From the NCBI RefSeq assembly GCF_039839785.1, contig NZ_JBDOQT010000002.1, positions 310,001-374,000 of the forward strand: a DNA stretch of 64,000 bases. The letters are read 5' to 3'. The translations under genes and the position numbers were made by a program. Source of the DNA: Pelagibius sp. CAU 1746. Lineage in GTDB: Bacteria; Pseudomonadota; Alphaproteobacteria; Kiloniellales; Kiloniellaceae. Below the pieces are notes generated by a model, which was given only the letters and a program-made list of their open reading frames with translations, was not told the DNA's origin and searched no databases. This document shows positions 1-64,000 of this stretch, piece by piece; position 1 is the first letter of the stretch, and each line of letters begins with the position of its first letter.

Positions 1-64
1 GCAAAGCACCGGAACAAGCATCGGGGCAAGCATCGGGAACGGGGCACAACATGAAGAGGTTCTC

Positions 65-1123
<1,059 letters not shown>

Positions 1124-1513
1124 GTCGGCGTGCCCGCACAACTCCACCCTTCCCCGCCTCCGAGGCGGAGGGAGAAAAAAGTCCTCATCTCTAGGGGCCC
1201 GGCTCAGAGAAGAACCGGTCCGGAAGGACTCATAAAACAGGGGAAGCGGCGGCGGCCGGTCCCTTTCGCGCCGCTGCTGAGTGCCGCGGGCCGCCCTCTC
1301 GGGATAAACCGCTGCAGCGAATTGCCCGGGGCGACAATGCGCGCCAAGCGTGCTACGCTTTAATCACGAAAATCCTGACGAACATACAACCGTAGTGCAT
1401 TTCGCCGCCATAAGAGGCTGCGTTGAAGCACCTTGGGAAAGGCACGGCACGGCGTCAGGACCGGCCGGAGCCAGAACGAAGCAGGTAGCTCAGAACGCAA
1501 GGGGAGATGCGTT
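1124..1513. other. Intergenic region before the RTX gene
   Basis: 390 bases without a convincing gene. It holds a GC-rich hairpin just after the dehydrogenase (listed separately) and a possible promoter for the RTX gene: GCGACA near 1331, 17 bases, then TACGCT at 1354. No RNA gene or attachment site was recognised. Confidence 0.4.
1146..1176. repeat. GC-rich hairpin, possible repeat member
   Basis: CCGCCTC and GAGGCGG are paired around a single base and flanked by CCTTCC and GGAGGGAG. It resembles the C-tract/G-tract intergenic repeats at 5.6, 7.4 and 21 kb but is shorter and unpaired. There is an A tract after it and no T tract on the + strand, so it is not a good + strand terminator. Confidence 0.4.
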
Positions 1514-4426
1514 ATGGGGAGGTTTCATTCAGGGGGATTCTTTCACTTTTTTCATTGGCCGAAATCCACCATCGATCTCAATCAGCCGGGAACCCGTGCC
1601 TTGGAGAAGGCATCCTGGCGCTTCTTCGAACCGGGTGATTCGCATTTCGAGGCGGTGGCCGATCTGATCTACGACCCGCCCGGCCACGACCTGCATCCCG
1701 AGGCGGCGGACTACATCTATCTCGCGCCCCTTTTCGGGTCGAAAGTCGACGGCTGGAGCGAGGATGGCGGGACACCGGTGAACGGCTTCATCCGGGGCGG
1801 CTTCGGCAAGGACACGATCAACGGCGGCGAGGGCGACGACACCCTGCTGGGCGGCGCAGGGCGCGACAAGCTGAACGGCGGCGAAGGCGACGACCTGCTC
1901 ATCGGCGGACAGGGCAAAGACAAGCTGCGCGGCGGCGACGGCGACGACACCCTGGACGGCGGCCTGGGCAAGGACCTGCTGGACGGCGGCGCGGGCGAAG
2001 ACACCGCGCTCTACCGGGGCAACTTCGAAGACCACAAGATCGACTGCACCGGAGACGGCTTCGTCGTCTCGACAACCGGCCATCACGCCTTCCTGAAGAA
2101 CAGCGACCGCCTGGTCGACGTCGAGAAGATCGAATTCCAGGGCGACGGCACGACGGTCTGGCTGGTGGCGGAGGGCCAATCGATCCAGGCCGCCGTCGAT
2201 GCCGCCGCGGAGGGCGACATCATCTTCATCGGCTGCGGCACCTTCGAGGAGTCCGTGAGCGTCGACAAGGCGCTGCGCTTCGTCGGCGCCGGCCCCGACG
2301 AGACCATCATCGCGCCGCCAAGCGGATCAGGCTTCGACCTGGTCGGGGATCTGGGAAGCGACGCGACCGTTTCCTTCGACGGCTTGAGCATCCGCGGCGG
2401 CGCCGACTATGGGATCGGCGTCAACGGCACGACCCTCGGCAGCCTCGAGATCCGCGACACTCACTTCGAGGAAAACGGCCGCAACGGCCTGGGCATCGTC
2501 AACGGCCTCAACCTCGGCGCCGTAGTGATCGCAGAGTCCAGCTTCGTCGAAAACGGCTTCCCCCATGCCTCCAGCGGCGACGGGGACCTGCTGTTCTATC
2601 AGTTCAACGGCGACGCCACCTTGAGCGGCCTGACCATCGACGGCGGCGACCGGCCGATCGGCGGCGGCAGCCACGATGCCGGCCACGCCGCCGAGAACGC
2701 CATCCAGTTCCGCAGCGATAGCGGCTCCCTGGGCAACGTCACCATCGAGGACGTCGAGATCGGCGGCACCTACGAGAAAGTCGGCATCGCCTTCTATAAT
2801 TATGACGACGTCGACGGCCTCTCCATGGAAGACGTCGAAATCGACGTGAATAGCGGCTGGAACCTGTCGCTCAACTTCGACGGCATCGCCGGCGACATCG
2901 ATATCTCCGGCTTCTCGGACCTGGACTACGACCAGGTCGCCGCGCTGCAGGGCGACCTCAACGAGGCCAACCGCCTCGTCGGCGGCGAGGAGGACGATTT
3001 CCTCAACGGCAAGGGCGGCGACGACATCCTGCAGGGGAATGACGGCGACGACACCCTGGACGGCAGCGGCGGAAACGATACGGGCGTCTATTCGGGGGAC
3101 CTCGCCGACTACGACATCAGCTTTGGCGCCGGCGGCGTGACCGTGGATGGCCCCGACGGCACCGACACCCTCATCGATGTCGAGAAGCTGCAGTTCCTGG
3201 GCGACGGCGAATGCCTGTGGTTGGTCCCCGCCGGCAGTTCGATCCAGGACGCCGTCGACGCGGCGGCGCCGGGCGATACCATCCTGGTCGGCCCCGGCAC
3301 CTTCAACGAGAACGTGACCATCGACAAGGCGGTCACGCTGCTGTCGGCCGAGGGGCGCGGCAGCACCACCATCCAGGGCAGCGAGACCGCCGGCAGCCTG
3401 GGCACCGTCATGGTGACCGGCAACACCGACGGCGTCGAGATCGGCGCCGACGGCCACGGCTTCACGCTCATCGGCTACGACACCGCCAACCCGGCCGTGG
3501 AGCACGCAGCTCTCTACTTCCGGGGGCCCCATGCCAATGCCAAGATCCTCGGCAACGACATCCGGGCCGAAGGCGAAGCGGGGATGCTGACCGAATACGG
3601 CCACGCCATCAGCGGCTTCGAGATTGCCGGCAACATCTTCTCCGGCCAGACCTTCGTCGGATCGGAAGTGGCCAATGCCGGCTTCGCGCAGCAGTTCACG
3701 GTGCACAACGTGCCGCGGGCGCTGCTGTACATCAGCGGCAACGGCAAGAGCGATATCGTCTTCCAGGACAACGAAGTCACCGGCACCGCCGGCGCCTTGA
3801 AAGAGGTGAGCGGCGATCCCTTCGGAAATATCCTGGTGACCATCGACGCGGAAAACTCCAGCATCACCGGGAACACCTTCTCCGGCTTCACCTACAACGC
3901 GGCCCTGCGGGTGCGCGAGAGCGGCACCGATATCGAGAACAACAGCTTCGACAACAGCGGCGGCGGCAACAGCACGGGAGTCTTCATGACCGTCGCCGAC
4001 GGCAGCTATGAAGAGAACGAGTTCACCGGGGGCGCCGGGCCGGATGTCTTCGTCGGCACCCCCGGCGACGACAGCCTGTCCGGTGGCGACGGCAACGACA
4101 TCCTGGTCGGGAGGGGCGGAGCCGACACACTGGTCGGCGGCGACGACAGCGACACCTTCGTCTACACCGGCACGGTCGATGCCGGCGACCTGATCGACGG
4201 TTTCGATGCGGCCGGCGCGGACTCCATCGATCTGGACCTGCTGCTCGACGAACTGGGCATCGCGACGGCCGACCGCGGCACGCGCGTCGACGTCGATCAA
4301 AGCGGCAGCGAGGGCACGGTCGCCGTCGATACCAACGGAGATTCCTCCTTCGACCTGCTGGTCGTCACCCTGGAAGACGTGACCGGAACGTTCGATCAGG
4401 GCGACGTGAACCTGGGGAGTCTCTGA
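1514..4426 (+). CDS. RTX calcium-binding protein with two beta-helix modules
   Basis: A 970-residue acidic extracellular protein, probably exported by a type I secretion system through an uncleaved C-terminal signal. After an N-terminal segment of about 90 residues come glycine/aspartate nonapeptides of the GGxGxDxLx type (DNA about 1797-2000). Two similar modules follow, each with a linker ending VEKIEF or VEKLQF and then a parallel beta-helix segment with SIQ(A/D)AVDAAA and KA(L/V)xxx strands (about 2160-2960 and 3210-4020). RTX repeats recur at about 2980-3075 and 4030-4150. The start at 1514 is chosen for AAGGGGAGA just upstream; an in-frame ATG at 1433 lacks such a site. No T1SS ABC/MFP genes lie nearby. 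A role as adhesin, polysaccharide-active enzyme or S-layer-like protein cannot be told apart. Confidence 0.85.
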   Translation: MGRFHSGGFFHFFHWPKSTIDLNQPGTRALEKASWRFFEPGDSHFEAVADLIYDPPGHDLHPEAADYIYLAPLFGSKVDGWSEDGGTPVNGFIRGGFGKDTINGGEGDDTLLGGAGRDKLNGGEGDDLLIGGQGKDKLRGGDGDDTLDGGLGKDLLDGGAGEDTALYRGNFEDHKIDCTGDGFVVSTTGHHAFLKNSDRLVDVEKIEFQGDGTTVWLVAEGQSIQAAVDAAAEGDIIFIGCGTFEESVSVDKALRFVGAGPDETIIAPPSGSGFDLVGDLGSDATVSFDGLSIRGGADYGIGVNGTTLGSLEIRDTHFEENGRNGLGIVNGLNLGAVVIAESSFVENGFPHASSGDGDLLFYQFNGDATLSGLTIDGGDRPIGGGSHDAGHAAENAIQFRSDSGSLGNVTIEDVEIGGTYEKVGIAFYNYDDVDGLSMEDVEIDVNSGWNLSLNFDGIAGDIDISGFSDLDYDQVAALQGDLNEANRLVGGEEDDFLNGKGGDDILQGNDGDDTLDGSGGNDTGVYSGDLADYDISFGAGGVTVDGPDGTDTLIDVEKLQFLGDGECLWLVPAGSSIQDAVDAAAPGDTILVGPGTFNENVTIDKAVTLLSAEGRGSTTIQGSETAGSLGTVMVTGNTDGVEIGADGHGFTLIGYDTANPAVEHAALYFRGPHANAKILGNDIRAEGEAGMLTEYGHAISGFEIAGNIFSGQTFVGSEVANAGFAQQFTVHNVPRALLYISGNGKSDIVFQDNEVTGTAGALKEVSGDPFGNILVTIDAENSSITGNTFSGFTYNAALRVRESGTDIENNSFDNSGGGNSTGVFMTVADGSYEENEFTGGAGPDVFVGTPGDDSLSGGDGNDILVGRGGADTLVGGDDSDTFVYTGTVDAGDLIDGFDAAGADSIDLDLLLDELGIATADRGTRVDVDQSGSEGTVAVDTNGDSSFDLLVVTLEDVTGTFDQGDVNLGSL

Positions 4427-4779
4427 ATCCCCGCCGGCACGACAGGCATACTGTGAAGACCGGTAACGGCGGGCGCTCTGCGGGGTCACGTCTAATCGCC
4501 TTCGTTGGTTTGCCTACACGCTGCGAGCAGATTCTCACGGAGCGACAATGCGGACGGTTGCAAGTCTCCCCCCGCATGCAACACGCTTCGCCGTTTCGCG
4601 CCGATTATCGGTCGCCTTGCATGGACAGCCAGTCCAAGCCGCTTTAGTCTTAGCGCCCTACCAGGAGAAGAATCTCACTTCCCGCCGCAGCTTCAGCGGC
4701 GGGAAGTGTTTTTCATCATCCTGGTCTCACCGGGCACAACCGCTTGGCAGGGCAATTTTTTGATAAGAAAGGGAGACAC
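4427..4779. other. Long leader/intergenic region before the amino-acid ABC operon
   Basis: 353 bases without a supported gene. A strong intrinsic terminator sits at 4677-4713, only 67 bases before the substrate-binding protein. I see no good promoter between that terminator and the start codon, so the region may be an attenuated leader. CGGCGGG at 4467-4473 is complementary to part of the terminator stem. No known riboswitch class was recognised. Confidence 0.4.
4677..4713 (+). terminator. Intrinsic terminator
   Basis: A perfect 12-bp stem, ACTTCCCGCCGC with GCGGCGGGAAGT, encloses a 7-base loop and is followed by GTTTTT. It ends the RTX transcript or works as an attenuator for the downstream ABC operon. 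Confidence 0.85.
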
Positions 4780-5613
4780 ATGGCAAGGTGGATGAAATCT
4801 CTGGCAGCCGCGGCCGGCATTGCCGCGCTGGCCAGTTCGGTCGCCGTCTCGGGCGCGTCGGCCGACGCGATCGGCGACATCAAGCAGCGGGGCAAGCTGA
4901 TCGTCGGCGTGAAGGCCGACTACGCACCCTACGGTTTTCTCGACAGCAGCGGCAAGATCGTCGGCATCGAGCCGGAGCTTGCCCAGGACGTCGCCGACGT
5001 CCTCGGCGTCGACCTGGAACTGGTGCCGGTGGTTTCCTCCAACCGCATGCAGTTCCTGGAACAAGGCAAGATCGATCTGATGATCGCCACCATGACCGAC
5101 CGCAACGACCGGCGCGAGGTGGTGCAGATCGTCGACCCGAACTACTATTCCTCGGGCACCAACATCCTTACCAAGGGCAACTTCGCCAAGTGGGAAGACC
5201 TGAAGGGCGCGCCGGTCTGCGGCATTCAGGGCGCGTTCTACAACCGCAAGACCTCCGAGGAATTCGGCGCCGAGATCGTTGCCTTCAAGGGCACGGCCGA
5301 GGCCTTGACCGCGCTGAAGCAGAACCGCTGCGTCGCCTTCGTCTATGACGACAGCTTCATCGTCTCGCGCCTCGGCGATCCCGACTGGGAGGGGTGGAAG
5401 ATGCCGCTGCCGACCATCGACGATGCGCCCTGGGGCCTGGCCGTGGGTAAGGGCGAAGATGCCTTCGCCATGCTGATGTCCGGCATGATCGCCAAGTGGC
5501 ACCTCTCCGGCCGCATCCTGGAGCTTGAAGCCAAATACGGCCTGGAGCAGACCCCCTTCGCCAAGAGGATGCACGAGCTCTTCCTGGGCGTTAACCCGGC
5601 GATCGAGCGTTAG
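4780..5613 (+). CDS. Amino-acid ABC transporter substrate-binding protein (family 3)
   Basis: A 277-residue periplasmic binding protein of the polar amino-acid family (SBP_bac_3). A Sec signal peptide (MARWMKSL, hydrophobic core, cleavage near ASA-DA at residues 28-30) is followed by the family motifs GKLIVGVKADYAPYG and IGDIKQRG. The start at 4780 is preferred over an in-frame ATG at 4744 because AAAGGGAG lies just before it and it opens directly into the signal peptide. It is the first gene of a four-gene importer (binding protein, two permeases, ATPase). The exact amino acid cannot be deduced. Confidence 0.92.
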   Translation: MARWMKSLAAAAGIAALASSVAVSGASADAIGDIKQRGKLIVGVKADYAPYGFLDSSGKIVGIEPELAQDVADVLGVDLELVPVVSSNRMQFLEQGKIDLMIATMTDRNDRREVVQIVDPNYYSSGTNILTKGNFAKWEDLKGAPVCGIQGAFYNRKTSEEFGAEIVAFKGTAEALTALKQNRCVAFVYDDSFIVSRLGDPDWEGWKMPLPTIDDAPWGLAVGKGEDAFAMLMSGMIAKWHLSGRILELEAKYGLEQTPFAKRMHELFLGVNPAIER

Positions 5614-5634
5614 AACGGTTCGCCTAAAGCCAGA

Positions 5635-5750
5635 GTCACCCCCACCCTCTCCTTTCCCCGTCAAGGGGGAGGGAGAGGTTTCGGGGAGCGGCTCCAGCTA
5701 GAGTCCCCTCCCCCTCCGTGGGGGAGGGATAGGGGGGCTCCCGCGAGGGA
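5635..5750. repeat. Paired hyper-palindromic intergenic repeat (block B)
   Basis: Two GC-rich palindromic elements lie in opposite orientation at 5635-5680 and 5703-5750. The first is of the form CACCCCCACCC then a C tract, GTCAAGG and a G tract; the second is CCCTCCCCCTCCGTGGGGG. They fill the gap between the binding-protein gene and the first permease gene, inside an operon. The same family recurs at 7437-7553, 21026-21138 and 21508-21657. Confidence 0.8.
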
Positions 5751-5770
5751 GAACATCTAGGGGGACATCG

Positions 5771-6517
5771 GTGGAAGCGGTCTACGACTGGGCCCGCGTG
5801 CTCTATCAGGACACGGGGATCAATCTCACCTTCATCTACGATTCCTACGACCGGGACAGGCTGATCGACGGCTTCCTGATGACCGTCTGGCTGTCGCTCA
5901 TCTGCCTGGTGCTTTCGGTGGCGATCGGCATCGCCGGCGCCTGGGCGCAGGGCGCGCGCTCGGCCATCGTTCGCCGCGGCGTCGCCGCCTACATCGAATT
6001 CTTCCGCAACACCCCGCCTTTGGTGCAGCTCTACTTCTTCTACTTCGCGCTCGGCTCGATCATGCCGACGACGACGAACCGCTTCGGGCTGGAAGAACCG
6101 CTGCTCGACAACTTCGCCTGGGCGGTGATCTCGCTGTCCTTCTTCGCCGGCGCCTTCAACGTGGAGATCTTCCGCTCCGGCATCGAGGCGGTGCCGGAGT
6201 CGACCAAGGAGGCGGCGGAGGCGCTGGGCTACACCCGGCTGCAGACCTACATCGAGATCGTACTGCCGCTGGCCTTCCGCGTCTGCCTGCCGGCCTTGAA
6301 CAACAATCTCGTCAACCTGGTGAAGACCACGACGCTCGCCTACGCCATCGCCGTGCCCGAGATGCTCTACCAGGCCAACCAGATCTGGTCGGACTCGGTG
6401 AACGTGCCGGAGATGATGACCTTCCTGCTCATCGCCTACGTCTTCCTGGTCGGCGTCCTGGTGTGGGGCATGCACAGGTGGGAGCGCTCCATGCGCCTGC
6501 CCGGCTTCGGATCGTAG
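5771..6517 (+). CDS. Amino-acid ABC transporter permease (HisM/GlnP family)
   Basis: A 248-residue inner-membrane permease. The DGFLMTVWLSL N-terminus, the FFRNTPPLVQLYF segment near residue 80 and the cytoplasmic EAAEALGYTRLQTYIEIVLP loop (EAA motif) are characteristic of the HisMQ family. It starts with GTG and follows a repeat block. It probably forms a heterodimer with the next gene product and transports with the binding protein and ATPase of this operon. Confidence 0.92.
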   Translation: MEAVYDWARVLYQDTGINLTFIYDSYDRDRLIDGFLMTVWLSLICLVLSVAIGIAGAWAQGARSAIVRRGVAAYIEFFRNTPPLVQLYFFYFALGSIMPTTTNRFGLEEPLLDNFAWAVISLSFFAGAFNVEIFRSGIEAVPESTKEAAEALGYTRLQTYIEIVLPLAFRVCLPALNNNLVNLVKTTTLAYAIAVPEMLYQANQIWSDSVNVPEMMTFLLIAYVFLVGVLVWGMHRWERSMRLPGFGS

Positions 6518-6530
6518 GGGGAATCGGATC

Positions 6531-7415
6531 ATGAAGCGCACCCCCCCATTGAACGGCGGCACCGACCTGCCGGTGCTGCTGCCCGCCGCCGGGCGCCTGG
6601 CCCGCCGCGCCGAACGCGAACGCGAAGCCGGCGGCCCGCTGCTGCGTCTCAAGGCGCGCCACGGCTTCTGGCTGCTCGCGCTCCTCGTACTCTCCGCCGG
6701 CGTCGCGCAGGCGCAAGCGGATCCCCAGGTCAAGGAGAGCGTGATCTCCGCCATCTTCAAGTGGATGCCGGTGCTGCTCGAGGGCTTCGTCTTCAACATC
6801 GCGATCTCCTTCCTGGCCATGGTCCTCGGCACCGCCGTGGGCGCGGCCTTGGGCCTGATGCAGATCTCGCTGCTGCCGCCGGTGCGTTTCGGCTCCTGGT
6901 TCACCACGCAGTTCTTCCGCAACGCGCCCTGGCTGGTGCTGCTCTTCTTCTGCATGTTCCTGCTGCCCTTCGAATTCGACCTGGGCTTCGTCGCCATCCC
7001 CTTTCCCGACTGGGTGAAGGCGACCATCGGCCTCGCCCTGCCGGTCATGGCCAACGTCTCGGAGATCGTGCGCGGCGCCGTGCAGTCGCTGCCCTCGGGC
7101 CAGTGGGAGGCCGCCGAGTCCCTCGCCTTCTCGCGCCGCCAGACGCTGTGGGAGATCATCCTGCCGCAGTGCGTGAAACGCATGCTGCCGCCCTGGATGA
7201 ATCTCTACGCCATCCTCACCATGGCCACCGTGCTGGCCTCCATCGTCGGCGTCTCCGAGATGATGACCCAGACCGGCCGCGCGCTGGCCGCCGAGAACCG
7301 GCCGGAGCTGCTGATCCCCTTCTACAGCTTCGTGCTGGTCTGCTTCTTCGCCTACTGCTACCCCATCGCCGTCTGGACCCGCCGCCTGGAGCGGCGCTAC
7401 CAGGTGAAGCTGTGA
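6531..7415 (+). CDS. Amino-acid ABC transporter permease (HisM/GlnP family), long N-terminus
   Basis: A 294-residue second permease of the importer. The permease core begins near residue 77 (LLEGFVFNIAISF), with FFRNAPWLVLLFF and the EAA loop WEAAESLAFSRRQTLWEIIL. Before it lies an unusual extension of about 75 residues containing a basic RRAERERE stretch and an extra hydrophobic helix (WLLALLVLSAGVAQA). It starts 13 bases after the previous permease, so the two are probably translationally coupled. Confidence 0.9.
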   Translation: MKRTPPLNGGTDLPVLLPAAGRLARRAEREREAGGPLLRLKARHGFWLLALLVLSAGVAQAQADPQVKESVISAIFKWMPVLLEGFVFNIAISFLAMVLGTAVGAALGLMQISLLPPVRFGSWFTTQFFRNAPWLVLLFFCMFLLPFEFDLGFVAIPFPDWVKATIGLALPVMANVSEIVRGAVQSLPSGQWEAAESLAFSRRQTLWEIILPQCVKRMLPPWMNLYAILTMATVLASIVGVSEMMTQTGRALAAENRPELLIPFYSFVLVCFFAYCYPIAVWTRRLERRYQVKL

Positions 7416-7436
7416 TGGGGCGGGCTCCATATAGCG

Positions 7437-7553
7437 TCCTCCCCCCTTGTGGGGGAGGATCGAGGAGGGGGGTGTCGGCGCAGCCGATCGATTCTTTCTG
7501 GCGCGGAGGGATCACCCCCACCCCATCCCTCCCCCATCAAGGGGGAGGGGGAG
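7437..7553. repeat. Paired hyper-palindromic intergenic repeat (block C)
   Basis: Two elements of the same family as block B: CCTCCCCCCTTGTGGGGGAGG at 7437-7475 and a C tract, CATCAAGG, G tract at 7510-7553, in opposite orientation to one another. They separate the second permease gene from the ATPase gene of the operon. Confidence 0.8.
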
Positions 7554-7608
7554 CGTCTTGGCGCTCGACCTCTCCCACTGTCGCCTGTCAATGCACAAGA
7601 GAACCGTC

Positions 7609-8370
7609 ATGACCACCGCCGCCACGACCTGGACCGCCGATCAGCCGATCATCCAATGCCGCGACGTGCACAAGTCCTTCGGCCAACTGGAGGTGCTGAA
7701 GGGCATCTCCATGGACCTGATGAAGGGCGACGTGGTCTGCGTCATCGGGCCCTCGGGCTCCGGCAAGTCGACCTTCATCCGCTGCATCAACGCGCTGACG
7801 CCCATGGACCAAGGCTCCATCAAGGTCGAGGGCCAGGAGGTCAACGACCCCAAGCTCGACAAGCTGGCGCTGCGCCGCAAGGTCGGCATGGTGTTCCAGC
7901 AGTACAATCTCTTCCCGCACAAGACGGCGCTGGAGAACGTGATGATGGCGCCGATCAAGGTGCTGAAGGAGGACAGGCGCGAAGTCGAGGCGCGCGCCCG
8001 CGCGCTCATCAAGAAGGTGCGCCTGGAAGGCAAAGAGGACTCTTATCCCGGCGAGCTCTCCGGCGGCCAGCAGCAGCGCGTCGCCATCGCCCGCTCGCTG
8101 GCCATGCGCCCCGACGTGATGCTGTTCGACGAGGTGACCGCGGCCCTGGACCCCGAGACGGTGAAGGAGGTGCTGGTCACCATCCGCCAACTCGCCGAGG
8201 AAGGCATGACCTGTATCCTGGTCACCCACGAGATGGGCTTCGCCCGCGAGGTCGCCGGCCACATCTACTTCACCGACCGCGGGGTCATCGTCGAGCACGG
8301 CCCGCCCGCGACCTTCTTCACCGAAGCCAAGGACCCGCGGACGAAGGAGTTTTTGAGCCAGATTTTGTGA
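7609..8370 (+). CDS. Amino-acid ABC transporter ATP-binding protein (GlnQ type)
   Basis: A 253-residue cytoplasmic ATPase that powers the preceding importer. It has Walker A GPSGSGKST, Q-loop FQQYNLFPH, signature LSGGQQQRVAIARS, Walker B VMLFDEVTAALDPE and switch histidine LVTHEMGF, all typical of the polar amino-acid subfamily. ATG codons at 7591 and 7609 are both possible; I chose 7609 because AAGAGA precedes it. A frame open from 7447 is unlikely to be translated because it runs through the repeat block. It is the last gene before an AT-rich islet. Confidence 0.93.
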   Translation: MTTAATTWTADQPIIQCRDVHKSFGQLEVLKGISMDLMKGDVVCVIGPSGSGKSTFIRCINALTPMDQGSIKVEGQEVNDPKLDKLALRRKVGMVFQQYNLFPHKTALENVMMAPIKVLKEDRREVEARARALIKKVRLEGKEDSYPGELSGGQQQRVAIARSLAMRPDVMLFDEVTAALDPETVKEVLVTIRQLAEEGMTCILVTHEMGFAREVAGHIYFTDRGVIVEHGPPATFFTEAKDPRTKEFLSQIL

Positions 8371-10340
8371 AGGGGATCGCGTCTGCCTTTCGATCTCGAT
8401 ATAGCTATCAGCTTTGGTTGAAAGCAGCAGCAGAAGTCCGCACTCGATGCATCATAGTGCGTGAAGGTACTTGGCAGTCAGAATTTTACTTTAGGGATAT
8501 ACCGAGACCGATCCAATATGCGGGATGCACATAGAACTCCATTCCCTGCAACTCATACCCATCTGGAATTTCTGCATCATCAATGAACGACCATTGAACA
8601 ATAATGTTTGGCATCGGCTTTATTCCCACCACGCCAATTCGATACATGATGGTAAACCAGCAATCTTTGACCTCGTCACCTGCGACCGTGCTACTTATGT
8701 ACTTCCTACCAAGGACACATAAATCGTCCTCGAACATGTCACCTTGCTGAAGAGACTGCGCTATCGAGTTGAGGATTTCCTCCTCAGAAATGGCGTTATA
8801 CGAAAAATGTGACGCTTTACCCTTAAGCACCCTGATGTAGTTTCGTAGGCTTGGGTAGTCAGATCCCCACTCCTGTTCGAGGGAAGTGACGCGCTTTTGT
8901 GAGTAGGTCACTTCAGCACTGCGGATAATGTCGGCAGTGAATCGAGATCTGCCTTCGGCTTTTTCTATACATTCGTTTATGTACATGATGACTTCGCGCG
9001 GTCGACGCGAGGTCCTCTTAAAAATGTACCCGAGAGAATCTGTCTTCTCCATCTGGTTCTTCGGCATGATGTCTCGAAAACAAATACCTCCGCTAGTATA
9101 TTTCGATTTGAAGATTTCGTTGATTCTGCGATCCAGGACCTGCTCCAGCTCCTGTTCCGTCCATCGCAGTTTCAGGTATAGAGCTTCGTACTTTTCGTCC
9201 TGGAATCCAGAAGACATTGTCTTGCGCAAAACCCTCTGAAGAAGATCAGTGCGAATTGCCACAACCACCTTAACGTGGCGAATACTCTGAAAATTTCGAA
9301 CCGCTTCAATTAACGCCTTGATGAGCTTGTATCGAATTGAATCATCCACCCAATCCTCATCCAATCGATCGATTACTATGTAGTACCGCTGCTGAGGGTC
9401 TGTAAAAACTGAATCCGCTAAAAGCGATATAACCGAGTGCAGGTCCTTTATTTGAATCTTTTGGACTACTTCCTGAGCCCTTCTAACAATTTCGCCTTTT
9501 TGCTCACTAGTGAGGCTTTTAGCTGCATCAACACCGAAGCTGACTCCAGATAGTTGCCCCCCAACAGCCGCCTTAACATCGTTCTCCAATTTTGTCGTAA
9601 ATTCTTTCACTCTATATTCTGTCTCGGTCCAAAACTTGTCTCCCCACTCTCTCAAATAGGCGATAGCTTTTTCGCGGGCCATACTCTTCTTCGAGAAATT
9701 GGGTAAGATGTTGTCGAAAAAGTTATTCATCGTAGGCTCGCTACGAATGTCGAACTTACGACGGATTAATTCGACAGCCAAAACGTGATCCCAAAGCACT
9801 TTATAAAATAAATCTAGATGAACATCTATTTCTTCTAGGAATTTAATAATATTCGAGTTCGATAAATGATTTAACGAAAGTACCTCTGGCTGAAGCTCAA
9901 TTACATTTTCCTCAGATTTCTGGAGCTGTTTTAGAAGTGCGGTTTTTCCAATACCTGTCCGTCCCACCACTATCCGTCTTGGTTCCTGACAATCTCGCAA
10001 TTCCTCCAGAGCACCAGTATCAACGAAACAGGTGCTCAGAAAGCGTTCGTCAGACTCAGCGTCGGGTGCGCCAATTTTCCAGGTTCGACGAAATACAATG
10101 TTTGGATGCGTTGGCCTCTTTGTCATGCCACCCCTCAATACCACAAAACCTTGGGGCAATTTTGCCAACTTCTACTATCGATAGCAAAGGTCGATTGGAT
10201 TACCGACTTGCCCCCGCAGGTTGCACAGGAGGCGGTAAAACGCGGCCGCGCGTTCGACTAAGAACTAGGCATGACCGGCGATGGAGCCTTCTCCGATCAA
10301 TGCCTGTAATCTGCTTCCAAAGACTCAGACACAACAGGAA
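8371..10340. mobile_element. AT-rich islet (putatively acquired) carrying one ATPase gene
   Basis: The stretch is visibly richer in A/T than everything around it: runs such as AATTTAATAATATTCG appear inside the gene, while flanking genes are strongly GC-rich with GC-ending codons. It begins right after the ABC ATPase stop codon and ends near the start-less YdhR-like frame. No integrase, transposase, terminal repeat or tRNA attachment site was found. Boundaries are approximate and set by composition only. Confidence 0.55.
8486..10126 (-). CDS. Orphan P-loop ATPase, Sll1717/FunZ-like
   Basis: A 546-residue predicted STAND/ORC-like ATPase. Walker A is GRTGIGKTALLK (G55-T62), preceded by ELRDCQEPRRIVV, and Walker B is IVIDRLDEDW (acidic residues at 253-258). 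An arginine-bearing sensor-like segment, VVVAIRTDLL, follows, then a helical/winged C-terminal part. This layout matches proteins annotated as P-loop ATPase of the Sll1717 family or FunZ; the specific role is unknown to me, and a defence or DNA-associated role is inference only. The start at 10126 is chosen for GAGGGG just upstream rather than 10168. Its codon use is AT-rich, unlike its neighbours, suggesting horizontal transfer. It has no partner gene. Confidence 0.75.
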   Translation of the reverse strand: MTKRPTHPNIVFRRTWKIGAPDAESDERFLSTCFVDTGALEELRDCQEPRRIVVGRTGIGKTALLKQLQKSEENVIELQPEVLSLNHLSNSNIIKFLEEIDVHLDLFYKVLWDHVLAVELIRRKFDIRSEPTMNNFFDNILPNFSKKSMAREKAIAYLREWGDKFWTETEYRVKEFTTKLENDVKAAVGGQLSGVSFGVDAAKSLTSEQKGEIVRRAQEVVQKIQIKDLHSVISLLADSVFTDPQQRYYIVIDRLDEDWVDDSIRYKLIKALIEAVRNFQSIRHVKVVVAIRTDLLQRVLRKTMSSGFQDEKYEALYLKLRWTEQELEQVLDRRINEIFKSKYTSGGICFRDIMPKNQMEKTDSLGYIFKRTSRRPREVIMYINECIEKAEGRSRFTADIIRSAEVTYSQKRVTSLEQEWGSDYPSLRNYIRVLKGKASHFSYNAISEEEILNSIAQSLQQGDMFEDDLCVLGRKYISSTVAGDEVKDCWFTIMYRIGVVGIKPMPNIIVQWSFIDDAEIPDGYELQGMEFYVHPAYWIGLGISLK

Positions 10341-10657
10341 CCACCGCCATCGTTCAGTTCGAGCTGCCCGACGCGATGTCGCGCGAGGATGTCATGGCCG
10401 CCTTCACTACCAGCGTGGAGCAGTTGCGCGGCCACCCGGGGCTGATCCGCAAGTACTACCTCTACGACGAGGCGGCCGGCACGGCCGGCGGTGCCTATCT
10501 GTGGGAGAGCCGGGCGGCGGCCGAGGCGCTCTACACCGACGTGTGGCGCGAGACGGTCTCCGAACGCTACGGTGGCAGACCCACCATCACCTGGTTCGAG
10601 GCGCCTATCGTGCTGGACAACGCGGCCGGCGAAGTCGTCTCCGGCGCCGCCGGCTAG
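10310..10657 (+). pseudogene. YdhR-like monooxygenase gene lacking its start codon
   Basis: The open frame encodes a small dimeric alpha/beta-barrel protein of the YdhR/mono-oxygenase type: a first strand TAIVQFELP, helix MSREDVMAAF, then GLIRKYYLYDE, GGAYLWES and ITWFEAPIV. The frame is open only from 10310 after a TAA, and there is no ATG, GTG or TTG before the first beta strand. The first possible start, ATG at 10376, would delete that strand and give 93 residues. The 5' end therefore seems lost at the islet boundary. Translation from 10376 or from a non-standard codon remains possible. Confidence 0.6.
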
Positions 10658-10975
10658 GCAGGTCCAGCCGCACCTCTTCCGTCCGCGGCTTCGCGCTTTT
10701 CGCGGTCGGCATGGCACCCTCTTCGCGCTTTCCGTTCTCTTGCACGTTCTTTTGGATAGGTGCCGCTCGGAAGAGTTGTCAAACGACGTCTGCTTGCCTA
10801 CTCCCAGTACGTAAGCACGCTGGAATCATGCCGGGTTCACCGGGACTTAACGCCTGATATGTCAGGTTCGCAAACGCCGATGGGCGTGACGCCGGACAGC
10901 GCCGTGACCCGAAAGACGCCGCAAAACCGGTCCCTGTATCATTTCGTTTGTTGGCAAGAACAAGACCCCGGACCC
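10658..10975. other. Intergenic region before the histidine kinase
   Basis: 318 bases with no separate gene. The kinase frame is open through part of it (ATG codons at 10760 and 10859), so an N-terminal extension is possible but would be poorly conserved in character. No terminator or RNA was recognised. Confidence 0.35.
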
Positions 10976-12748
10976 ATGCCCATCAGTTACACCCCCACCG
11001 CAACGCCGGGACCCGGCGGCCAGACGACGGCGGCGCGCGAAGGCATCGCAGCCGAAACCGGCGAGCCGCCACGCCCAACTCTGCGCGGCCTGTTGTGGCC
11101 GCTGGGCGTTCTCACCGCCGGGCTGGTCGCCATCATCGCTGTGCTGCTGCTCTTCGCCGCCCACGAACAGAACAAGATGGCGCTGGAGTCCTCGCGGCAC
11201 CTCGCAAAGAACGCCCTGGGCAACGAGGTCAGCGAACTGCAGAGCGCCGCCCGCGACTACGCCACCTGGGACACGGCGGTCGAGAACGTCGTGCGGTCGT
11301 TCGACGAGACCTGGGCCGACAACAACATCGGCACCTGGGCGCATGAAGGGCTGCAGATGAGCGGCACCCTGGTGCTGGACGGCGGCGGCAGGGTGATCTA
11401 CGGCATGATCGAGGGCGAACGCCTGGGCGACGAAATCCTCACCCGCATCACCGACGGCCTGCAACCCCTGGCCGGGGCCGCGCGCGAGGCCGATCCGGGA
11501 GAGCTGGGAATCGCGCTGGCCGGCAAGGTGCGCTTCGACGGCAGCCTCGCCATCGCTGCCGCGGCGCCCATCATCTATGAAGACGGCGCCCCGGCGCATG
11601 ACGCCGGCGGGGCCGCCAGCGTCCTGATCTTCTTCCGCCTCTTCGACCAGGATCTGCTGGCGAACCTGGAGCACGGCTTCCTGCTTCCGGATCTTCACCT
11701 GGCCGACGTGGTGCCGGAGGGCTGCGCCAGCCTGCCGCTGACCGGCTATGACGGCGCCCTTCTGAGCTACCTGGTCTGGACCCCGAAGCAGCCCGGCTTC
11801 ACCATGCTGCGCCCGCTGCTGCTGCCCGGCGCGCTGGCCGGCATGCTCGGCCTGTTCCTGCTGGCGATCGTGGTGCGCCGCATCGCGCGCACGCTCAAGG
11901 AACTGGCGGCGAGCCATACCGCCCTGCACCGGCAGGCGATCGAGCTGTCCGCGGCACGCGACCATGCCCTGCAGCAGACCCGCACCGAAATCGAGCTGCG
12001 GCGCAATGCGGTGGCGGCGAGCCGGGCCAAGTCGGAGTTTCTCGCCCTGGTGAGTCACGAACTGCGCACGCCGCTGAACGCCATCCTGGGCTTCTCCGAG
12101 ACCATCGCGACCCAGGCCTTCGGGCGCGAGGCCACCGACCGCTACCGCGAGTACGCCGAGGATATCCACGAGAGCGGCAGCCATCTGCTGTCGATCATCA
12201 ACGATATCCTCGACCTGACGAAGGTCGAGGCGGGGCGCTACGAGCTGCACGAGGAAGACGTCGACCTCGACGCGCTGCTGGGCCGCTGCGTCGCCCTGCT
12301 GCGCGAGCGCGCGGCGACCAAGGGGCTGCAGCTTGCCTATCTGGGCGACGCCATCATTCTGCACGCCGACGCGCGGGCGCTGAAACAGATCGTCATCAAC
12401 CTCTTGTCCAACGCCATCAAGTTCACCGGCAACGGCGGCCGCATCGAACTGCGGACCGCCGCGGACAGCGCCGGAATAGCCATCAGCGTGGCCGACAACG
12501 GGATCGGCATGAGCGAAGAACAATTGGCGCGGGCGCTGCAGGCCTTCGGACAGGTCGATTCGGCGCTGACCCGCGCGGCCGAGGGCACCGGGCTGGGCCT
12601 CAACGTAACCAAGGCCCTGACCGAACTTCATGGCGGCCGCCTGGAGATCCACACGGTCCTCGGCGAAGGCACCGAAGTCACCGTGCGGCTGCCGGCCAGG
12701 CGCCTGCTTCCCACTCCCGGACAGACCATTTCCGCAAAGTCGGCCTGA
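10976..12748 (+). CDS. Membrane sensor histidine kinase with CHASE4-like domain
   Basis: About 590 residues. A first membrane helix (LLWPLGVLTAGLVAIIA) is followed by a periplasmic sensor of about 200 residues resembling CHASE4 (AARDYATWDTAVEN, then NNIGTW). A second helix (LLLPGALAGMLGLFLLAIVV) leads to a linker and then HisKA with the phospho-acceptor in SHELRTPLNAILGF. The ATPase domain has NLLSNAIKF, DNGIGM and GTGLGL boxes. No receiver domain and no response regulator gene are adjacent, so it is an orphan kinase. The start is uncertain: 10859 or 10760 are alternatives. Confidence 0.9.
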   Translation: MPISYTPTATPGPGGQTTAAREGIAAETGEPPRPTLRGLLWPLGVLTAGLVAIIAVLLLFAAHEQNKMALESSRHLAKNALGNEVSELQSAARDYATWDTAVENVVRSFDETWADNNIGTWAHEGLQMSGTLVLDGGGRVIYGMIEGERLGDEILTRITDGLQPLAGAAREADPGELGIALAGKVRFDGSLAIAAAAPIIYEDGAPAHDAGGAASVLIFFRLFDQDLLANLEHGFLLPDLHLADVVPEGCASLPLTGYDGALLSYLVWTPKQPGFTMLRPLLLPGALAGMLGLFLLAIVVRRIARTLKELAASHTALHRQAIELSAARDHALQQTRTEIELRRNAVAASRAKSEFLALVSHELRTPLNAILGFSETIATQAFGREATDRYREYAEDIHESGSHLLSIINDILDLTKVEAGRYELHEEDVDLDALLGRCVALLRERAATKGLQLAYLGDAIILHADARALKQIVINLLSNAIKFTGNGGRIELRTAADSAGIAISVADNGIGMSEEQLARALQAFGQVDSALTRAAEGTGLGLNVTKALTELHGGRLEIHTVLGEGTEVTVRLPARRLLPTPGQTISAKSA

Positions 12749-12773
12749 CGCGGCGGCGCCGCGCGGACCGGCT

Positions 12774-13280
12774 CTAACCGCCCGCCTCTTTCCCCGCGTC
12801 GAGGCTCCCCAGCAGTTTCGTCAGCAGGCGGTTCAAGTCTCTCTGCTCACCCCGGGTCAGGCCGGCGAGCAAGCGGCGCTCGTTCTCCACATGCTCGCCC
12901 ACCAGCTTCTCGACCAGGGCCAGGCCCTTCTTGGTCAGGCCAACCAGGGTGCCGCGGCGGTCCTCGGGATTGGGGCGACGCTCCACCAGGCCGGCTTTCT
13001 CCAGCCGGTCGAGCCGCGCCGTCATGCCGCCCGAGGAGACCATCAGGCTTTCATAGAGCGCCGTCGGCGTCAGGCGATGGGGCTTGCCGGCGCGGCGCAG
13101 CGTGGCGATGACGTCGAATTCCCCCATCTGCAGGCCGTGGGCGGCGAAGAAGGGCGCCAGGCGGTCGCGGGAGATCAGCGCCGCCGCGCCGCTCAGGCGG
13201 CCAATCACCTCCATGGGCAAGAGATCCAGATCTGGGCGCTCCCGTTCCCACTGCGCCACGATCTTGTCTACCCAGTCCAT
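12774..13280 (-). CDS. MarR family transcriptional regulator
   Basis: A 168-residue winged-helix repressor. The central HTH (RLTPTALYESLMVSSGGMTARLDRLEKAGLVERR) and the wing PNPEDRRGTLVGLT are typical of MarR proteins, and the terminal helices would form the dimer interface. It is divergent from a DMT-family transporter gene, with palindromic sequence TATCTTGA-CA-TCAAGATA between the two starts. It probably represses itself and the transporter in answer to a small-molecule ligand; the ligand is unknown. Confidence 0.92.
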   Translation of the reverse strand: MDWVDKIVAQWERERPDLDLLPMEVIGRLSGAAALISRDRLAPFFAAHGLQMGEFDVIATLRRAGKPHRLTPTALYESLMVSSGGMTARLDRLEKAGLVERRPNPEDRRGTLVGLTKKGLALVEKLVGEHVENERRLLAGLTRGEQRDLNRLLTKLLGSLDAGKEAGG

Positions 13281-13293
13281 CTTTTCTCCTATT

Positions 13294-13323
13294 TATCTTG
13301 ACATCAAGATACTTGATAGCAAG
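13294..13323. promoter_or_regulatory. MarR-type operator
   Basis: TATCTTGACATCAAGATA at 13294-13311 is a perfect 8-2-8 palindrome, and CTTGATAGCAAG at 13312-13323 repeats the CTTG/CAAG half-sites. It lies 14 bases upstream of the MarR start codon, in the divergent region shared with the transporter at 13436. Confidence 0.8.
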
Positions 13324-13435
13324 ATAGTTTCCATCGAGCCAACTTCAGCCTGCCGTCCCGCCGCCCCCGGGGCAAGCCCCGCGTGATCCCCTGCCAGGAC
13401 ACGGAGGTTCCGGCAGGCCCGTCATGGAGCCCATT

Positions 13436-14359
13436 ATGACCCTCTCCGCCGCCGCTCTGCCGAAGAGCCGCTTCCTGCCCCTGCTGCTGCTGATCACCGT
13501 CGGCGCCATGCTGGGCGTCACCGCCGTGATCGCCAAGGCAGCGGCATTGTCGGGCTGGCCGCCGGTCGCACTGCTGGCCTGGGCGCTGCTGGGCGGCGGG
13601 CTGCTGCAGTTCTGCTTCACCCTGGCCGCCGGCGCGCGGCCGCGGACCGGCGCCCCTTACCTGCGCTACTACCTCGGATCCGGCCTGCTGCAAGCCCTGC
13701 CCAACGCCCTGGCCTTCGCCGCGGCGCCCCACGTCGGCGCCGGCATCGTGGCGCTCTGCTTCGCCTTTCCGCTGATCTTCACCTACGGCCTCGCCCTCTG
13801 CTTCCGCCTGGAGCGGCTGCAGGGCCAGCGCCTGGCCGGCGTGCTGCTGGGCCTGGCCGGCGGCTTGGTCATCGCGGCGGGCAGCGGCGCGGCCGGCTCC
13901 ACCACCTCTCCCTGGATGCCCTCCCCTTGGATGATGGCGGCCTTGGCCGCTCCGGTCTTCATCGCCGTCGGCAACCTTTACCGCAGCCTTTACTGGCCGC
14001 CCGGGGCGACGGCACTGGAATTGTCGCCGGGGATGCTCACCACCGCCGGCGCCAGCCTGCTGCTCGGCCTGCTGACGGCGGGGATGCCCCTGGCGCCGGA
14101 GACCTGGAACACCGCCGCCAGCGCTTTCCTGCTGGGTCAGACGGCGATCTTCGCCCTGCTCTTCGTGCTCTATTTCGTGCTGCAGAAGCTCGCCGGTCCG
14201 GTCTACCTGAGCCAGATCGGTTCGGTCGGCGCCCTGGTTGGCCTGGGCCTGGCCACGGCGCTGCTGGCCGAGCCGCTGTCGCCCAGGATCGCTGCGGCGG
14301 GCGCCCTGGTCGCCGCCGGCATCTTCTTCGTCAATCGCGGCGCCCGCAGGAAAGACTGA
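13436..14359 (+). CDS. DMT-superfamily (EamA-like) transporter
   Basis: A 307-residue membrane protein with about ten hydrophobic helices arranged as two halves, as in EamA drug/metabolite transporters; it ends with VAAGIFFVNRGARRKD. The start at 13436 has GGAG six bases upstream; ATG at 13424 is the alternative. It is divergent from the MarR gene and probably under its control, which suggests export of an inhibitory compound or metabolite. The substrate is unknown. Confidence 0.85.
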   Translation: MTLSAAALPKSRFLPLLLLITVGAMLGVTAVIAKAAALSGWPPVALLAWALLGGGLLQFCFTLAAGARPRTGAPYLRYYLGSGLLQALPNALAFAAAPHVGAGIVALCFAFPLIFTYGLALCFRLERLQGQRLAGVLLGLAGGLVIAAGSGAAGSTTSPWMPSPWMMAALAAPVFIAVGNLYRSLYWPPGATALELSPGMLTTAGASLLLGLLTAGMPLAPETWNTAASAFLLGQTAIFALLFVLYFVLQKLAGPVYLSQIGSVGALVGLGLATALLAEPLSPRIAAAGALVAAGIFFVNRGARRKD

Positions 14360-14575
14360 AAGCCGCGGCGGGGCCTGCTCCGCGTTACCTCGCCGCAAAC
14401 TTGATCCCGGAGGCTCCAAAAAGCACCGCGCGCGAACGCGACTGTGCTTTTCGGCGTAAGCGTCCCGTGGCATTCTGGGCTGCGCGGCACGAGAGGAGCC
14501 GCCTTCAGTGGTAAATTCGCCGGGCGCCGGGAAATCCCCATCGCGCCCGCAGTTCTCTGACGAGATGCGCCGTTT

Positions 14576-15973
14576 ATGACTTTCGACCTTTCTTCGATTC
14601 TGGCCGAGCGCCAGGGTGAGAAGTACGCCCTGAACGAAAAGCATCTGAACACCCAACTGGTGCGCGTACTGAAGACCCTCGGCTACGACGTCAACTTCGC
14701 GCGCGGCGAAGGGCCGCACCTCTATGACGTGGCGGGACGGCGTTACCTCGACCTGCTGAGCGGCTTCGGGGTTTTCGCCCTGGGCCGCAATCACCCTTCG
14801 GTGGCCGCGGCGCTGCGCCAGGTGCTGGACGCGCAATTGCCCGGCCTGGTGCAGCTCGACGTCTCGCTGCTGGCCGGCATCCTGGCGGAAAAACTGCTGA
14901 ACCACCTGCCGGGCATGGAACGCATCTTCTTCTGCAACTCCGGCGCCGAGGCGGTGGAGGCGGCCATCAAGTTCGCCCGCATGGCCACCGGCAGGCCGCG
15001 TATCCTTTACTGCGACCAAGCCTTCCACGGCCTGACCTACGGCGCCCTGTCGCTGAACGGAACCGAGGTCTTCCGCAAAGGCTTCGGCCCGCTGCTGCCG
15101 GAATGCGTGAAGATCCCGTTCAACGACCTGACGGCCCTGGAAGCGGCCCTGAAGGCCGGCGCCAAGGAAGGCGGGGTCGCCGCCTTCATTGTCGAGCCGA
15201 TCCAGGGCAAGGGCGTCTACATGCCGGACCAGGACTATCTGGCCGAGGCGGCACGGCTCTGCCGCAAGCACGGCGCCCTCTTCGTGGCCGACGAGATCCA
15301 GACCGGTCTCGGCCGCACCGGGCGCTTCCTCGCCTGCGAGCACTATGGCGTCGAACCCGACATGGTGCTGCTGGCCAAGGCCCTGTCCGGCGGCTTCGTG
15401 CCCGTGGGCGCCGTGGCCATGAAGCACTGGATCTTCGCCAAGCTGTTCGACCGCATGGACCGCGCCCTGGTACACGGCTCCACCTTCGGCAAGAACGACA
15501 TGGCCATGGCCGCCGGCATCGCCACCCTGGAAGTGCTGGAGGAGGAGAAGCTGATCGACAAGGCGGACAGCCTGGGCAGCGCCCTCATGGCCGACCTGCA
15601 GGCCCTGGTCGCCCGGCACGACCTGCTGAAGGAGGTGCGCGGCAAGGGCATGATGATCGGCCTGGAGTTCGGCGCCCCCAAAAGCCTGAAACTGAAGGCG
15701 GCCTGGCACCTGCTCGATACCGCCAAGCGCGGCCTCTTCTGCCAGATGGTATTGATCCCGCTGCTGCGCGACCACCAGATCCTCTGCCAGGTTTCCGGCG
15801 ACGACAGCTACATCATCAAGCTACTGCCCTCGCTGACCATCGACGAAGCCGACCGGCAGTGGATCGTCTCTGCTTTCGATCGGGTGATCGGCGACTGCCA
15901 CCAGATCGGCGGCGCGGTCTGGGACCTGGGACGCTCGCTGGCCAAGCACGGCCTGAAGGCCAAGGCCGGGTAG
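14576..15973 (+). CDS. Class III PLP-dependent aminotransferase
   Basis: A 465-residue fold-type I aminotransferase of the acetylornithine/ornithine class. It shows YLDLLSGFGVFALGRNHP, FFCNSGAEAVEAAIK, the PLP-contacting DEIQTGLGRTG, and the Schiff-base lysine in LLAKALSGGF. Cofactor and fold are clear; the substrate is not. The length and the N-terminal LVRVLKTLGYD resemble hopanoid-associated HpnO-like aminotransferases, but no hopanoid gene lies nearby, so this is only a suggestion. It stands alone between a transporter gene and a REP-like repeat. Confidence 0.88.
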   Translation: MTFDLSSILAERQGEKYALNEKHLNTQLVRVLKTLGYDVNFARGEGPHLYDVAGRRYLDLLSGFGVFALGRNHPSVAAALRQVLDAQLPGLVQLDVSLLAGILAEKLLNHLPGMERIFFCNSGAEAVEAAIKFARMATGRPRILYCDQAFHGLTYGALSLNGTEVFRKGFGPLLPECVKIPFNDLTALEAALKAGAKEGGVAAFIVEPIQGKGVYMPDQDYLAEAARLCRKHGALFVADEIQTGLGRTGRFLACEHYGVEPDMVLLAKALSGGFVPVGAVAMKHWIFAKLFDRMDRALVHGSTFGKNDMAMAAGIATLEVLEEEKLIDKADSLGSALMADLQALVARHDLLKEVRGKGMMIGLEFGAPKSLKLKAAWHLLDTAKRGLFCQMVLIPLLRDHQILCQVSGDDSYIIKLLPSLTIDEADRQWIVSAFDRVIGDCHQIGGAVWDLGRSLAKHGLKAKAG

Positions 15974-16004
15974 CGCGCTTCCCACCTCGCCCTTAGAGAC
16001 GGGC

Positions 16005-16080
16005 TTTCAGCCCTCCTCAGGGTGAGGCTCTCCTCCAACCTCATGCTGAGGAGGACCGTAGGTCCGTCTCGAAGCATGAG
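16005..16080. repeat. REP-like palindromic repeat (CTCATGCT type)
   Basis: The segment holds CCTCATGCTGAGGAGG and, 20 bases on, CGAAGCATGAG, forming CTCATGCT/AGCATGAG arms, plus CCTCAGGGTGAGG just before. This type of palindrome is common between genes in alphaproteobacteria. It separates the convergent aminotransferase and ClpP-fold genes and may also act as a transcript-end hairpin. Confidence 0.65.
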
Positions 16081-16086
16081 CGCTCC

Positions 16087-17022
16087 CTACTCCGGCGTTT
16101 CGGAAATGCGGTCGACGACGCCCGCGGCGCGCATCTCCTCGACGCTGGGAAACCACAAGCCGTCATGCGGCGTCACGAAGACCTGCTCACGGAAGCCTTC
16201 GGAGATGCCCTGGGCCTCGTAGAAGGCGAGATCCTTCTGCATCTCCGCTTCCTCATCGACCAGATAGACCGGGTAGTCGGCGTCCATCCAGTGCTGATGG
16301 AAACCAAGCCGGCCCTCGGGGCCCAGCACGCGAACCTTGCCGGCGATGAAAGCGGTGGTACAGGCCGAACTGCACAGACGGAATACGAAGGTGTCGAGGC
16401 CATAGCGCAGGATCAACTTGGCGACGCCGCGGCCTTCGTAGACATGGCCGCCGGGACTGTCGAGGACGATGCCGCGGATATCCGGCCGCGCCTGCAACAG
16501 CGCCGTCAATTTCTTGGTCACGCCCAATTCGAAGGTGCCGGTGAAGCGCAGCAGAGTGGGATCCTGCGGATCCGGCGCCAGGTGATAGCGGGCGGCGCGG
16601 TCGCGTTCCCAGGCCAGGTACTCCGGCTCGCCTTCCGGTTCCCGGAACAGCAGCAGGAAAGCGCCGACGGTGCTGGTCAGCGTCACCGCCACCGCCCCGG
16701 CGATGCCGACATAGGCAATGAGGGTCAGGCCGCTGACGCCGAAGTCGCTCTGATAAGCATCGCAGGCGCGCACCACGCCGACGACCTGCCAGGCAAAGAC
16801 CGCGACGTGGAAGACCAGGAAGAAGGCGACGGTGACGGCGGCCACCACCGCTTGATCCTCCAGGAAGGGCGGCCGGGTAAAGCGGTCGAGCAGCAGGATC
16901 GCCGCGCGCAGCAGCACCAGATTGACCCAGAAGGACCAAGCCAGAGACTGGCGCCCCTGCCAATGGGCGCCGAGATAGCCGGCGAGGAGACCGCGTCGTT
17001 TGGCCGGCGGCGGTCCCGTCAT
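16087..17022 (-). CDS. Membrane protein with ClpP/crotonase-fold protease-like domain
   Basis: 311 residues. The N-terminal half has about four membrane helices (for example WVNLVLLRAAILLL and VVAAVTVAFFLVFHVAVF). The C-terminal half, from about residue 150, has a ClpP/SppA-like fold: IRGIVLDSPGGHVYEGRGVAKLI followed by LCSSACTTAFIAGKVR. The serine in the CSSAC segment is the likely nucleophile, and GFHQH may give the histidine. This resembles stand-alone predicted periplasmic ClpP-like proteins. The function is unknown; a membrane-linked peptidase is a reasonable guess. Confidence 0.75.
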   Translation of the reverse strand: MTGPPPAKRRGLLAGYLGAHWQGRQSLAWSFWVNLVLLRAAILLLDRFTRPPFLEDQAVVAAVTVAFFLVFHVAVFAWQVVGVVRACDAYQSDFGVSGLTLIAYVGIAGAVAVTLTSTVGAFLLLFREPEGEPEYLAWERDRAARYHLAPDPQDPTLLRFTGTFELGVTKKLTALLQARPDIRGIVLDSPGGHVYEGRGVAKLILRYGLDTFVFRLCSSACTTAFIAGKVRVLGPEGRLGFHQHWMDADYPVYLVDEEAEMQKDLAFYEAQGISEGFREQVFVTPHDGLWFPSVEEMRAAGVVDRISETPE

Positions 17023-17253
17023 GGATCGTCCTGCTTGGCTTTTCCCTGCCGGAGTCTTCTTCCTCGCATCGTTCTCTCCCTAGCGGATTTGCCGCCGACC
17101 GGCCTGGACAGCGTTCAGATCGCAAAACTTTCCAACACCACCGGTAACAGCTCCCGCCGAAATACTACCTAGGGTCCAATTATCGCCGGTTCACCAAAGA
17201 CTCGCCACGGCCGACATGCAAAATTAATCCATAGGCTGCTACAGCGGTGCCGC

Positions 17254-17733
17254 ATGGAAAGATCCGGTTCGTTCACTTTGCCGCCGAACTCCGACCCGAA
17301 GATCAGGGAGTTGTTCGACTACTGGCTAGCGATTCACCCCGAAGCAGGGCTTCCGGGGCGGCAGCATCTCGACCCCATGGACATTCCCCGCCTGCTGCCC
17401 AACATCTGGATGCTGGACGTCAAGCAGGATCCCCTGTGCTTCCGTTTCCGCCTCGTGGGCACGGAGATCGTGAGATTCACCGGACGCGACGCCACCGGCC
17501 TTTGCCTTGCCGAGGTCTACCCCGATTACAAAGCGACGGAAGCTTACCGCGTCCACTGCGCCTGCGCCCGGTCGGGCGAGCCGGCCTACCGCCGGAGCGG
17601 CGTACTTTCCAATCCGGGCCGCAGGCACATCGAGGCGGAACGACTCTACCTGCCTCTGGCCGAGAACGGCGAGCGAGTCGACATCCTGCTGATCATGACC
17701 CTCTACACGGGCGAGCCGCCGCCGCGGCAATAG
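17254..17733 (+). CDS. PAS_5 domain protein (copy 1)
   Basis: A 159-residue soluble protein made up of one PAS_5-type domain. Recognisable segments are LDPMDIPRLLPNIWMLDV, FRFRLVGTEIVRFTGRDATG and a final strand region VDILLIMTLY. There is no output domain. It is convergent with dnaE2, separated by only ten bases. Two relatives lie at 24521 and 34398. A sensory or adaptor role is inferred from the PAS fold only; the ligand is unknown. Confidence 0.8.
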   Translation: MERSGSFTLPPNSDPKIRELFDYWLAIHPEAGLPGRQHLDPMDIPRLLPNIWMLDVKQDPLCFRFRLVGTEIVRFTGRDATGLCLAEVYPDYKATEAYRVHCACARSGEPAYRRSGVLSNPGRRHIEAERLYLPLAENGERVDILLIMTLYTGEPPPRQ

Positions 17734-17743
17734 CGATAATTCG

Positions 17744-20700
17744 TCAGTGGAAGTCCCGTGACTTGGGCATGGGGTTCACGTCGCGGGGATGGCGGCGCCC
17801 CGGACCTGAATGAGGGCTGGAGCGATGATCGCGGCCCGGGCGCTTCACCTCGTCGGCGCGGGCTTGAGCGCTTTCCAGCGCCGGGCCCGGCTTCAAGTCG
17901 CCGAGGCGCTCGGTCATGTCCTCCAGTTCCTCGGCCACCACGTGAATCACCAGCCCTTCGCGCTGCAGCTTGCCGCGCACGGCCAGCAGGCTCGATTTCA
18001 TGACGGTGGCGCGGTAGCGCTCGAAGACGGCGGGCCAGATGATGGCATTGGCGATGCCGGTCTCGTCCTCCAGGGTGGCGAAGATGACGCCGCTGGCGCT
18101 GCCGGGGCGCTGACGCACCAGCACCAGCCCGGCGACCCGCACGGTGCTGCCGGGCTTCAGCTCCGACAGCCGCATGGCCTCGACGACGCCCTCCGCCGCC
18201 AGACTGTCGCGCAGAAAGGCCAGAGGGTGCGCCTTCAGCGAGAGGCGCAGCGCCATGTAGTCGTCGACGACGTGTTCGCTGAGCGCCATCCGCGGCAAGG
18301 ATACTTCCGGCTCGGCGCCGCGGTCCTCGATGCCGGCGGCGGCGAAGAGCGGTAGGGGGGCGCTCTTCTTGCGCTCGCCCGGCAGGCGCTTCACCGCCCA
18401 GAGCGCCTCGCGCCGCGCCAGCCCCTGCGAACGGTAGGCGTCGGCCCGTGCAAGGACCTCCAGGGCCAGCGGCCTCAGCCCGGCGCGGCGCCAGATCGAC
18501 AGCGGGTCGGGATAGCCCGTATCCCGTGCGGCGACCAGGGCGCGGGCATCCTCTTCGGCCAGACCTTTCACCTGGCGCAGGCCGAGGCGCAGTGCATAAC
18601 CCATCCCGCCCGACTCGGGTTCAAGGGTGCAGTCCCAGTCGCTGGCGTTCACGTCGGGCGCGCGGATCTCGACGCCATGCTCGCGGGCGTCGCGGATGAG
18701 TTGTGCCGGAGCGTAGAAGCCCATGGGCTGGCTGTTCAGCAGGGCGGCGGCGAAGACCGCCGGATAGTGGTGCTTCATCCAGGCGGAGACGTAGACCAGC
18801 AGCGCGAAGCTGGCGGCATGGCTTTCCGGAAAGCCATAGGTTCCGAAACCCTCGATCTGCTTGAAGCAGCGCTCGGCGAATCCCTCGTCGTAGCCCCGCG
18901 CGGCCATGCCCCGGATGAACTTGTCGCGGAAGGCGTGGATGTTGCCGAGACGCTTGAAGGTGGCCATGGCGCGGCGCAGGCGGTCGGCCTCGGCCGGCGT
19001 GAAGCCGGCGGCGACGATGGCGATCTGCATGGCCTGCTCCTGAAACAGCGGCACGCCGAGGGTCTTCTGCAGGACCCGGCGCAGGTCTTCCGAGGGATAG
19101 TCCACCGGCTCCCTGCCGTCGCGCCGGCGCAGGTAGGGATGCACCATGTCGCCCTGGATCGGCCCCGGACGCACGATGGCCACCTCGATGACCAGGTCGT
19201 AGAAGACCTTCGGCTTGAGGCGCGGCAGCATGGACATCTGGGCGCGGCTTTCCACCTGGAAGACGCCGATGGAATCGGCGCGGCTCAGCATTTCATAGAC
19301 CGCCGGGTCCTCCGCCGGCACCGAGGCCAGGGTGAAGTCCTTGCCGTAGTGGCCGCGCAGCAGCGCGAAGCCCTTGCGCAGGCAGGTCAGCATGCCGAGC
19401 GCCAGAATGTCGACCTTCAGAATCCCCAGAGCGTCGAGGTCGTCCTTATCCCACTCGATGACCGTGCGGTCCTCCATGGCCGCGTTCTCGATGGGCACCA
19501 CCTCGCAAAGCGGGTTCCGGGTCATGACGAAGCCGCCTACGTGCTGGGAGAGGTGGCGCGGAAAGCCGATCAGCATGTGGGTCAGCGCCAGGGCCTGCGC
19601 GAGGCGGCGGTCGCCGGGGTCGAGGCCCAGCTCGCGCACCGAGTTCTCCTCCACCCCCTCCTGGCTCCAGCCCCAGATGGCGCCGGCCAGGGCGGCGATG
19701 GTGTCGGCGGAGAGCCCCATGACCTTGCCGACCTCGCGCATCGCGCCGCGCGAGCGGTAGCAGATGACGGTGGCGGTCAGCGCCGTGCGCTCGCGCCCGT
19801 ACTTGGCGTAGATGTACTGCATGACCTCTTCGCGGCGCTCGTGCTCGAAATCCACGTCGATGTCCGGAGGCTCGTTGCGCTCGGCGGAGACGAAGCGCTC
19901 GAACAGCAGGTCCATGCGCGCCGGGTCGACCTCGGTGATGCCCAGGCAGAAGCAGACCGCCGAGTTGGCGGCCGAGCCGCGACCCTGGCAGAGGATGTCC
20001 TGCGAACGGGCGAAGCGCACCACGTCCTCCACCGTCAGGAAGTAGGGCGCATAGTCGAGCTGGCCGATGAGCGCCAGCTCGTGGCGCACCGCCTGCTTGA
20101 CGGTCTCCGGCACACCGCCGGGATAACGATCGGGCGGGTAACGCCGCGCCGCGCCCTGCCAGGTGAGATGTTCAAGCTCTTCCTGCGGCGTGCGGCCTTC
20201 GGTCGTCAGTTCCTCCGGGTAGTCGTGGCGCAGCTCTTCCAGGGAGAAACTGCAGCGCCGCGCGATCTCCAGCGTGTTGGCCAGGGCCTGCGGGACGCCG
20301 CGGAAGAGATGCGCCATGTCCTCCGGCGCCTTCAGATAACACTCGGCGTTGGCCAGCAGGCGGTAGCCCGCCGTGTCGATGGTGCAGTGCTCGCGGATGC
20401 AGGTAACGACATCGAGCAGCGGCTTGCGCTCGGCGCTGTGCATCCTCACATCGTTGCAGGCGGCGAGGCCGACCCCGTTTTCCTCTGCCAGCCGCGCCAG
20501 GGCCGCAAGGCGCCGGCGGTCGTCGCCCCGGTAGAGCGCGCGGGCACCCAGGAAGATCTCGCCGGAAAAAGCCTGGGACAGACTGCGCAGCGCGCCTTCG
20601 AAATTTCCGTCAGGCAGCACCACGAAGACCTGGCCGTCGCCGTGGTCGATCACCTCCTCGAGAGAAAAGATACAGTCCCCCTTTTCTGCGCGGCGCTTGC

Positions 20701-21007
20701 CCAGGGTGAGCAGGCGGCAGAGCCGCGCGTAGGCGGCGCGATCCTTGGGGAAGCAGAGAATCTCGGGGCCGTCTCCCTTCTCTGCCTGGGGCACCAGGCG
20801 TGCGCCGACCAGCAGGGGAATGCCGACCTCCTTCGCCGCCACGTGCGCGCGCACCGCCCCGGCCAGGGAATTGCGGTCGGCGATGGCCACCGCCGGCAAC
20901 CCCAGCGCCGCCGCCGCCATCACCATCTCCTCCGGATGCGAGCCGGACCGCAGGAAGGAGTAGTTGCTGGCGACCTCCAAGGGGACGTAGAGGGGCGTGG
21001 GAGTCAT
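17744..21007 (-). CDS. dnaE2: Error-prone DNA polymerase DnaE2
   Basis: A 1087-residue C-family polymerase, the translesion subunit of the ImuA-ImuB-DnaE2 mutasome. It opens with a PHP domain (YVPLEVASNYSFLRSGSHPEE) and shows DIDVDFEHERREEVMQY, the NTP-binding/catalytic region, and PGPIQGDMVHPYLRRR. The C-terminal OB domain (VRVAGLVLVRQRPGSA) and the tail ending PKSRDFH are typical of DnaE2 and separate it from replicative DnaE1. It is downstream of imuA and imuB, but a DUF559 gene with two repeat blocks intervenes, which may weaken co-transcription from the SOS promoter. Confidence 0.96.
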   Translation of the reverse strand: MTPTPLYVPLEVASNYSFLRSGSHPEEMVMAAAALGLPAVAIADRNSLAGAVRAHVAAKEVGIPLLVGARLVPQAEKGDGPEILCFPKDRAAYARLCRLLTLGKRRAEKGDCIFSLEEVIDHGDGQVFVVLPDGNFEGALRSLSQAFSGEIFLGARALYRGDDRRRLAALARLAEENGVGLAACNDVRMHSAERKPLLDVVTCIREHCTIDTAGYRLLANAECYLKAPEDMAHLFRGVPQALANTLEIARRCSFSLEELRHDYPEELTTEGRTPQEELEHLTWQGAARRYPPDRYPGGVPETVKQAVRHELALIGQLDYAPYFLTVEDVVRFARSQDILCQGRGSAANSAVCFCLGITEVDPARMDLLFERFVSAERNEPPDIDVDFEHERREEVMQYIYAKYGRERTALTATVICYRSRGAMREVGKVMGLSADTIAALAGAIWGWSQEGVEENSVRELGLDPGDRRLAQALALTHMLIGFPRHLSQHVGGFVMTRNPLCEVVPIENAAMEDRTVIEWDKDDLDALGILKVDILALGMLTCLRKGFALLRGHYGKDFTLASVPAEDPAVYEMLSRADSIGVFQVESRAQMSMLPRLKPKVFYDLVIEVAIVRPGPIQGDMVHPYLRRRDGREPVDYPSEDLRRVLQKTLGVPLFQEQAMQIAIVAAGFTPAEADRLRRAMATFKRLGNIHAFRDKFIRGMAARGYDEGFAERCFKQIEGFGTYGFPESHAASFALLVYVSAWMKHHYPAVFAAALLNSQPMGFYAPAQLIRDAREHGVEIRAPDVNASDWDCTLEPESGGMGYALRLGLRQVKGLAEEDARALVAARDTGYPDPLSIWRRAGLRPLALEVLARADAYRSQGLARREALWAVKRLPGERKKSAPLPLFAAAGIEDRGAEPEVSLPRMALSEHVVDDYMALRLSLKAHPLAFLRDSLAAEGVVEAMRLSELKPGSTVRVAGLVLVRQRPGSASGVIFATLEDETGIANAIIWPAVFERYRATVMKSSLLAVRGKLQREGLVIHVVAEELEDMTERLGDLKPGPALESAQARADEVKRPGRDHRSSPHSGPGRRHPRDVNPMPKSRDFH

Positions 21008-21025
21008 GCTCTCCCCCCAGACAGC

Positions 21026-21138
21026 TCTCCCCTCCCCCCTTGCGGGGGAGGGTTAGGGTGGGGGGTATGGTGAAGCTTGCGCAGGAACACCGAGAGTCAC
21101 CCCCTCCCCATCCCTCCCCCATCAAGGGGGAGGGGGCT
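21026..21138. repeat. Paired hyper-palindromic intergenic repeat (block D)
   Basis: One element at 21026-21068 (CCCTCCCCCTTGCGGGGG, then TTAGGGTGGGGGG) and one at 21092-21138 (GAGAGTCACCCCCTCCCC, then CATCAAGG and a G tract). The second overlaps the 3' end of the DUF559 gene and supplies its last codons. Both have near-identical direct copies in block E. Confidence 0.88.
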
Positions 21139-21480
21139 CTTTTTATGAAGATCTGAAGCGGCTGCCGCGCGGATGACCTCCAACACGCCCTCCAGATTCT
21201 CGAAGATCTCATCGTTCCAGAACCTCAGGACTCTGAATCCCCGGTCTTCGAGCCACTGGTTGCGTGCCGCATCCTCCACCTCGGACTCGGTATGCTGGCC
21301 ACCATCAAGTTCGGCTACGATGCGCGCCTCGTAGCAGGCGAAATCGACGATGAAGCGGCCGAGCGGAACCTGGCGCCGAAAGCGCAGGCCGTCGAGTTGC
21401 CGCCGACGCAAGACCGACCAGAGACGCTGTTCCGCCTCCGTCATATTGCCGCGTAGCTGCCGTGCGTTCTTCGATGCCAT
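21097..21480 (-). CDS. DUF559 endonuclease-like protein
   Basis: A 127-residue protein of the DUF559 family, related to very-short-patch-repair (Vsr)-type nucleases. The pattern MTEAEQRLWSVLR, RFRRQVPLGRFIVDFAC (D46), VAELDGGQH (E57, D59, H63) and GFRVLRFWNDEI fits a PD-(D/E)xK-like active site. The last 15 or so residues (SPLPLDGGGMGRG) come from the adjoining repeat and are not part of the fold. The start at 21480 is preferred; 21516 lies in the upstream repeat. It sits inside the imuB-dnaE2 interval and is bracketed by repeats. DNA cleavage is inferred from the family. Confidence 0.85.
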   Translation of the reverse strand: MASKNARQLRGNMTEAEQRLWSVLRRRQLDGLRFRRQVPLGRFIVDFACYEARIVAELDGGQHTESEVEDAARNQWLEDRGFRVLRFWNDEIFENLEGVLEVIRAAAASDLHKKSPLPLDGGGMGRG

Positions 21481-21507
21481 GGCTCGAACCCGGTTCTGCA
21501 AAGTGCG

Positions 21508-21657
21508 GAGAGTCACCCCCTCCCCAACCCTCCCCCATCAAGGGGGAGGGGGTTTCTCAAGGGATCAGCGAATGACCGAGTCTTTTCCCTCTACACATCC
21601 CCTCCCGCTTTTGGTTTCCCCTCCCCCCTTGTGGGGGAGGGCTAGGGTGGGGGGTAT
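21508..21657. repeat. Paired hyper-palindromic intergenic repeat (block E)
   Basis: An element at 21508-21553 repeats the 45 bases at 21092-21138 with about one mismatch. An element at 21616-21657 repeats that at 21026-21068 with about two mismatches. The two blocks flank the DUF559 gene in the order II-I-gene-I-II. Confidence 0.88.
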
Positions 21658-21687
21658 GGTTCCGCGTCTCGCTGCCCGTCTCCCCCC

Positions 21688-23445
21688 TCACCCGAACAGC
21701 CCGTGCAGGAACCAGCGGCCGGCGGCGCGGTAGAGCCAGTAGCGGCGGCCGTCTTCGTCCTCGACGCGGAAATAGTCGCGTGGCGGGGCATCGCTTTCTT
21801 CCGGCTCGGTCCGCCACCACTCGCCGAGCAGGCGTTCCGGGCCCTCGGCGCGCACCACCTGGTGCAGCACGCGGCGCCAACGGAACTGCGCCGGCGGGTA
21901 GTCGGGCAGCAGGGAGACCGCGTCCACCGGCTCCGGGCGCGCCAGCAGGCGCAGGGGACGCAGCTTCGGATGCGGCGTCTTCTGCCAGTCGTCGTTCGCT
22001 TTGCCCCCTGCTTTGCCCCCCGCTTTCTTCGGGGGCTTCTCCGGAGTTTTCTCTGGGGCTCGTTCACCGCCCGCCGGGTCCCCTACAGGAGAGGCCAGCG
22101 CGAAGGCGCGCTCCGGCAGGTGGCTTTCGCGCAGACGCGGGGCGCGCACGGCCTCCAGCCCCAGGCGGCTGCCCAGGCGGTCGACCAGCTCGGGCAGGGT
22201 CTGCGCGCCGTCCGCCGTGTTCGCCGCCCGCTCCTCCACCCGGCGCAGCTCGCCTTGTTGCGCAGCCAGAGTTGCGGTCAGCGTCGCGCCCAGGGTCATG
22301 ACCTCGATGCCGAAGCCGGGGTCGATCTGCGGCAGCTTCTCGGTGAAGAGACGGCGCAGGTGTTTGGCATCGCGGCTCGGCCGGCTGGCGCCGAGGGAGA
22401 GGCGCTGCAGGCTGCCGTCGCTGCGATAGGCGGTCAGCTCGAGCTGCCTCGCGCCGCGCCCGGCCCGCGCCAGTTCGCGGCAGAGATGGTCGAGCAGCAG
22501 CCCTACGGCGCGGGCGATATCCTCGGGGTCGCTCAAAGGCTCGGCGAAGATCCGGCGGGTGAGATGAGCCGCCGGCGGCTGGCGCGGCGACAGCGCCTCG
22601 GCCTCCGTCCCCACGGCCTGACCCAGACGGCGCACCGCCAGCGTGCCGAAACGCGGTGTCATCACCGACGGCGTGAGGTTATAGAGATCCTCGACGCGGC
22701 GCAGCCCGAGGCGGTCCATCAGCTCCACCGTCGCCGGAGGCAGGCGCAGGGCCGCCGGCGGCAGTGGCGCGAGGGCGGCGCGCTGGCGCCCGGGCAGCAC
22801 CACCACGCAAGGATGCCCGGCCGAGGTGGCGAAGCGCGCCATGGCCCAGGCGCAGCCGATGGTGTCGGCCAGCGCCGCGCGGGCGGTGTAGCCCAAGCCG
22901 GCAAGGCGCGCCTGCAGGTTCTCCAGCAGCGCATGCTCGCCACCGAAGAGGTGGCAGCAGCCGGAGACGTCGAGCAGCACGCCGGCGCCGCCGCCCGCAC
23001 CTCGGCCCTCGTCTTCCCCGGTCGAGTCCGGCCCCGTCAAATCGGGAGCGGCCCAGGGTGTGTAGCGCGCGCACCAGGCGGCGAGCGCGGCGAGGGCGCG
23101 GGCGTCGGCCGCCGGGTCGTGGGGGACGGTGATGAGGCCAGGCAGCAGGGCGCGCGCCTCGGCCAGCGGCAGGCCGGGCTCGAGGCCGGCGGCTTCCGCC
23201 GGCAGGTTCACCGCGGCGAGGCTGAGGCGCCCAGCATCGTCGCTGACCAGCGCCAGCGGCTGCTGCGCCTCGGCCTCTTCCCTCTCAGGCGGATCTTTTT
23301 CAGCCCGCGTGCCGGAGGGTGGCGATCTCCGCGTCCCGCGCGGGCGAACGTCCGGCCGGCTGCTCTGCCGGCTGTTCTGGGCCCTCGCCCGGAACCAGCG
23401 GTCGGTCGCGAAGCGCGGAAGCCAGAGCGAAACCACACGCCGCAT
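21688..23445 (-). CDS. imuB: ImuB, Y-family polymerase-like mutasome subunit
   Basis: A 585-residue Y-family polymerase homologue that bridges DnaE2 to the beta clamp in SOS mutagenesis. The N-terminus MRRVVSLWLPRFATDRW and the helix-hairpin-helix region MDRLGLRRVEDLYNL are characteristic. ImuB proteins normally lack the catalytic carboxylates, and I see no canonical DxD palm motif here. The start at 23445 is chosen from the conserved N-terminus, giving a 146-base overlap with imuA. A low-complexity insertion (RPRGTRRSPPSGTRAE) follows residue 20. Confidence 0.93.
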   Translation of the reverse strand: MRRVVSLWLPRFATDRWFRARAQNSRQSSRPDVRPRGTRRSPPSGTRAEKDPPEREEAEAQQPLALVSDDAGRLSLAAVNLPAEAAGLEPGLPLAEARALLPGLITVPHDPAADARALAALAAWCARYTPWAAPDLTGPDSTGEDEGRGAGGGAGVLLDVSGCCHLFGGEHALLENLQARLAGLGYTARAALADTIGCAWAMARFATSAGHPCVVVLPGRQRAALAPLPPAALRLPPATVELMDRLGLRRVEDLYNLTPSVMTPRFGTLAVRRLGQAVGTEAEALSPRQPPAAHLTRRIFAEPLSDPEDIARAVGLLLDHLCRELARAGRGARQLELTAYRSDGSLQRLSLGASRPSRDAKHLRRLFTEKLPQIDPGFGIEVMTLGATLTATLAAQQGELRRVEERAANTADGAQTLPELVDRLGSRLGLEAVRAPRLRESHLPERAFALASPVGDPAGGERAPEKTPEKPPKKAGGKAGGKANDDWQKTPHPKLRPLRLLARPEPVDAVSLLPDYPPAQFRWRRVLHQVVRAEGPERLLGEWWRTEPEESDAPPRDYFRVEDEDGRRYWLYRAAGRWFLHGLFG

Positions 23446-24301
23446 CGTCCCACTCCACATGCCAGGACCCCGGCGCCGCCCCGCGGCAGCGCAGGAGGTC
23501 GAGCCGCCAGCGCGGGCGGCCGATGAATGTTGCCTCTTGTTCGTCCCCCGAGACTGCCCCGGACACTGCCGGCGTGACGCGCCAGCGGCTGAGCGCGGCG
23601 CTGGCCGCGCGGCCCTGGCGCAGCGGGCGGAAGCGGCGGTGAAGGGCAAAGGCGGTAACGCCGCCCGTCGCGGTCAGGCTCGCTTCGGCGGCGAGCTGCA
23701 GGCGGCGCCCGGCGAGGCGGTCGAGACCTTCGACCTCCCCCACCACGGCGGCGAGGCGGCGGCAGCGCAGCCCCTCCTCCATGGCCCAGAGCACCTCGGC
23801 ATCGGACTTGGCGTTCACCAGCAGGAAGCGCCCGGGGTCGAGCCCCTGGCCCACCAGCGCCGGCGGATAGAGATCGCCCTGGCGCGACACCCAGAGAATT
23901 TTGCCGCTGCCGGGAAAGGCCTTTTCCAGGCGCGCCAGCAGCGCCAGGCAGAAGCCGAGGGTGACGCCGTCGTCCCACTCCGCGCGCTCGCCCTCGATCT
24001 CGTGCAGCGCGCCGAGCGGCAGCCCGCCGCCGGGCAGCGCCGCGTCGAGGGCTTCCAGGCCCAGCGGCGCGACGGAGCGCTGGCGTCCGGCGAGCGAGGT
24101 TGCATGAGCCCCCTGCTCGATCCGCCGCACCTGATCGCGCAGGGCGGCGAGGCCGAGAACCTTCCCGTCCTGTTCTACGGAGACCCCAGCAGGGGACTCG
24201 GAAAAGCCCGCCGCGCCGCCGCGCAGGTCCCCGAGCCCGCCCCCGGCGGCCCCGGAAACCCGGCCTTTTCCTTGCTCTCGCGCGCGCAGAAGCAGCGACA
24301 T
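23300..24301 (-). CDS. imuA: ImuA, RecA-like SOS mutagenesis protein
   Basis: A 333-residue RecA/SulA-like protein, the first gene of the imuA-imuB-dnaE2 cassette. The segment LDAALPGGGLPLGALHEI, then KILWVSRQGDLYPPAL and LRCRRLAAVVGEVE correspond to the degenerate RecA core. Its C-terminal tail is proline/arginine-rich and overlaps the imuB start by about 146 bases in another frame. A LexA box lies 37 bases upstream of the start, placing the cassette under SOS control. Confidence 0.92.
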   Translation of the reverse strand: MSLLLRAREQGKGRVSGAAGGGLGDLRGGAAGFSESPAGVSVEQDGKVLGLAALRDQVRRIEQGAHATSLAGRQRSVAPLGLEALDAALPGGGLPLGALHEIEGERAEWDDGVTLGFCLALLARLEKAFPGSGKILWVSRQGDLYPPALVGQGLDPGRFLLVNAKSDAEVLWAMEEGLRCRRLAAVVGEVEGLDRLAGRRLQLAAEASLTATGGVTAFALHRRFRPLRQGRAASAALSRWRVTPAVSGAVSGDEQEATFIGRPRWRLDLLRCRGAAPGSWHVEWDDAACGFALASALRDRPLVPGEGPEQPAEQPAGRSPARDAEIATLRHAG

Positions 24302-24337
24302 CGCCCGCCCTTCAACCCAGGGATTATCATCGTCTTT

Positions 24338-24352
24338 GTTCTCTTTTTGTTC
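24338..24352 (-). promoter_or_regulatory. LexA (SOS) box of the imu cassette
   Basis: GTTC, seven bases, GTTC: the direct-repeat SOS box used by LexA in Alphaproteobacteria. It lies 37 bases upstream of the imuA start codon in an A/T-rich stretch suited to a promoter. Confidence 0.88.
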
Positions 24353-24520
24353 TAATAAATCCTAGCCGAAGAGTCAAGGTTGGCGGGACGCGGCGGCCAG
24401 GCCCCCGCCGCACAGAGCGCCCGCAATCACCCTTCCTTAACGCCGAAACGACTAGATTGGGCAGAGTCGCCACGAGAGGCAGCTCCCTCAAGCGCCGCGC
24501 AACCCGACCCAGGACGCTTC

Positions 24521-25066
24521 GTGACCACTTCCGAACTCGACCAGCCCTCTTCAGGGGCCGCGGCGGCCGTACGCTTTCTCGAGCGGATCGACGATCCGCG
24601 GCTGAGCGCGGTCTATCGCTATTGGAACGGTCTGCGCCGCGGGCGCTTCGCGCCGTCCTACGCCGAGGTCGACCCCATCGACATCCCGAAGCTGCTCCCC
24701 ATCCTGCTCGTCACCCAGGTGGAAGAGACCGCCGGGGGCCGGCGCTACCGCTACCGCCTCTGCGGACAGGAGGTGCAGGAGAGCTTCGGCAGCCCCATGC
24801 GCGGACGCTACATCGATGCCCTGATGCAGGGCCGCTACCTCACCTACATCGAGGACCTCTACAACCGCGTCGTCGACGGCAGGCGCCCGATCTATTCCGT
24901 CAGCGCCTACCGCGGCCGCGCACTGCAGACGAAACGCCTCATGCTGCCGCTGAGCAGCGACGCCGGCAAAGTCGACGTCGTGCTCTCGGCGCAGGTCTTC
25001 TTCCGGCCAAACGGCCTGCCGCAGACCGTCCTGGCCGTACAGGAAGACTTCGAACCCCGGGGCTAG
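24521..25066 (+). CDS. PAS_5 domain protein (copy 2)
   Basis: A 181-residue protein built on one PAS_5 domain: VDPIDIPKLLPILLVTQV, RYRYRLCGQEVQESFG, MRGRYIDALMQGRY and KRLMLPLSS. GTG at 24521 is chosen because AGGACG precedes it and the upstream frame (from 24380) looks non-coding. It is divergent from imuA, and the LexA box lies in the shared upstream region, so SOS-linked expression is possible but unproven. There is no output domain. Confidence 0.78.
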   Translation: MTTSELDQPSSGAAAAVRFLERIDDPRLSAVYRYWNGLRRGRFAPSYAEVDPIDIPKLLPILLVTQVEETAGGRRYRYRLCGQEVQESFGSPMRGRYIDALMQGRYLTYIEDLYNRVVDGRRPIYSVSAYRGRALQTKRLMLPLSSDAGKVDVVLSAQVFFRPNGLPQTVLAVQEDFEPRG

Positions 25067-25095
25067 GGGCGCCGCCGGCACGGCCCAACGCGCCC

Positions 25096-25132
25096 CTGGC
25101 CTTCCCCCTCCCCCGCCCCTAAAATCGTCTGG
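25096..25132 (+). promoter_or_regulatory. Candidate promoter, C-tract spacer type
   Basis: CTGGCCT, 17 bases rich in C, then TAAAAT. An element of nearly the same sequence and spacing lies before the acyl-CoA ligase gene at 28550-28586. It sits about 45 bases before the ATG at 25177. Confidence 0.45.
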
Positions 25133-25176
25133 CCGCGAACCGCCTTTGCGGGTTTGCCGATCAGGGGAAGGGTTCT

Positions 25177-25284
25177 ATGTCTCAGGCGCTGTGTGACGGG
25201 CGCCGCCGGGGAAGGACGGCGGTTCGACGGCCTCTTACGCCGCCGCCGCAGGGCAGGCTTCCGGTTCGCTCCAAGCTCACCTAA
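25177..25284 (+). CDS. Possible 35-codon leader ORF
   Basis: ATG with AGGGGAAGGG at ideal spacing opens a frame of 35 codons, MSQALCDGRRRGRTAV onward, rich in arginine and proline, ending in TAA 12 bases before the GTG of the DMT transporter. A promoter-like element lies upstream. It resembles nothing I know. It may be a leader peptide that couples or attenuates transporter expression, or a chance frame. Confidence 0.35.
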   Translation: MSQALCDGRRRGRTAVRRPLTPPPQGRLPVRSKLT

Positions 25285-25296
25285 GGACTTCCCCCC

Positions 25297-26205
25297 GTGA
25301 TCTCCCTTTGGATTCCCATCACCGTCTTCGCTGCCTTCATGCAGAACCTGCGCTCTGCCCTGCAGAAGCATCTGAAGGGGCGGCTGTCGACGGGCGGGGC
25401 GAGCTATGTGCGCTTCTTCTATGCCTGGCCCTTCGCGCTGGTCTACGCGGCGGGCGTGCAGCAGATCGGCGGCTTCGAGCTGCCGCAAGCGAACGGCCTC
25501 TTCCTGCTCTACTGCCTGCTGGGCGGGCTCAGCCAGATCGCCTTCACCTTTCTGCTGGTCTATCTCTTCTCCTTCCGCAACTTCGCGGTGGGCACGACCT
25601 ATTCCAAGACCGAGGTGATCCAGGTGGCGTTCCTGGGTCTCATTCTGCTGGGCGACACCATCAGCCTGGTCGGCGTCTTCGCCATCGCCGCCGGCATGGT
25701 CGGAATCCTCGCCCTGTCGGTGGCCCACCAGGACCTGACCTGGAAGACGCTGGCGACCAGCCTCTTCGAGCGCACGACGATGATCGGCCTGCTGTGCGGC
25801 GCCTGCCTGGGCGCCTCGGTGGTGTTCTTCCGCGGCGCCTCGCTCAGCCTGGGTGACGGCGCGGTGGTGATGCGCGCCGCCTTTTCGCTGGCGGTCGCGC
25901 TGACCATGCAGACGGTCATCATGGGCGCCTACCTGCTGTGGCGCGAGCCCGGCCAGATGAGCGCGATCTTCCGCCACTGGAAGCCGTCGCTGCTGGTCGG
26001 GATCTCCGGCTTCCTCGCCTCGGTCGGCTGGTTCACCGCCTTCACGCTGGAGAACGCCGCCTACGTGCGCGCCGTCGGCCAGATCGAACTGGTCTTCACC
26101 TTCATCGCCTCGGTGGTCTTCTTCAAGGAGAAGACCTCGCGCCTGGAGCTGGCCGGCGTCGCCCTCATCCTGGCGGCGATCCTGCTGCTGATCCTCGGCG
26201 GTTAG
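25297..26205 (+). CDS. EamA-family DMT transporter
   Basis: A 302-residue membrane protein with about ten helices in two repeats, ending ILLLILGG. The segments GTTYSKTEVIQVAFLGLILLGD and QIELVFTFIASVVFFKEK are the paired EamA signature regions. It starts with GTG, with AAGGAC upstream. It probably exports small metabolites; the substrate is unknown. It is not close in sequence to the other two DMT proteins of the window (13436 and 60370). Confidence 0.88.
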   Translation: MISLWIPITVFAAFMQNLRSALQKHLKGRLSTGGASYVRFFYAWPFALVYAAGVQQIGGFELPQANGLFLLYCLLGGLSQIAFTFLLVYLFSFRNFAVGTTYSKTEVIQVAFLGLILLGDTISLVGVFAIAAGMVGILALSVAHQDLTWKTLATSLFERTTMIGLLCGACLGASVVFFRGASLSLGDGAVVMRAAFSLAVALTMQTVIMGAYLLWREPGQMSAIFRHWKPSLLVGISGFLASVGWFTAFTLENAAYVRAVGQIELVFTFIASVVFFKEKTSRLELAGVALILAAILLLILGG

Positions 26206-26234
26206 GCGGCGGCCAGGCAGCGGATAGGAGGCGG

Positions 26235-26555
26235 TCAGGCCCGCTGCGCGGCCTCCTGGGGCTGAACTTCGTAGGTGACGGGGCTCGCCAGTTCGCGGAA
26301 GTGGAACAGACGGAAGGCCCGCTCGCCGTTGTAGTCCAGAATGCGCAGGTCGTCCTCCTGGCGCAGGTCGCGCTCGACGGAGACGAAGTGAGCGCCGTAG
26401 CGCTCCTGCGCCAGCGGAATGGGAATCTCGTAGGCCAGGAACTTGTCGATTCCCTTGGTCCGCAACTTCTCCAGCAGTTCGTCATCCGTGGCCGAACCAT
26501 AAGACGTCAGGATGACCAGGGGACCGCTCCCCGTGAAGAGCATAAAGCATTTCAT
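26235..26555 (-). CDS. Small conserved hypothetical protein
   Basis: A 106-residue soluble protein, MKCFMLFTGSGPLVILTSYG onward, with an alpha/beta pattern and no signal peptide. GGAGG is placed ideally before the ATG at 26555, so the gene is probably real; a longer frame to 26627 lacks support. I recall similar short cytosolic proteins in alphaproteobacteria but know no function. It is convergent with the EamA gene, 29 bases away. Confidence 0.75.
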   Translation of the reverse strand: MKCFMLFTGSGPLVILTSYGSATDDELLEKLRTKGIDKFLAYEIPIPLAQERYGAHFVSVERDLRQEDDLRILDYNGERAFRLFHFRELASPVTYEVQPQEAAQRA

Positions 26556-26792
26556 CGCAGGGCCTCCTTCAGTTAACCGAACCATCATACGGTCCGCGCC
26601 GCCGCCCCGTCGAGCCTGGCAGGCCATGCGAACTTCCGGCCCATCTTCAACCTCCGCGTTGTGGCGGCGGCCTCAACCAGGACCTTGAAGCCTCCGCAGA
26701 GCGGCAGCGCTTAGGGACTCTGATATACATCCCCCAGCGCCAGACCTAGAATTCAGGCATATCTTCTCTTACCCGGACGCGGGACACGCAGG

Positions 26793-28541
26793 ATGGGTGA
26801 ACCAAGAACGCAGCGGCGCCTCGCGGCGATCCTCGCCGCCGACATCGCCGGCTATTCGCGGCTGATGGGGGCCGATGAAGCCGGAACGCTCGCCGCCATG
26901 AGCACCGTCTGGAGCGAGCATTTCAATCCCGCCGTCGCCATCCACCACGGCCGGATCGTCAAGATGATGGGAGACGGCGCGCTGGTCGAGTTCGCCAGCG
27001 CGGTCGAAGCGGTGGATTGCGCCCTTGCCGTTCAACAGGCCATGGCGTCCTTCAAGCAGTCGCGCCCCGGCCGAGCCCCGCTGGAATTCCGCATCGGCGT
27101 GAACCTCGGTGACATCGTCTTCGAAGGTGACGACATCTTCGGCGACGGCGTCAATGTGGCGGCACGCCTGGAGGGACGGGCGCCGGCCGGCGGCGTGCTG
27201 ATTTCCGATTCGATTCATGCGCAGGTCAAGGGCAAGGTCGGCGTCAGCTTCGAAGACGCAGGCGCTTTCACTCTCAAGAACATCGAGACGCCGGTCCGGG
27301 CTTGGCGTTGGACGGGCGACGGCACCGCCACGGAGGAACAAGCAGCGGCCGGCCCGCACACCCTTCCCTCCATCGCGGTCCTGCCCTTCGCCATCATGTC
27401 CGGCGACCCGGAGCAGGAGTACTTCGCCGACGGACTGGTGGAGGACATCATAACGACTCTTTCCAAGCTGGCAGGGCTGCGCGTGATCGCGCGCAATTCG
27501 ACCTTCGTCTACAAGGGTCAGGCCGTCGACATCCGTACAGTGGCCAAGCAACTCGGCGTGCACTACGTCCTCGAGGGCAGCGTGCGCCGGGCCGGCGGGC
27601 GCATCCGCATCACGGCGCAGCTCATCGATGCCGAGGGTTCGCATGTCTGGGCCGAGCGCTATGACAGGGCTATCGACGATATCTTCGCCGTTCAGGACGA
27701 AATCACCCTGGTCCTTGCGACCGAGATGCAGGTCAAGCTGACGGAGGGCGAGCAGGCGCGGCTGCGCTACACCACGACCGGCAATGTGGAGGCCTGGAGT
27801 TTCTGGGTCCAGGGTCTCCATCACTATCGCCAGTCGGTCACAAAAGAGAGCCTGGGCGCCGCGCTCTCTTGCTGGACCAAGGCGCTGGCGCTCGACGCCA
27901 CCTCGTCCTCGCTTAATGCGATGATCAGCCTGGTGCACTACGCCGACGCCCGCTTTGGTTGGTGGGAGGACCGGGAAACGGCGCATGAGAAAGCCATGAG
28001 CTATGCCGAGCGCGCACTGGACCTCGACCCGGAGAACCCAGACGCCAATGTGACGGCGGGCCTCGCCTTGCTGCAGGCCGGGCGCCACGAAGAGGCCGCG
28101 GCAAAAGCACGGCGGGCGGCGCAACTCGCGCCGGGTTCGGCCGACGCGGCGAGCTTCGGCTGCTTCATTCTTGCTTTTGCGGGATTCCCCGATGAAGCGG
28201 TCACCCATGGCGAGCGCGCATTGACGCTGAGTCCGAACTATCCCGCCTCCTATCTGGGGCACCTCGGCAACGCCTATCGGCTCGCCGGGAGAACCGAGGA
28301 AGCCATCGCCGCCTTCAAGGCCTACCACGCGCGGGTTCCCGGCTTTGGCTTGGTCGACCTCGTGCTCGTCTATCAGCAGTCCGGCCGGCCGGAAGAAGCA
28401 GCGCGCAAAGCCGAACAGCTCCTCACCCTTCGCAAAGGCTTCACGATCGCCAACTGGGCGAGCACGCAGTACCGGGCGGACAAGCAAGGACTGCAAGCGG
28501 ATATCGAGGCCCTGCGCGCCGCCGGGCTTCCGATGAGCTGA
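26793..28541 (+). CDS. Class III adenylate/guanylate cyclase with TolB-like and TPR regions
   Basis: 582 residues. Residues about 10-180 form a class III cyclase catalytic domain (ILAADIAGYSRLMG with metal-binding aspartates, KMMGDGALVEF, RIGVNLGDI, GDGVNVAARLE). A TolB/FlgO-like domain follows (IAVLPFAIMSGDPEQEYFADGLVEDI, LGVHYVLEGSVRR, AQLIDAEGSHVWAERYDR), then TPR-like helices to the end. This composite is common in rhizobia and relatives. It probably makes cAMP in response to an unknown cue. No membrane helix is seen. It is monocistronic. Confidence 0.9.
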   Translation: MGEPRTQRRLAAILAADIAGYSRLMGADEAGTLAAMSTVWSEHFNPAVAIHHGRIVKMMGDGALVEFASAVEAVDCALAVQQAMASFKQSRPGRAPLEFRIGVNLGDIVFEGDDIFGDGVNVAARLEGRAPAGGVLISDSIHAQVKGKVGVSFEDAGAFTLKNIETPVRAWRWTGDGTATEEQAAAGPHTLPSIAVLPFAIMSGDPEQEYFADGLVEDIITTLSKLAGLRVIARNSTFVYKGQAVDIRTVAKQLGVHYVLEGSVRRAGGRIRITAQLIDAEGSHVWAERYDRAIDDIFAVQDEITLVLATEMQVKLTEGEQARLRYTTTGNVEAWSFWVQGLHHYRQSVTKESLGAALSCWTKALALDATSSSLNAMISLVHYADARFGWWEDRETAHEKAMSYAERALDLDPENPDANVTAGLALLQAGRHEEAAAKARRAAQLAPGSADAASFGCFILAFAGFPDEAVTHGERALTLSPNYPASYLGHLGNAYRLAGRTEEAIAAFKAYHARVPGFGLVDLVLVYQQSGRPEEAARKAEQLLTLRKGFTIANWASTQYRADKQGLQADIEALRAAGLPMS

Positions 28542-28549
28542 CGGCTGCT

Positions 28550-28586
28550 CTGGCCATTCCCCTCCCCCAACCCTAATATCGCGCGG
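28550..28586 (+). promoter_or_regulatory. Candidate promoter, C-tract spacer type
   Basis: CTGGCCA, 17 bases rich in C, TAATAT, matching the element at 25096-25132 in sequence and spacing. It lies 36 bases before the ligase start codon. Confidence 0.45.
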
Positions 28587-28621
28587 CAATGTGAGGCCAT
28601 TTCGGGGAGAAAGCACACGTA

Positions 28622-30247
28622 ATGTACGACGGTTTGCGCGACGAGCGGCGCTGGGTGCTGCCGGAGGCTTTGCGGTTCCAGGCCGAGGTTCGGGGAGACA
28701 GCCCCTTCCTGACCGCGGTCAGCGACGGCGCGGCTCTGACCTACGCCCAGGCGGCGGACGAGGCCGACAGGGTCGCCGGCTTCTTCGCCGGGCTGGAGGT
28801 CAAGCCGGGCGAGCCGGTGGCGCTGCTGCTGCCCAACGGCCTGAACTTCGTGCGGGTCTGGCTGGGGCTCCTGCGCCTGGGCGCCGTTGTCGTCCCCCTC
28901 AACAGCGAGCTGAAGGGCGCCTTCCTGGCCCACCAGCTCTCCGACACCGGCTGCCGCGTCGCGGTGCTGGACGCGGAGCGGCTGGCGCGCATCGCGGAGA
29001 TCGCCGAACGCTTGCCGGCGCTGGAACGGCTGGTCGTCGACGGTGCGGCGGACGAGTCACCCGCGCCCTTTCATGGCATAGCCTTGTCCGACTGGCGCAA
29101 GGCGCCGCCCTGGAACGGGCCGCTGCCCGCCGCTTCCGACACCGCCTGCATCATGTATACCTCCGGCACCACCGGGCCGGCCAAGGGCGTGCTGATGCCG
29201 CACGCCCACTGCTTCCTCTTCGGGCTGGGCACCATCGACAACTTCGCGCTGACGCCCGAGGACCGCTTCTACATCTGCCTGCCGCTGTTCCACGCCAACG
29301 GCCTGTTCATGCAACTGGGCGCGACGCTCATCGCCGGGGCCAGCGCCGCCCTGCGCGAGCGCTTCAGCGCCTCCTCCTGGATCGCCGACATCCGCCGCTT
29401 CGAGGCCACCGCCTCCAACCTGCTGGGCGCGGTCACCGCCTTCATCCTGGCCCAGCCGCCGGGGCACGACGACCGCGGCCACCGCCTGCGCGTGGTCGGC
29501 GCCGCGCCCGACGCCCCGGCCCATGACGAGGCCCTGCGCGAACGCTTCGGCGTCGCCGACGTGGTGCCGCTCTACGGCATGACCGAGGTCAACATCCCGC
29601 TCTACGGCGAGCTGGGCCGCCCGCGCCCGGGCACCTGCGGCAAGGTCTACGACCGCTACTTCGAGGTGGAGGTGCGCGACCCCGAAAGCGACCGGGCGCT
29701 GCCGCCGGGCAGCGTCGGCGAGATCATGGTGCGCCCCAAGGCGGCCTTCGGCTTCACCACCGGGTATCACGGCCTGCCCGACAAGACGGTCGAGGCGTGG
29801 CGGAACCTGTGGTTCCATACCGGCGACGCAGCGGTGATGGAGGACGACGGCTACATCACCTTCGTCGACCGCATGAAGGACTGCATCCGCCGGCGCGGCG
29901 AGAACATCTCCTCCTTCGAGGTGGAAGCCGCCATCGAGCGCCTGCCCGGCGTGACGGAGGCGGCGGCCTACGCCGTGCCCGCCGGCATCGAAGGCGGCGA
30001 GGACGAGATCATGCTGGCCGTGGTGCCGGCGCCGGGCGCGAAGGTGACGGCAGCCGAGGTCGCCGCCCAGGCGGAGAAGGAACTGCCGCGCTACGCCCAG
30101 CCGCGCTTCATTGAAATGCTGCCGGAGCTTCCCAAGACTCCCACCGGCAAAGTGCAGAAGGCGAAACTGCGCAGCCGCGGCGTGGCGAAAACGACCTGGG
30201 ATTCCACGCATGAGGGTGTTCCGGCAGATCAAAGCGACTCTGAATAG
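28622..30247 (+). CDS. AMP-dependent acyl-CoA synthetase/ligase
   Basis: A 541-residue member of the ANL superfamily that activates a carboxylic acid with ATP and transfers it to CoA. P-loop YTSGTTGPAKGVLM near residue 180, LYGMTEVNIPLYGE, WFHTGDAAVMEDDGYI, FVDRMKDCIRRRGENISSFEVE and the C-terminal PKTPTGKVQKAKLR lysine motif are all present. It is most like CaiC/crotonobetaine or medium/aryl-acid CoA ligases; the substrate is not determinable. An MFS transporter follows at 116 bases, suggesting uptake and activation of the same acid. Confidence 0.9.
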   Translation: MYDGLRDERRWVLPEALRFQAEVRGDSPFLTAVSDGAALTYAQAADEADRVAGFFAGLEVKPGEPVALLLPNGLNFVRVWLGLLRLGAVVVPLNSELKGAFLAHQLSDTGCRVAVLDAERLARIAEIAERLPALERLVVDGAADESPAPFHGIALSDWRKAPPWNGPLPAASDTACIMYTSGTTGPAKGVLMPHAHCFLFGLGTIDNFALTPEDRFYICLPLFHANGLFMQLGATLIAGASAALRERFSASSWIADIRRFEATASNLLGAVTAFILAQPPGHDDRGHRLRVVGAAPDAPAHDEALRERFGVADVVPLYGMTEVNIPLYGELGRPRPGTCGKVYDRYFEVEVRDPESDRALPPGSVGEIMVRPKAAFGFTTGYHGLPDKTVEAWRNLWFHTGDAAVMEDDGYITFVDRMKDCIRRRGENISSFEVEAAIERLPGVTEAAAYAVPAGIEGGEDEIMLAVVPAPGAKVTAAEVAAQAEKELPRYAQPRFIEMLPELPKTPTGKVQKAKLRSRGVAKTTWDSTHEGVPADQSDSE

Positions 30248-30363
30248 CTTCCCGATACAACGGAAACGCAAGAAGACCGATCTCGACATCGCTCTGAAAC
30301 GAGTCGGGTATATGCGTTACACTGTGTCGACAATGCCGGCATTATCGGACGAGGAGCCGTGCC

Positions 30364-31584
30364 GTGCCTCAAATCACAGACCAAGCGCACCAGGACCGCG
30401 AACCCGCCTACCGCTGGGTCATCGCCTTCACGGCGGCGGCGATGCTGGCCGTCGTCATGGGCCAATTGGTGAACGGCCTTTCGGTCTTCTTCATCCCGCT
30501 GGAGCGGGCTTTCGGCTGGGCGCGCGGCGATATCGCCTTCATCAACACCGTCGGCCTCATCGGGCTGGCGGTCGGCGGCATCGTCATGGGCCGCATCGCC
30601 GACCGGGCCGAAATCCGCAAGGTCTGCCTCTTCAGCGTCGCCGTGACCAGCCTCTGCGTGTTCGCGGCCGCCTGGGCCGAAGCGCTGTGGCAGTTCTACC
30701 TGCTGTTCTTCCTGGCCGGGGCCTTCGGCGGCGGCGCGCTCTTTGCGCCCCTGATCGCGCTGGTCGGCAACTGGTTCCACAAGGGAGGGGGTCTCGCCAT
30801 CGGTATCGCCGCGGCGGGCCAGGGCGTCGGCCAGGGCGGCGTTCCCTTCGGCACCGCCTTCCTCATCGAGGCGCTGGGCTGGCGCGGCGCTTTCATGGCC
30901 CAGGGCCTCATCACCCTGGCCCTGCTGCTGCCGCTGGCCCTGCTGATGCGCGCGCCGCCGCAGCGCGGCGCCCATGCCACGGGAGGCCGGGAGGACGCCC
31001 CACCCCTGCCGCTCAGCACGGTCATTCCAACGATGAGTTTGGCGGTGCTGATGTGCTGCACCTGCATGGCGGTGCCGCTGATGCATCTGGTGCCGCTGAT
31101 CCAGGGCTACGGGATCTCGGCAACGGAAGCCAGCAGTGTGCTCTTCGCGATGATGATCGCCGCCATCGTCGGCCGCGTCGCCTTCGGGCAGCTCGCCGAC
31201 ATGATCGGCGCCATCCCCGCCTATATGACTGCCTCATTGTGGCAAACGGTTCTGGTCTTCGTCTTCACGCAGATCACCGACCTGGACATGCTCTATGTCT
31301 TCGCGCCGATCTACGGCTTCGGCTACGCCGGGGTGATGACCGGCGTGCTGACCACCACACGCGCCCTGACGCCCGCCACGCGCCGGGCGGGCGCGACCGG
31401 CATCATCCTGGCTTTCGGCTGGCTGGGGCACGGCCTGGGCGGCTACCAGGGCGGGCTGTTCTACGACCTGACCGGCGGCTACGACGTGAGCTTCGCGAAT
31501 GCCGCGCTGGCCGGAGTCCTCAACCTGGTTGTCGTCGGCTCGCTGTACCTCGCGCTCCGGCGCCGGGCCGCGCTCCCGGCCTAG
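30364..31584 (+). CDS. MFS transporter
   Basis: A 406-residue protein of 12 helices. GRIADRAEIRK after helix 2-3 is the family loop motif, and FVFTQITDLDMLYVFAPIYGFGYAGVM is typical of the oxalate/formate-antiporter-like or monocarboxylate branch. GTG start with GAGGAGCC upstream. Its stop codon overlaps the stop of the convergent ArsR gene by four bases. It follows an acyl-CoA ligase, so carboxylate transport is plausible. Confidence 0.85.
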   Translation: MPQITDQAHQDREPAYRWVIAFTAAAMLAVVMGQLVNGLSVFFIPLERAFGWARGDIAFINTVGLIGLAVGGIVMGRIADRAEIRKVCLFSVAVTSLCVFAAAWAEALWQFYLLFFLAGAFGGGALFAPLIALVGNWFHKGGGLAIGIAAAGQGVGQGGVPFGTAFLIEALGWRGAFMAQGLITLALLLPLALLMRAPPQRGAHATGGREDAPPLPLSTVIPTMSLAVLMCCTCMAVPLMHLVPLIQGYGISATEASSVLFAMMIAAIVGRVAFGQLADMIGAIPAYMTASLWQTVLVFVFTQITDLDMLYVFAPIYGFGYAGVMTGVLTTTRALTPATRRAGATGIILAFGWLGHGLGGYQGGLFYDLTGGYDVSFANAALAGVLNLVVVGSLYLALRRRAALPA

Positions 31585-32267
31585 GACAGCGGAAACTTCC
31601 GCCGGAAGGCCGCCTCCCCTTTCGCAGAAAAACGGACGATCCGGGTACCGCCGACGCGCTGCGCCCAGCCGAGATCCTCGAAGCGCCCCAGGAGCGCGCG
31701 GCCGAGACTGCCCGCCAGATGCGAGCGGCGCTCGCTCCAGTCCAGGCACTCGCGGCACAGCGGGCTGCGCTGGGCGGCGAGGCCCTCCAGATCCAGGCCG
31801 AAGCGCTGCATGAAGCCACAGCCGGCGTCGCTCAGGTCGAGCCCCGCCCCGCCCAGCGTCAGGAACCCGCGGGCGACGAGGCTGTCGTAAAGCCGGATGC
31901 CGAGATCGCCGGCCAGATGGTTGTAGCAGACCCGCGCCTTGCGCAGCTCCGGGTCCCGCGGACCGGTACGGCTGCGCAGGTGGCCGGCACCGGCGGCAAG
32001 CCCCATGAGCGCCTCCAACACCGCGGCCACCTCCGCGCCGGCCAGGGTGAAATACTTGTGCCGCCCCTGTTTGCGTTGCCGCAGCAGGCCGCCCTGGTCC
32101 AGCTTGGCCAGGTGGGCACTGGCGGTCTGCTGGGTGACCCCCGCCTCCGCCGCCAGTTCGCTGGCGGTCAGCGCCTTGCCGCTCATCAGCGCGGTCAGCA
32201 TGTTGGCGCGGGCGGGATCGCCGATCAGTGCGGCGAGGCCTGCGATGTCCGGGCCTTCTTTCATCAT
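31581..32267 (-). CDS. ArsR/SmtB-family regulator with cysteine-containing C-terminal extension
   Basis: 228 residues. The first 95 or so form an ArsR winged helix (LIGDPARANMLTALM, LTASELAAEAGVTQQTASAHLAKL, GRHKYFTLAG). The rest carries an extension with RVCYNHLAGDLG and CRECLDWSERRSHLAG, a known subclass of ArsR proteins. MM at 32267 with AGGCAGGAA upstream is chosen over a far upstream start. It is divergent from the NIPSNAP/ABM pair and near the Acr3 gene; whether it senses arsenite or another ligand is unclear. Confidence 0.87.
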   Translation of the reverse strand: MMKEGPDIAGLAALIGDPARANMLTALMSGKALTASELAAEAGVTQQTASAHLAKLDQGGLLRQRKQGRHKYFTLAGAEVAAVLEALMGLAAGAGHLRSRTGPRDPELRKARVCYNHLAGDLGIRLYDSLVARGFLTLGGAGLDLSDAGCGFMQRFGLDLEGLAAQRSPLCRECLDWSERRSHLAGSLGRALLGRFEDLGWAQRVGGTRIVRFSAKGEAAFRRKFPLS

Positions 32268-32287
32268 TTCCTGCCTTTCATAGTTCG

Positions 32288-32303
32288 ATGCTAAACGAAG
32301 CAT
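32288..32303. promoter_or_regulatory. Candidate ArsR operator
   Basis: ATGCT, six bases, AGCAT: an inverted repeat 20 bases upstream of the ArsR start, in the region shared with the divergent NIPSNAP gene. Confidence 0.45.
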
Positions 32304-32379
32304 GCATGCCGGACAAGGCGCTAGGATCGCACCCTTAAAGCTTCCTGACAGACTACTGAAAACAGGTTCGAGGAGCCCC

Positions 32380-32709
32380 ATGCTGACCTGCGTCATCCGC
32401 TACCACATCGACCCGGCCAAGAAGGATCGCTTCGCCCAATACGCTCAAAACTGGGGCCAAGCCATTCCGCGCTGCGGGGCCGGGCTCATCGGCTACTTCG
32501 CCCCGCACGAGGGCTCCACCACCCTGGCCTACGGCATCTACAACGTTAAGAGCCTGGCCGACTATGAGGCCTACCGCGCGCGTCTCGCGGTCGACCCGCT
32601 GGGCCGGGAGAACTACGCCTTCGCACAGCGCGAGAAGTTCCTGCTGCGCGAGGACCGCACCTTCGTGAAGCTGGTTTCGGCGCCCCACGCAGGCGGAGAG
32701 GGCGCATGA
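32380..32709 (+). CDS. NIPSNAP family protein
   Basis: A 109-residue dimeric alpha/beta-barrel protein: MLTCVIRYHIDPAKKDRFAQY, GLIGYFAPHEGSTTLAYGI and FVKLVSAP. Start at 32380 with GAGGAG at good spacing. It overlaps the next gene by four bases (ATGA), so the two are translated together. The function is not known for bacterial members. It is divergent from an ArsR regulator that may control it. Confidence 0.85.
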   Translation: MLTCVIRYHIDPAKKDRFAQYAQNWGQAIPRCGAGLIGYFAPHEGSTTLAYGIYNVKSLADYEAYRARLAVDPLGRENYAFAQREKFLLREDRTFVKLVSAPHAGGEGA

Positions 32710-33053
32710 TCGCCGTCATCTTCGAAGTGGCTCCGGCCGAGGGCCGCAAGCAGGATTACCTGGAGCTGGCCGCCGAGCTGCGTCCGCTGCTCGAGACCAT
32801 CGACGGTTTCGTCTCGGTGGAACGGTTCCAAAGCCTCTCGGATCCGGACAAGGTGCTTTCCCTGTCCTTCTTCCGCGACGAGGCGGCGGTACGGCAGTGG
32901 CGCGGCCTGAACGCCCACCGCAACGCCCAGGCGCAGGGCCGGCTGGGCGTCTTCGCGGACTACCGCCTGAGGGTCGCCGAGGTGATCCGCGACTACGGCC
33001 TGACGGAACGGGCAGAGGCGCCCGCCGACAGCCGGCGTGCCCACGCCGGCTAA
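32706..33053 (+). CDS. Antibiotic biosynthesis monooxygenase (ABM) domain protein
   Basis: 115 residues with an ABM ferredoxin-like barrel: MIAVIFEVAPAEGRKQDYLE, RPLLETIDGFVSVERFQS, VLSLSFFRDEAAVRQWRG and NAQAQGRLGVFADYRL. Such proteins act as cofactor-free oxygenases or heme-associated enzymes. Coupled by a four-base overlap to the NIPSNAP gene. The substrate is unknown. Confidence 0.87.
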   Translation: MIAVIFEVAPAEGRKQDYLELAAELRPLLETIDGFVSVERFQSLSDPDKVLSLSFFRDEAAVRQWRGLNAHRNAQAQGRLGVFADYRLRVAEVIRDYGLTERAEAPADSRRAHAG

Positions 33054-33067
33054 GCCCCCGCACCGTC

Positions 33068-34147
33068 TCAGCCCGGGAAGTGCCCGCGGGTGCGATTGGC
33101 GAAGGCGACCAATGACAGCATGACCGGCACTTCGACCAGCACGCCGACGACGGTGGTCAGCGCCGCGCCGGAATTGAGCCCGAAGAGGCTGATGGCGACG
33201 GCGACCGCCAGCTCGAAGAAGTTCGAGGTGCCGATCAGGGCGCAGGGCGCAGCGACGTTGAAGGGCACGCGCCAGAGGTAGGCCGCGCCGTAGGCGACGA
33301 TGAAGATGCCGTAGGACTGCACCAGCAGCGGCAGGGCGATGAGGACGATGAGCAGCGGCCGCTCCAGGATCACGTGACCCTGGAAGCCGAAGAGCAACAC
33401 CACCGTGGCCAGCAGCGCCACCACCGAGAAGGGCTTCACTTTCTGGGTGAAGCGCGTGACGGCGGCCTCCCCGTTCCCGCCGTTGCGCGCCGCACGTGAG
33501 AGATGGCGGCGGGTCAGGATGCCGGCGATGAGCGGGATCACCACGTAGAGCCCGACGGAGAGCAGCAGCGTCTGCCAGGGCACGTCGATATCGGTGACGC
33601 CCAGAAGGAAGGCGACGATAGGCGCGAAGGCGAAGACCATGATGACGTCGTTCAGCGACACCTGGACCAGGGTGTAGGTGGCATCGCCTCTTGTAAGCTG
33701 CGACCAGACGAAGACCATGGCCGTGCAGGGCGCCGCGCCGAGCAGGATGAGGCCGGCGATATACTGCTGCGCGTCGGCGGGAGCGATGAGATCGGCAAAA
33801 AAGACCTCGAAGAACAGGACGCCCAGCGCCACCATGGTGAAGGGCTTCACCAGCCAGTTCACGACGATGGTAATCACCAGACCCTTCGGCCGCTCGCCGA
33901 TGCGCCGCAGGCTGGCGAAATCCACGTTCACCATCATGGGGTAGACCATGCCCCAAATGAGGACGGCGACCACCAGGTTCACCGAGGCGTATTCCAGCCC
34001 GGCAAGGCCGCGGAACACCCCCGGCAGGGCATTGCCCAGGCCGATGCCTGCGGCGATGCAGAGCGCGACCCAGACCGAGAGCCATTTTTCGAAGAACCCG
34101 ATCCCACCGGCGGCCGGCTCGACCGCACTAAGTGCTTCACTTTTCAC
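33068..34147 (-). CDS. Acr3-type arsenite efflux permease
   Basis: A 359-residue inner-membrane protein with about ten helices that extrudes arsenite. It has the Acr3 features [13 protein letters not shown], the essential cysteine in [15 protein letters not shown], and [13 protein letters not shown]. The length is normal. It stands alone with no arsC or arsH beside it; an ArsR-family gene lies 800 bases further along, separated by the NIPSNAP/ABM pair, so local control is uncertain. Confidence 0.93.
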
Positions 34148-34397
34148 AGAATCTCCGCCTTTCGTCGATGCTCCGGCAGCGCCGCAGGAGCCGCCGCGGG
34201 ACTATGCCGCAAAACCCCCGGAGACAACAACGGCCCGATGACGCAGCCGGCCGGCCCGCCGGATTTTTCAACCCCGCCGCTAGGCAAAGCTTCCCTCTTT
34301 GTGCGATAAGGTTTCCAGCAGGGATTTCCGGGGACGGTGCTCAGGCCGTCCGGCGGAGCCGGTCGGCATCGTCTTGGGAGAGGCGGCTTAGGGCGCC

Positions 34398-34865
34398 ATG
34401 GTCAGCTTCGAGCTTGTCGAGAGCAAAGCCCAGCCGCCGGAAAGCGCGGCAGAGTTGCTCGCGGTTTGGCACAGGTTCCATGCCGACGGCAAGGGGCCGA
34501 CCCGGAAGGACTTCACCCCTTTCGTTCTCAAGCCCTGGCTCGGCAACCTCGACGTTTACGAAGTCGAGGAAGCCGGCGCTGACGGTGGCTTGGACTTTCG
34601 AATGCGCCTCAACGGCACGGAGGTCGTGGCCCTGACCGGCGAGGACTGGACCGGCAAGACCGCCCGGGATATCGATCGCCACTTCGACCTCACCTTCCAT
34701 GAGGAACTGCTGTCGGTCTATCGCGGCAAGCAGCCGGTGGCGCAACGCATCCGCATCTTCCAGAAGGACCATCTCACCGCTTATCGCCTGATGCTGCCGG
34801 TCTTCTCGGAGACGCGCGACGGCACCGTGGCGCAGATCTTCCTCGCGATCTTCGAAGAGATCTAG
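34398..34865 (+). CDS. PAS_5 domain protein (copy 3)
   Basis: A 155-residue protein with one PAS_5-like domain: LAVWHRFHADGKGPTRKDFTP, FVLKPWLGNLDVYEVEE, FRMRLNGTEVVALTGEDWTGK and YRLMLPVFSE. It is more distant from copies 1 and 2 than they are from each other. No output domain and no operon partner. Ligand and role unknown. Confidence 0.75.
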   Translation: MVSFELVESKAQPPESAAELLAVWHRFHADGKGPTRKDFTPFVLKPWLGNLDVYEVEEAGADGGLDFRMRLNGTEVVALTGEDWTGKTARDIDRHFDLTFHEELLSVYRGKQPVAQRIRIFQKDHLTAYRLMLPVFSETRDGTVAQIFLAIFEEI

Positions 34866-34912
34866 CGTCGAGGGCTTTCTCCCGGCTTGACCTCGATCAA
34901 GGCGGATGCAAT

Positions 34913-34932
34913 ATGAGAATGATACTCATTAT
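34913..34932 (+). promoter_or_regulatory. Fur-box-like operator
   Basis: ATGAGAATGATACTCATTAT contains TGAGAAT-G-ATACTCA, one mismatch from a perfect 7-1-7 Fur palindrome, and lies 46 bases before the di-heme peroxidase start. It suggests control by a Fur-family iron or manganese regulator. Confidence 0.75.
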
Positions 34933-34977
34933 TAAATACTTTCCTGCCCCCGCCCTCCCGCTTGGAGGCGGCGGCAG

Positions 34978-36177
34978 GTGTCCCGAAACGATGGCTTCGA
35001 AACGATGACGCAACCGCCTCTCCTGTCGATCCTCGCCGCTTTCTGCGTGCTGACGGCCGCCGGCTTGCCCGCCCCCGGCAGCCACGCCGAAGAACCTCCG
35101 CCGTTCGAATCCATCGAAGCCCTCGGCGCGGCGCTGTTCTCCGACCCCAACCTCTCCAGGAACCGCACCCAGACCTGCGCCACCTGCCACGATCCCGGCG
35201 TCGCCTTTACCGATCCGCGCGGAACCAAGGCCGGGCTGGCGGTATCCCTGGGCGACGACGGCGTCTCGCTGGGCGACCGCAACACCCCGACCGCGGCCTA
35301 CGCAGGCTTCGCGCCGCCCTTTCACCTCACCGAGGAGGGCTTTTATGTCGGCGGCCAATTTCTCGACGGCCGCGAGCCCGATCTCGCCGGCCAGGCCGGC
35401 GGCCCGCCGCTCAATCCCATCGAAATGGGCATGACCGGGAAGGATCGCGTCGTGCGGCGGTTGCAGGAGAATTCAGGCTATGTGGCCGCCTTCAAGAAGT
35501 TCTACGGCGAGGATATATTCTCCAAGCCGGAGCGGGCCTACGAGGCCATGACCGAGAGCATCGCGGCCTTCGAGATGACGCCGCTCTTCGCACCCTTCGA
35601 TTCCAAATACGACCGCTTCCTGCGCGGCGAAACGGCGCTGAGCGACCAGGAGGAACTGGGCCGGCTGCTGTTCTTCTCCCAGCAGTTCACCAACTGCAAC
35701 CTCTGCCACCAGCTCCGCCGCTCGCCGGTCGCGGCGGACGAGACCTTTTCAAACTATCGGTACCACAACATCGGGATTCCGGAGAACGCAGCGGTCCGCG
35801 AGCTGAACGGCAGCGCGCCGGACTTCGTCGATCGCGGCCTGCTGGACAACCCCGCCGTCGACAACCCCGCCCAGGGCGGCAAGTTCAAAGTGCCGACCCT
35901 GCGCAACGTCGCGGTGACGCCCCCCTATATGCACAACGGCGTCTTCCGGGAGCTGCGCACCGCTGTACTGTTCTACAACAAGTACAACAGCAAGAGCGCC
36001 GAGCGGCAGGTCAATCCGGAAACCGGCAAACCCTGGCGCGCCCCGGAAGTGCCGGAGAATCTCGCCCTGGAAGAACTGACCCATGGCCCGGCGCTCGACG
36101 ACAGGCGCATCGATGCCATCGTCGCCTTTCTGAAGACCTTGACGGACAAGCGCTACGAACACCTGCTGGAAGAGTGA
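34978..36177 (+). CDS. Di-heme cytochrome c peroxidase (MauG/CcpA family)
   Basis: A 399-residue secreted enzyme. A signal peptide (LLSILAAFCVLTAAGLPAPGSHA) precedes two c-type heme motifs, CATCH at residues 67-71 and CNLCH near 240. The segments LGAALFSDPNLSRN and FKVPTLRNVAVTPPYMHNG are typical of bacterial di-heme peroxidases and MauG-like proteins. Such enzymes reduce periplasmic hydrogen peroxide or oxidise protein residues. GTG at 34978 with GGAGG ten bases upstream is chosen; ATG at 35005 is possible. A Fur box lies upstream. Confidence 0.92.
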   Translation: MSRNDGFETMTQPPLLSILAAFCVLTAAGLPAPGSHAEEPPPFESIEALGAALFSDPNLSRNRTQTCATCHDPGVAFTDPRGTKAGLAVSLGDDGVSLGDRNTPTAAYAGFAPPFHLTEEGFYVGGQFLDGREPDLAGQAGGPPLNPIEMGMTGKDRVVRRLQENSGYVAAFKKFYGEDIFSKPERAYEAMTESIAAFEMTPLFAPFDSKYDRFLRGETALSDQEELGRLLFFSQQFTNCNLCHQLRRSPVAADETFSNYRYHNIGIPENAAVRELNGSAPDFVDRGLLDNPAVDNPAQGGKFKVPTLRNVAVTPPYMHNGVFRELRTAVLFYNKYNSKSAERQVNPETGKPWRAPEVPENLALEELTHGPALDDRRIDAIVAFLKTLTDKRYEHLLEE

Positions 36178-36187
36178 GCCAGACCTT

Positions 36188-36216
36188 CCGGGCCGGAAGG
36201 CGGCATTCCGGCCCGG
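36188..36216. terminator. Bidirectional hairpin between convergent genes
   Basis: A perfect 11-bp stem, CCGGGCCGGAA and TTCCGGCCCGG with a 7-base loop, lies between the convergent peroxidase and unknown-function genes. It has no T tract on either strand, so the role as terminator is inferred from position. Confidence 0.55.
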
Positions 36217-36231
36217 ATCGCGGCGCGCGAC

Positions 36232-37572
36232 TCAGGCGTCTTCTTCCTCCTCGCCGACGGGGCAGCAACGGTATTCCTGCGACTTTTCCAGAAGGTCGAT
36301 CCGCTTTGCCAGCAGTTTGTTCTCCAGCTCCTTGCGCTCCAGCTCCAGCTTGATTTCCTGTTCGCGCGCCGGCTCGCAGACCGTGCACTCGTCCAGGCAT
36401 CCCTTGACCAGGATTGCGGGGGTCGGCAAGCAGGACTGAAGCTCGAAGGACAGTTCGGCCGCCAGCTTTGGATTGACCTTGCCGTTTTCCTTGTCGAGAA
36501 GCCCGGCGGCCACCAGCTCCTTGTCGACCGCCTGCAAGGCCCGTTGCCGGGCCGCATCGGAGATCGGCTGCGCGTTGACGAAGCGCTGCGCGGCCTGCGT
36601 CCGGCTGGCGAACTGCACGCCCTGCACCGAACCCGCGATGTCGCCCCCGCCGGAGGAGACGGCGCCGGCACGGTCGGCGACGAAGCTGGCGCGGGCGACG
36701 GACTCCACGTTGACCCGGTTGCCGGCCGTCGCCAGCACGCCCTGCGGGATCACCGAAACCTCGCCCGCAAAACGCGGCGGCAAGGTCGCCACCTTGCTGT
36801 CGCCCGCCGGGTCGATGATGCGGCGCGTGATCGACAGGATCTTGAAGCGGACGATCTGCGTCTTGTTGATCTGATAGGCGAAGTAGGTAACGGCATGGCA
36901 GCGGTTGGGGTTGGAGATGCTCCGCGTCGCGGCCTCGAAGGTGCTCTCCGATTCACCCTCGGCGTGGTTGCGGGTCTGCACTTCGCCGACGGCGACGGAA
37001 CTGGCCGCCCGCGTCGCCTCGACCGAACGTTCGTGCGACGATTCCGCGTGGCTTTTCAGCTCCCGCAGGAAGTCGAATGTCGAGCTGGCGTTGTAGCTTC
37101 CGCTCACGCTCACCGATGCGCCGGAGAAGAAGGTTTCGATGGCGCCCGAGGTGCTCCCGTCGGTCTTGAAGGAGCCGGAACTGGAGCGGTCGGCCTCGAC
37201 ATCGTCACGGACCGAGAGGTCGGACATGAAGCGATCCACCGAGCTCATGTAGTAGGACTCTTCCGAGGTCTGCTCGTGCCGGTAACTGACTTGAGACTCG
37301 CTGTCGAAAGTGAAGCGGTTCTTGCGGCTGGAGCTGTACAGCCGCACCGTCTCGCCGGGCAGCAGCGTGGTGGAGTAGACGAGATCGCCGAGGGACAGCG
37401 GCCCCGGACAACGTTCGAAGAGCACGCTGATCTTGATCTCGACGGGAATGTCGCCGACGCGGTTGACCAGCCGGTAGTCAAAGGTCAAGCGGTTGCAGCA
37501 CGGCTTCTCGGTCAGCTCGGGGCAGCAGGCAACGGCACTGGCCTTGATCGCCTTCTCCTGGATAACAGCCAT
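36232..37572 (-). CDS. Protein of unknown function with paired cysteines at both ends
   Basis: 446 residues, not recognised. The N-terminus has two cysteine pairs (C16C17 and C25C26) before a beta-rich region FDYRLVNRVGDIPVEIKISV, then LLPGETVRLYSSSRKNRF and serine-rich, charged helices around SYRHEQTSEESYYMSSVDRFMSDL. Near the C-terminus are CLDECTVC, a coiled coil (REQEIKLELERKELENKLL) and a final CC before an acidic tail. There is no signal peptide or membrane helix. The start at 37572 is set by GGAGGAA upstream. The cysteine pairs suggest metal binding or disulfide cross-linking. It is divergent from a LysR gene. Confidence 0.75.
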   Translation of the reverse strand: MAVIQEKAIKASAVACCPELTEKPCCNRLTFDYRLVNRVGDIPVEIKISVLFERCPGPLSLGDLVYSTTLLPGETVRLYSSSRKNRFTFDSESQVSYRHEQTSEESYYMSSVDRFMSDLSVRDDVEADRSSSGSFKTDGSTSGAIETFFSGASVSVSGSYNASSTFDFLRELKSHAESSHERSVEATRAASSVAVGEVQTRNHAEGESESTFEAATRSISNPNRCHAVTYFAYQINKTQIVRFKILSITRRIIDPAGDSKVATLPPRFAGEVSVIPQGVLATAGNRVNVESVARASFVADRAGAVSSGGGDIAGSVQGVQFASRTQAAQRFVNAQPISDAARQRALQAVDKELVAAGLLDKENGKVNPKLAAELSFELQSCLPTPAILVKGCLDECTVCEPAREQEIKLELERKELENKLLAKRIDLLEKSQEYRCCPVGEEEEDA

Positions 37573-37973
37573 GATCGAATTCCTCCGTTCCGCCCTCCGA
37601 CCCGGGCGCCCGCGAAACCGCGGCACGAGACAAGTTCGGAGAGCCCGTGGTCGCTCGGGCGGGCCCCGGGCAGCCGGAGAGCGCGGCGCGGAAACTCGCA
37701 ATCCACAGCGGACGGACCGCCTCCACCGGCCGCGAACCTTTCCGGGTTCGCCGCCCGCTGCCGGCACCCACTGCACGGCAGCGGCTTGGCGTATCACGCG
37801 TCCGGAAGCATCACTGTGACATTGCACACGGCCATCCCTCTGCGCCGCCGGCTACTTCTTTCGAGATACACGGCCTCTTGGCATAGGCGAAGCGGCCGGC
37901 GTGGACCTGCGATCGCAGGTGGCAACGACACTCCACTCTTGACCCAAGCAGCACTTCGCTCTAGAGGGCAAAG

Positions 37974-38885
37974 ATGTCCTACCGCCTGCCGCCCTTACAT
38001 TCCCTGCGCCTCTTCGAGGCCGCCGGGCGTTGCCTGAGTTTCAAGCAGGCGGCGGAGGAACTGCATCTCACGCCCAGCGCCATCAGCCACGGCATTCGGA
38101 CACTGGAGGATTGGCTGGGGGTGCAGCTCTTCCTGCGCGGCCGCGGCGCCTTGCGCCTCACGCCCGCCGGAGCCGCCTATCTGCCGCGCGTTCAAGCGGC
38201 GCTGGCGCAACTGGCCGAGGCGACAGAGGCCGTTCCTGGGCGGCGTCCCAGCGGACGGCTGTCTCTCAGTGTCGCGCCCAGCTTCGGCGTGCGCTGGCTG
38301 ATTCCCAGGCTGGCGGACTTCGACAGCCAGCATCCGGACATCGAGGTGGCGCTCGACAGCCTGCAACGCCAGATCGACTTCCCGCGCGACGGCGTCGACC
38401 TGGCGATCCGCATGGGGCGCGACGACTGGCCCGGCCTCGCGGCGGTCAAGCTGGTCACCGAGCAACTGGTGCCCGTGGCCGCGCCGCACTTGGCCGCAGG
38501 GCTCGAAAGCCCGGCCGATCTGGCCGGCCGTGCGCTGCTGCGGGTGACCAGCGTCACCGAGGATTGGGCGGCCTGGGCGGCGAAGGCTGGTGTCGAGGGC
38601 CTGGATCTCGACCGCGGCCTGCGCTTCGACAGCATCGACATGGCCCTGGAAGCGGCGGCCGAGGGACTGGGCATCGCCCTGGGGCGCCAGCCGCTGATCG
38701 ACAACGACCTGGCCGAGGGCCGTCTGGTCACGGTCCTGGGCCCGCCACAGCCGGCCGACACCTCCTATTGGCTGCTGGCCGGCCCCGACTCCCTCGCCCG
38801 TCCCGAGGTGCTGGCCTTCCGCGACTGGATCTGCAGCGCGCTGGGCGCCGACCCGGCCCCCGCCTTCGTTCAGCGGCCCGCGTAG
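37974..38885 (+). CDS. LysR-family regulator, GcvA-like
   Basis: 303 residues. The N-terminal HTH (LPPLHSLRLFEAAGRCLSF, TPSAISHGIRTLEDWLG) and the substrate domain (SGRLSLSVAPSFGVRWLIPRL, DGVDLAIRMG) place it in the GcvA-like branch. Its 3' end overlaps the convergent enoyl-CoA hydratase gene by 16 bases. The target is unknown; the divergent unknown-function gene at 36232-37572 is a candidate. Confidence 0.92.
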   Translation: MSYRLPPLHSLRLFEAAGRCLSFKQAAEELHLTPSAISHGIRTLEDWLGVQLFLRGRGALRLTPAGAAYLPRVQAALAQLAEATEAVPGRRPSGRLSLSVAPSFGVRWLIPRLADFDSQHPDIEVALDSLQRQIDFPRDGVDLAIRMGRDDWPGLAAVKLVTEQLVPVAAPHLAAGLESPADLAGRALLRVTSVTEDWAAWAAKAGVEGLDLDRGLRFDSIDMALEAAAEGLGIALGRQPLIDNDLAEGRLVTVLGPPQPADTSYWLLAGPDSLARPEVLAFRDWICSALGADPAPAFVQRPA

Positions 38886-39661
38886 ACGGCCTCTCGGCGG
38901 TCGATCCAGGCATATAACCCCTCCCGCAGATCCTCGCTGGGCACCATGCGGGCGAACTGCTCGCCCTCCATCTGCAGGCCCTCCCCGATGGACATGTTGA
39001 GACCGCGCGTCACCGCGTTGATGATACTCGTCACGGCCAAGGGCGAGTGCCGCAGGATACGCTCGGCCAAGCGGCGCGCCGCCGGGAGCAGTTCCGCCGG
39101 CGGCACCACCTGATTGACGAGGCCCAGTTCCAGGGCCCGCTGCGGTGAGAAGCTGTCGCCGGTCAGGAGCAGTTCGAGGGCCCGCTTGCGCCCGGCCAGC
39201 CGCGGCAGACGCTGCGTCCCGCCGAAGGTCGGCGGCATTCCCAGCTTGATCTCCGGCTTGGCGAAGACCGCGGCCTCGCTCGCCACGGCCAAGTGCACCG
39301 CCTCGGTGATCTCGCAGCCGCCGCCGTAGGCGAGGCCGTTGACCGCGGCGATCACCGGCTTACTGAACGCCTCCAGGCGCGCCGTCATCGATTGACCCCT
39401 GCGCACGAAGTCGCGCAGCGCCGGAGCGACGCCCTGCTGCACGCTGGCGGAAAACTCGTGGATGTCGCCGCCGGCGGAGAAGGCGCGCTCGCCGGCGCCG
39501 GTCAGGATCACGGCGCCCACGTCCGGCTCGCTCTCCAAGCGGTCCAGGCAGGCGAGCAACTCGTCCGCCATGGCATAATTGATGGCGTTCAGCCGCTCCG
39601 GACGATTGAGGGTCAGGGTGGCAATTCTCCCGGCGGTTTCGCAGAGAACGAAATTTGGCAT
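38870..39661 (-). CDS. Enoyl-CoA hydratase/isomerase family protein
   Basis: A 263-residue crotonase-fold enzyme acting on acyl-CoA esters. The oxyanion-hole segment GERAFSAGGDIHEF, the VNGLAYGGGCEITEAVHLAVAS segment and the PEIKLGMPPTFGGTQRLPRL segment with the family's catalytic acid position are present. The length is normal. It is not in an obvious beta-oxidation operon, so the physiological substrate is unknown. Confidence 0.92.
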   Translation of the reverse strand: MPNFVLCETAGRIATLTLNRPERLNAINYAMADELLACLDRLESEPDVGAVILTGAGERAFSAGGDIHEFSASVQQGVAPALRDFVRRGQSMTARLEAFSKPVIAAVNGLAYGGGCEITEAVHLAVASEAAVFAKPEIKLGMPPTFGGTQRLPRLAGRKRALELLLTGDSFSPQRALELGLVNQVVPPAELLPAARRLAERILRHSPLAVTSIINAVTRGLNMSIGEGLQMEGEQFARMVPSEDLREGLYAWIDRREAVYAGR

Positions 39662-39783
39662 GTGCGGCGCTCCGGCATGATTGGGCGGTAGGTCTTGGCC
39701 GCTTCACTCTCCGCGCACCGCCCCTCTCTGCGCAAACGAGTAATCTGCGCGCCGGGGTGAAGGAGATTCACCCGCTCCGCCGT

Positions 39784-40269
39784 TCAACCGTCCAGCACGG
39801 CCTTGCGCCGCGCCAGGCTCTCGGGCGGCCAGCAAGCCTCCCGGTCGTAGTAGTCCGGAAAGGCGAGCGCGCTTTGGGGCAGTTGGAACCAGGGCTGCTT
39901 CGAGGCGGTATAGATGTGGATGTCCGGCGGCAGGCGGTCCGGATCGTCCAGGGTCCCAACCCGCAGGAAGCGGATCTTGTCGCCGGCGCCTGCGTAGTTG
40001 CTCCACAGCGCCACGCTGCACGACGGACAGCGGGCGATCTCCTGGCCCTTACCGCTTTCGCTGGGCGTGAGCGCCACCTGCGGCGTACCATGCAGCAGTT
40101 CCACCCGCCCGGCCTCGACCATGGCATTCAGAACGAAGGCCGAGCCGGTTTCCCGCTGGCACCAGCGGCAGTGGCAGCAATGTACGTACAGCGGCGCGGT
40201 CGTCAGGCGATAGCGCACCTCGCCGCAAGCGCAGCCGCCCTCCAGGGGATAGCCTTCGGACCCGGTCAT
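39784..40269 (-). CDS. GFA family zinc protein
   Basis: A 161-residue protein of the glutathione-dependent formaldehyde-activating/CENP-V family. The zinc ligands are visible in CACGEVRY, HCCHCRWCQRETGS and ARCPSCSVALW. GGAGGAA lies before the ATG at 40269. Most members are not proven formaldehyde enzymes, so the function is open. A second, different GFA protein lies at 61559. Confidence 0.9.
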   Translation of the reverse strand: MTGSEGYPLEGGCACGEVRYRLTTAPLYVHCCHCRWCQRETGSAFVLNAMVEAGRVELLHGTPQVALTPSESGKGQEIARCPSCSVALWSNYAGAGDKIRFLRVGTLDDPDRLPPDIHIYTASKQPWFQLPQSALAFPDYYDREACWPPESLARRKAVLDG

Positions 40270-40360
40270 TCCGTTCCTCCGCGATTGGCTCAAGCGCCCC
40301 AGGATGGCTCCGGCGCCGTCACAAGGCAACCACCGGCGGCTGGCCCGCGAAGGAGGAACC

Positions 40361-40867
40361 TCAGTTCGGCACCTGCAGGGGAACCAATACCCGCCGGGTG
40401 TTGGCTCCGGAGGTCACCTGCAGCGCCTGGATGTAGGTGCCGGCATCCCAATTGCCGGAGACCGGGCGCAGGGCAAAACGATAGACACCGTCGGGAAACT
40501 CGGCGAAGCAGGCCGGACAGACGGCAGTCTGCACGAAGACCAGGCTGATGCCCCCCGGGTTCTGAAGTGCCGTAAAGGAGAAATCCCCCTCGGCCAATCC
40601 CGTGATCGGCAACCCGTTGGCGGTCCGCACCTGGACGAAAACGACGACGATGGAATCATTGCCGACCGCCGCCGCCCCGCTGGAGCCGGTGCCGCCGCAG
40701 AGGACGTGCCCCGCGATGTCGCAAGCATCGACGTCGATCACCACGTCGAGATTCTGGTTGGGCACGATGATGGTCCCCTCGCCGCTCTGGGCATTGGCGA
40801 TGCTGGTCACCGCCAAGGCGGTGATGAAGAAGAGAAGACTGAAATAGACGACACGAAGGCGTTGCAT
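40361..40867 (-). CDS. Small secreted protein of unknown function
   Basis: 168 residues. A clear Sec signal peptide (VVYFSLLFFITALAVTSIANA) is cleaved before QSGEG. The mature part is beta-rich (LDVVIDVDACDIAG, DSIVVVFVQVRTANGLPITGL, GVYRFALRPVSGNWDAGTYI) with four cysteines that could form disulfides, and it resembles an Ig-like or adhesin-type sandwich. GGGAGAG precedes the start. Not recognised; it is divergent from the sulfide-oxidation regulator gene. Confidence 0.75.
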   Translation of the reverse strand: MQRLRVVYFSLLFFITALAVTSIANAQSGEGTIIVPNQNLDVVIDVDACDIAGHVLCGGTGSSGAAAVGNDSIVVVFVQVRTANGLPITGLAEGDFSFTALQNPGGISLVFVQTAVCPACFAEFPDGVYRFALRPVSGNWDAGTYIQALQVTSGANTRRVLVPLQVPN

Positions 40868-41115
40868 TGGACTCTCCCATATTGACTGCACCCTGGACCA
40901 AGCCTGCCCACGGCCGGCGCCGAGCCCTATGCGGAATCCCACATATCCGGGGCGTCCCTCTTATGCTCCGGACGGACACCTCCTTTGCGCCACCGGTGGA
41001 CGGCGCCGCCCGCCCTGAGATAAGGTCGGGCGGATGAACCGCTCGCTTCCCGGCCCGGCGCGCGGAATCAGGCCCGCCCCCTTTCCCCGATACCTTGCCC
41101 AGGAGTAGTTCTGCG

Positions 41116-41778
41116 ATGTCGCCCGAATGGATCACCCGCTTTCCCGAGTTGGGCAAGCTGACGGCGTCCGAGCAGAAGCTGATTGCCGAGCGCGCGCAGG
41201 CCATCTCCCTGCCCGCCCAGACCACGGTCTTCGCCCCCGGTCTGCCGGCCGAGAACTTCCTGCTGGTTCTGGACGGCACCGTCCGGGTGCAGCAGGTCTC
41301 CTCCGGCGGGCGCGAGATCGTGCTCTACCGGGTCACCGGCGGGGAGAGCTGTATCATGACCACCGCCTGCCTGCTGTCGCAGGACACCTATAACGCCGAG
41401 GGCATCACCGAGACCCCGGTGCAGGCCGTGGCCGTGCCCAAGGCCGCCTTCGACGAACTGATGGCCCGCTCCGCCGAGTTCCGGCGCTTCGTCTTCTCCG
41501 ACTATTCCAGCCGGATCACCGATCTGCTGCACGTGGTCGAGGAGGTCGCCTTCGAGCGCATCGACAAGCGCCTGGCCCAGAAGCTGCTGGACCGTGCCGA
41601 CGAGAGCGGGCAGTTGAACGCCACTCACCAGGACTTGGCGGTGGAACTGGGCACGGCCCGCGAGGTCGTCAGCCGCCACCTGAAGGAGTTTCAGCGCCGC
41701 GGCTGGCTGGAACTGACCCGCGGCCAGATCGCCCTGGCCGAGCGCGCCGCCCTGGAACGTCTGGCCGGCGGCACCTGA
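41116..41778 (+). CDS. Crp/Fnr-family regulator of sulfide-oxidation locus
   Basis: A 220-residue regulator: cNMP-like beta-roll (LPAQTTVFAPGLPAENFLLVLDG), a long dimer helix and a C-terminal HTH (TAREVVSRHLKEFQRRGWLEL). It lacks the Fnr iron-sulfur cysteines at the N-terminus but has C79 and C85 in GGESCIMTTACLL, which could be a thiol/persulfide switch. It stands just before a sulfide-oxidation operon, whose upstream region has a Crp/Fnr-type palindrome. Start at 41116 with AGGAG upstream. A sulfide-sensing role is inferred from context. Confidence 0.85.
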   Translation: MSPEWITRFPELGKLTASEQKLIAERAQAISLPAQTTVFAPGLPAENFLLVLDGTVRVQQVSSGGREIVLYRVTGGESCIMTTACLLSQDTYNAEGITETPVQAVAVPKAAFDELMARSAEFRRFVFSDYSSRITDLLHVVEEVAFERIDKRLAQKLLDRADESGQLNATHQDLAVELGTAREVVSRHLKEFQRRGWLELTRGQIALAERAALERLAGGT

Positions 41779-41852
41779 ACGACCCCCGAAGGCCCCGAAA
41801 ACCCGCCGCTTTCAAGCGATTGATCTGGCGCAAGGCCGCTGCGCGCCGTTGC

Positions 41853-41865
41853 GTGACTAAATCAC
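41853..41865 (+). promoter_or_regulatory. Crp/Fnr-type operator before the sulfide-oxidation operon
   Basis: GTGACTAAATCAC is a GTGA-N5-TCAC palindrome of the Crp/Fnr type, 82 bases before the DUF2892 start and 75 bases after the regulator gene. It is the likely target of the adjacent regulator. Confidence 0.7.
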
Positions 41866-41946
41866 ATATTCGCGGCGGCGGCGTCAATAGTCTGCGGGTC
41901 AGGGCATCTGAGTAGCGGCCCTTTCCTGCAGCGAGGAGACCATCCC

Positions 41947-42147
41947 ATGAACCGCAACGTTGGAACTCTCGACCGTATTCTGCGCATCATCGTCGGTGTC
42001 GCCCTGATCGCCCTGGTCTTCGTCGGCCCGAAGACCGCCTGGGGCTGGATCGGCGTGATCCCTCTGGTCACGGCGTTCATTGGGTTCTGCCCGGCCTACC
42101 GCCTGCTGGGCATCTGCACCAACGCCGGCAAGAGCAAACAAGCCTAA
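41947..42147 (+). CDS. DUF2892 (YgaP-type) membrane protein
   Basis: 66 residues: MNRNVGTLDRILRIIVGVAL, two membrane helices, and a cysteine pair FCPAYRLLGIC. DUF2892 proteins accompany rhodanese and sulfur-oxidation genes. It is the first gene of the operon with the MBL protein, the SQR fusion and SulP. An E. coli relative, YgaP, carries this domain fused to rhodanese. The role here may be in transfer or efflux of sulfur species. Confidence 0.9.
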   Translation: MNRNVGTLDRILRIIVGVALIALVFVGPKTAWGWIGVIPLVTAFIGFCPAYRLLGICTNAGKSKQA

Positions 42148-42186
42148 GCCAACAGGCCCCGGCTGAAAGAGTTAGAAAGGAGCGCC

Positions 42187-43050
42187 ATGAACCCCGAAGT
42201 GAAGACCTTCTTCGACGAAGCCACCTTTACCGCGACCCATGTGGTCTGGGACCCCGAGACCAAGGCCGCCGCCATCATCGATTCCGTCAAGGACTACGAC
42301 CCGAAATCGGGCCGGACCCGCACGGACTCCGCCGACGCGGTGATCGATTTCGCGAAGAGCCAGGGTCTGGCCGTGGAATGGATTCTGGAGACCCACGTCC
42401 ACGCCGACCATCTGACCGCGGCGCCCTACCTGAAGGACAAGCTGGGCGGCAAGACCGGCATCGGCGCGCGCATCGATTCGGTACAGGGCGTCTTCAAGAA
42501 GGTCTTCAACGTCGAGGCCGACTTCGCCACCGACGGGCGGCAGTTCGACAAGCTGTTTGAGGACGGCGAGACCTTCGGGATCGGCGGGCTGGAAGCGAAG
42601 GTGATGCATACGCCCGGCCATACGCCGGCCTGTTCGACCTACGTTATCGGCGATACCGCCTTCGTCGGCGACACCCTTTTCATGCCCGACTTCGGTACGG
42701 CGCGCTGCGATTTCCCGGGCGGCGACCCGCGCCAGCTCTACCGCTCCATCCAGAAGATCCTGGCCCTGCCGGCCGAGACCCGCCTCTTCCTTTGCCACGA
42801 CTACAAGGCGCCGGGCCGAGACGACTATGTCTGGCAGACCACCGTAGCCGAGGAAAAGGCGAAGAACATCCATGTCCACGAAGGCGTCAGCGAGGATGAC
42901 TTCGTGCAGATGCGCACCGCAAGGGACAAGACCCTGGACATGCCCGTGCTGATCCTGCCGTCGGTCCAGGTCAACATGCGCGCCGGCGACCTGCCGCCGG
43001 CCGAGGACAACGGCGTGCGCTATCTGAAGATCCCGCTCGACGCCCTCTAG
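42187..43050 (+). CDS. MBL-fold persulfide dioxygenase-like hydrolase
   Basis: A 287-residue metallo-beta-lactamase-fold protein of the ETHE1/Blh group, which oxidises glutathione persulfide to sulfite. The metal motif THVHADH (H70-H75 region), HTPGHTPACSTYVIGD and the downstream LCHDY histidine are present. It sits between DUF2892 and a sulfide:quinone oxidoreductase fusion, the expected pathway partners. RBS AAAGGAG precedes the ATG. Confidence 0.9.
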   Translation: MNPEVKTFFDEATFTATHVVWDPETKAAAIIDSVKDYDPKSGRTRTDSADAVIDFAKSQGLAVEWILETHVHADHLTAAPYLKDKLGGKTGIGARIDSVQGVFKKVFNVEADFATDGRQFDKLFEDGETFGIGGLEAKVMHTPGHTPACSTYVIGDTAFVGDTLFMPDFGTARCDFPGGDPRQLYRSIQKILALPAETRLFLCHDYKAPGRDDYVWQTTVAEEKAKNIHVHEGVSEDDFVQMRTARDKTLDMPVLILPSVQVNMRAGDLPPAEDNGVRYLKIPLDAL

Positions 43051-43133
43051 AGGCCGCTGGCGGAGGCCGAGAGCCGAAGAACAGAACGACATCCAACGCG
43101 GATAGCCGCCCGACAGAGTCTCAGGAGGACTCC

Positions 43134-44816
43134 ATGGAATTGAAGAAAGTCGACAAGGCTTTTGCCGTGTCGCCGCAGATTTCGCCGGCCGACGTGGGCG
43201 AGCTGGCCCGACAGGGCTACAAGACCATCATCTGCAACCGGCCGGACGGCGAGGGCAACGACCAGCCGCTGTTCCACGAAATCGAGGAAGCGGCCGCCAA
43301 GGCCGGCCTGCAGGTGCTTTACCTGCCGGTGGTCAGCGGCAAGGTGAGCGACGCAGACGCGGAGGCCTTCGCCGAGGCCTTCGAAGCCGCCCCCAAGCCA
43401 GTCTTCGCCTACTGCCGCAGCGGCACGCGCTCCATCACCCTATGGGCGTTGAGCCGGGCCGGAAAGATGCCGCTGGCCGACATCCTCGTCGCCGCCAAGA
43501 ACGCCGGTTACGACATGTCCGGCGTCGTCCGGCGCATCGCCAACCAGGGGAAGACGCCGACGGAGGCCATCGACGGCAAGTACCAGATCGTTGTCGTCGG
43601 CGCCGGCTCCGCCGGCATCGCCGTGGCTTCCTCCCTGCTGGCCCGCGCGCCGGACCTGGAAATCGCCGTCATCGACCCCGCCGACATCCACTACTACCAG
43701 CCGGGCTGGACCCTGGTGGGCGGCGGCGTCTTCCAGGCCGACGAGACGGTGCGCACCCTCTCCTCGGTGCTGCCCAAGGAAGTGCACTGGATCAAGGCCG
43801 CCGTCGCCGCCTTCGAGCCGGAGCGCAACGTGGTGCTGCTGGAGGGCTGCCGCGCCATCCAGTACGACCGCCTGATCGTCTGCCCGGGCCTGAAGCTGGA
43901 CTGGCACAAGGTCGACGGTCTGGTCGACACCCTGGGCAAGAACGGCGTCACCTCGAACTACCGCTTCGACTTGGCGCCCTATACCTGGGAGCTGGTGAAG
44001 AACCTCAAAGCCGGCACGGCCCTCTTCACCCAGCCGCCGATGCCCATCAAGTGCGCCGGCGCGCCGCAGAAGGCTCTCTACCTCTCGGCCGACCACTGGT
44101 TCCGCAGCGGCGTGCTCGACCACATCGACATCGCCTTCTACAACGCCGGCGGCGTGCTGTTCGGCGTCAAGGACTACGTCCCCGCGCTGATGGAATACAT
44201 CGAGAAGTACGAGGCCGAACTGAAGTTCAACCACAACCTCGTGGCGGTGGACGGCCCGGCCAAGATCGCCTGGTTCGACCAGACCGACGCCGACGGAAAC
44301 GTCACCCGCGTCGAACGCCGTTTCGACATGATGCATGTCTGCCCGCCGCAGTGCGCGCCGGACTTCATCCGCGTCAGCCCGCTGGCCGACCAGGCCGGCT
44401 GGGTCGATGTCGACCAGAACACCCTGCGCCATAAGACCTATGACAACGTCTGGAGCCTGGGGGACGTGATGAACGCGCCCAACGCCAAGACCGCCGCGGC
44501 GGCGCGCAAGCAGGCGCCGGTTGTGGCCCAGAACCTTCTCAACGACATGGGCCGCAACGTGCCGGTCGGCCACTACGACGGCTACGGCTCCTGCCCGCTG
44601 ACGGTGGAGCGCGGCAAGATCGTGCTGGCCGAATTCGGCTACGGCGGCAAGCTGCTGCCCAGCTTCCCGACCTGGCTGCTGAACGGCAAGCAGCCGAGCC
44701 GCCTGGCTTGGTTGCTGAAGGAGAAGATCCTGCCGCCGGTTTATTGGAAGGCCATGCTGCGCGGCAAGGAGTGGCTCGCCAAGCCGGAAGCCGTGAAGCC
44801 CGAAGTCGTCAATTGA
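43134..44816 (+). CDS. DUF442 sulfurtransferase fused to sulfide:quinone oxidoreductase-like flavoprotein
   Basis: 560 residues in two parts. Residues 1-110 form a DUF442/TIGR01244 phosphatase-like sulfurtransferase domain with the active cysteine C94 in CRSGTRS. From residue 151 an SQR-type flavoprotein begins (IVVVGAGSAGIAVASSLL, then DPADIHYYQPGWTLVGGG). Cysteines in IVCPGLKLDW and in CPPQCAPDF are the expected redox pair positions, and TYDNVWSLGDVMNAPNAKT is the second FAD segment. It oxidises sulfide to persulfide at the membrane and passes electrons to quinone. The fusion links oxidation to sulfur transfer. Confidence 0.93.
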   Translation: MELKKVDKAFAVSPQISPADVGELARQGYKTIICNRPDGEGNDQPLFHEIEEAAAKAGLQVLYLPVVSGKVSDADAEAFAEAFEAAPKPVFAYCRSGTRSITLWALSRAGKMPLADILVAAKNAGYDMSGVVRRIANQGKTPTEAIDGKYQIVVVGAGSAGIAVASSLLARAPDLEIAVIDPADIHYYQPGWTLVGGGVFQADETVRTLSSVLPKEVHWIKAAVAAFEPERNVVLLEGCRAIQYDRLIVCPGLKLDWHKVDGLVDTLGKNGVTSNYRFDLAPYTWELVKNLKAGTALFTQPPMPIKCAGAPQKALYLSADHWFRSGVLDHIDIAFYNAGGVLFGVKDYVPALMEYIEKYEAELKFNHNLVAVDGPAKIAWFDQTDADGNVTRVERRFDMMHVCPPQCAPDFIRVSPLADQAGWVDVDQNTLRHKTYDNVWSLGDVMNAPNAKTAAAARKQAPVVAQNLLNDMGRNVPVGHYDGYGSCPLTVERGKIVLAEFGYGGKLLPSFPTWLLNGKQPSRLAWLLKEKILPPVYWKAMLRGKEWLAKPEAVKPEVVN

Positions 44817-44844
44817 GGCAAGCCGAGCCCGGCACGACAGGATC

Positions 44845-46611
44845 GTGGACATGATCGAACGCTTATTGCCGGGCATCGCGTGGTTGCGGCACTACGACCG
44901 CGGCGCCCTGCAGGGGGATGCCCTGGCGGCGCTGATCGTCACCATCATGCTGATCCCGCAGAGCTTGGCGTACGCCCTGCTCGCGGGACTGCCGCCGGAA
45001 GTCGGGCTCTACGCCTCCATGCTGCCGCTGGTCGGCTATGCCCTCTTCGGCACATCCTCGGCCCTGGCGGTGGGGCCGGTCGCCGTGGTCTCGCTGATGA
45101 CCGCCGCGGCGGTGGGCAACTACGCCAGCGTCGGCACGCCGGAATACCTGGGCGCGGCCATCGCGCTGGCGCTGCTCTCCGGCCTTATCCTGGTGCTGAT
45201 GGGCCTGCTGCGCCTCGGCTTTCTCGCCAGCTTCCTCAGCCACCCGGTGATCTCCGGCTTCATCACCGCTTCGGGTATCCTGATCGCCACCAGCCAGTTG
45301 AAACACATCCTGGGCGTCGACGCCGGCGGCCACACCTTGCTGGAGCTGGTCAATTCCCTCGCCGAGCATATCGACGCCGTCAATCTACCCACCCTCGCGA
45401 TCGGGGCCGGCGCCACCCTCTTCCTGTTCTGGGTGCGCAAATCGTTGAAGCCCTTGCTGATCAGGCTGGGGCTCGGCCCGCGGCTGGCCGACAGCCTGGC
45501 CAAGGCCGGGCCGGTGGCGGCGGTCATCGTCACCATCCTGCTGGTCGATTTCCTTTCCCTCGACGAGGCGGGGGTCAGAGTGGTGGGCGAAATCCCGCAG
45601 GGCCTGCCACCCGTCACCCTGCCGCCTTTCGACCTGGCGCTGTGGCGCGACCTGCTGCCCTCGGCGGTGCTGATCTCGGTGATCGGCTTCGTCGAGTCCG
45701 TCTCGGTGGCGCAGACCCTGGCCGCCAAGCGCCGCGAGCGTATCGACGCCAACCGCGAACTGGTCGGCCTCGGCGCCGCCAACCTGATGGCCAGCATCAG
45801 CGGCGGCTTTCCGGTAACCGGCGGCTTCTCCCGCTCGGTGGTGAACTTCGACGCTGGCGCGCGCACGCCCATCGCCGGCGTCATGACGGCGCTGGGCATC
45901 GGTCTCACCGCCCTGCTGCTCACTCCCTTGTTCCGGGAGCTGCCGAAAGCGACCCTGGCCGCCACCATCGTGGTCGCCGTGCTCTCGCTGGTCGACCTCG
46001 GCGCGCTGAAACGAACCTGGAACTACTCCAAGACCGATTTCGCGGCCATGGCGGCGACCATTGCACTGGTACTGGCCGTCGGCGTGGAGGCCGGCGTGGT
46101 CGCAGGAGTGGTGCTTTCGGTGGCGCTTTTCCTGGTGCGCTCCAGCCGCCCCCATATGGCGGTGGTCGGCCAGGTGCCGGGCACCCAGCACTTCCGCAAC
46201 GTGAAGCGCCACCAGGTGGCGGTCAGCCCGGTGGTTCTCAGCGTGCGCGTCGACGAGAGCCTCTACTTCGCCAACGCCCGCTGGCTGGAGGACAAACTCT
46301 ACGACATGGCGGTGGCCGACCGCGCCCTGAAGCACGTGGTGCTGATCTGCTCGGCGGTGAACGACGTCGACGCCAGCGCACTGGAAAGCCTGGAGGCGCT
46401 GAACGAGCGCCTGAAGGATGCCGGGGTCAGCTTCCACCTCTCCGAGGTCAAGGGCCCGGTGATGGACAAGCTTAAGCGTTCCCATTTCCTCGACGACATG
46501 ACCGGCAAGGTCTTCCTCAGCCAGTACGACGCCCTAGCCGAGCTGGATCCCGCGGCCACGAGAGAAGCCCTCCACGCCAGCCGCCCGCCGCGCTCCGCCG
46601 CGACGGTCTAG
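44845..46611 (+). CDS. SulP-family anion transporter with STAS domain
   Basis: A 588-residue membrane protein. The N-terminal AAGxxVA region (ALAALIVTIMLIPQSLAYALLAGLPPEVGLYAS) and GGFPVTGGFSRSVVNF are SulP hallmarks. The C-terminal STAS domain starts near residue 455 (SVRVDESLYFANARWLEDKL, ICSAVNDVDASALESLE). GTG at 44845 or ATG at 44851 may be the start. Last gene of the sulfide-oxidation operon, so sulfate, sulfite or thiosulfate is the likely substrate, moved in or out. Confidence 0.9.
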   Translation: MDMIERLLPGIAWLRHYDRGALQGDALAALIVTIMLIPQSLAYALLAGLPPEVGLYASMLPLVGYALFGTSSALAVGPVAVVSLMTAAAVGNYASVGTPEYLGAAIALALLSGLILVLMGLLRLGFLASFLSHPVISGFITASGILIATSQLKHILGVDAGGHTLLELVNSLAEHIDAVNLPTLAIGAGATLFLFWVRKSLKPLLIRLGLGPRLADSLAKAGPVAAVIVTILLVDFLSLDEAGVRVVGEIPQGLPPVTLPPFDLALWRDLLPSAVLISVIGFVESVSVAQTLAAKRRERIDANRELVGLGAANLMASISGGFPVTGGFSRSVVNFDAGARTPIAGVMTALGIGLTALLLTPLFRELPKATLAATIVVAVLSLVDLGALKRTWNYSKTDFAAMAATIALVLAVGVEAGVVAGVVLSVALFLVRSSRPHMAVVGQVPGTQHFRNVKRHQVAVSPVVLSVRVDESLYFANARWLEDKLYDMAVADRALKHVVLICSAVNDVDASALESLEALNERLKDAGVSFHLSEVKGPVMDKLKRSHFLDDMTGKVFLSQYDALAELDPAATREALHASRPPRSAATV

Positions 46612-46626
46612 GCGCGTCAGGGCCTG

Positions 46627-47415
46627 CTACCCCAGGCGCGGCGCACAGGCGATGGCGGCACCGTCACGCAGCAGGGCGACGGGGGCATTGTAAGCCGCGG
46701 CAAGATTTGCCTCGGTCACCACCGTGTCGACGGGCCCGGCCACAGACCCTTCCGGCTTGCCCAACAGCAACGCCTCGCCCCCGAGCATGAGAGCATGCTC
46801 GGGGAAGTGCGACGTCATGAGGATTCCCTGCCCCTCCTCCATCAACTCCCGCAGCAGCGCCAGCACCCGTCCCTGATTGGCGAGGTCCAGGTGCGAGGTC
46901 GGCTCGTCGAGCACCATCACCGGCGCCTCCTGAACCAGCGCGCGGGCAATCAGCACCAGTTGGCGCTCGCCGCCGCTCAGCTCGCCGAATGGCCGTTGTG
47001 CCAGTCGGGCAACGCCGACACGCTGCATGGCGGCCTGGGCCGCCATGTGATCGTGCCGTCCCGGCTGGCCGAACAGCCCGATATGTGCCGCCCGCCCCAG
47101 CAGTACGATGCTCTGGACCGTGTAGGAGAAAGTGCTTTCGTGCATCTGATGGACCACCGCCAGGCGGCGCGCGACCTGCCGCGGCCGCAGGACGCCGAGG
47201 TCGGCGCCGCCGCAGACGATCCGCCCGGCGGACGGCCGCCGCGCCCCGACGAGGCAGTTCAGCAAGGTGGTCTTGCCGACACCGTTCGGGCCCAGGATCG
47301 AAATCGCCTGACCCGGGCCGAGGTCGAGACCGACATCCCTGAACAGCACCGGATGCTTGCGACTGTAGCGGAACGAAAGTCCTTCGGCCGCCAGCAGGGG
47401 TGCGGCCGCGGTCAT
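46627..47415 (-). CDS. FecE/MolC-type ABC transporter ATPase
   Basis: A 262-residue ATPase of type II (metal/siderophore/oxyanion) importers. Walker A GPNGVGKTTLLN, signature LSGGERQLVLIARALVQ, Walker B VMVLDEPTSHLDL and switch histidine MTSHFPEHA are intact. The start at 47415 overlaps the permease stop codon by four bases (ATGA), so the two are translationally coupled. It is the third gene of the set: binding protein, permease, ATPase. Confidence 0.93.
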   Translation of the reverse strand: MTAAAPLLAAEGLSFRYSRKHPVLFRDVGLDLGPGQAISILGPNGVGKTTLLNCLVGARRPSAGRIVCGGADLGVLRPRQVARRLAVVHQMHESTFSYTVQSIVLLGRAAHIGLFGQPGRHDHMAAQAAMQRVGVARLAQRPFGELSGGERQLVLIARALVQEAPVMVLDEPTSHLDLANQGRVLALLRELMEEGQGILMTSHFPEHALMLGGEALLLGKPEGSVAGPVDTVVTEANLAAAYNAPVALLRDGAAIACAPRLG

Positions 47416-48446
47416 GTCCACTCGCGGGTGCCGCGGCGCAGCAGGACGGCAAAGAGCGGCGCCCCAACCAGGGCGGTGACGATGCCGAGGGGAATCTCCG
47501 CCTGTCCCAGACTGCGCGCGAGGGTATCGACGACCGTCAGAAGGCAACCGCCCAGCGCGAAGGAGACCGGCATCATGTGCCGATGATCGGCGCCGACCAG
47601 CAGGCGCGCCATGTGCGGCGCGACCAGGCCGACCCAGCCGACGACACCGCAGACGGAAACCGCCGAGGCGGCCAGCAGGGTGGCGATGGCGAGCATGATC
47701 GAACGCAGACGGACAACATCGACGCCCAGTGCACGCGCCTGCTCTTCGCCCATCGACAGCACATTGAGCCGCCACCGCATGAGCAGCAGGGCGGCCGCTC
47801 CCGGCCCCACGCAGACGGCGAGCCCCAGCATGTCGCGGAAGCTGACGCCCGACAACGAACCCATAAGCCAGAACTCGATCACCGGCAGCTTGTCGTCGGG
47901 ATCGGCCGTGTACTTCAACAACGCAAGAAGCGCGCTGAAGACCGAGCCGACGATCACGCCGCTGAGAATGAGGATCAGAGCCGGGGCCCTGCGGTAGAGG
48001 CGCGCCAGCAGCATCGAGGTGACGACGGCCACCAGTCCGAAGCCGAAGGCCGATCCTTGGATCACGAGGGCCGAAGCCGACAGTAGAATCGCCAGAGCGG
48101 CGCCGAAGCCGGCACCGGAAGACACCCCGAGGATGAAGGGAGAGACCAGCGGGTTGCGGAAGATTCCCTGATAGCAGGCCCCGCTGAGCGCCAGGGCACC
48201 GCCGGCAAGCAGCGCCGCCAGCACCCTCGGCAGGCGGATCTGCAGGATGACCGCCTCCGTGATCGGCTCCCAGTCCGCATCGAGCGGCAGGATGGGACTG
48301 AGCGCGATGCGGAAAACATCCCAGGGCGCCACGTCAAAGCGCCCGATCAGCCCCGCGGCCAGGCCGGTTCCCAGAACGGCCAGGGTCAGGACGAACGATC
48401 CGGCCCGGCCCCGCCGGCCGGAATCGTTCACGGAAAGACTGCTCAT
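47412..48446 (-). CDS. FecCD/MolB-type ABC transporter permease
   Basis: A 344-residue BtuC-fold permease that acts as a homodimer with about ten helices. RLPRVLAALLAGGALALSGACYQGIFRNPL, FLILGVSSGAGFGAAL-like segments and VGWVGLVAPHMARLLVGADHR are the family signatures. There is only one permease gene, as in MolBCA, BtuCD or siderophore systems. It follows the binding-protein gene by 39 bases. Confidence 0.92.
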   Translation of the reverse strand: MSSLSVNDSGRRGRAGSFVLTLAVLGTGLAAGLIGRFDVAPWDVFRIALSPILPLDADWEPITEAVILQIRLPRVLAALLAGGALALSGACYQGIFRNPLVSPFILGVSSGAGFGAALAILLSASALVIQGSAFGFGLVAVVTSMLLARLYRRAPALILILSGVIVGSVFSALLALLKYTADPDDKLPVIEFWLMGSLSGVSFRDMLGLAVCVGPGAAALLLMRWRLNVLSMGEEQARALGVDVVRLRSIMLAIATLLAASAVSVCGVVGWVGLVAPHMARLLVGADHRHMMPVSFALGGCLLTVVDTLARSLGQAEIPLGIVTALVGAPLFAVLLRRGTREWT

Positions 48447-48485
48447 CGCCGGACGGCCCGCTGCCTGGAGGCTATTACCTGCCTC

Positions 48486-49538
48486 CTACATGCCTTTGTA
48501 GCCCTGGCGGTAGAACCGCCGATAGAAGGACTCCGCCTTGGCGGCCATGTCGATGTCCTCGAAGAGGGCCGGATGCAGCTTCTTCGCCATCCAAAGCTCG
48601 CCCAGTGCGACGCTCTCGGGCAGCGGATGGCCCCAGGGCTTCACGTACTCGGGAGCGACGAAGACGCGGCCGCTCTTCACCGCGTCGATCACCTGCCATT
48701 GGCGGTCCTTGCGGATCTCCTCGGCCACCGACGCATAGCGCGCCTGCACCACGATGACCTGCGGGTTCCATTGCAGCACCTGTTCCATGCTGACCTTGCC
48801 GTAGCCGTCGATCTCGCGCGCCACGTTGAGGCCGCCGGCCTGGCGCATGGCCACGCCGGTGTACTTGCCGGAGCCGTAGGTCGCGAGTTCGGGATTGGCC
48901 ATGTACATCGTCGTGCGCTTCGCATCGGCCATCTGCGCCGTGCGCTGGTTCACCAGTTCGCGTTCGGCCAGGGCGTAGTCGACCAACTCGCCGGCTTCCT
49001 TGTCCCTGCCGACGACGGCGCCGATCAGCCGCACGGCGTCGACAAGGCCGTCAGTGTAGGCCTTGGTCTCGTCATCCAGACTGGGGTTCAGCTTCGCCTG
49101 CTCGCTCTTCGGTCCGGTGAAGAAGGAGATCTTCACCACCGGAATGCCCAGACGTTCGATCTGCTCGACCACGTCGCTCTTCATATAGTGGGTGACGAAA
49201 ACGACATCGGGGCGCAGCCCGGCGACGCTCTCCGCATTGACCGTGCGCAGGTCGCCGGGCATCGGCAGATCGCGCAGCACCGGCGCGATCTCGGCGATGG
49301 TGCTTGGCAGGTATTTGTCCCAGTCGCGCAGAATACCGACCAGCTTGTCCTGGGCATTGAGCTCGATCAGCACGTCGAGGGTCTGGTGCTGCAAGGTCAC
49401 CACCCGCTCCACCCGGTCCGGCAAGGTCACGACCCGCCCAGCCTGATCGGTGACCTGCCGCTCCGCGAAGGCCGGCCCGGCGGCAACCAGGCCGGTGAGG
49501 CACCCAGCGGCCAGGATCATCGAGAGCCATCTGGTCAT
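48486..49538 (-). CDS. FecB/MolA-type ABC transporter substrate-binding protein
   Basis: A 350-residue periplasmic protein with a Sec signal peptide (LSMILAAGCLTGLVAAGPAFA). The type III binding-protein features are present: RQVTDQAGRVVTLPDRVERVV, LRPDVVFVTHYMKS and a long connecting helix. Cluster-A proteins bind metals, hemes, siderophores or, as in Haemophilus MolA, molybdate/tungstate. The divergent ModA-like gene makes an oxyanion plausible here, but iron chelates cannot be ruled out. Confidence 0.9.
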   Translation of the reverse strand: MTRWLSMILAAGCLTGLVAAGPAFAERQVTDQAGRVVTLPDRVERVVTLQHQTLDVLIELNAQDKLVGILRDWDKYLPSTIAEIAPVLRDLPMPGDLRTVNAESVAGLRPDVVFVTHYMKSDVVEQIERLGIPVVKISFFTGPKSEQAKLNPSLDDETKAYTDGLVDAVRLIGAVVGRDKEAGELVDYALAERELVNQRTAQMADAKRTTMYMANPELATYGSGKYTGVAMRQAGGLNVAREIDGYGKVSMEQVLQWNPQVIVVQARYASVAEEIRKDRQWQVIDAVKSGRVFVAPEYVKPWGHPLPESVALGELWMAKKLHPALFEDIDMAAKAESFYRRFYRQGYKGM

Positions 49539-49552
49539 TATCCAACTCCTTA

Positions 49553-49605
49553 TGCAATACTATGTTTTATTTCCGTAACTATCGTACAATAAAACATATT
49601 ATGCA
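49553..49605. promoter_or_regulatory. Long inverted repeat between importer and ModA-like gene
   Basis: TATGTTTTATT at 49561-49571 and AATAAAACATA at 49588-49598 form exact 11-base arms round a 16-base spacer. TGCA occurs outside both arms at 49553 and 49602. It occupies the 88-base gap between the divergent genes, just upstream of both start codons, and is a likely shared operator. Confidence 0.65.
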
Positions 49606-49626
49606 GTCGTTAGAAAGCCTCGGTGT

Positions 49627-50403
49627 ATGACGCAGCGTATGATTCGACGCCCCGCCGCCCGTTTCTTCTGCGCCGGCAGCCTGTCGAAAGCTCTGGGCCA
49701 GGCCATCGCCGACCACGCGGCTTGCGGCCCGGCGCCGGAAGGATCGGCCATCGAGTTGGTCAGCGGCCCCGCCGGGCTGCTCTGCGGGCGCATCGAGGCA
49801 GGCGACGCCGCTGAGATATTTCTTTCCGCCAGCCCCGAGGCGCCGCACAGGCTGGCGGCCGCGGGCGGCTACGCGCCGCCGCACCTGCTGTGCCACAACC
49901 GCCTGGCCGTCGTGGCCCGCCCGGGCCTGACATTGGAGGATGACTCGCTCCTGGACCGCCTTCTGGACCCGGATCTCAGGCTCGTCTGCTCGACCCCCGG
50001 CTGCGATCCCGGCGGCGACTATGCGATGGCGCTGTTCGAGGCCTTGGAGCGGCTGCGCCCCGGCGCCACGGCGCTGTTGAAGGCGAAGGCCAGCCACCCC
50101 TTCGGCGGCCCCGACAACAGCGCGCCGGTCGACGGCATGAGCCCGGCCGTCGTCGCCCTGCGCCGCGGCATCGCCGACCTGATGGTGGTGTACCGAACCA
50201 CGGCCCGCGCCGCCTGCGCCGCGGTCCCCGGCGCCACCGCCGTCGTGGTGCCGCCGGACTGGCTGCCGCGGACCGAAGCGACGCTGACCTGGCGCCGCGA
50301 CGCCGGTACTGTCGCGCTGAGCTTTGTCGATTACCTGAAATCGCCGCGGGCGGCACGGCTGCTGGAAGCGGCAGGCCTGGAGCCCGCCGGCCAGCCGTCC
50401 TGA
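49627..50403 (+). CDS. ModA-like oxyanion-binding protein without signal peptide
   Basis: A 258-residue type II binding-fold protein. FFCAGSLSKALGQAIADH matches the start of mature ModA (the FAAASLT region). LLCHNRLAVVARPG, LVCSTPGCDPGGDYAMALFEAL and FVDYLKSPRAARLLEAAGL follow the ModA layout. The frame begins only about 12 residues before this point (MTQRMIRRPAAR), so no export signal is encoded, and it should stay in the cytoplasm. It faces a FecBCD/MolBCA-type importer. It may be a cytosolic buffer or sensor for molybdate/tungstate-like oxyanions; ligand identity is inferred. Confidence 0.75.
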   Translation: MTQRMIRRPAARFFCAGSLSKALGQAIADHAACGPAPEGSAIELVSGPAGLLCGRIEAGDAAEIFLSASPEAPHRLAAAGGYAPPHLLCHNRLAVVARPGLTLEDDSLLDRLLDPDLRLVCSTPGCDPGGDYAMALFEALERLRPGATALLKAKASHPFGGPDNSAPVDGMSPAVVALRRGIADLMVVYRTTARAACAAVPGATAVVVPPDWLPRTEATLTWRRDAGTVALSFVDYLKSPRAARLLEAAGLEPAGQPS

Positions 50404-50406
50404 CGT

Positions 50407-51354
50407 TCACTCTCCCTTGTAGAGCGGCTCCGGCCGCGCGAAGAAGCCGCCCAGGACGTCATAGACCAGCATGTAGTTCTTCTGTTGGAAGGAGGCATGG
50501 GAGATGCCCGCCATGACGGTGAACTGCTTGTCCGGATTGGGCAGTTTCTCGAAGAACTTCGTCAGATCCTCGAAGCCGGCAATGCCGTCGTACTGGCCGC
50601 GCATGACGAGGGTCGCAACGGGGATCTTCTCCGGGTCGACCAGCGGCAGCTTGGAGCACATGTCGATGTAGGTGCCGTTGGGCATGGAATCGTCCAGGGC
50701 GCAGATTGCCTTGGCGAAGGCGTCCACCACCTTGTCCTCGGCGCAGCCCGGATGGTCGCGGCTGAAGATCGACTGCACGAAGGCAGTGTCGATGGGCCGG
50801 CGCTTCGACTCCAGGAACTGCGGCAGCTTCTTGCGCCGGTCCTCCAACGTCGGGCTGCCCTCCCCGGTCCACACGAAGGCGTCGAGGGCCAGCCGCTTCA
50901 CCCGCTCGGGGTGGCGCTGGGCGAAGAGCGCGGCGCGCAGGGCGCCGGAGGAGATGCCGTAGACCAGCAGCGGGCCGGCGCCGCGCGTCCTTTCGATGTA
51001 GTCGGTGGCGGCGGCCAGGTCGTCGGCGCCGTTGGCGATGTCGCAGGTAATCTCGCGCGTCTTGGTAGAACGGCCGTAGCCCTCCATGTCGACGCACCAG
51101 GTGTCGTAGCCCTGCACCGCGAAGTAGTTCATGGCGGAGCTGAAGGGCCGCCCTTCCACGTGGAGGTCGAAAGTCGGTGTGGAAGCCATGGAGGAGCCGT
51201 GCACGAAAAGCACGGTGCCCTTCTTGTGCTGCGGCTTGCCCCCTGACTCGGGAACGTACTTCTCCCAGAGGAAGAGATCCACGTCGTCACCCTTCCTGGT
51301 CCAGTGTTCTTCGCCGACGACGTCCTTTTCCGCGGCCAGTGCGTTCATTGCCAT
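50407..51354 (-). CDS. Alpha/beta hydrolase
   Basis: A 315-residue cytosolic alpha/beta-hydrolase. The oxyanion segment VLFVHGSSM, the nucleophile elbow YGISSGALR, an aspartate in MRGQYDGIAG and the histidine in GISHASFQ form a plausible catalytic triad. There is no signal peptide. It is the last gene of the TctCBA operon, so it may hydrolyse an ester or lactone whose acid is imported. Start at 51354 or two codons later. Confidence 0.87.
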   Translation of the reverse strand: MAMNALAAEKDVVGEEHWTRKGDDVDLFLWEKYVPESGGKPQHKKGTVLFVHGSSMASTPTFDLHVEGRPFSSAMNYFAVQGYDTWCVDMEGYGRSTKTREITCDIANGADDLAAATDYIERTRGAGPLLVYGISSGALRAALFAQRHPERVKRLALDAFVWTGEGSPTLEDRRKKLPQFLESKRRPIDTAFVQSIFSRDHPGCAEDKVVDAFAKAICALDDSMPNGTYIDMCSKLPLVDPEKIPVATLVMRGQYDGIAGFEDLTKFFEKLPNPDKQFTVMAGISHASFQQKNYMLVYDVLGGFFARPEPLYKGE

Positions 51355-51399
51355 CCCTTCTTCCTGAATTGCCAGCCGGGTCCTATCGACCCCTGGTCT

Positions 51400-52677
51400 C
51401 TATCGGGCCATTTCCAAGATGTCGAAACCGCGGTTGCGGTCGATGAGATAGACGAGCCCGCGCTCGTCCACGTCGACGTCATTGGACTGCGGGCTGGGCT
51501 CCCCGCCGCGCGGCTCCGGGATGAAGTGGGCGGCCTCCCGCGGCGCGAAGGGATCGGAGACGTCGACGACGCGCAGGCCGCCGGCGAACCAGGTGGCGTA
51601 GACCAGCGGCTCGTCCAGCTTCTCGCGAAACTGGTGCGCCCCGAAACGGCCCGGCGCCCGCGCCCAGGGCGAGTCCAGCTCGCTGACGTCGAAGGCCGAG
51701 AGTGCCTGGATGTTGTCGAAGTCGGTGACGTCGAAGACCCAGAGAAAGGCGTGCAGGCGCCCGGGCACATGATCGTGCTCCTCGTCCACCGCCACGGCGA
51801 TGCGCCGCCCGGCGGCGGTCCCCGTCACCGGCAGGATGGTGTGCGTCGGCTCCGGGAAGGGCGGGTGGTAGTCGTGGCTGGCCACGGTTCTCGGCCTGGT
51901 GATGTCGCTCACGTCGAGCACCCGGAAACCGGCGTGCCAGACCGAGGCCCACATCTCGTCGCCGACACGCAGGGCATGGTGCAGCCGGTTCTTGTAGCCC
52001 TGCCAGGTCGGCGTCTCGCCGGCGGCGACATGCTGGCCCGGCATGTGCCAGCGCGACACCTCCCGCGGGTCGGCCGCATCCTTCAGGTCGTAGATCACCA
52101 GGATGTTGCCGAGGTAGCCCTCCATCTCGGTGGAGATGTAGGCGTAGTTCGCATCCATGTCGAAGCGGTGGGAGCCGAAGCCGAAGGTGCGCCGGTGCAC
52201 CAGCTCGCGCGGCTTGGCCTTGTCGGAAATATCCCAGACCTTGAAGCCGCCCTCTTCGTAGCCGCGCGCCTGCGCCGTGTCCAGTTCGGCCACCTGTGCC
52301 GGCTCGACGCCGAGCCGCGCGGCGACCTCGGCGTCCTCCGGCGGCCGTCCCAGCTCCGCCGTCAGCACCGCGCGCAGCTCCGCCAGGCGCGAGCCCTTGC
52401 GCAGGAAGTGGCGGCGGTTCTGCTCCACGTTGGTGACCATGATGTCGCCGGCCACGCGCACCTTGTGGGTGTGGGAGAAGTCATCAGCCAGCATGATCTG
52501 CGCGGTGATCCGCGGGTTCTTCGGGTCGCGCACGTCGACGATGCTGGTGCCGAAGGGCGGCTTCATGTGGCCGACGTAGGCGTAGCCGTCCTGCACCACC
52601 ACCTGGCCGCCGCCCGGCAGGTCCAGACCGCCGATCCGCTTCAAGTTACGGGCCAAGCTGCTGTCCGCCGCCGCCAT
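51400..52677 (-). CDS. LVIVD-repeat (beta-propeller-like) protein
   Basis: A 425-residue protein with repeated blades: GTSIVDVRDPKNPRITAQI, GGFKVWDISDKAKPRELVH, AGFRVLDVSDITRPRTVAS, FLWVFDVTDFDNIQALS and GGLRVVDVSDPFAPREAAH. No signal peptide or membrane helix is seen. Between blades, at about residues 110-145, is an insertion (LRAVLTAELGRPPEDAEVAA followed by RLGV) that looks like a helix-turn-helix of sigma-factor type. It starts one base after the TctA stop. LVIVD proteins are usually extracellular scaffolds of unknown function. Confidence 0.85.
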   Translation of the reverse strand: MAAADSSLARNLKRIGGLDLPGGGQVVVQDGYAYVGHMKPPFGTSIVDVRDPKNPRITAQIMLADDFSHTHKVRVAGDIMVTNVEQNRRHFLRKGSRLAELRAVLTAELGRPPEDAEVAARLGVEPAQVAELDTAQARGYEEGGFKVWDISDKAKPRELVHRRTFGFGSHRFDMDANYAYISTEMEGYLGNILVIYDLKDAADPREVSRWHMPGQHVAAGETPTWQGYKNRLHHALRVGDEMWASVWHAGFRVLDVSDITRPRTVASHDYHPPFPEPTHTILPVTGTAAGRRIAVAVDEEHDHVPGRLHAFLWVFDVTDFDNIQALSAFDVSELDSPWARAPGRFGAHQFREKLDEPLVYATWFAGGLRVVDVSDPFAPREAAHFIPEPRGGEPSPQSNDVDVDERGLVYLIDRNRGFDILEMAR

Positions 52678-52678
52678 G

Positions 52679-54208
52679 TCAGCCCTCCCCTTCCGCGAAG
52701 ACCTCTTCACGGCGCCGGCGCTTGCGGCGCTGTATGAAGGCGGGCAGCACCAGGGAGGCAAAGAGTGCGACCCAGAGGATGTTGCCCAGCGGCGAGGAAA
52801 ACAGCGTCAGGAAATCTCCGTCGGACTTCTGCAGTGCGACCAGCATGTACTGCTCCAGCAACGGACCCAGGATGACGCCGATGAGGATGGCGGCCACGTG
52901 ATAGCCGGTCTTGCGGGCGATGTAGCCGAGGATGCCGAAGGCGAAGGCCAGATACATGTCGAACATGTACTCGCGCGGCACGAAGGAGCCGATCAGCGTG
53001 AAACCGATGATGACCGGCGACATGAAGGTCGTGGACACCAGCGTCACCCGTGACATGTAGCGCGACAGCGGCAGGATGGTGAAGGCCATCAGCAGATAGG
53101 TGGTGAACATGGCCATGAAGATGCCGTAACCGAGCTCCGGTCGCTCCATGAAGAGGCGCGGGCCGGTATTGACGCCCTGGTACTGCATGACCACCAGCAT
53201 GATGGCCGCCGTGGCGCCGCCGGGAATGCCGAGCACCAGCAGCGGAATCAGTGTTCCCGCGGTAACCCCGTTGTTGGCCGATTCCGGCGCGATCAGCCCC
53301 TCGGGATGCCCGGTGCCGTAGAGTTCCGGCGTCTTCGAGAAGGCGCGCGACTGCTGGTAGGCGACAAAGGCGGCGATGGCCGCGCCGGCGCCAGGCGTGA
53401 CGCCGATGATGAGTCCGATGAGGCTGGTCCAGGTGACGTGCCACCAGCGCTTCAGGGTGATGCGCACACCCTCGAGAGTCTGGTGCCAGGTGCCGGTCTG
53501 CAGGCGGTCGCGGCTGTGCTCGGAAAGGATCGACTCGCCCTCGATGACCAAGAAGGCTTCTGAGATGGCGAAGAGACCGACCAGCGCCGGGATCAGCGGT
53601 ACGCCGTCGTACAGTTCCAGAAAACCCATGGTGCCGCGCGGCGTGGCATAGACGTGGTCGGCGCCTATCGAACCGATCATCAAGCCGAAGAAACCGGCGA
53701 TCAGCCCCTTCAAGGTATCCTTGGAGGCGATGGAGGCGATCAGCGAGATGCCGAACAGCATGACGACGACCATTTCCACCGAGTGCATGTAGAAGCCGAC
53801 GCGCGCCAAGAGCGGCATCGAGAGCAGCGCGATAGCCGTGGTCAGCAGTCCGCCCAGGGTCGAGGAGGTGAAGGAGATGGAAAGCGCCATCTGGCCCTGC
53901 CCCTTCTTCACCATGGGATAGCCGTCCAGCGGCGTCGCCGCGGCCCCCGCGGTGCCGGGGATATTCACCAGGATGGCCGGGATCCCCGCGCCCATGCGCG
54001 AGGCGCAGTAAAGCGCGACCATGAAGACCAGGCCGACCTCAACATCCATGACCAGGGTGAAGGGCAGCAGAATGATGATGGTGTTGGCGGCGCTGAACCC
54101 GGGAATGGCGCCGACGATGAAGCCGAGGAAGATCGAGGGGATGATCACCCACCACAGCGAAAGGCTGTGCAGGAAAAGCTCGGTGAAAAAGGCGAAGCCG
54201 GTTTCCAT
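52679..54208 (-). CDS. tctA: Tripartite tricarboxylate transporter permease TctA
   Basis: A 509-residue protein with about 12 membrane helices, the large permease of the TTT family. The hallmark segments GAIPGFSAANTIIILLPFT, NIPGTAGAAATPLDGYPM, GVTPGAGAAIAAFVAYQQSR and VLGIPGGATAAIMLVVMQ are present. It acts with TctB and the TctC receptor encoded upstream to import a carboxylate driven by ion gradient. Substrate not determinable. Confidence 0.95.
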   Translation of the reverse strand: METGFAFFTELFLHSLSLWWVIIPSIFLGFIVGAIPGFSAANTIIILLPFTLVMDVEVGLVFMVALYCASRMGAGIPAILVNIPGTAGAAATPLDGYPMVKKGQGQMALSISFTSSTLGGLLTTAIALLSMPLLARVGFYMHSVEMVVVMLFGISLIASIASKDTLKGLIAGFFGLMIGSIGADHVYATPRGTMGFLELYDGVPLIPALVGLFAISEAFLVIEGESILSEHSRDRLQTGTWHQTLEGVRITLKRWWHVTWTSLIGLIIGVTPGAGAAIAAFVAYQQSRAFSKTPELYGTGHPEGLIAPESANNGVTAGTLIPLLVLGIPGGATAAIMLVVMQYQGVNTGPRLFMERPELGYGIFMAMFTTYLLMAFTILPLSRYMSRVTLVSTTFMSPVIIGFTLIGSFVPREYMFDMYLAFAFGILGYIARKTGYHVAAILIGVILGPLLEQYMLVALQKSDGDFLTLFSSPLGNILWVALFASLVLPAFIQRRKRRRREEVFAEGEG

Positions 54209-54223
54209 GTCGCCGCCCGCCCC

Positions 54224-54730
54224 TCAGCTCAAAGCCTGGACCAGGTATTCGACCGGTCCCTTGGGAAAGCGCTTCTGGAAGAGGATCACGAAGACCACAA
54301 GGCCTATGGCGGCCATGATCAGCGCCGCGGTCAAATAGGTCAGAGGCCGCCGGGCATTGCCGAGCAGCATCATGGAAGCGGCCATGAAGAGGAAGGTGGT
54401 CAGCGTAAAGCCCAGCCACTGCAGCGCAACCACGTAGCCGAGGCTGAGGGCGATAAAGCCCAGGCGCTTGGGCAGGATGTCGTAAGGCTCGATCAGGGTC
54501 GACATACCGAGGGATGCCTCGCCGCGCCACAGCGCGCGCGCCGCCGTGGCGAAGAAGATCACCACCAGCAGGATCATGATGCTTCCGACCATGAAAGCGT
54601 TCAACTGCGCCGACCAGGGCGAGTCGATGACGGTTGCGATGTAGTAGAGGGTAAATCCCAAAGCCAGCACGGGGATGATCAGTTCACCCCCGAGCTGGCG
54701 CTTCTCGTCGCTGTCCTGCGTCGACGCCAT
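54224..54730 (-). CDS. tctB: Tripartite tricarboxylate transporter small subunit TctB
   Basis: 168 residues with four hydrophobic helices (IIPVLALGFTLYYIATVI, AFMVGSIMILLVVIFFATA, GFIALSLGYVVALQWLGFTL, YLTAALIMAAIGLVVFVIL), as in TctB. It precedes TctA by 15 bases. Poorly conserved in sequence in general, so the call rests on size, topology and position. Confidence 0.9.
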   Translation of the reverse strand: MASTQDSDEKRQLGGELIIPVLALGFTLYYIATVIDSPWSAQLNAFMVGSIMILLVVIFFATAARALWRGEASLGMSTLIEPYDILPKRLGFIALSLGYVVALQWLGFTLTTFLFMAASMMLLGNARRPLTYLTAALIMAAIGLVVFVILFQKRFPKGPVEYLVQALS

Positions 54731-54861
54731 GTCCAGACTGTCCCGTTACCTGCCCTTTGCCGGGCCGCCCCCCACCCGCGGCGGGCGAAATCAAACCGAG
54801 TGGGCGGGGGCCGGAGGTTCGCGCCTCCCCCCTCCCGCCGGACCGAAGTCCGCAGCTCGCT

Positions 54862-55890
54862 TCAGCTGCCGGTCAGATACGACTTGTACTTGGCGCCCAG
54901 GTCCAGCATCGCCTGCTTGAACTTGCCGCATTCCTCGACGCCGCCGTAGTTCACATACTCCCAATGGCCCTTGGCCTGAAGCACGGAGGCCTTGTATTCG
55001 GGATCCGCGAAGACCTTCCGGAAGGTCGACTGCAGCATCTCGAAACGATCAGGGTACTTGTCGGCCGCCGCCTTGTGGATGCCGAAGGCGCGCGAGGAGA
55101 GCATCGGCGGCAAGTTGGTGCCGTAGACCTCGTTCATGGTCGGCGCGTTGTCCAGCGCCTCGCCCAGCACGTTCTTGTCGTTGAACACCAGCAGGGTCTT
55201 CACGGCGTCGCCGGCCGCGGCGACGGTGCCCGAGGTCAGCACCGAGAAGTCGACCTCGCCGGTGACGGCCCCGGCGACCGTCTTCTTGCCGCCGGAAAGC
55301 GGAATCAGCGTGACCTCGATGCCGGTATGCTCGGCCAACGCCAGCATGCCGATGGAGGCCGGGTGCGCGAGGCGGCTGGTGCCGACGTTCAGCTTGCGCT
55401 TCTTGCCCTCGGCAATGACGTCGTCGAGGGTCTGAAGTTTGCTCTCGGCGCCGACGAAGAGGCAGCCGGGATCGGTATCCACACGGCCCCAGTAGATGTA
55501 GTCGTCGATGTTGAAGCTCGGCTCCTTGACCACCCAGTTCAGCACTTCCGGCCCCATGTTGCCGAAGATGAGGCTGTAGCAGTCGGGCTCGTACTTGCCC
55601 ATGTAGACCTCGTAGCCGACCCGCCCCGAGGCGCCCGGGAAGAAGCCCGGCTCGAAGTTGGTGTCGAGGTACTTTTTCCAGACCGCGGTGAAGGCGCGCA
55701 GGTTGCGGTCGGCGCCGCCGCCTTCGCGAGTCGGAACGATGACGTCGATATTGCGCTCCGGATAACCGGCCGCGAAGGCACGCGAAACCAGTCCGCCGCT
55801 GCCACCCAGAACTGCAGCCGCCGCGCCGGCCTTCAGCAGGGAGCGCCGCGAAAGGCTTGAGATAAAAGAGCTCCGTTGTGAGTTGGACAT
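54862..55890 (-). CDS. tctC: Bug/TctC-type extracytoplasmic receptor
   Basis: A 342-residue periplasmic solute receptor of the Bug/TctC family. The N-terminus SRRSLLKAGAAAAVLGGSGG is a twin-arginine (Tat) signal, which is unusual for this family and implies folding before export. The mature protein begins near AAGYPERNIDVIVPTREGGG, the Bug motif. First gene of the operon with TctB, TctA, the LVIVD protein and the hydrolase; 131 bases separate it from TctB. Confidence 0.92.
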   Translation of the reverse strand: MSNSQRSSFISSLSRRSLLKAGAAAAVLGGSGGLVSRAFAAGYPERNIDVIVPTREGGGADRNLRAFTAVWKKYLDTNFEPGFFPGASGRVGYEVYMGKYEPDCYSLIFGNMGPEVLNWVVKEPSFNIDDYIYWGRVDTDPGCLFVGAESKLQTLDDVIAEGKKRKLNVGTSRLAHPASIGMLALAEHTGIEVTLIPLSGGKKTVAGAVTGEVDFSVLTSGTVAAAGDAVKTLLVFNDKNVLGEALDNAPTMNEVYGTNLPPMLSSRAFGIHKAAADKYPDRFEMLQSTFRKVFADPEYKASVLQAKGHWEYVNYGGVEECGKFKQAMLDLGAKYKSYLTGS

Positions 55891-56029
55891 TGTCGCTTGT
55901 CTCCTCCCAAGGCGTGTTTTGGCCGGTTCGTGCGGCCGTGTTTAGCGATGACCTCGCCGTTATTGGTTAAAGCTTCGACCATATTGAAAAATAAGTCAAA
56001 TGTGACGACTCGACAAAAATCTCCAGAGC

Positions 56030-56067
56030 AATTGGTCAACCGATTCGTATGAATTGGCTATACCAAT
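56030..56067. promoter_or_regulatory. GntR-like operators upstream of the tct operon
   Basis: ATTGGCTATACCAAT at 56053-56067 is an ATTGG-N5-CCAAT palindrome and AATTGGTCAACCGATT at 56030-56045 is a near-palindrome; ATTGGTTAA recurs near 55960. The GGT-NN-ACC pattern suits a FadR/FCD-type GntR repressor, but no GntR gene is in the window. Confidence 0.5.
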
Positions 56068-56138
56068 AATCCGCCTTTGCCCGACCGGCGGCAGATAGCG
56101 GAGAGGGGATTATGGAAGCCCGGGCAGGGCTGCGGGGA

Positions 56139-56897
56139 TCAGAAGATCGCGAGCAGGGCGATGCCTTCGTAGAGCAGCCGCAGCGCCAGAATCGAGAGCA
56201 GCACCGCGAGAACCCGATGGAAGGTCCGGTCATTCATCTTCACCAGCACGCGCTTGCCGATCACGGTGCCGAGGAACCCGCTGAGCACCATGGCGACGAT
56301 CAGGCCGGCGTAGGGCGCGTAGTTGAAGCCGAGCAGACCGAAGGCGACGACCTTGATGCCGTGCTGGGCCACCATACAGGTGGAGTGGGTCGCGACGTGC
56401 TCCAGCCGGCCGAGCCGCATCGACTTCACCATGGCCGACACGAAGGTGCCCGTGGCGCCGAAGAACATGGTGAGAAAGCTTGAGACGATGCCGGTGATGA
56501 GGACCTTGAAACGCCCCTGCGTGGCGACCGCCGGCCCCCAGACCGACCAGAGGATGAAACAGGCGAGCCCGATGTTGAGGATCGCCGGCGGCAGTTGCAC
56601 GGCGGTCAGCCCGCCGAAGGCCGCGCCGATCAGGCTGCCGAGGCAGAAAGGAGCCAGGATCTTCCACTCGACGCCGCGGATCATGATCGCCGCGCGCCCC
56701 GCGTTGGAGCCGATCTGCACCACGCCGTGGATGGGGATCAGCGCATGGGCCGGAACAAGCACGGCCATGACCGCGATCAGCACGATCCCCCCGCCGATCC
56801 CCGCCGCCGCGGTGAGAAAAGAGGTCGCCGCGCTGAGCGCGATCAAAGCCGCCGACGCCGTCACACCGACGTCGGCGGGCACCAGCCATTCAATCAT
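56139..56897 (-). CDS. TauE/SafE family anion exporter
   Basis: A 252-residue membrane protein with about eight helices in two halves. Segments FLTAAAGIGGGIVLIAVMAVLVP, HGVVQIGSNAGRAAIMIRG and FLTMFFGATGTFVSAMVKS are typical of the sulfite exporter TauE/SafE family. The substrate may be a sulfur anion. It ends just upstream of the divergent region of the tct operon and is not part of the sulfide locus. Confidence 0.9.
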   Translation of the reverse strand: MIEWLVPADVGVTASAALIALSAATSFLTAAAGIGGGIVLIAVMAVLVPAHALIPIHGVVQIGSNAGRAAIMIRGVEWKILAPFCLGSLIGAAFGGLTAVQLPPAILNIGLACFILWSVWGPAVATQGRFKVLITGIVSSFLTMFFGATGTFVSAMVKSMRLGRLEHVATHSTCMVAQHGIKVVAFGLLGFNYAPYAGLIVAMVLSGFLGTVIGKRVLVKMNDRTFHRVLAVLLSILALRLLYEGIALLAIF

Positions 56898-56989
56898 CGT
56901 CGCCCAGGTTCAAGAAGAAAGGACTGCGGCCCCTTATAGCAGCCGACGGCGTCTTGCCCATAGGCCCGGGGCGACGATCGGGGAAAGCC

Positions 56990-57757
<768 letters not shown>

Positions 57758-57867
57758 CGGCCGCGCCGTAGCACGGCCAAGGCCTATCTAGGCCCAGCCC
57801 CCCGCAAAAGGCAATGCGGGAAAAGCAACGGATGCATTTCCGGCGCGAGCGACTAGACTGCGCCGCC

Positions 57868-58881
57868 ATGAGCCCGGAAAGCCCCATGCCCGATGCGCCG
57901 GAAATCCTGCCGTCCGACGACGCCGCCTTCGCGCGCGCCGCCGCCTTGCTGCGCGCCGGCGAACTGGTGGCCTTCCCGACGGAGACCGTCTACGGCCTGG
58001 GCGCCGATGCCACTTCCGACGCCGCCGTGGCCGGCATCTTCGCGGCCAAGGAGCGCCCGCGGTTCAATCCGCTGATCGTCCACTTCACCAGCGCCGAGGC
58101 CGCCGGGGCCGAGGTGGTCTTCGACGCCCGCGCCCGCGCGGCGGCCGCCGCCTTCTGGCCCGGGCCGCTGACCCTGGTGCTGCCGCGCCGCCCGGAAAGC
58201 CGCCTCTCCCTGCTGTGCAGCGCCGGGCTCGACACCCAGGCGGTGCGCGTGCCGGCCCATCCCCTCGCCCAGCGCCTGCTGGCCGAGTGCGGCCTGCCGC
58301 TGGCCGCGCCCAGCGCCAACGCCTCCGGGCGCATCAGCCCCACCGAAGCGGCCCACGTCGCCGCCTCCCTAGGCGCGCGGGTGCCGCTCATCCTCGACGG
58401 CGGCCCCTGCGAGGTCGGCCTGGAGTCGACGGTGCTCGACCTCTCCGCTCCGGCCCCGACGATTCTCCGCCCCGGCAGCATCACGGCACAAGACCTGACC
58501 CTCGTTGTCGGGGAGCTGCGGGGAATGCTGGAAGCCTCGGAATCCCTGGAATTGAAAGCTCCGGGCATGCTGAGCAGCCACTACGCACCGGGACATCCGG
58601 TACGGCTCGACGCGGCCAAAGCGGCCGGCGACGAAGCGCTGCTGGCCTTCGGGCCGGAGGTTCCGCCGGGCGCCGCCGCGACCCTGAACCTCAGCCCCAC
58701 AGGCGACCTGACCGAGGCCGCCGCGCACCTCTTCGCCTATCTGCACCGCCTGGACGGCGCCGACGTCCGGGCCATCGCCGTCATGCCCATCCCCGAGGAA
58801 GGCCCCGGAGGCGGATTGGGCGCGGCCATCAACGACCGCCTGCGCCGGGCGGCGGCGCCGCGCGGCCAGGAGCGGAGCTGA
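57868..58881 (+). CDS. L-threonylcarbamoyladenylate synthase (Sua5/YrdC type)
   Basis: A 337-residue enzyme that makes threonylcarbamoyl-AMP for t6A tRNA modification. The YrdC domain shows ELVAFPTETVYGLGADA, KERPRFNPLIVH, WPGPLTLVL, RVPAHPLAQRLL and PLAAPSANASGRISPT. A linker and a C-terminal Sua5 domain (from about residue 230, PGMLSSHYAPGHPV) make it the long form. Start at 57868; ATG at 57886 is possible. CTAGAC lies ten bases before the start, so the leader may be very short. Confidence 0.93.
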   Translation: MSPESPMPDAPEILPSDDAAFARAAALLRAGELVAFPTETVYGLGADATSDAAVAGIFAAKERPRFNPLIVHFTSAEAAGAEVVFDARARAAAAAFWPGPLTLVLPRRPESRLSLLCSAGLDTQAVRVPAHPLAQRLLAECGLPLAAPSANASGRISPTEAAHVAASLGARVPLILDGGPCEVGLESTVLDLSAPAPTILRPGSITAQDLTLVVGELRGMLEASESLELKAPGMLSSHYAPGHPVRLDAAKAAGDEALLAFGPEVPPGAAATLNLSPTGDLTEAAAHLFAYLHRLDGADVRAIAVMPIPEEGPGGGLGAAINDRLRRAAAPRGQERS

Positions 58882-58930
58882 CTGCGCGGCGGACTCGCCA
58901 GGACGCCCCGCGATCTCTAGATTTTCTCCC

Positions 58931-60373
58931 ATGGACGCCCGCACCCCAAAAACATCCGACCTGGACGCCCTGAAGCAGCGGCTCGTCGACGCCCTGGGCG
59001 CGACGGCGGTGATCGACGATGCCGACGGCATGGCGCCCTATCTGGAAGATCAGCGCAGACGCTACCAGGGCGCCGCGCCCTTCGTGGTCCGCCCGGCGAC
59101 GACCGGGGAGGTCGCCGCCACGGTGACGCTGTGCCGTGACGCAGGCGTGCCGATCGTCCCCCAAGGCGGCAATACCGGCCTGGTGGCCGGCGGCATCCCT
59201 CTGGCCGGAGACGGCGCGGTACTGCTGAACCTCGGACGCATGAACCGGATCCGCGACGTCGACGCCACGGACTATTCCATCACCGTCGAGGCCGGCTGCA
59301 TCCTGAGCCAAGTGCAGGACGCCGCCGAAGAGGCCGGCCGCCTCTTCCCCCTCAGCCTGGGCGCCGAGGGCTCCTGCCAGATCGGCGGCAACCTCTCCAC
59401 CAACGCCGGCGGGGTCCACGTGCTGCGCTACGGCAACGCCCGCGACCTGGTGCTGGGGCTGGAGGTCGTGCTGCCCGACGGACGCGTCTGGGACGGCCTG
59501 CGCGCCCTGCGCAAGGACAACACCGGCTATGCGCTGAAGCACCTCTTCGTCGGCGCGGAAGGCACACTCGGCATCATCACCGCTGCCTGCCTGAAGCTCT
59601 TCCCGCGCCCGGCCGAGACCGAGGTGGCCTTCGTCGCCGTCACCGATCCCGCCGCCGCCGTCGAACTGCTGGGCCGCGCCCGCGCGGCCACCGGCGACCG
59701 GGTGAACGCCTTCGAGCTGATCCCGCGCATCGGCCTGGACTTCGCCCTGAAGCACGTCGAAGGCATCGAGGACCCGCTGGCCGAAACGAGCGACTGGTAC
59801 GTGCTGATCGAGCTGGCCTCGGGCCGCGCCGACGGCAGCCTGCGCGACAGCCTGGAAGAGTTCCTCGCCGCCGCCGTGGAGGACGGCCTCGTCGCCGATG
59901 CGGCCCTGGCCGCCAACGAGCGCCAGTCGACGGCCTTCTGGGCCATCCGCGAAGCCATCGTCGAGGCGCAGAGGTTCGAAGGCGGCTCCATCAAGCACGA
60001 CGTCTCGGTGGCGGTCTCCAGGACACCCGAATTCATCGCCCGCGCGACGGCGCTGGTGAAGAACATGGTGCCCGGCATCCGCCCGGTGCCCTTCGGCCAT
60101 GTCGGCGACGGCAACATCCACTTCAACCTCTCGCAGCCGGAAGACGCCGAGCGTGAGGCCTATCTCGCGCGCTGGGAAGAGGTGAACGAGGCTGTGCACG
60201 AGTTGGTGGTCGAACTGGGCGGCTCGATCTCCGCCGAGCATGGCATCGGCTACATGAAGCGGGAGGAAAACGCGCGCTTCAAGTCGGAGGTCGAGCTGGA
60301 CCTCATGCGCGCCGTCAAGCGGGCCCTCGATCCCGAAGGGCTGATGAACCCCGGCAAGGTGATCAAGCCCTAG
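58931..60373 (+). CDS. GlcD-type FAD-binding oxidoreductase (D-2-hydroxyacid dehydrogenase)
   Basis: A 480-residue flavoprotein. The FAD-binding 4 domain has VPIVPQGGNTGLVAGG and LSLGAEGSCQIGGNLSTNAGG; the C-terminal substrate domain has VPFGHVGDGNIHFN and SAEHGIGYMKREE, with metal/substrate histidines. It is closest in pattern to D-2-hydroxyglutarate or D-lactate dehydrogenases. Electron acceptor and substrate are not fixed by sequence. Its stop overlaps the convergent DMT gene by four bases. Confidence 0.92.
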   Translation: MDARTPKTSDLDALKQRLVDALGATAVIDDADGMAPYLEDQRRRYQGAAPFVVRPATTGEVAATVTLCRDAGVPIVPQGGNTGLVAGGIPLAGDGAVLLNLGRMNRIRDVDATDYSITVEAGCILSQVQDAAEEAGRLFPLSLGAEGSCQIGGNLSTNAGGVHVLRYGNARDLVLGLEVVLPDGRVWDGLRALRKDNTGYALKHLFVGAEGTLGIITAACLKLFPRPAETEVAFVAVTDPAAAVELLGRARAATGDRVNAFELIPRIGLDFALKHVEGIEDPLAETSDWYVLIELASGRADGSLRDSLEEFLAAAVEDGLVADAALAANERQSTAFWAIREAIVEAQRFEGGSIKHDVSVAVSRTPEFIARATALVKNMVPGIRPVPFGHVGDGNIHFNLSQPEDAEREAYLARWEEVNEAVHELVVELGGSISAEHGIGYMKREENARFKSEVELDLMRAVKRALDPEGLMNPGKVIKP

Positions 60374-61311
60374 CGGCGAACTTTCGCCGTCGTGGCCAGC
60401 GCGATACCGGTGACGATGGCGGCAACGCCGACGGCATGAAAACCCTGCAGGCGCTCGCCCAGGAAAACGAAAGCCAGCAGCGCGGCGAAGACCGGGATGA
60501 GATGCATGAAGAGCCCGCCCTTGTTCGGACCCAGAACCTCTATGCCGCGGTTGAAGCAGAGAAAAGCCAGCAGCGAAGCGAAGATCGACACGTAGGCCAC
60601 GGCCAGAAGGGACTCCTGCGTTACCGGCATCACGCGCACGAAGGCGCTTTCCCACAGGTAGGCCGGCAGCAGCATGGCGATCGCCAGGGCCATGGTCGCC
60701 GCCAGCAGAGACTGCGGATGCAGCGTGGCGGGCCGGCGCTTCACCAGAACCGTGTACATCGACCAGAAGAACGCGGCGGCCAACATGATGAAGTCGCCCT
60801 TGTTGACGCTGAGGCTGCGCAGATGGGCGAGGTCGCCGCGCAGGATCACCACCGTGACGCCGGCCAGGGAGACCGCGATGGCCAGCAGGATGCGCGGCGT
60901 GATCGGCTCGCGATAGAGCGCCCAGGACAGCAGCGGCACCAGCACCGGGCAGATGGCCACCAGCAGGGCCGCATTGGTGGCAGTGGTGTAGTTCACCGAG
61001 AGATAAAGCGAGGTGTGGAAGGCCGCCATGCCGAAGAAGGCGAGCAGGGCGAGGTTTTTCCAATGATGACGGAGCGCTGGCCAGTCGCGCCGCAGTTTCG
61101 GCCAGGCAAAGGGCAGCAGAATCGCCAGCGCCAGCACCCAGCGCCAGAAGCTGAGGCCGACCGGCGGCACCTCGGCATGCACCGCGCGGCCGATGAAGAT
61201 GTTGCCGCCCCAGCAGGCCGAAGAAACGGCGAGCAGGAAGGCGGCAAGCAGCGGCGAAGCAGCCTTGGCCGTCGAACGGTTCTGCGGTGAGGAAACCTGA
61301 TCGGAAGACAA
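60370..61311 (-). CDS. EamA-family DMT transporter
   Basis: A 313-residue protein with ten helices in two EamA repeats (SSACWGGNIFIGRAVHAEVPP, TATNAALLVAICPVLVPLLSW, GLFMHLIPVFAALLAFVFLGE). The only usable start is TTG at 61311, since a TGA lies four codons upstream in frame and there is no ATG/GTG nearby. The gene follows a DUF4169 gene by nine bases and is probably co-transcribed. Substrate unknown. Confidence 0.87.
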   Translation of the reverse strand: MSSDQVSSPQNRSTAKAASPLLAAFLLAVSSACWGGNIFIGRAVHAEVPPVGLSFWRWVLALAILLPFAWPKLRRDWPALRHHWKNLALLAFFGMAAFHTSLYLSVNYTTATNAALLVAICPVLVPLLSWALYREPITPRILLAIAVSLAGVTVVILRGDLAHLRSLSVNKGDFIMLAAAFFWSMYTVLVKRRPATLHPQSLLAATMALAIAMLLPAYLWESAFVRVMPVTQESLLAVAYVSIFASLLAFLCFNRGIEVLGPNKGGLFMHLIPVFAALLAFVFLGERLQGFHAVGVAAIVTGIALATTAKVRR

Positions 61312-61320
61312 AGCGGCAGA

Positions 61321-61515
61321 TCAGTCCCGCTCGAGCTTTTCGGCGTCGAGCTTTTTGCCGCTAAGCTCACGCTCGGCCTTGGCCCGTTCGGCCTCGGCTT
61401 TCTTTCGCGTGCCCTTGGTGCGGCCGAACTTCGTGCGGTTGGCCGCCGCCTGCGCCTCTTTCTCAGCGCGGGCACGGCGCTTCTTCGCCTGCCGCAGATT
61501 GATGATCTCGCTCAT
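61321..61515 (-). CDS. DUF4169 family protein
   Basis: A 64-residue, highly basic, mostly helical protein: MSEIINLRQAKKRRARAEKE onward, with NRTKFGRTKG in the middle. This pattern defines DUF4169 in alphaproteobacteria. Function unknown; the charge suggests nucleic-acid or ribosome association. It precedes the DMT transporter gene by nine bases. Confidence 0.92.
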   Translation of the reverse strand: MSEIINLRQAKKRRARAEKEAQAAANRTKFGRTKGTRKKAEAERAKAERELSGKKLDAEKLERD

Positions 61516-61558
61516 CCCGCGATGTTAGGGCAGGCGGACCCGGCTGTCAGCACCCACG

Positions 61559-62014
61559 CTACTTGTGCTTAAGCATCGCCTGGCGCTGTTCCGGGCCCGG
61601 CATCTCGGGGAAGGCCGGCAGGTCAGGGTCCACCGGATCCCACTTCGGCGCCCGGCTGGCATAGACCGAGGCACCCGGCGTGATCGCGTCCGGGTCGTCG
61701 AGGCTCGAGGCGCGCAGAAAAACCAGATCGGCCCCTGACGCCTTGGTCGAATACAGCGCCGAGCCGCAGGTCGGACAGAAATGCCGCCGGATCACGTTGC
61801 CGTTGTCGGCCGGCTTGTCAAAGTGCCGCACTTCCCCGGTCACGGAGAAGGCCTCCATCGGCGCCACCGCATGGGTGCAATGCCCGGTCCCGCTCGACTT
61901 GCGGCAGTCGAGGCAATAGCAGTGCGCCGAGAACAGGGCCGGCGTCGCGACCGTATAGCGCACGGCGCCGCAAAGGCAGCCGCCACGGAGCCCCGCGGCT
62001 CGCTGGTCCGTCAT
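61559..62014 (-). CDS. GFA family zinc protein
   Basis: 151 residues with GFA zinc sites: GGCLCGAVRY, HCYCLDCRKSSGTGH and FCPTCGSALY. Divergent from an HxlR regulator gene that probably controls it. It differs from the other GFA protein at 39784 and shares little beyond the metal motifs. The start at 62014 is used; 62029 is an alternative. Confidence 0.9.
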   Translation of the reverse strand: MTDQRAAGLRGGCLCGAVRYTVATPALFSAHCYCLDCRKSSGTGHCTHAVAPMEAFSVTGEVRHFDKPADNGNVIRRHFCPTCGSALYSTKASGADLVFLRASSLDDPDAITPGASVYASRAPKWDPVDPDLPAFPEMPGPEQRQAMLKHK

Positions 62015-62058
62015 GAGTCGCTCCCTCATCCGATCGAGTTCCCGCTTTGGTAGCCTTA

Positions 62059-62095
62059 TTGACTAGTGACTTGCAAGTGACAATTCATAAGTCAA
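62059..62095. promoter_or_regulatory. Candidate HxlR operator
   Basis: ACTTGCAAGT at 62069-62078 is a perfect 10-base palindrome set between TTGACT (62059) and AGTCAA (62090), which form an outer inverted repeat. It lies between the divergent GFA and HxlR genes. Confidence 0.6.
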
Positions 62096-62133
62096 AGATG
62101 GCCGCTGCCGGAGCTGGTGGAATACAATTGCCC

Positions 62134-62502
62134 ATGGCACGATCCAACAAACGGGAGGCCCGCTCCCCCTGCCCCATTGCCGCGACACTGGACATCCTGG
62201 GCGACCGCTGGAGCCTGATCGTCGTGCGCGATATGTTCCGCGGCAAGAAGCGCTTCGCCGAGTTCCTCGAGTCGCCCGAGGCCATTACCACCTCGGTGCT
62301 GAGCGACCGTCTGGCCGGATTGGAGGTCAACGGTCTCGTCGAGCGCCGGCCCTATCAGAAGCGCCCACCGCGCTACGAGTACGTCTTGACCGAGGACGGC
62401 CGGGCCCTGCTGCCGGTGCTGCAGGAGATCTGCCGATGGGGGAACAAGACGCTGCCCGACACCTGGACGGCGCCCGCCAGCTTCATGAGGAAGAAGCCGT
62501 AG
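62134..62502 (+). CDS. HxlR-family transcriptional regulator
   Basis: A 122-residue winged-helix protein: CPIAATLDILGDRWSLIVVRD (with the typical N-terminal cysteine), TTSVLSDRLAGLEVNGLVERR and RYEYVLTEDGRALLPVL. ATG at 62134 is chosen as the conserved N-terminus. It probably controls the divergent GFA gene in response to reactive electrophiles through the cysteine, by analogy with HxlR/HypR proteins. Its 3' end overlaps the convergent PNPOx-like gene by 20 bases. Confidence 0.9.
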   Translation: MARSNKREARSPCPIAATLDILGDRWSLIVVRDMFRGKKRFAEFLESPEAITTSVLSDRLAGLEVNGLVERRPYQKRPPRYEYVLTEDGRALLPVLQEICRWGNKTLPDTWTAPASFMRKKP

Positions 62503-63115
62503 CCGCGCGCCGCAAGGCTTCGTTCTCGGCGCGGAGCCGTTCCAGCTCCTCGCGCAGCGGCGCCAAGGCCGGCTCCAGTTCCTCCAGAGTATAGCGCTGC
62601 GGCAGATGCTGGGGACAGTTCCAGTCCAGGGCCGCGACAGTGATGACGACGGCGCGTTCCGGCTTGGCGCGGTAGCTGCGGTCGTGCAGCCCGGCGACCA
62701 GTTCGGGATCCTCCCCGATATCGACGATGCGCGCCTGGCCCCAGACCTTCAGGCGCCGCCGGTTGGGATAGTCGACCAGGATCAGCGAAACCCGGCCGTC
62801 GACCTGCAGGTTGCCGACGCTCAAGTACTGGCGGTTGCCGCGGAAATCGGCATAGGCCAGCGTCTTCTCGTCCAGCACTTTCAGGAAACCCTCGGGCCCG
62901 CCGCGGAACTGCACGTAGGGCCAGCCGTTCTCGCCCACCGTCGCCTGGAAGAAGCCGTCGCGGCGGGCGATGAAGGCCGCTTCCGCCGGCCCGACGGCGT
63001 CCGCGGGCGCCGCCTCGGAGGTGAGGAATTTGGCATAGGTCGCGGCCGTGCCCTGGCGCTGCTGCTCGGCCAGGACGGAGGGCGTGAAGGTGATCTCGGC
63101 AAAGGCGCGGGCCAT
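62483..63115 (-). CDS. Pyridoxamine 5'-phosphate oxidase-like FMN-binding protein
   Basis: A 210-residue split-barrel protein: FIARRDGFFQATVGENGWPYVQ, LAYADFRGNRQYLSVGNL and VSLILVDYPNRRRLKVWGQARI are the FMN-binding barrel strands. The C-terminal helix ends LREELERLRAENEALRR, a short coiled coil. AAGGAG precedes the ATG at 63115. The substrate is unknown; many members are oxidoreductases other than PdxH. It is divergent from a LysR gene. Confidence 0.87.
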   Translation of the reverse strand: MARAFAEITFTPSVLAEQQRQGTAATYAKFLTSEAAPADAVGPAEAAFIARRDGFFQATVGENGWPYVQFRGGPEGFLKVLDEKTLAYADFRGNRQYLSVGNLQVDGRVSLILVDYPNRRRLKVWGQARIVDIGEDPELVAGLHDRSYRAKPERAVVITVAALDWNCPQHLPQRYTLEELEPALAPLREELERLRAENEALRRAATASSS

Positions 63116-63210
63116 GATGATCTCCTTTCGGGGTCTTGCGGCGGCTCTTCTGCTCCTCAGAAAATGACACTCCGCAGGCCACGAAAGAATAGCAAGTGCA
63201 AAGAAGTCAC

Positions 63211-63229
63211 TATTCCGTATAATGGAATA
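63211..63229. promoter_or_regulatory. Candidate LysR operator
   Basis: TATTCCGTATAATGGAATA has TATTCC/GGAATA arms seven bases apart, and ends directly at the start codon of the LysR gene. Binding there would block both the LysR gene and possibly the divergent PNPOx-like gene. Confidence 0.5.
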
Positions 63230-64000
63230 ATGGACCGTTTCCGCGAACTCACCACCTTCGTCGCCGTGGCCGAAACCGGCGCCTTCAACGCCGCGGCCCG
63301 GCGCCTCAAGATGTCGCCGCCGGCAGTGACACGTCTGGTCACGGCGCTGGAGGCCCGCCTGGGCGTGCAGCTCTTCACCCGCACCACGCGGCAGGTGGCC
63401 CTGACCGAGGCCGGGGGGCGGCTGCGCGAGGACGCCGTGAGGATCCTCGCCGAACTGGAGGAAGCGGAGACCGCGGCGCAGGGCACCACCACGGCCCCCA
63501 GCGGGCACTTGAGACTGACCGCGCCGGTGCTCTTCGGCCAGCACGTCCTGGCGCCCATTTTGCGCGACTACCTCGAGGTCCACCCCGCTGTCAGCGCCGA
63601 GGCGCTGTTCATCGACCGCAACGTCAACCTGCTGGACGAAGGCCTGGACGTGGCGCTGCGGATCGGCGAGCTGCCCGACTCCTCCTTTTCCGCGCGCCGC
63701 GTCGGCACCCTGCGCCGCATCGTGGTCGCGGCACCGGCCTACCTGGACCGCCACGGCGCCCCCGAAACGCCGGAGGCCCTGCGCGACCACCGCCTGATCT
63801 TCTCCACCAGCGTCAGCGAGGTGCTGAGCTGGACCTTCACCAAGGCAGGCAAACGGCGCAGCCTGCGGGTCGCCCCCCGGCTCAGCGTGAACGGCCTGCA
63901 GACGGTCATCGATTCGGCCCTCGCGGGCTGGGGCATCACCCGCGTGCTGTCCTATCAGGTTACCGACGCCTTGGCGGAAGGACGCCTCGTCGAGCTGCTG
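63230..64000 (+). CDS. LysR-family regulator (3' end beyond window)
   Basis: The first 257 residues of a LysR regulator, cut by the window edge. HTH: MDRFRELTTFVAVAETGAFN, KMSPPAVTRLVTALEARLGV. Substrate domain: GHLRLTAPVLFGQHVLAPIL, EGLDVALRIGELPDS and GWGITRVLSYQV. It belongs to the DmlR-like branch. It probably regulates the divergent PNPOx-like gene; the effector is unknown. Confidence 0.9.
   Translation, partial: MDRFRELTTFVAVAETGAFNAAARRLKMSPPAVTRLVTALEARLGVQLFTRTTRQVALTEAGGRLREDAVRILAELEEAETAAQGTTTAPSGHLRLTAPVLFGQHVLAPILRDYLEVHPAVSAEALFIDRNVNLLDEGLDVALRIGELPDSSFSARRVGTLRRIVVAAPAYLDRHGAPETPEALRDHRLIFSTSVSEVLSWTFTKAGKRRSLRVAPRLSVNGLQTVIDSALAGWGITRVLSYQVTDALAEGRLVELL

Follow-up and report, generated by a model that had tools for sequence, protein, structure and literature searches.

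P-loop ATPases of the Sll1717 family (NCBIfam model NF047389) have been named by NCBI with no assigned function found, and are common on plasmids of E. coli and Klebsiella. KAP NTPases, another group of P-loop proteins, carry transmembrane helices in the P-loop domain, and BrxC (BREX) and RdrA (RADAR) are AAA core ATPases of defence systems. DS-41, which comes from DefensePredictor, is included among the 42 systems validated in E. coli (PMC13092281). The SIR2–HerA pair is known as Nezha, an experimentally supported anti-phage system that depletes NAD (PMC11559045). The gene described here is a member of the first of these families and lies alone in an AT-rich islet between GC-rich neighbouring genes.

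A composition scan of the window (the whole 64-kb stretch of DNA analysed) identifies this islet as its sole AT-rich stretch, with the GC content over 1.5 kb falling to a minimum of 0.444 at about position 8401, compared with a window mean of 0.664 (s.d. 0.041) and a lowest 1.5-kb value of 0.623 outside the islet. Its content is one intact gene on the minus strand, encoding the ATPase, with a GC3 of 0.48 against 0.87–0.95 in eight neighbours. No integrase, transposase or tRNA gene was found near the ATPase gene, no tRNA gene within the 64-kb window and no flanking repeats of nine or more bases at the islet, while promoter and terminator scans gave about chance level. The ten flanking proteins either are unmatched or have everyday roles in metabolism, transport, regulation or repair. 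The AT-rich islet, the deviant codon use of its gene and the absence of a nearby integrase, all claimed in the first-pass annotation, are therefore real. So is the damaged small gene described there, which is a YdhR-family open reading frame (PF08803) that has lost its start codon. The first two ydhR codons, including the ATG, have been replaced, and the frame opens at a stop codon (10307–10309) and offers no ATG, GTG or TTG before 10376, so that the damaged ydhR looks like a casualty of the islet insertion. Elsewhere in the window, a DnaE-type polymerase III alpha protein and an ImuB-like Y-family protein are encoded close together on the minus strand (17747–23649), a pair that looks like an SOS mutagenesis cassette, and a large protein with RTX calcium-binding repeats is encoded on the plus strand (1433–4426).

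Table 1. Features of the islet and its flanks (window coordinates), with fused relatives from other loci in the last row.
Feature	Position	Strand	Basis or remark
ABC transporter ATP-binding gene, left flank, conserved uptake operon	7597..8370	+	95% protein identity in G007
AT-rich islet	8371..10342		Composition; boundaries set against locus L038 of G007
Sll1717-family P-loop ATPase gene, 546 aa	8486..10126	-	NF047389 whole-profile match; start by homologue alignment and Shine-Dalgarno
Helical region at the C-terminus, closing with two strands; possibly a winged helix	8528..8785	-	AlphaFold model
RTxxRPR[DE] motif, RTSRRPREVIMYIN	8975..9016	-	RPR invariant in 18/18 rows
Walker B region, YIVIDRLDEDWVDD	9341..9382	-	I, D, L, D, W invariant in 16 homologues
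Walker A, GRTGIGKT	9941..9964	-	Near-invariant in 16 homologues
Shine-Dalgarno-like GAGGGG before ATG 10126	10131..10136	-	Sequence
YdhR-like gene without start codon, right flank	10343..10657	+	PF08803 34.2 bits; G007 copy 79% identical, with ATG
Candidate effector fusions: Sll1717 ATPases with N-terminal nucleoside-deoxyribosyltransferase-like domain	L066 8844-11168, L067 8642-10981, L094, L096, L097		

The longest open reading frame of the ATPase gene starts at a TTG codon (10168) and would give 560 residues; in the homologues the start lies close to ATG 10126 rather than at this TTG, and because a GAGGGG sequence also precedes that ATG, the 546-residue product is the better reading. The protein, which is single copy in its genome, aligns with NF047389 over the entire profile (1–454 of 454; 226.6 bits, cut-off 75), in agreement with the Sll1717 assignment made from the translation. 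The GRTGIGKT and IVIDRLDEDW motifs noted at the same time are present, and 16 homologues share them with no more than conservative substitutions. These homologues vary little or not at all at the Walker A and B residues, R306 and D308 and the RPR motif; the Walker motifs are retained at 31–44% identity, and the RTxxRPR[DE] motif is common to outer members of the Sll1717 family too. Since these putative catalytic residues have been kept, their conservation argues for a working enzyme.

The proposed likeness to KAP proteins found no support. The Pfam KAP profile (PF07693) scores 18.5 bits, below its gathering cut-off of 20, and the ATPase contains no membrane segment (highest 19-residue hydropathy 1.22); nSTAND1 (20.7 bits), nSTAND3 (18.1 bits) and AAA_16 (24.8 bits) likewise fall below their gathering cut-offs. 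No full-length match was found among the PADLOC-DB defence-protein models, the partial and weak matches being to PDC-M28C (24.4 bits) and AriA (21.3 bits). Searches of solved structures by sequence returned no convincing match, and no effector domain was recognised in the window ATPase. Papers on FunZ, the other name given in the first-pass annotation, are unrelated. In the literature searched, no paper naming 'Sll1717' or the E. coli plasmid homologue WP_000026497 was found, nor was a test of a member of this subfamily.

In the AlphaFold model of the ATPase (pLDDT 82.5) the P-loop core is accompanied by a long helical stretch and, at the C-terminus, by a helix–strand region whose secondary structure suggests a possible winged helix. 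A fold search of solved structures gave BrxC, RdrA and archaeal AAA ATPases as the best matches, followed by Orc/Cdc6, and a viral fold library gave no match below 1e-3. Because the matches to solved structures are weak (E about 1e-3 to 3e-2, TM 0.2–0.3), they would support only a shared AAA core.

The same site can be compared in a sister species (G007), in which the ABC gene, the YdhR gene and a histidine kinase gene (78% identical) follow one another in the order seen in the window. Between the ABC and YdhR genes of G007 lie about 3.5 kb of different but likewise AT-rich DNA (GC about 0.50), whose minus strand codes for three proteins, namely SIR2, HerA and a small one of 108 residues. PADLOC recognizes the first two (SIR2 1e-54, HerA 7e-133). 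The 108-residue product, which follows the Nezha-type pair in this stretch (L038, G007:C8, 4366–7540), is probably a membrane protein, is unmatched in PADLOC and is possibly a third component. Identity between the window and G007 stops at the TGA codon of the ABC gene (8370) and resumes at the third ydhR codon (10343). In this comparison of two species, the junction therefore behaves as a variable cargo site, with SIR2–HerA placed between the same core genes.

No close homologue of the G007 SIR2 was found in the window genome or in six other congeners, and the ATPase has no close homologue at full length in seven congeners, G007 among them; a distant Sll1717-family member in G001 lies at a different place. 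In three congeners (G001, G002 and G005) the ABC operon is followed by different genes and YdhR is not a neighbour, and in a fourth (G004) the histidine kinase alone is kept, in different surroundings. Comparison with relatives, suggested as a check in the first-pass annotation, yielded alternative cargo but no empty ABC–ydhR junction among the congeners compared. The full-length family match, the single copy, the lack of a congeneric homologue, the deviant composition and the alternative cargo together bear out the family assignment and horizontal acquisition. Contrary to both grounds for refutation given in the first-pass annotation, the gene is not at this site in relatives, and its homologues do not resemble housekeeping genes. 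Given that no integrase, tRNA, flanking repeat or target duplication is seen, the simplest guess is that such islets are probably swapped by recombination within the core genes on either side. The islet itself is an ordinary kind of accessory gene islet, with an interesting gene.

Full-length homologues of the subfamily (31–44% identity) occur in six of the 398 genomes of a phylum sample, the window genome included, and the wider Sll1717 family in 30 of them. Most are clearly richer in AT than their surroundings (e.g. GC 0.39 versus about 0.65 and 0.40 versus about 0.65), and they are usually solitary, between unrelated genes. Homologues are also present in five IMG/VR viral contigs, among phage structural or packaging genes or near CI/CII-type genes, and one genomic copy adjoins prophage CI/CII-type genes; annotated phages gave two distant matches only (22% identity). 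Plasmid records with a homologue number 233, mostly from Klebsiella and E. coli. Matches were found in 30 of 5426 complete E. coli genomes, all plasmid-borne (31 of 31 places) and seven as fragments only. In the tree, copies from plasmids, prophages and chromosomes are intermingled, and the window protein groups with moderate support (88/92) with sequences from viral contigs and from other classes.

Among the 69 neighbours of 15 homologues, genes of mobile elements and ordinary genes predominate (integrases, recombinases, CI/CII, RepB); frames in GC-rich neighbours were called by a simple codon-position heuristic that may miss genes. The search for defence islands suggested in the first-pass annotation thus gave PifA, adjoining one plasmid copy, as the one clear defence gene, and guilt by association is weak. 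On plasmid pENKO-1 (L080 2996–6934) the PifA-like protein is encoded about 3 kb from the ATPase homologue and flanked by unknown genes of 365 and 193 residues. AT-rich genes adjoin homologues at L028 9176–9970 (264 aa), L086 6922–8154 (410 aa) and L092 10179–13145 (988 aa) and are possibly co-acquired accessory genes; the 264- and 410-residue proteins have no Pfam or PADLOC match. In five members of the wider family, the ATPase is preceded by an N-terminal nucleoside 2-deoxyribosyltransferase-like domain, called from weak sub-cut-off Pfam matches in three and by eye in two, an arrangement suggestive of an effector coupled to a sensor-switch; this domain is missing from the window subfamily. 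Other wider-family members (L113, L114, L116 and L117; ~875–893 aa) have a long N-terminal extension, which in L113 matches ParA/CbiA-like NTPases.

Because of the same-site exchange with SIR2–HerA, carriage on prophages and plasmids, the wider-family fusions and a weak kinship with DS-41, the favoured reading, held with somewhat better than even confidence, is that the islet holds a horizontally acquired lone gene directed against phages or mobile elements, at a site where the cargo varies. Also in its favour are the foreign composition, the patchy occurrence of the subfamily, the intermingled tree, the retained Walker motifs and the origin of BrxC and RdrA, the best fold matches, in defence systems. 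The solitary defence gene proposed in the first-pass annotation thus gains circumstantial support, tempered by the rarity of defence neighbours, the weakness of the fold matches, the lack of an effector domain, a same-site comparison based on one sister species with no empty site found, and a DS-41 score far below the cut-off. Given the sensor-switch and effector arrangement suggested by the fusions, together with the AAA core, the ATPase would act as a switch that senses an invader and blocks it either directly or through a host partner. More tentatively, with the chances somewhat against it, the solitary Sll1717 subfamily as a whole could be a single-protein anti-phage system, widespread on enterobacterial plasmids and prophages, in which a STAND/ORC-Cdc6-like ATPase is both sensor and effector and the effector-fused relatives are sister architectures.

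The same carriage could instead reflect service to the carrier, with an ORC/Cdc6-like ATPase for replication, partition or repair of a plasmid or prophage having become stranded in the chromosome. The presence of homologues on plasmids and phages, the weak ORC/Cdc6 fold matches, records that annotate a homologue as 'DNA repair protein' and the rep/sop genes close to some of the plasmid-borne homologues are consistent with such an origin. It is a live rival but a rather unlikely one, as the homologues are solitary at many unrelated chromosomal sites with no replication genes, are not conserved on their carriers (the low E. coli frequency given above, with remnants on others) and, at the window site, the ATPase alternates with a defence system. 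Chance acquisition of a prophage or plasmid accessory gene for some other trait, such as stress response, lysogeny control or carrier-specific exclusion, would agree with where homologues sit in prophage contigs, in accessory-type places beside CI/CII genes or amid structural genes, but is also judged improbable: the homologues are spread broadly, on carriers and in hosts that are unrelated, which favours a general function, and exclusion as the trait would overlap with defence. That the ATPase is a decaying, non-functional foreign gene, as its foreign composition and damaged neighbour might imply, is very doubtful, since the reading frame is full-length with a Shine-Dalgarno sequence and all conserved catalytic residues, and the damage lies in the host ydhR. 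An ordinary host gene with unusual codon use, a reading for which no support was found, is already contradicted by the GC3 contrast, the lack of a full-length close homologue in seven congeners and the different cargo in the sister species.

If the gene is indeed a solitary defence gene, it would constitute a one-gene ATPase system with no recognizable effector, and it would then have to be explained how an ATPase on its own halts a phage; the same-site SIR2–HerA exchange and the prophage carriage make a defence role testable with a single gene. Among known groups, the window ATPase is closest to the Sll1717 family, matching its model in full at three times the curated cut-off with the same Walker and RPRD motifs and no difference found, although the model name is without a function. 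Homology to DS-41 is detectable over residues 36–461 (E 3e-14) through the next-best NCBIfam model, NF053860 (DS41_1 anti-phage protein), but its 52.8 bits compare with an equivalog cut-off of 370, and the ATPase is not a member. Similarity to KAP NTPases and nSTAND families is a weak P-loop similarity, and BrxC and RdrA, which act in multi-protein systems, are the best solved-structure matches at 11–14% identity and TM-scores of 0.2–0.3. Nezha in G007 occupies the same junction on the same strand with a similar GC content (0.49–0.51 versus 0.45 in the ATPase islet), but is a two-gene NADase–helicase complex whose proteins are unrelated to the ATPase.
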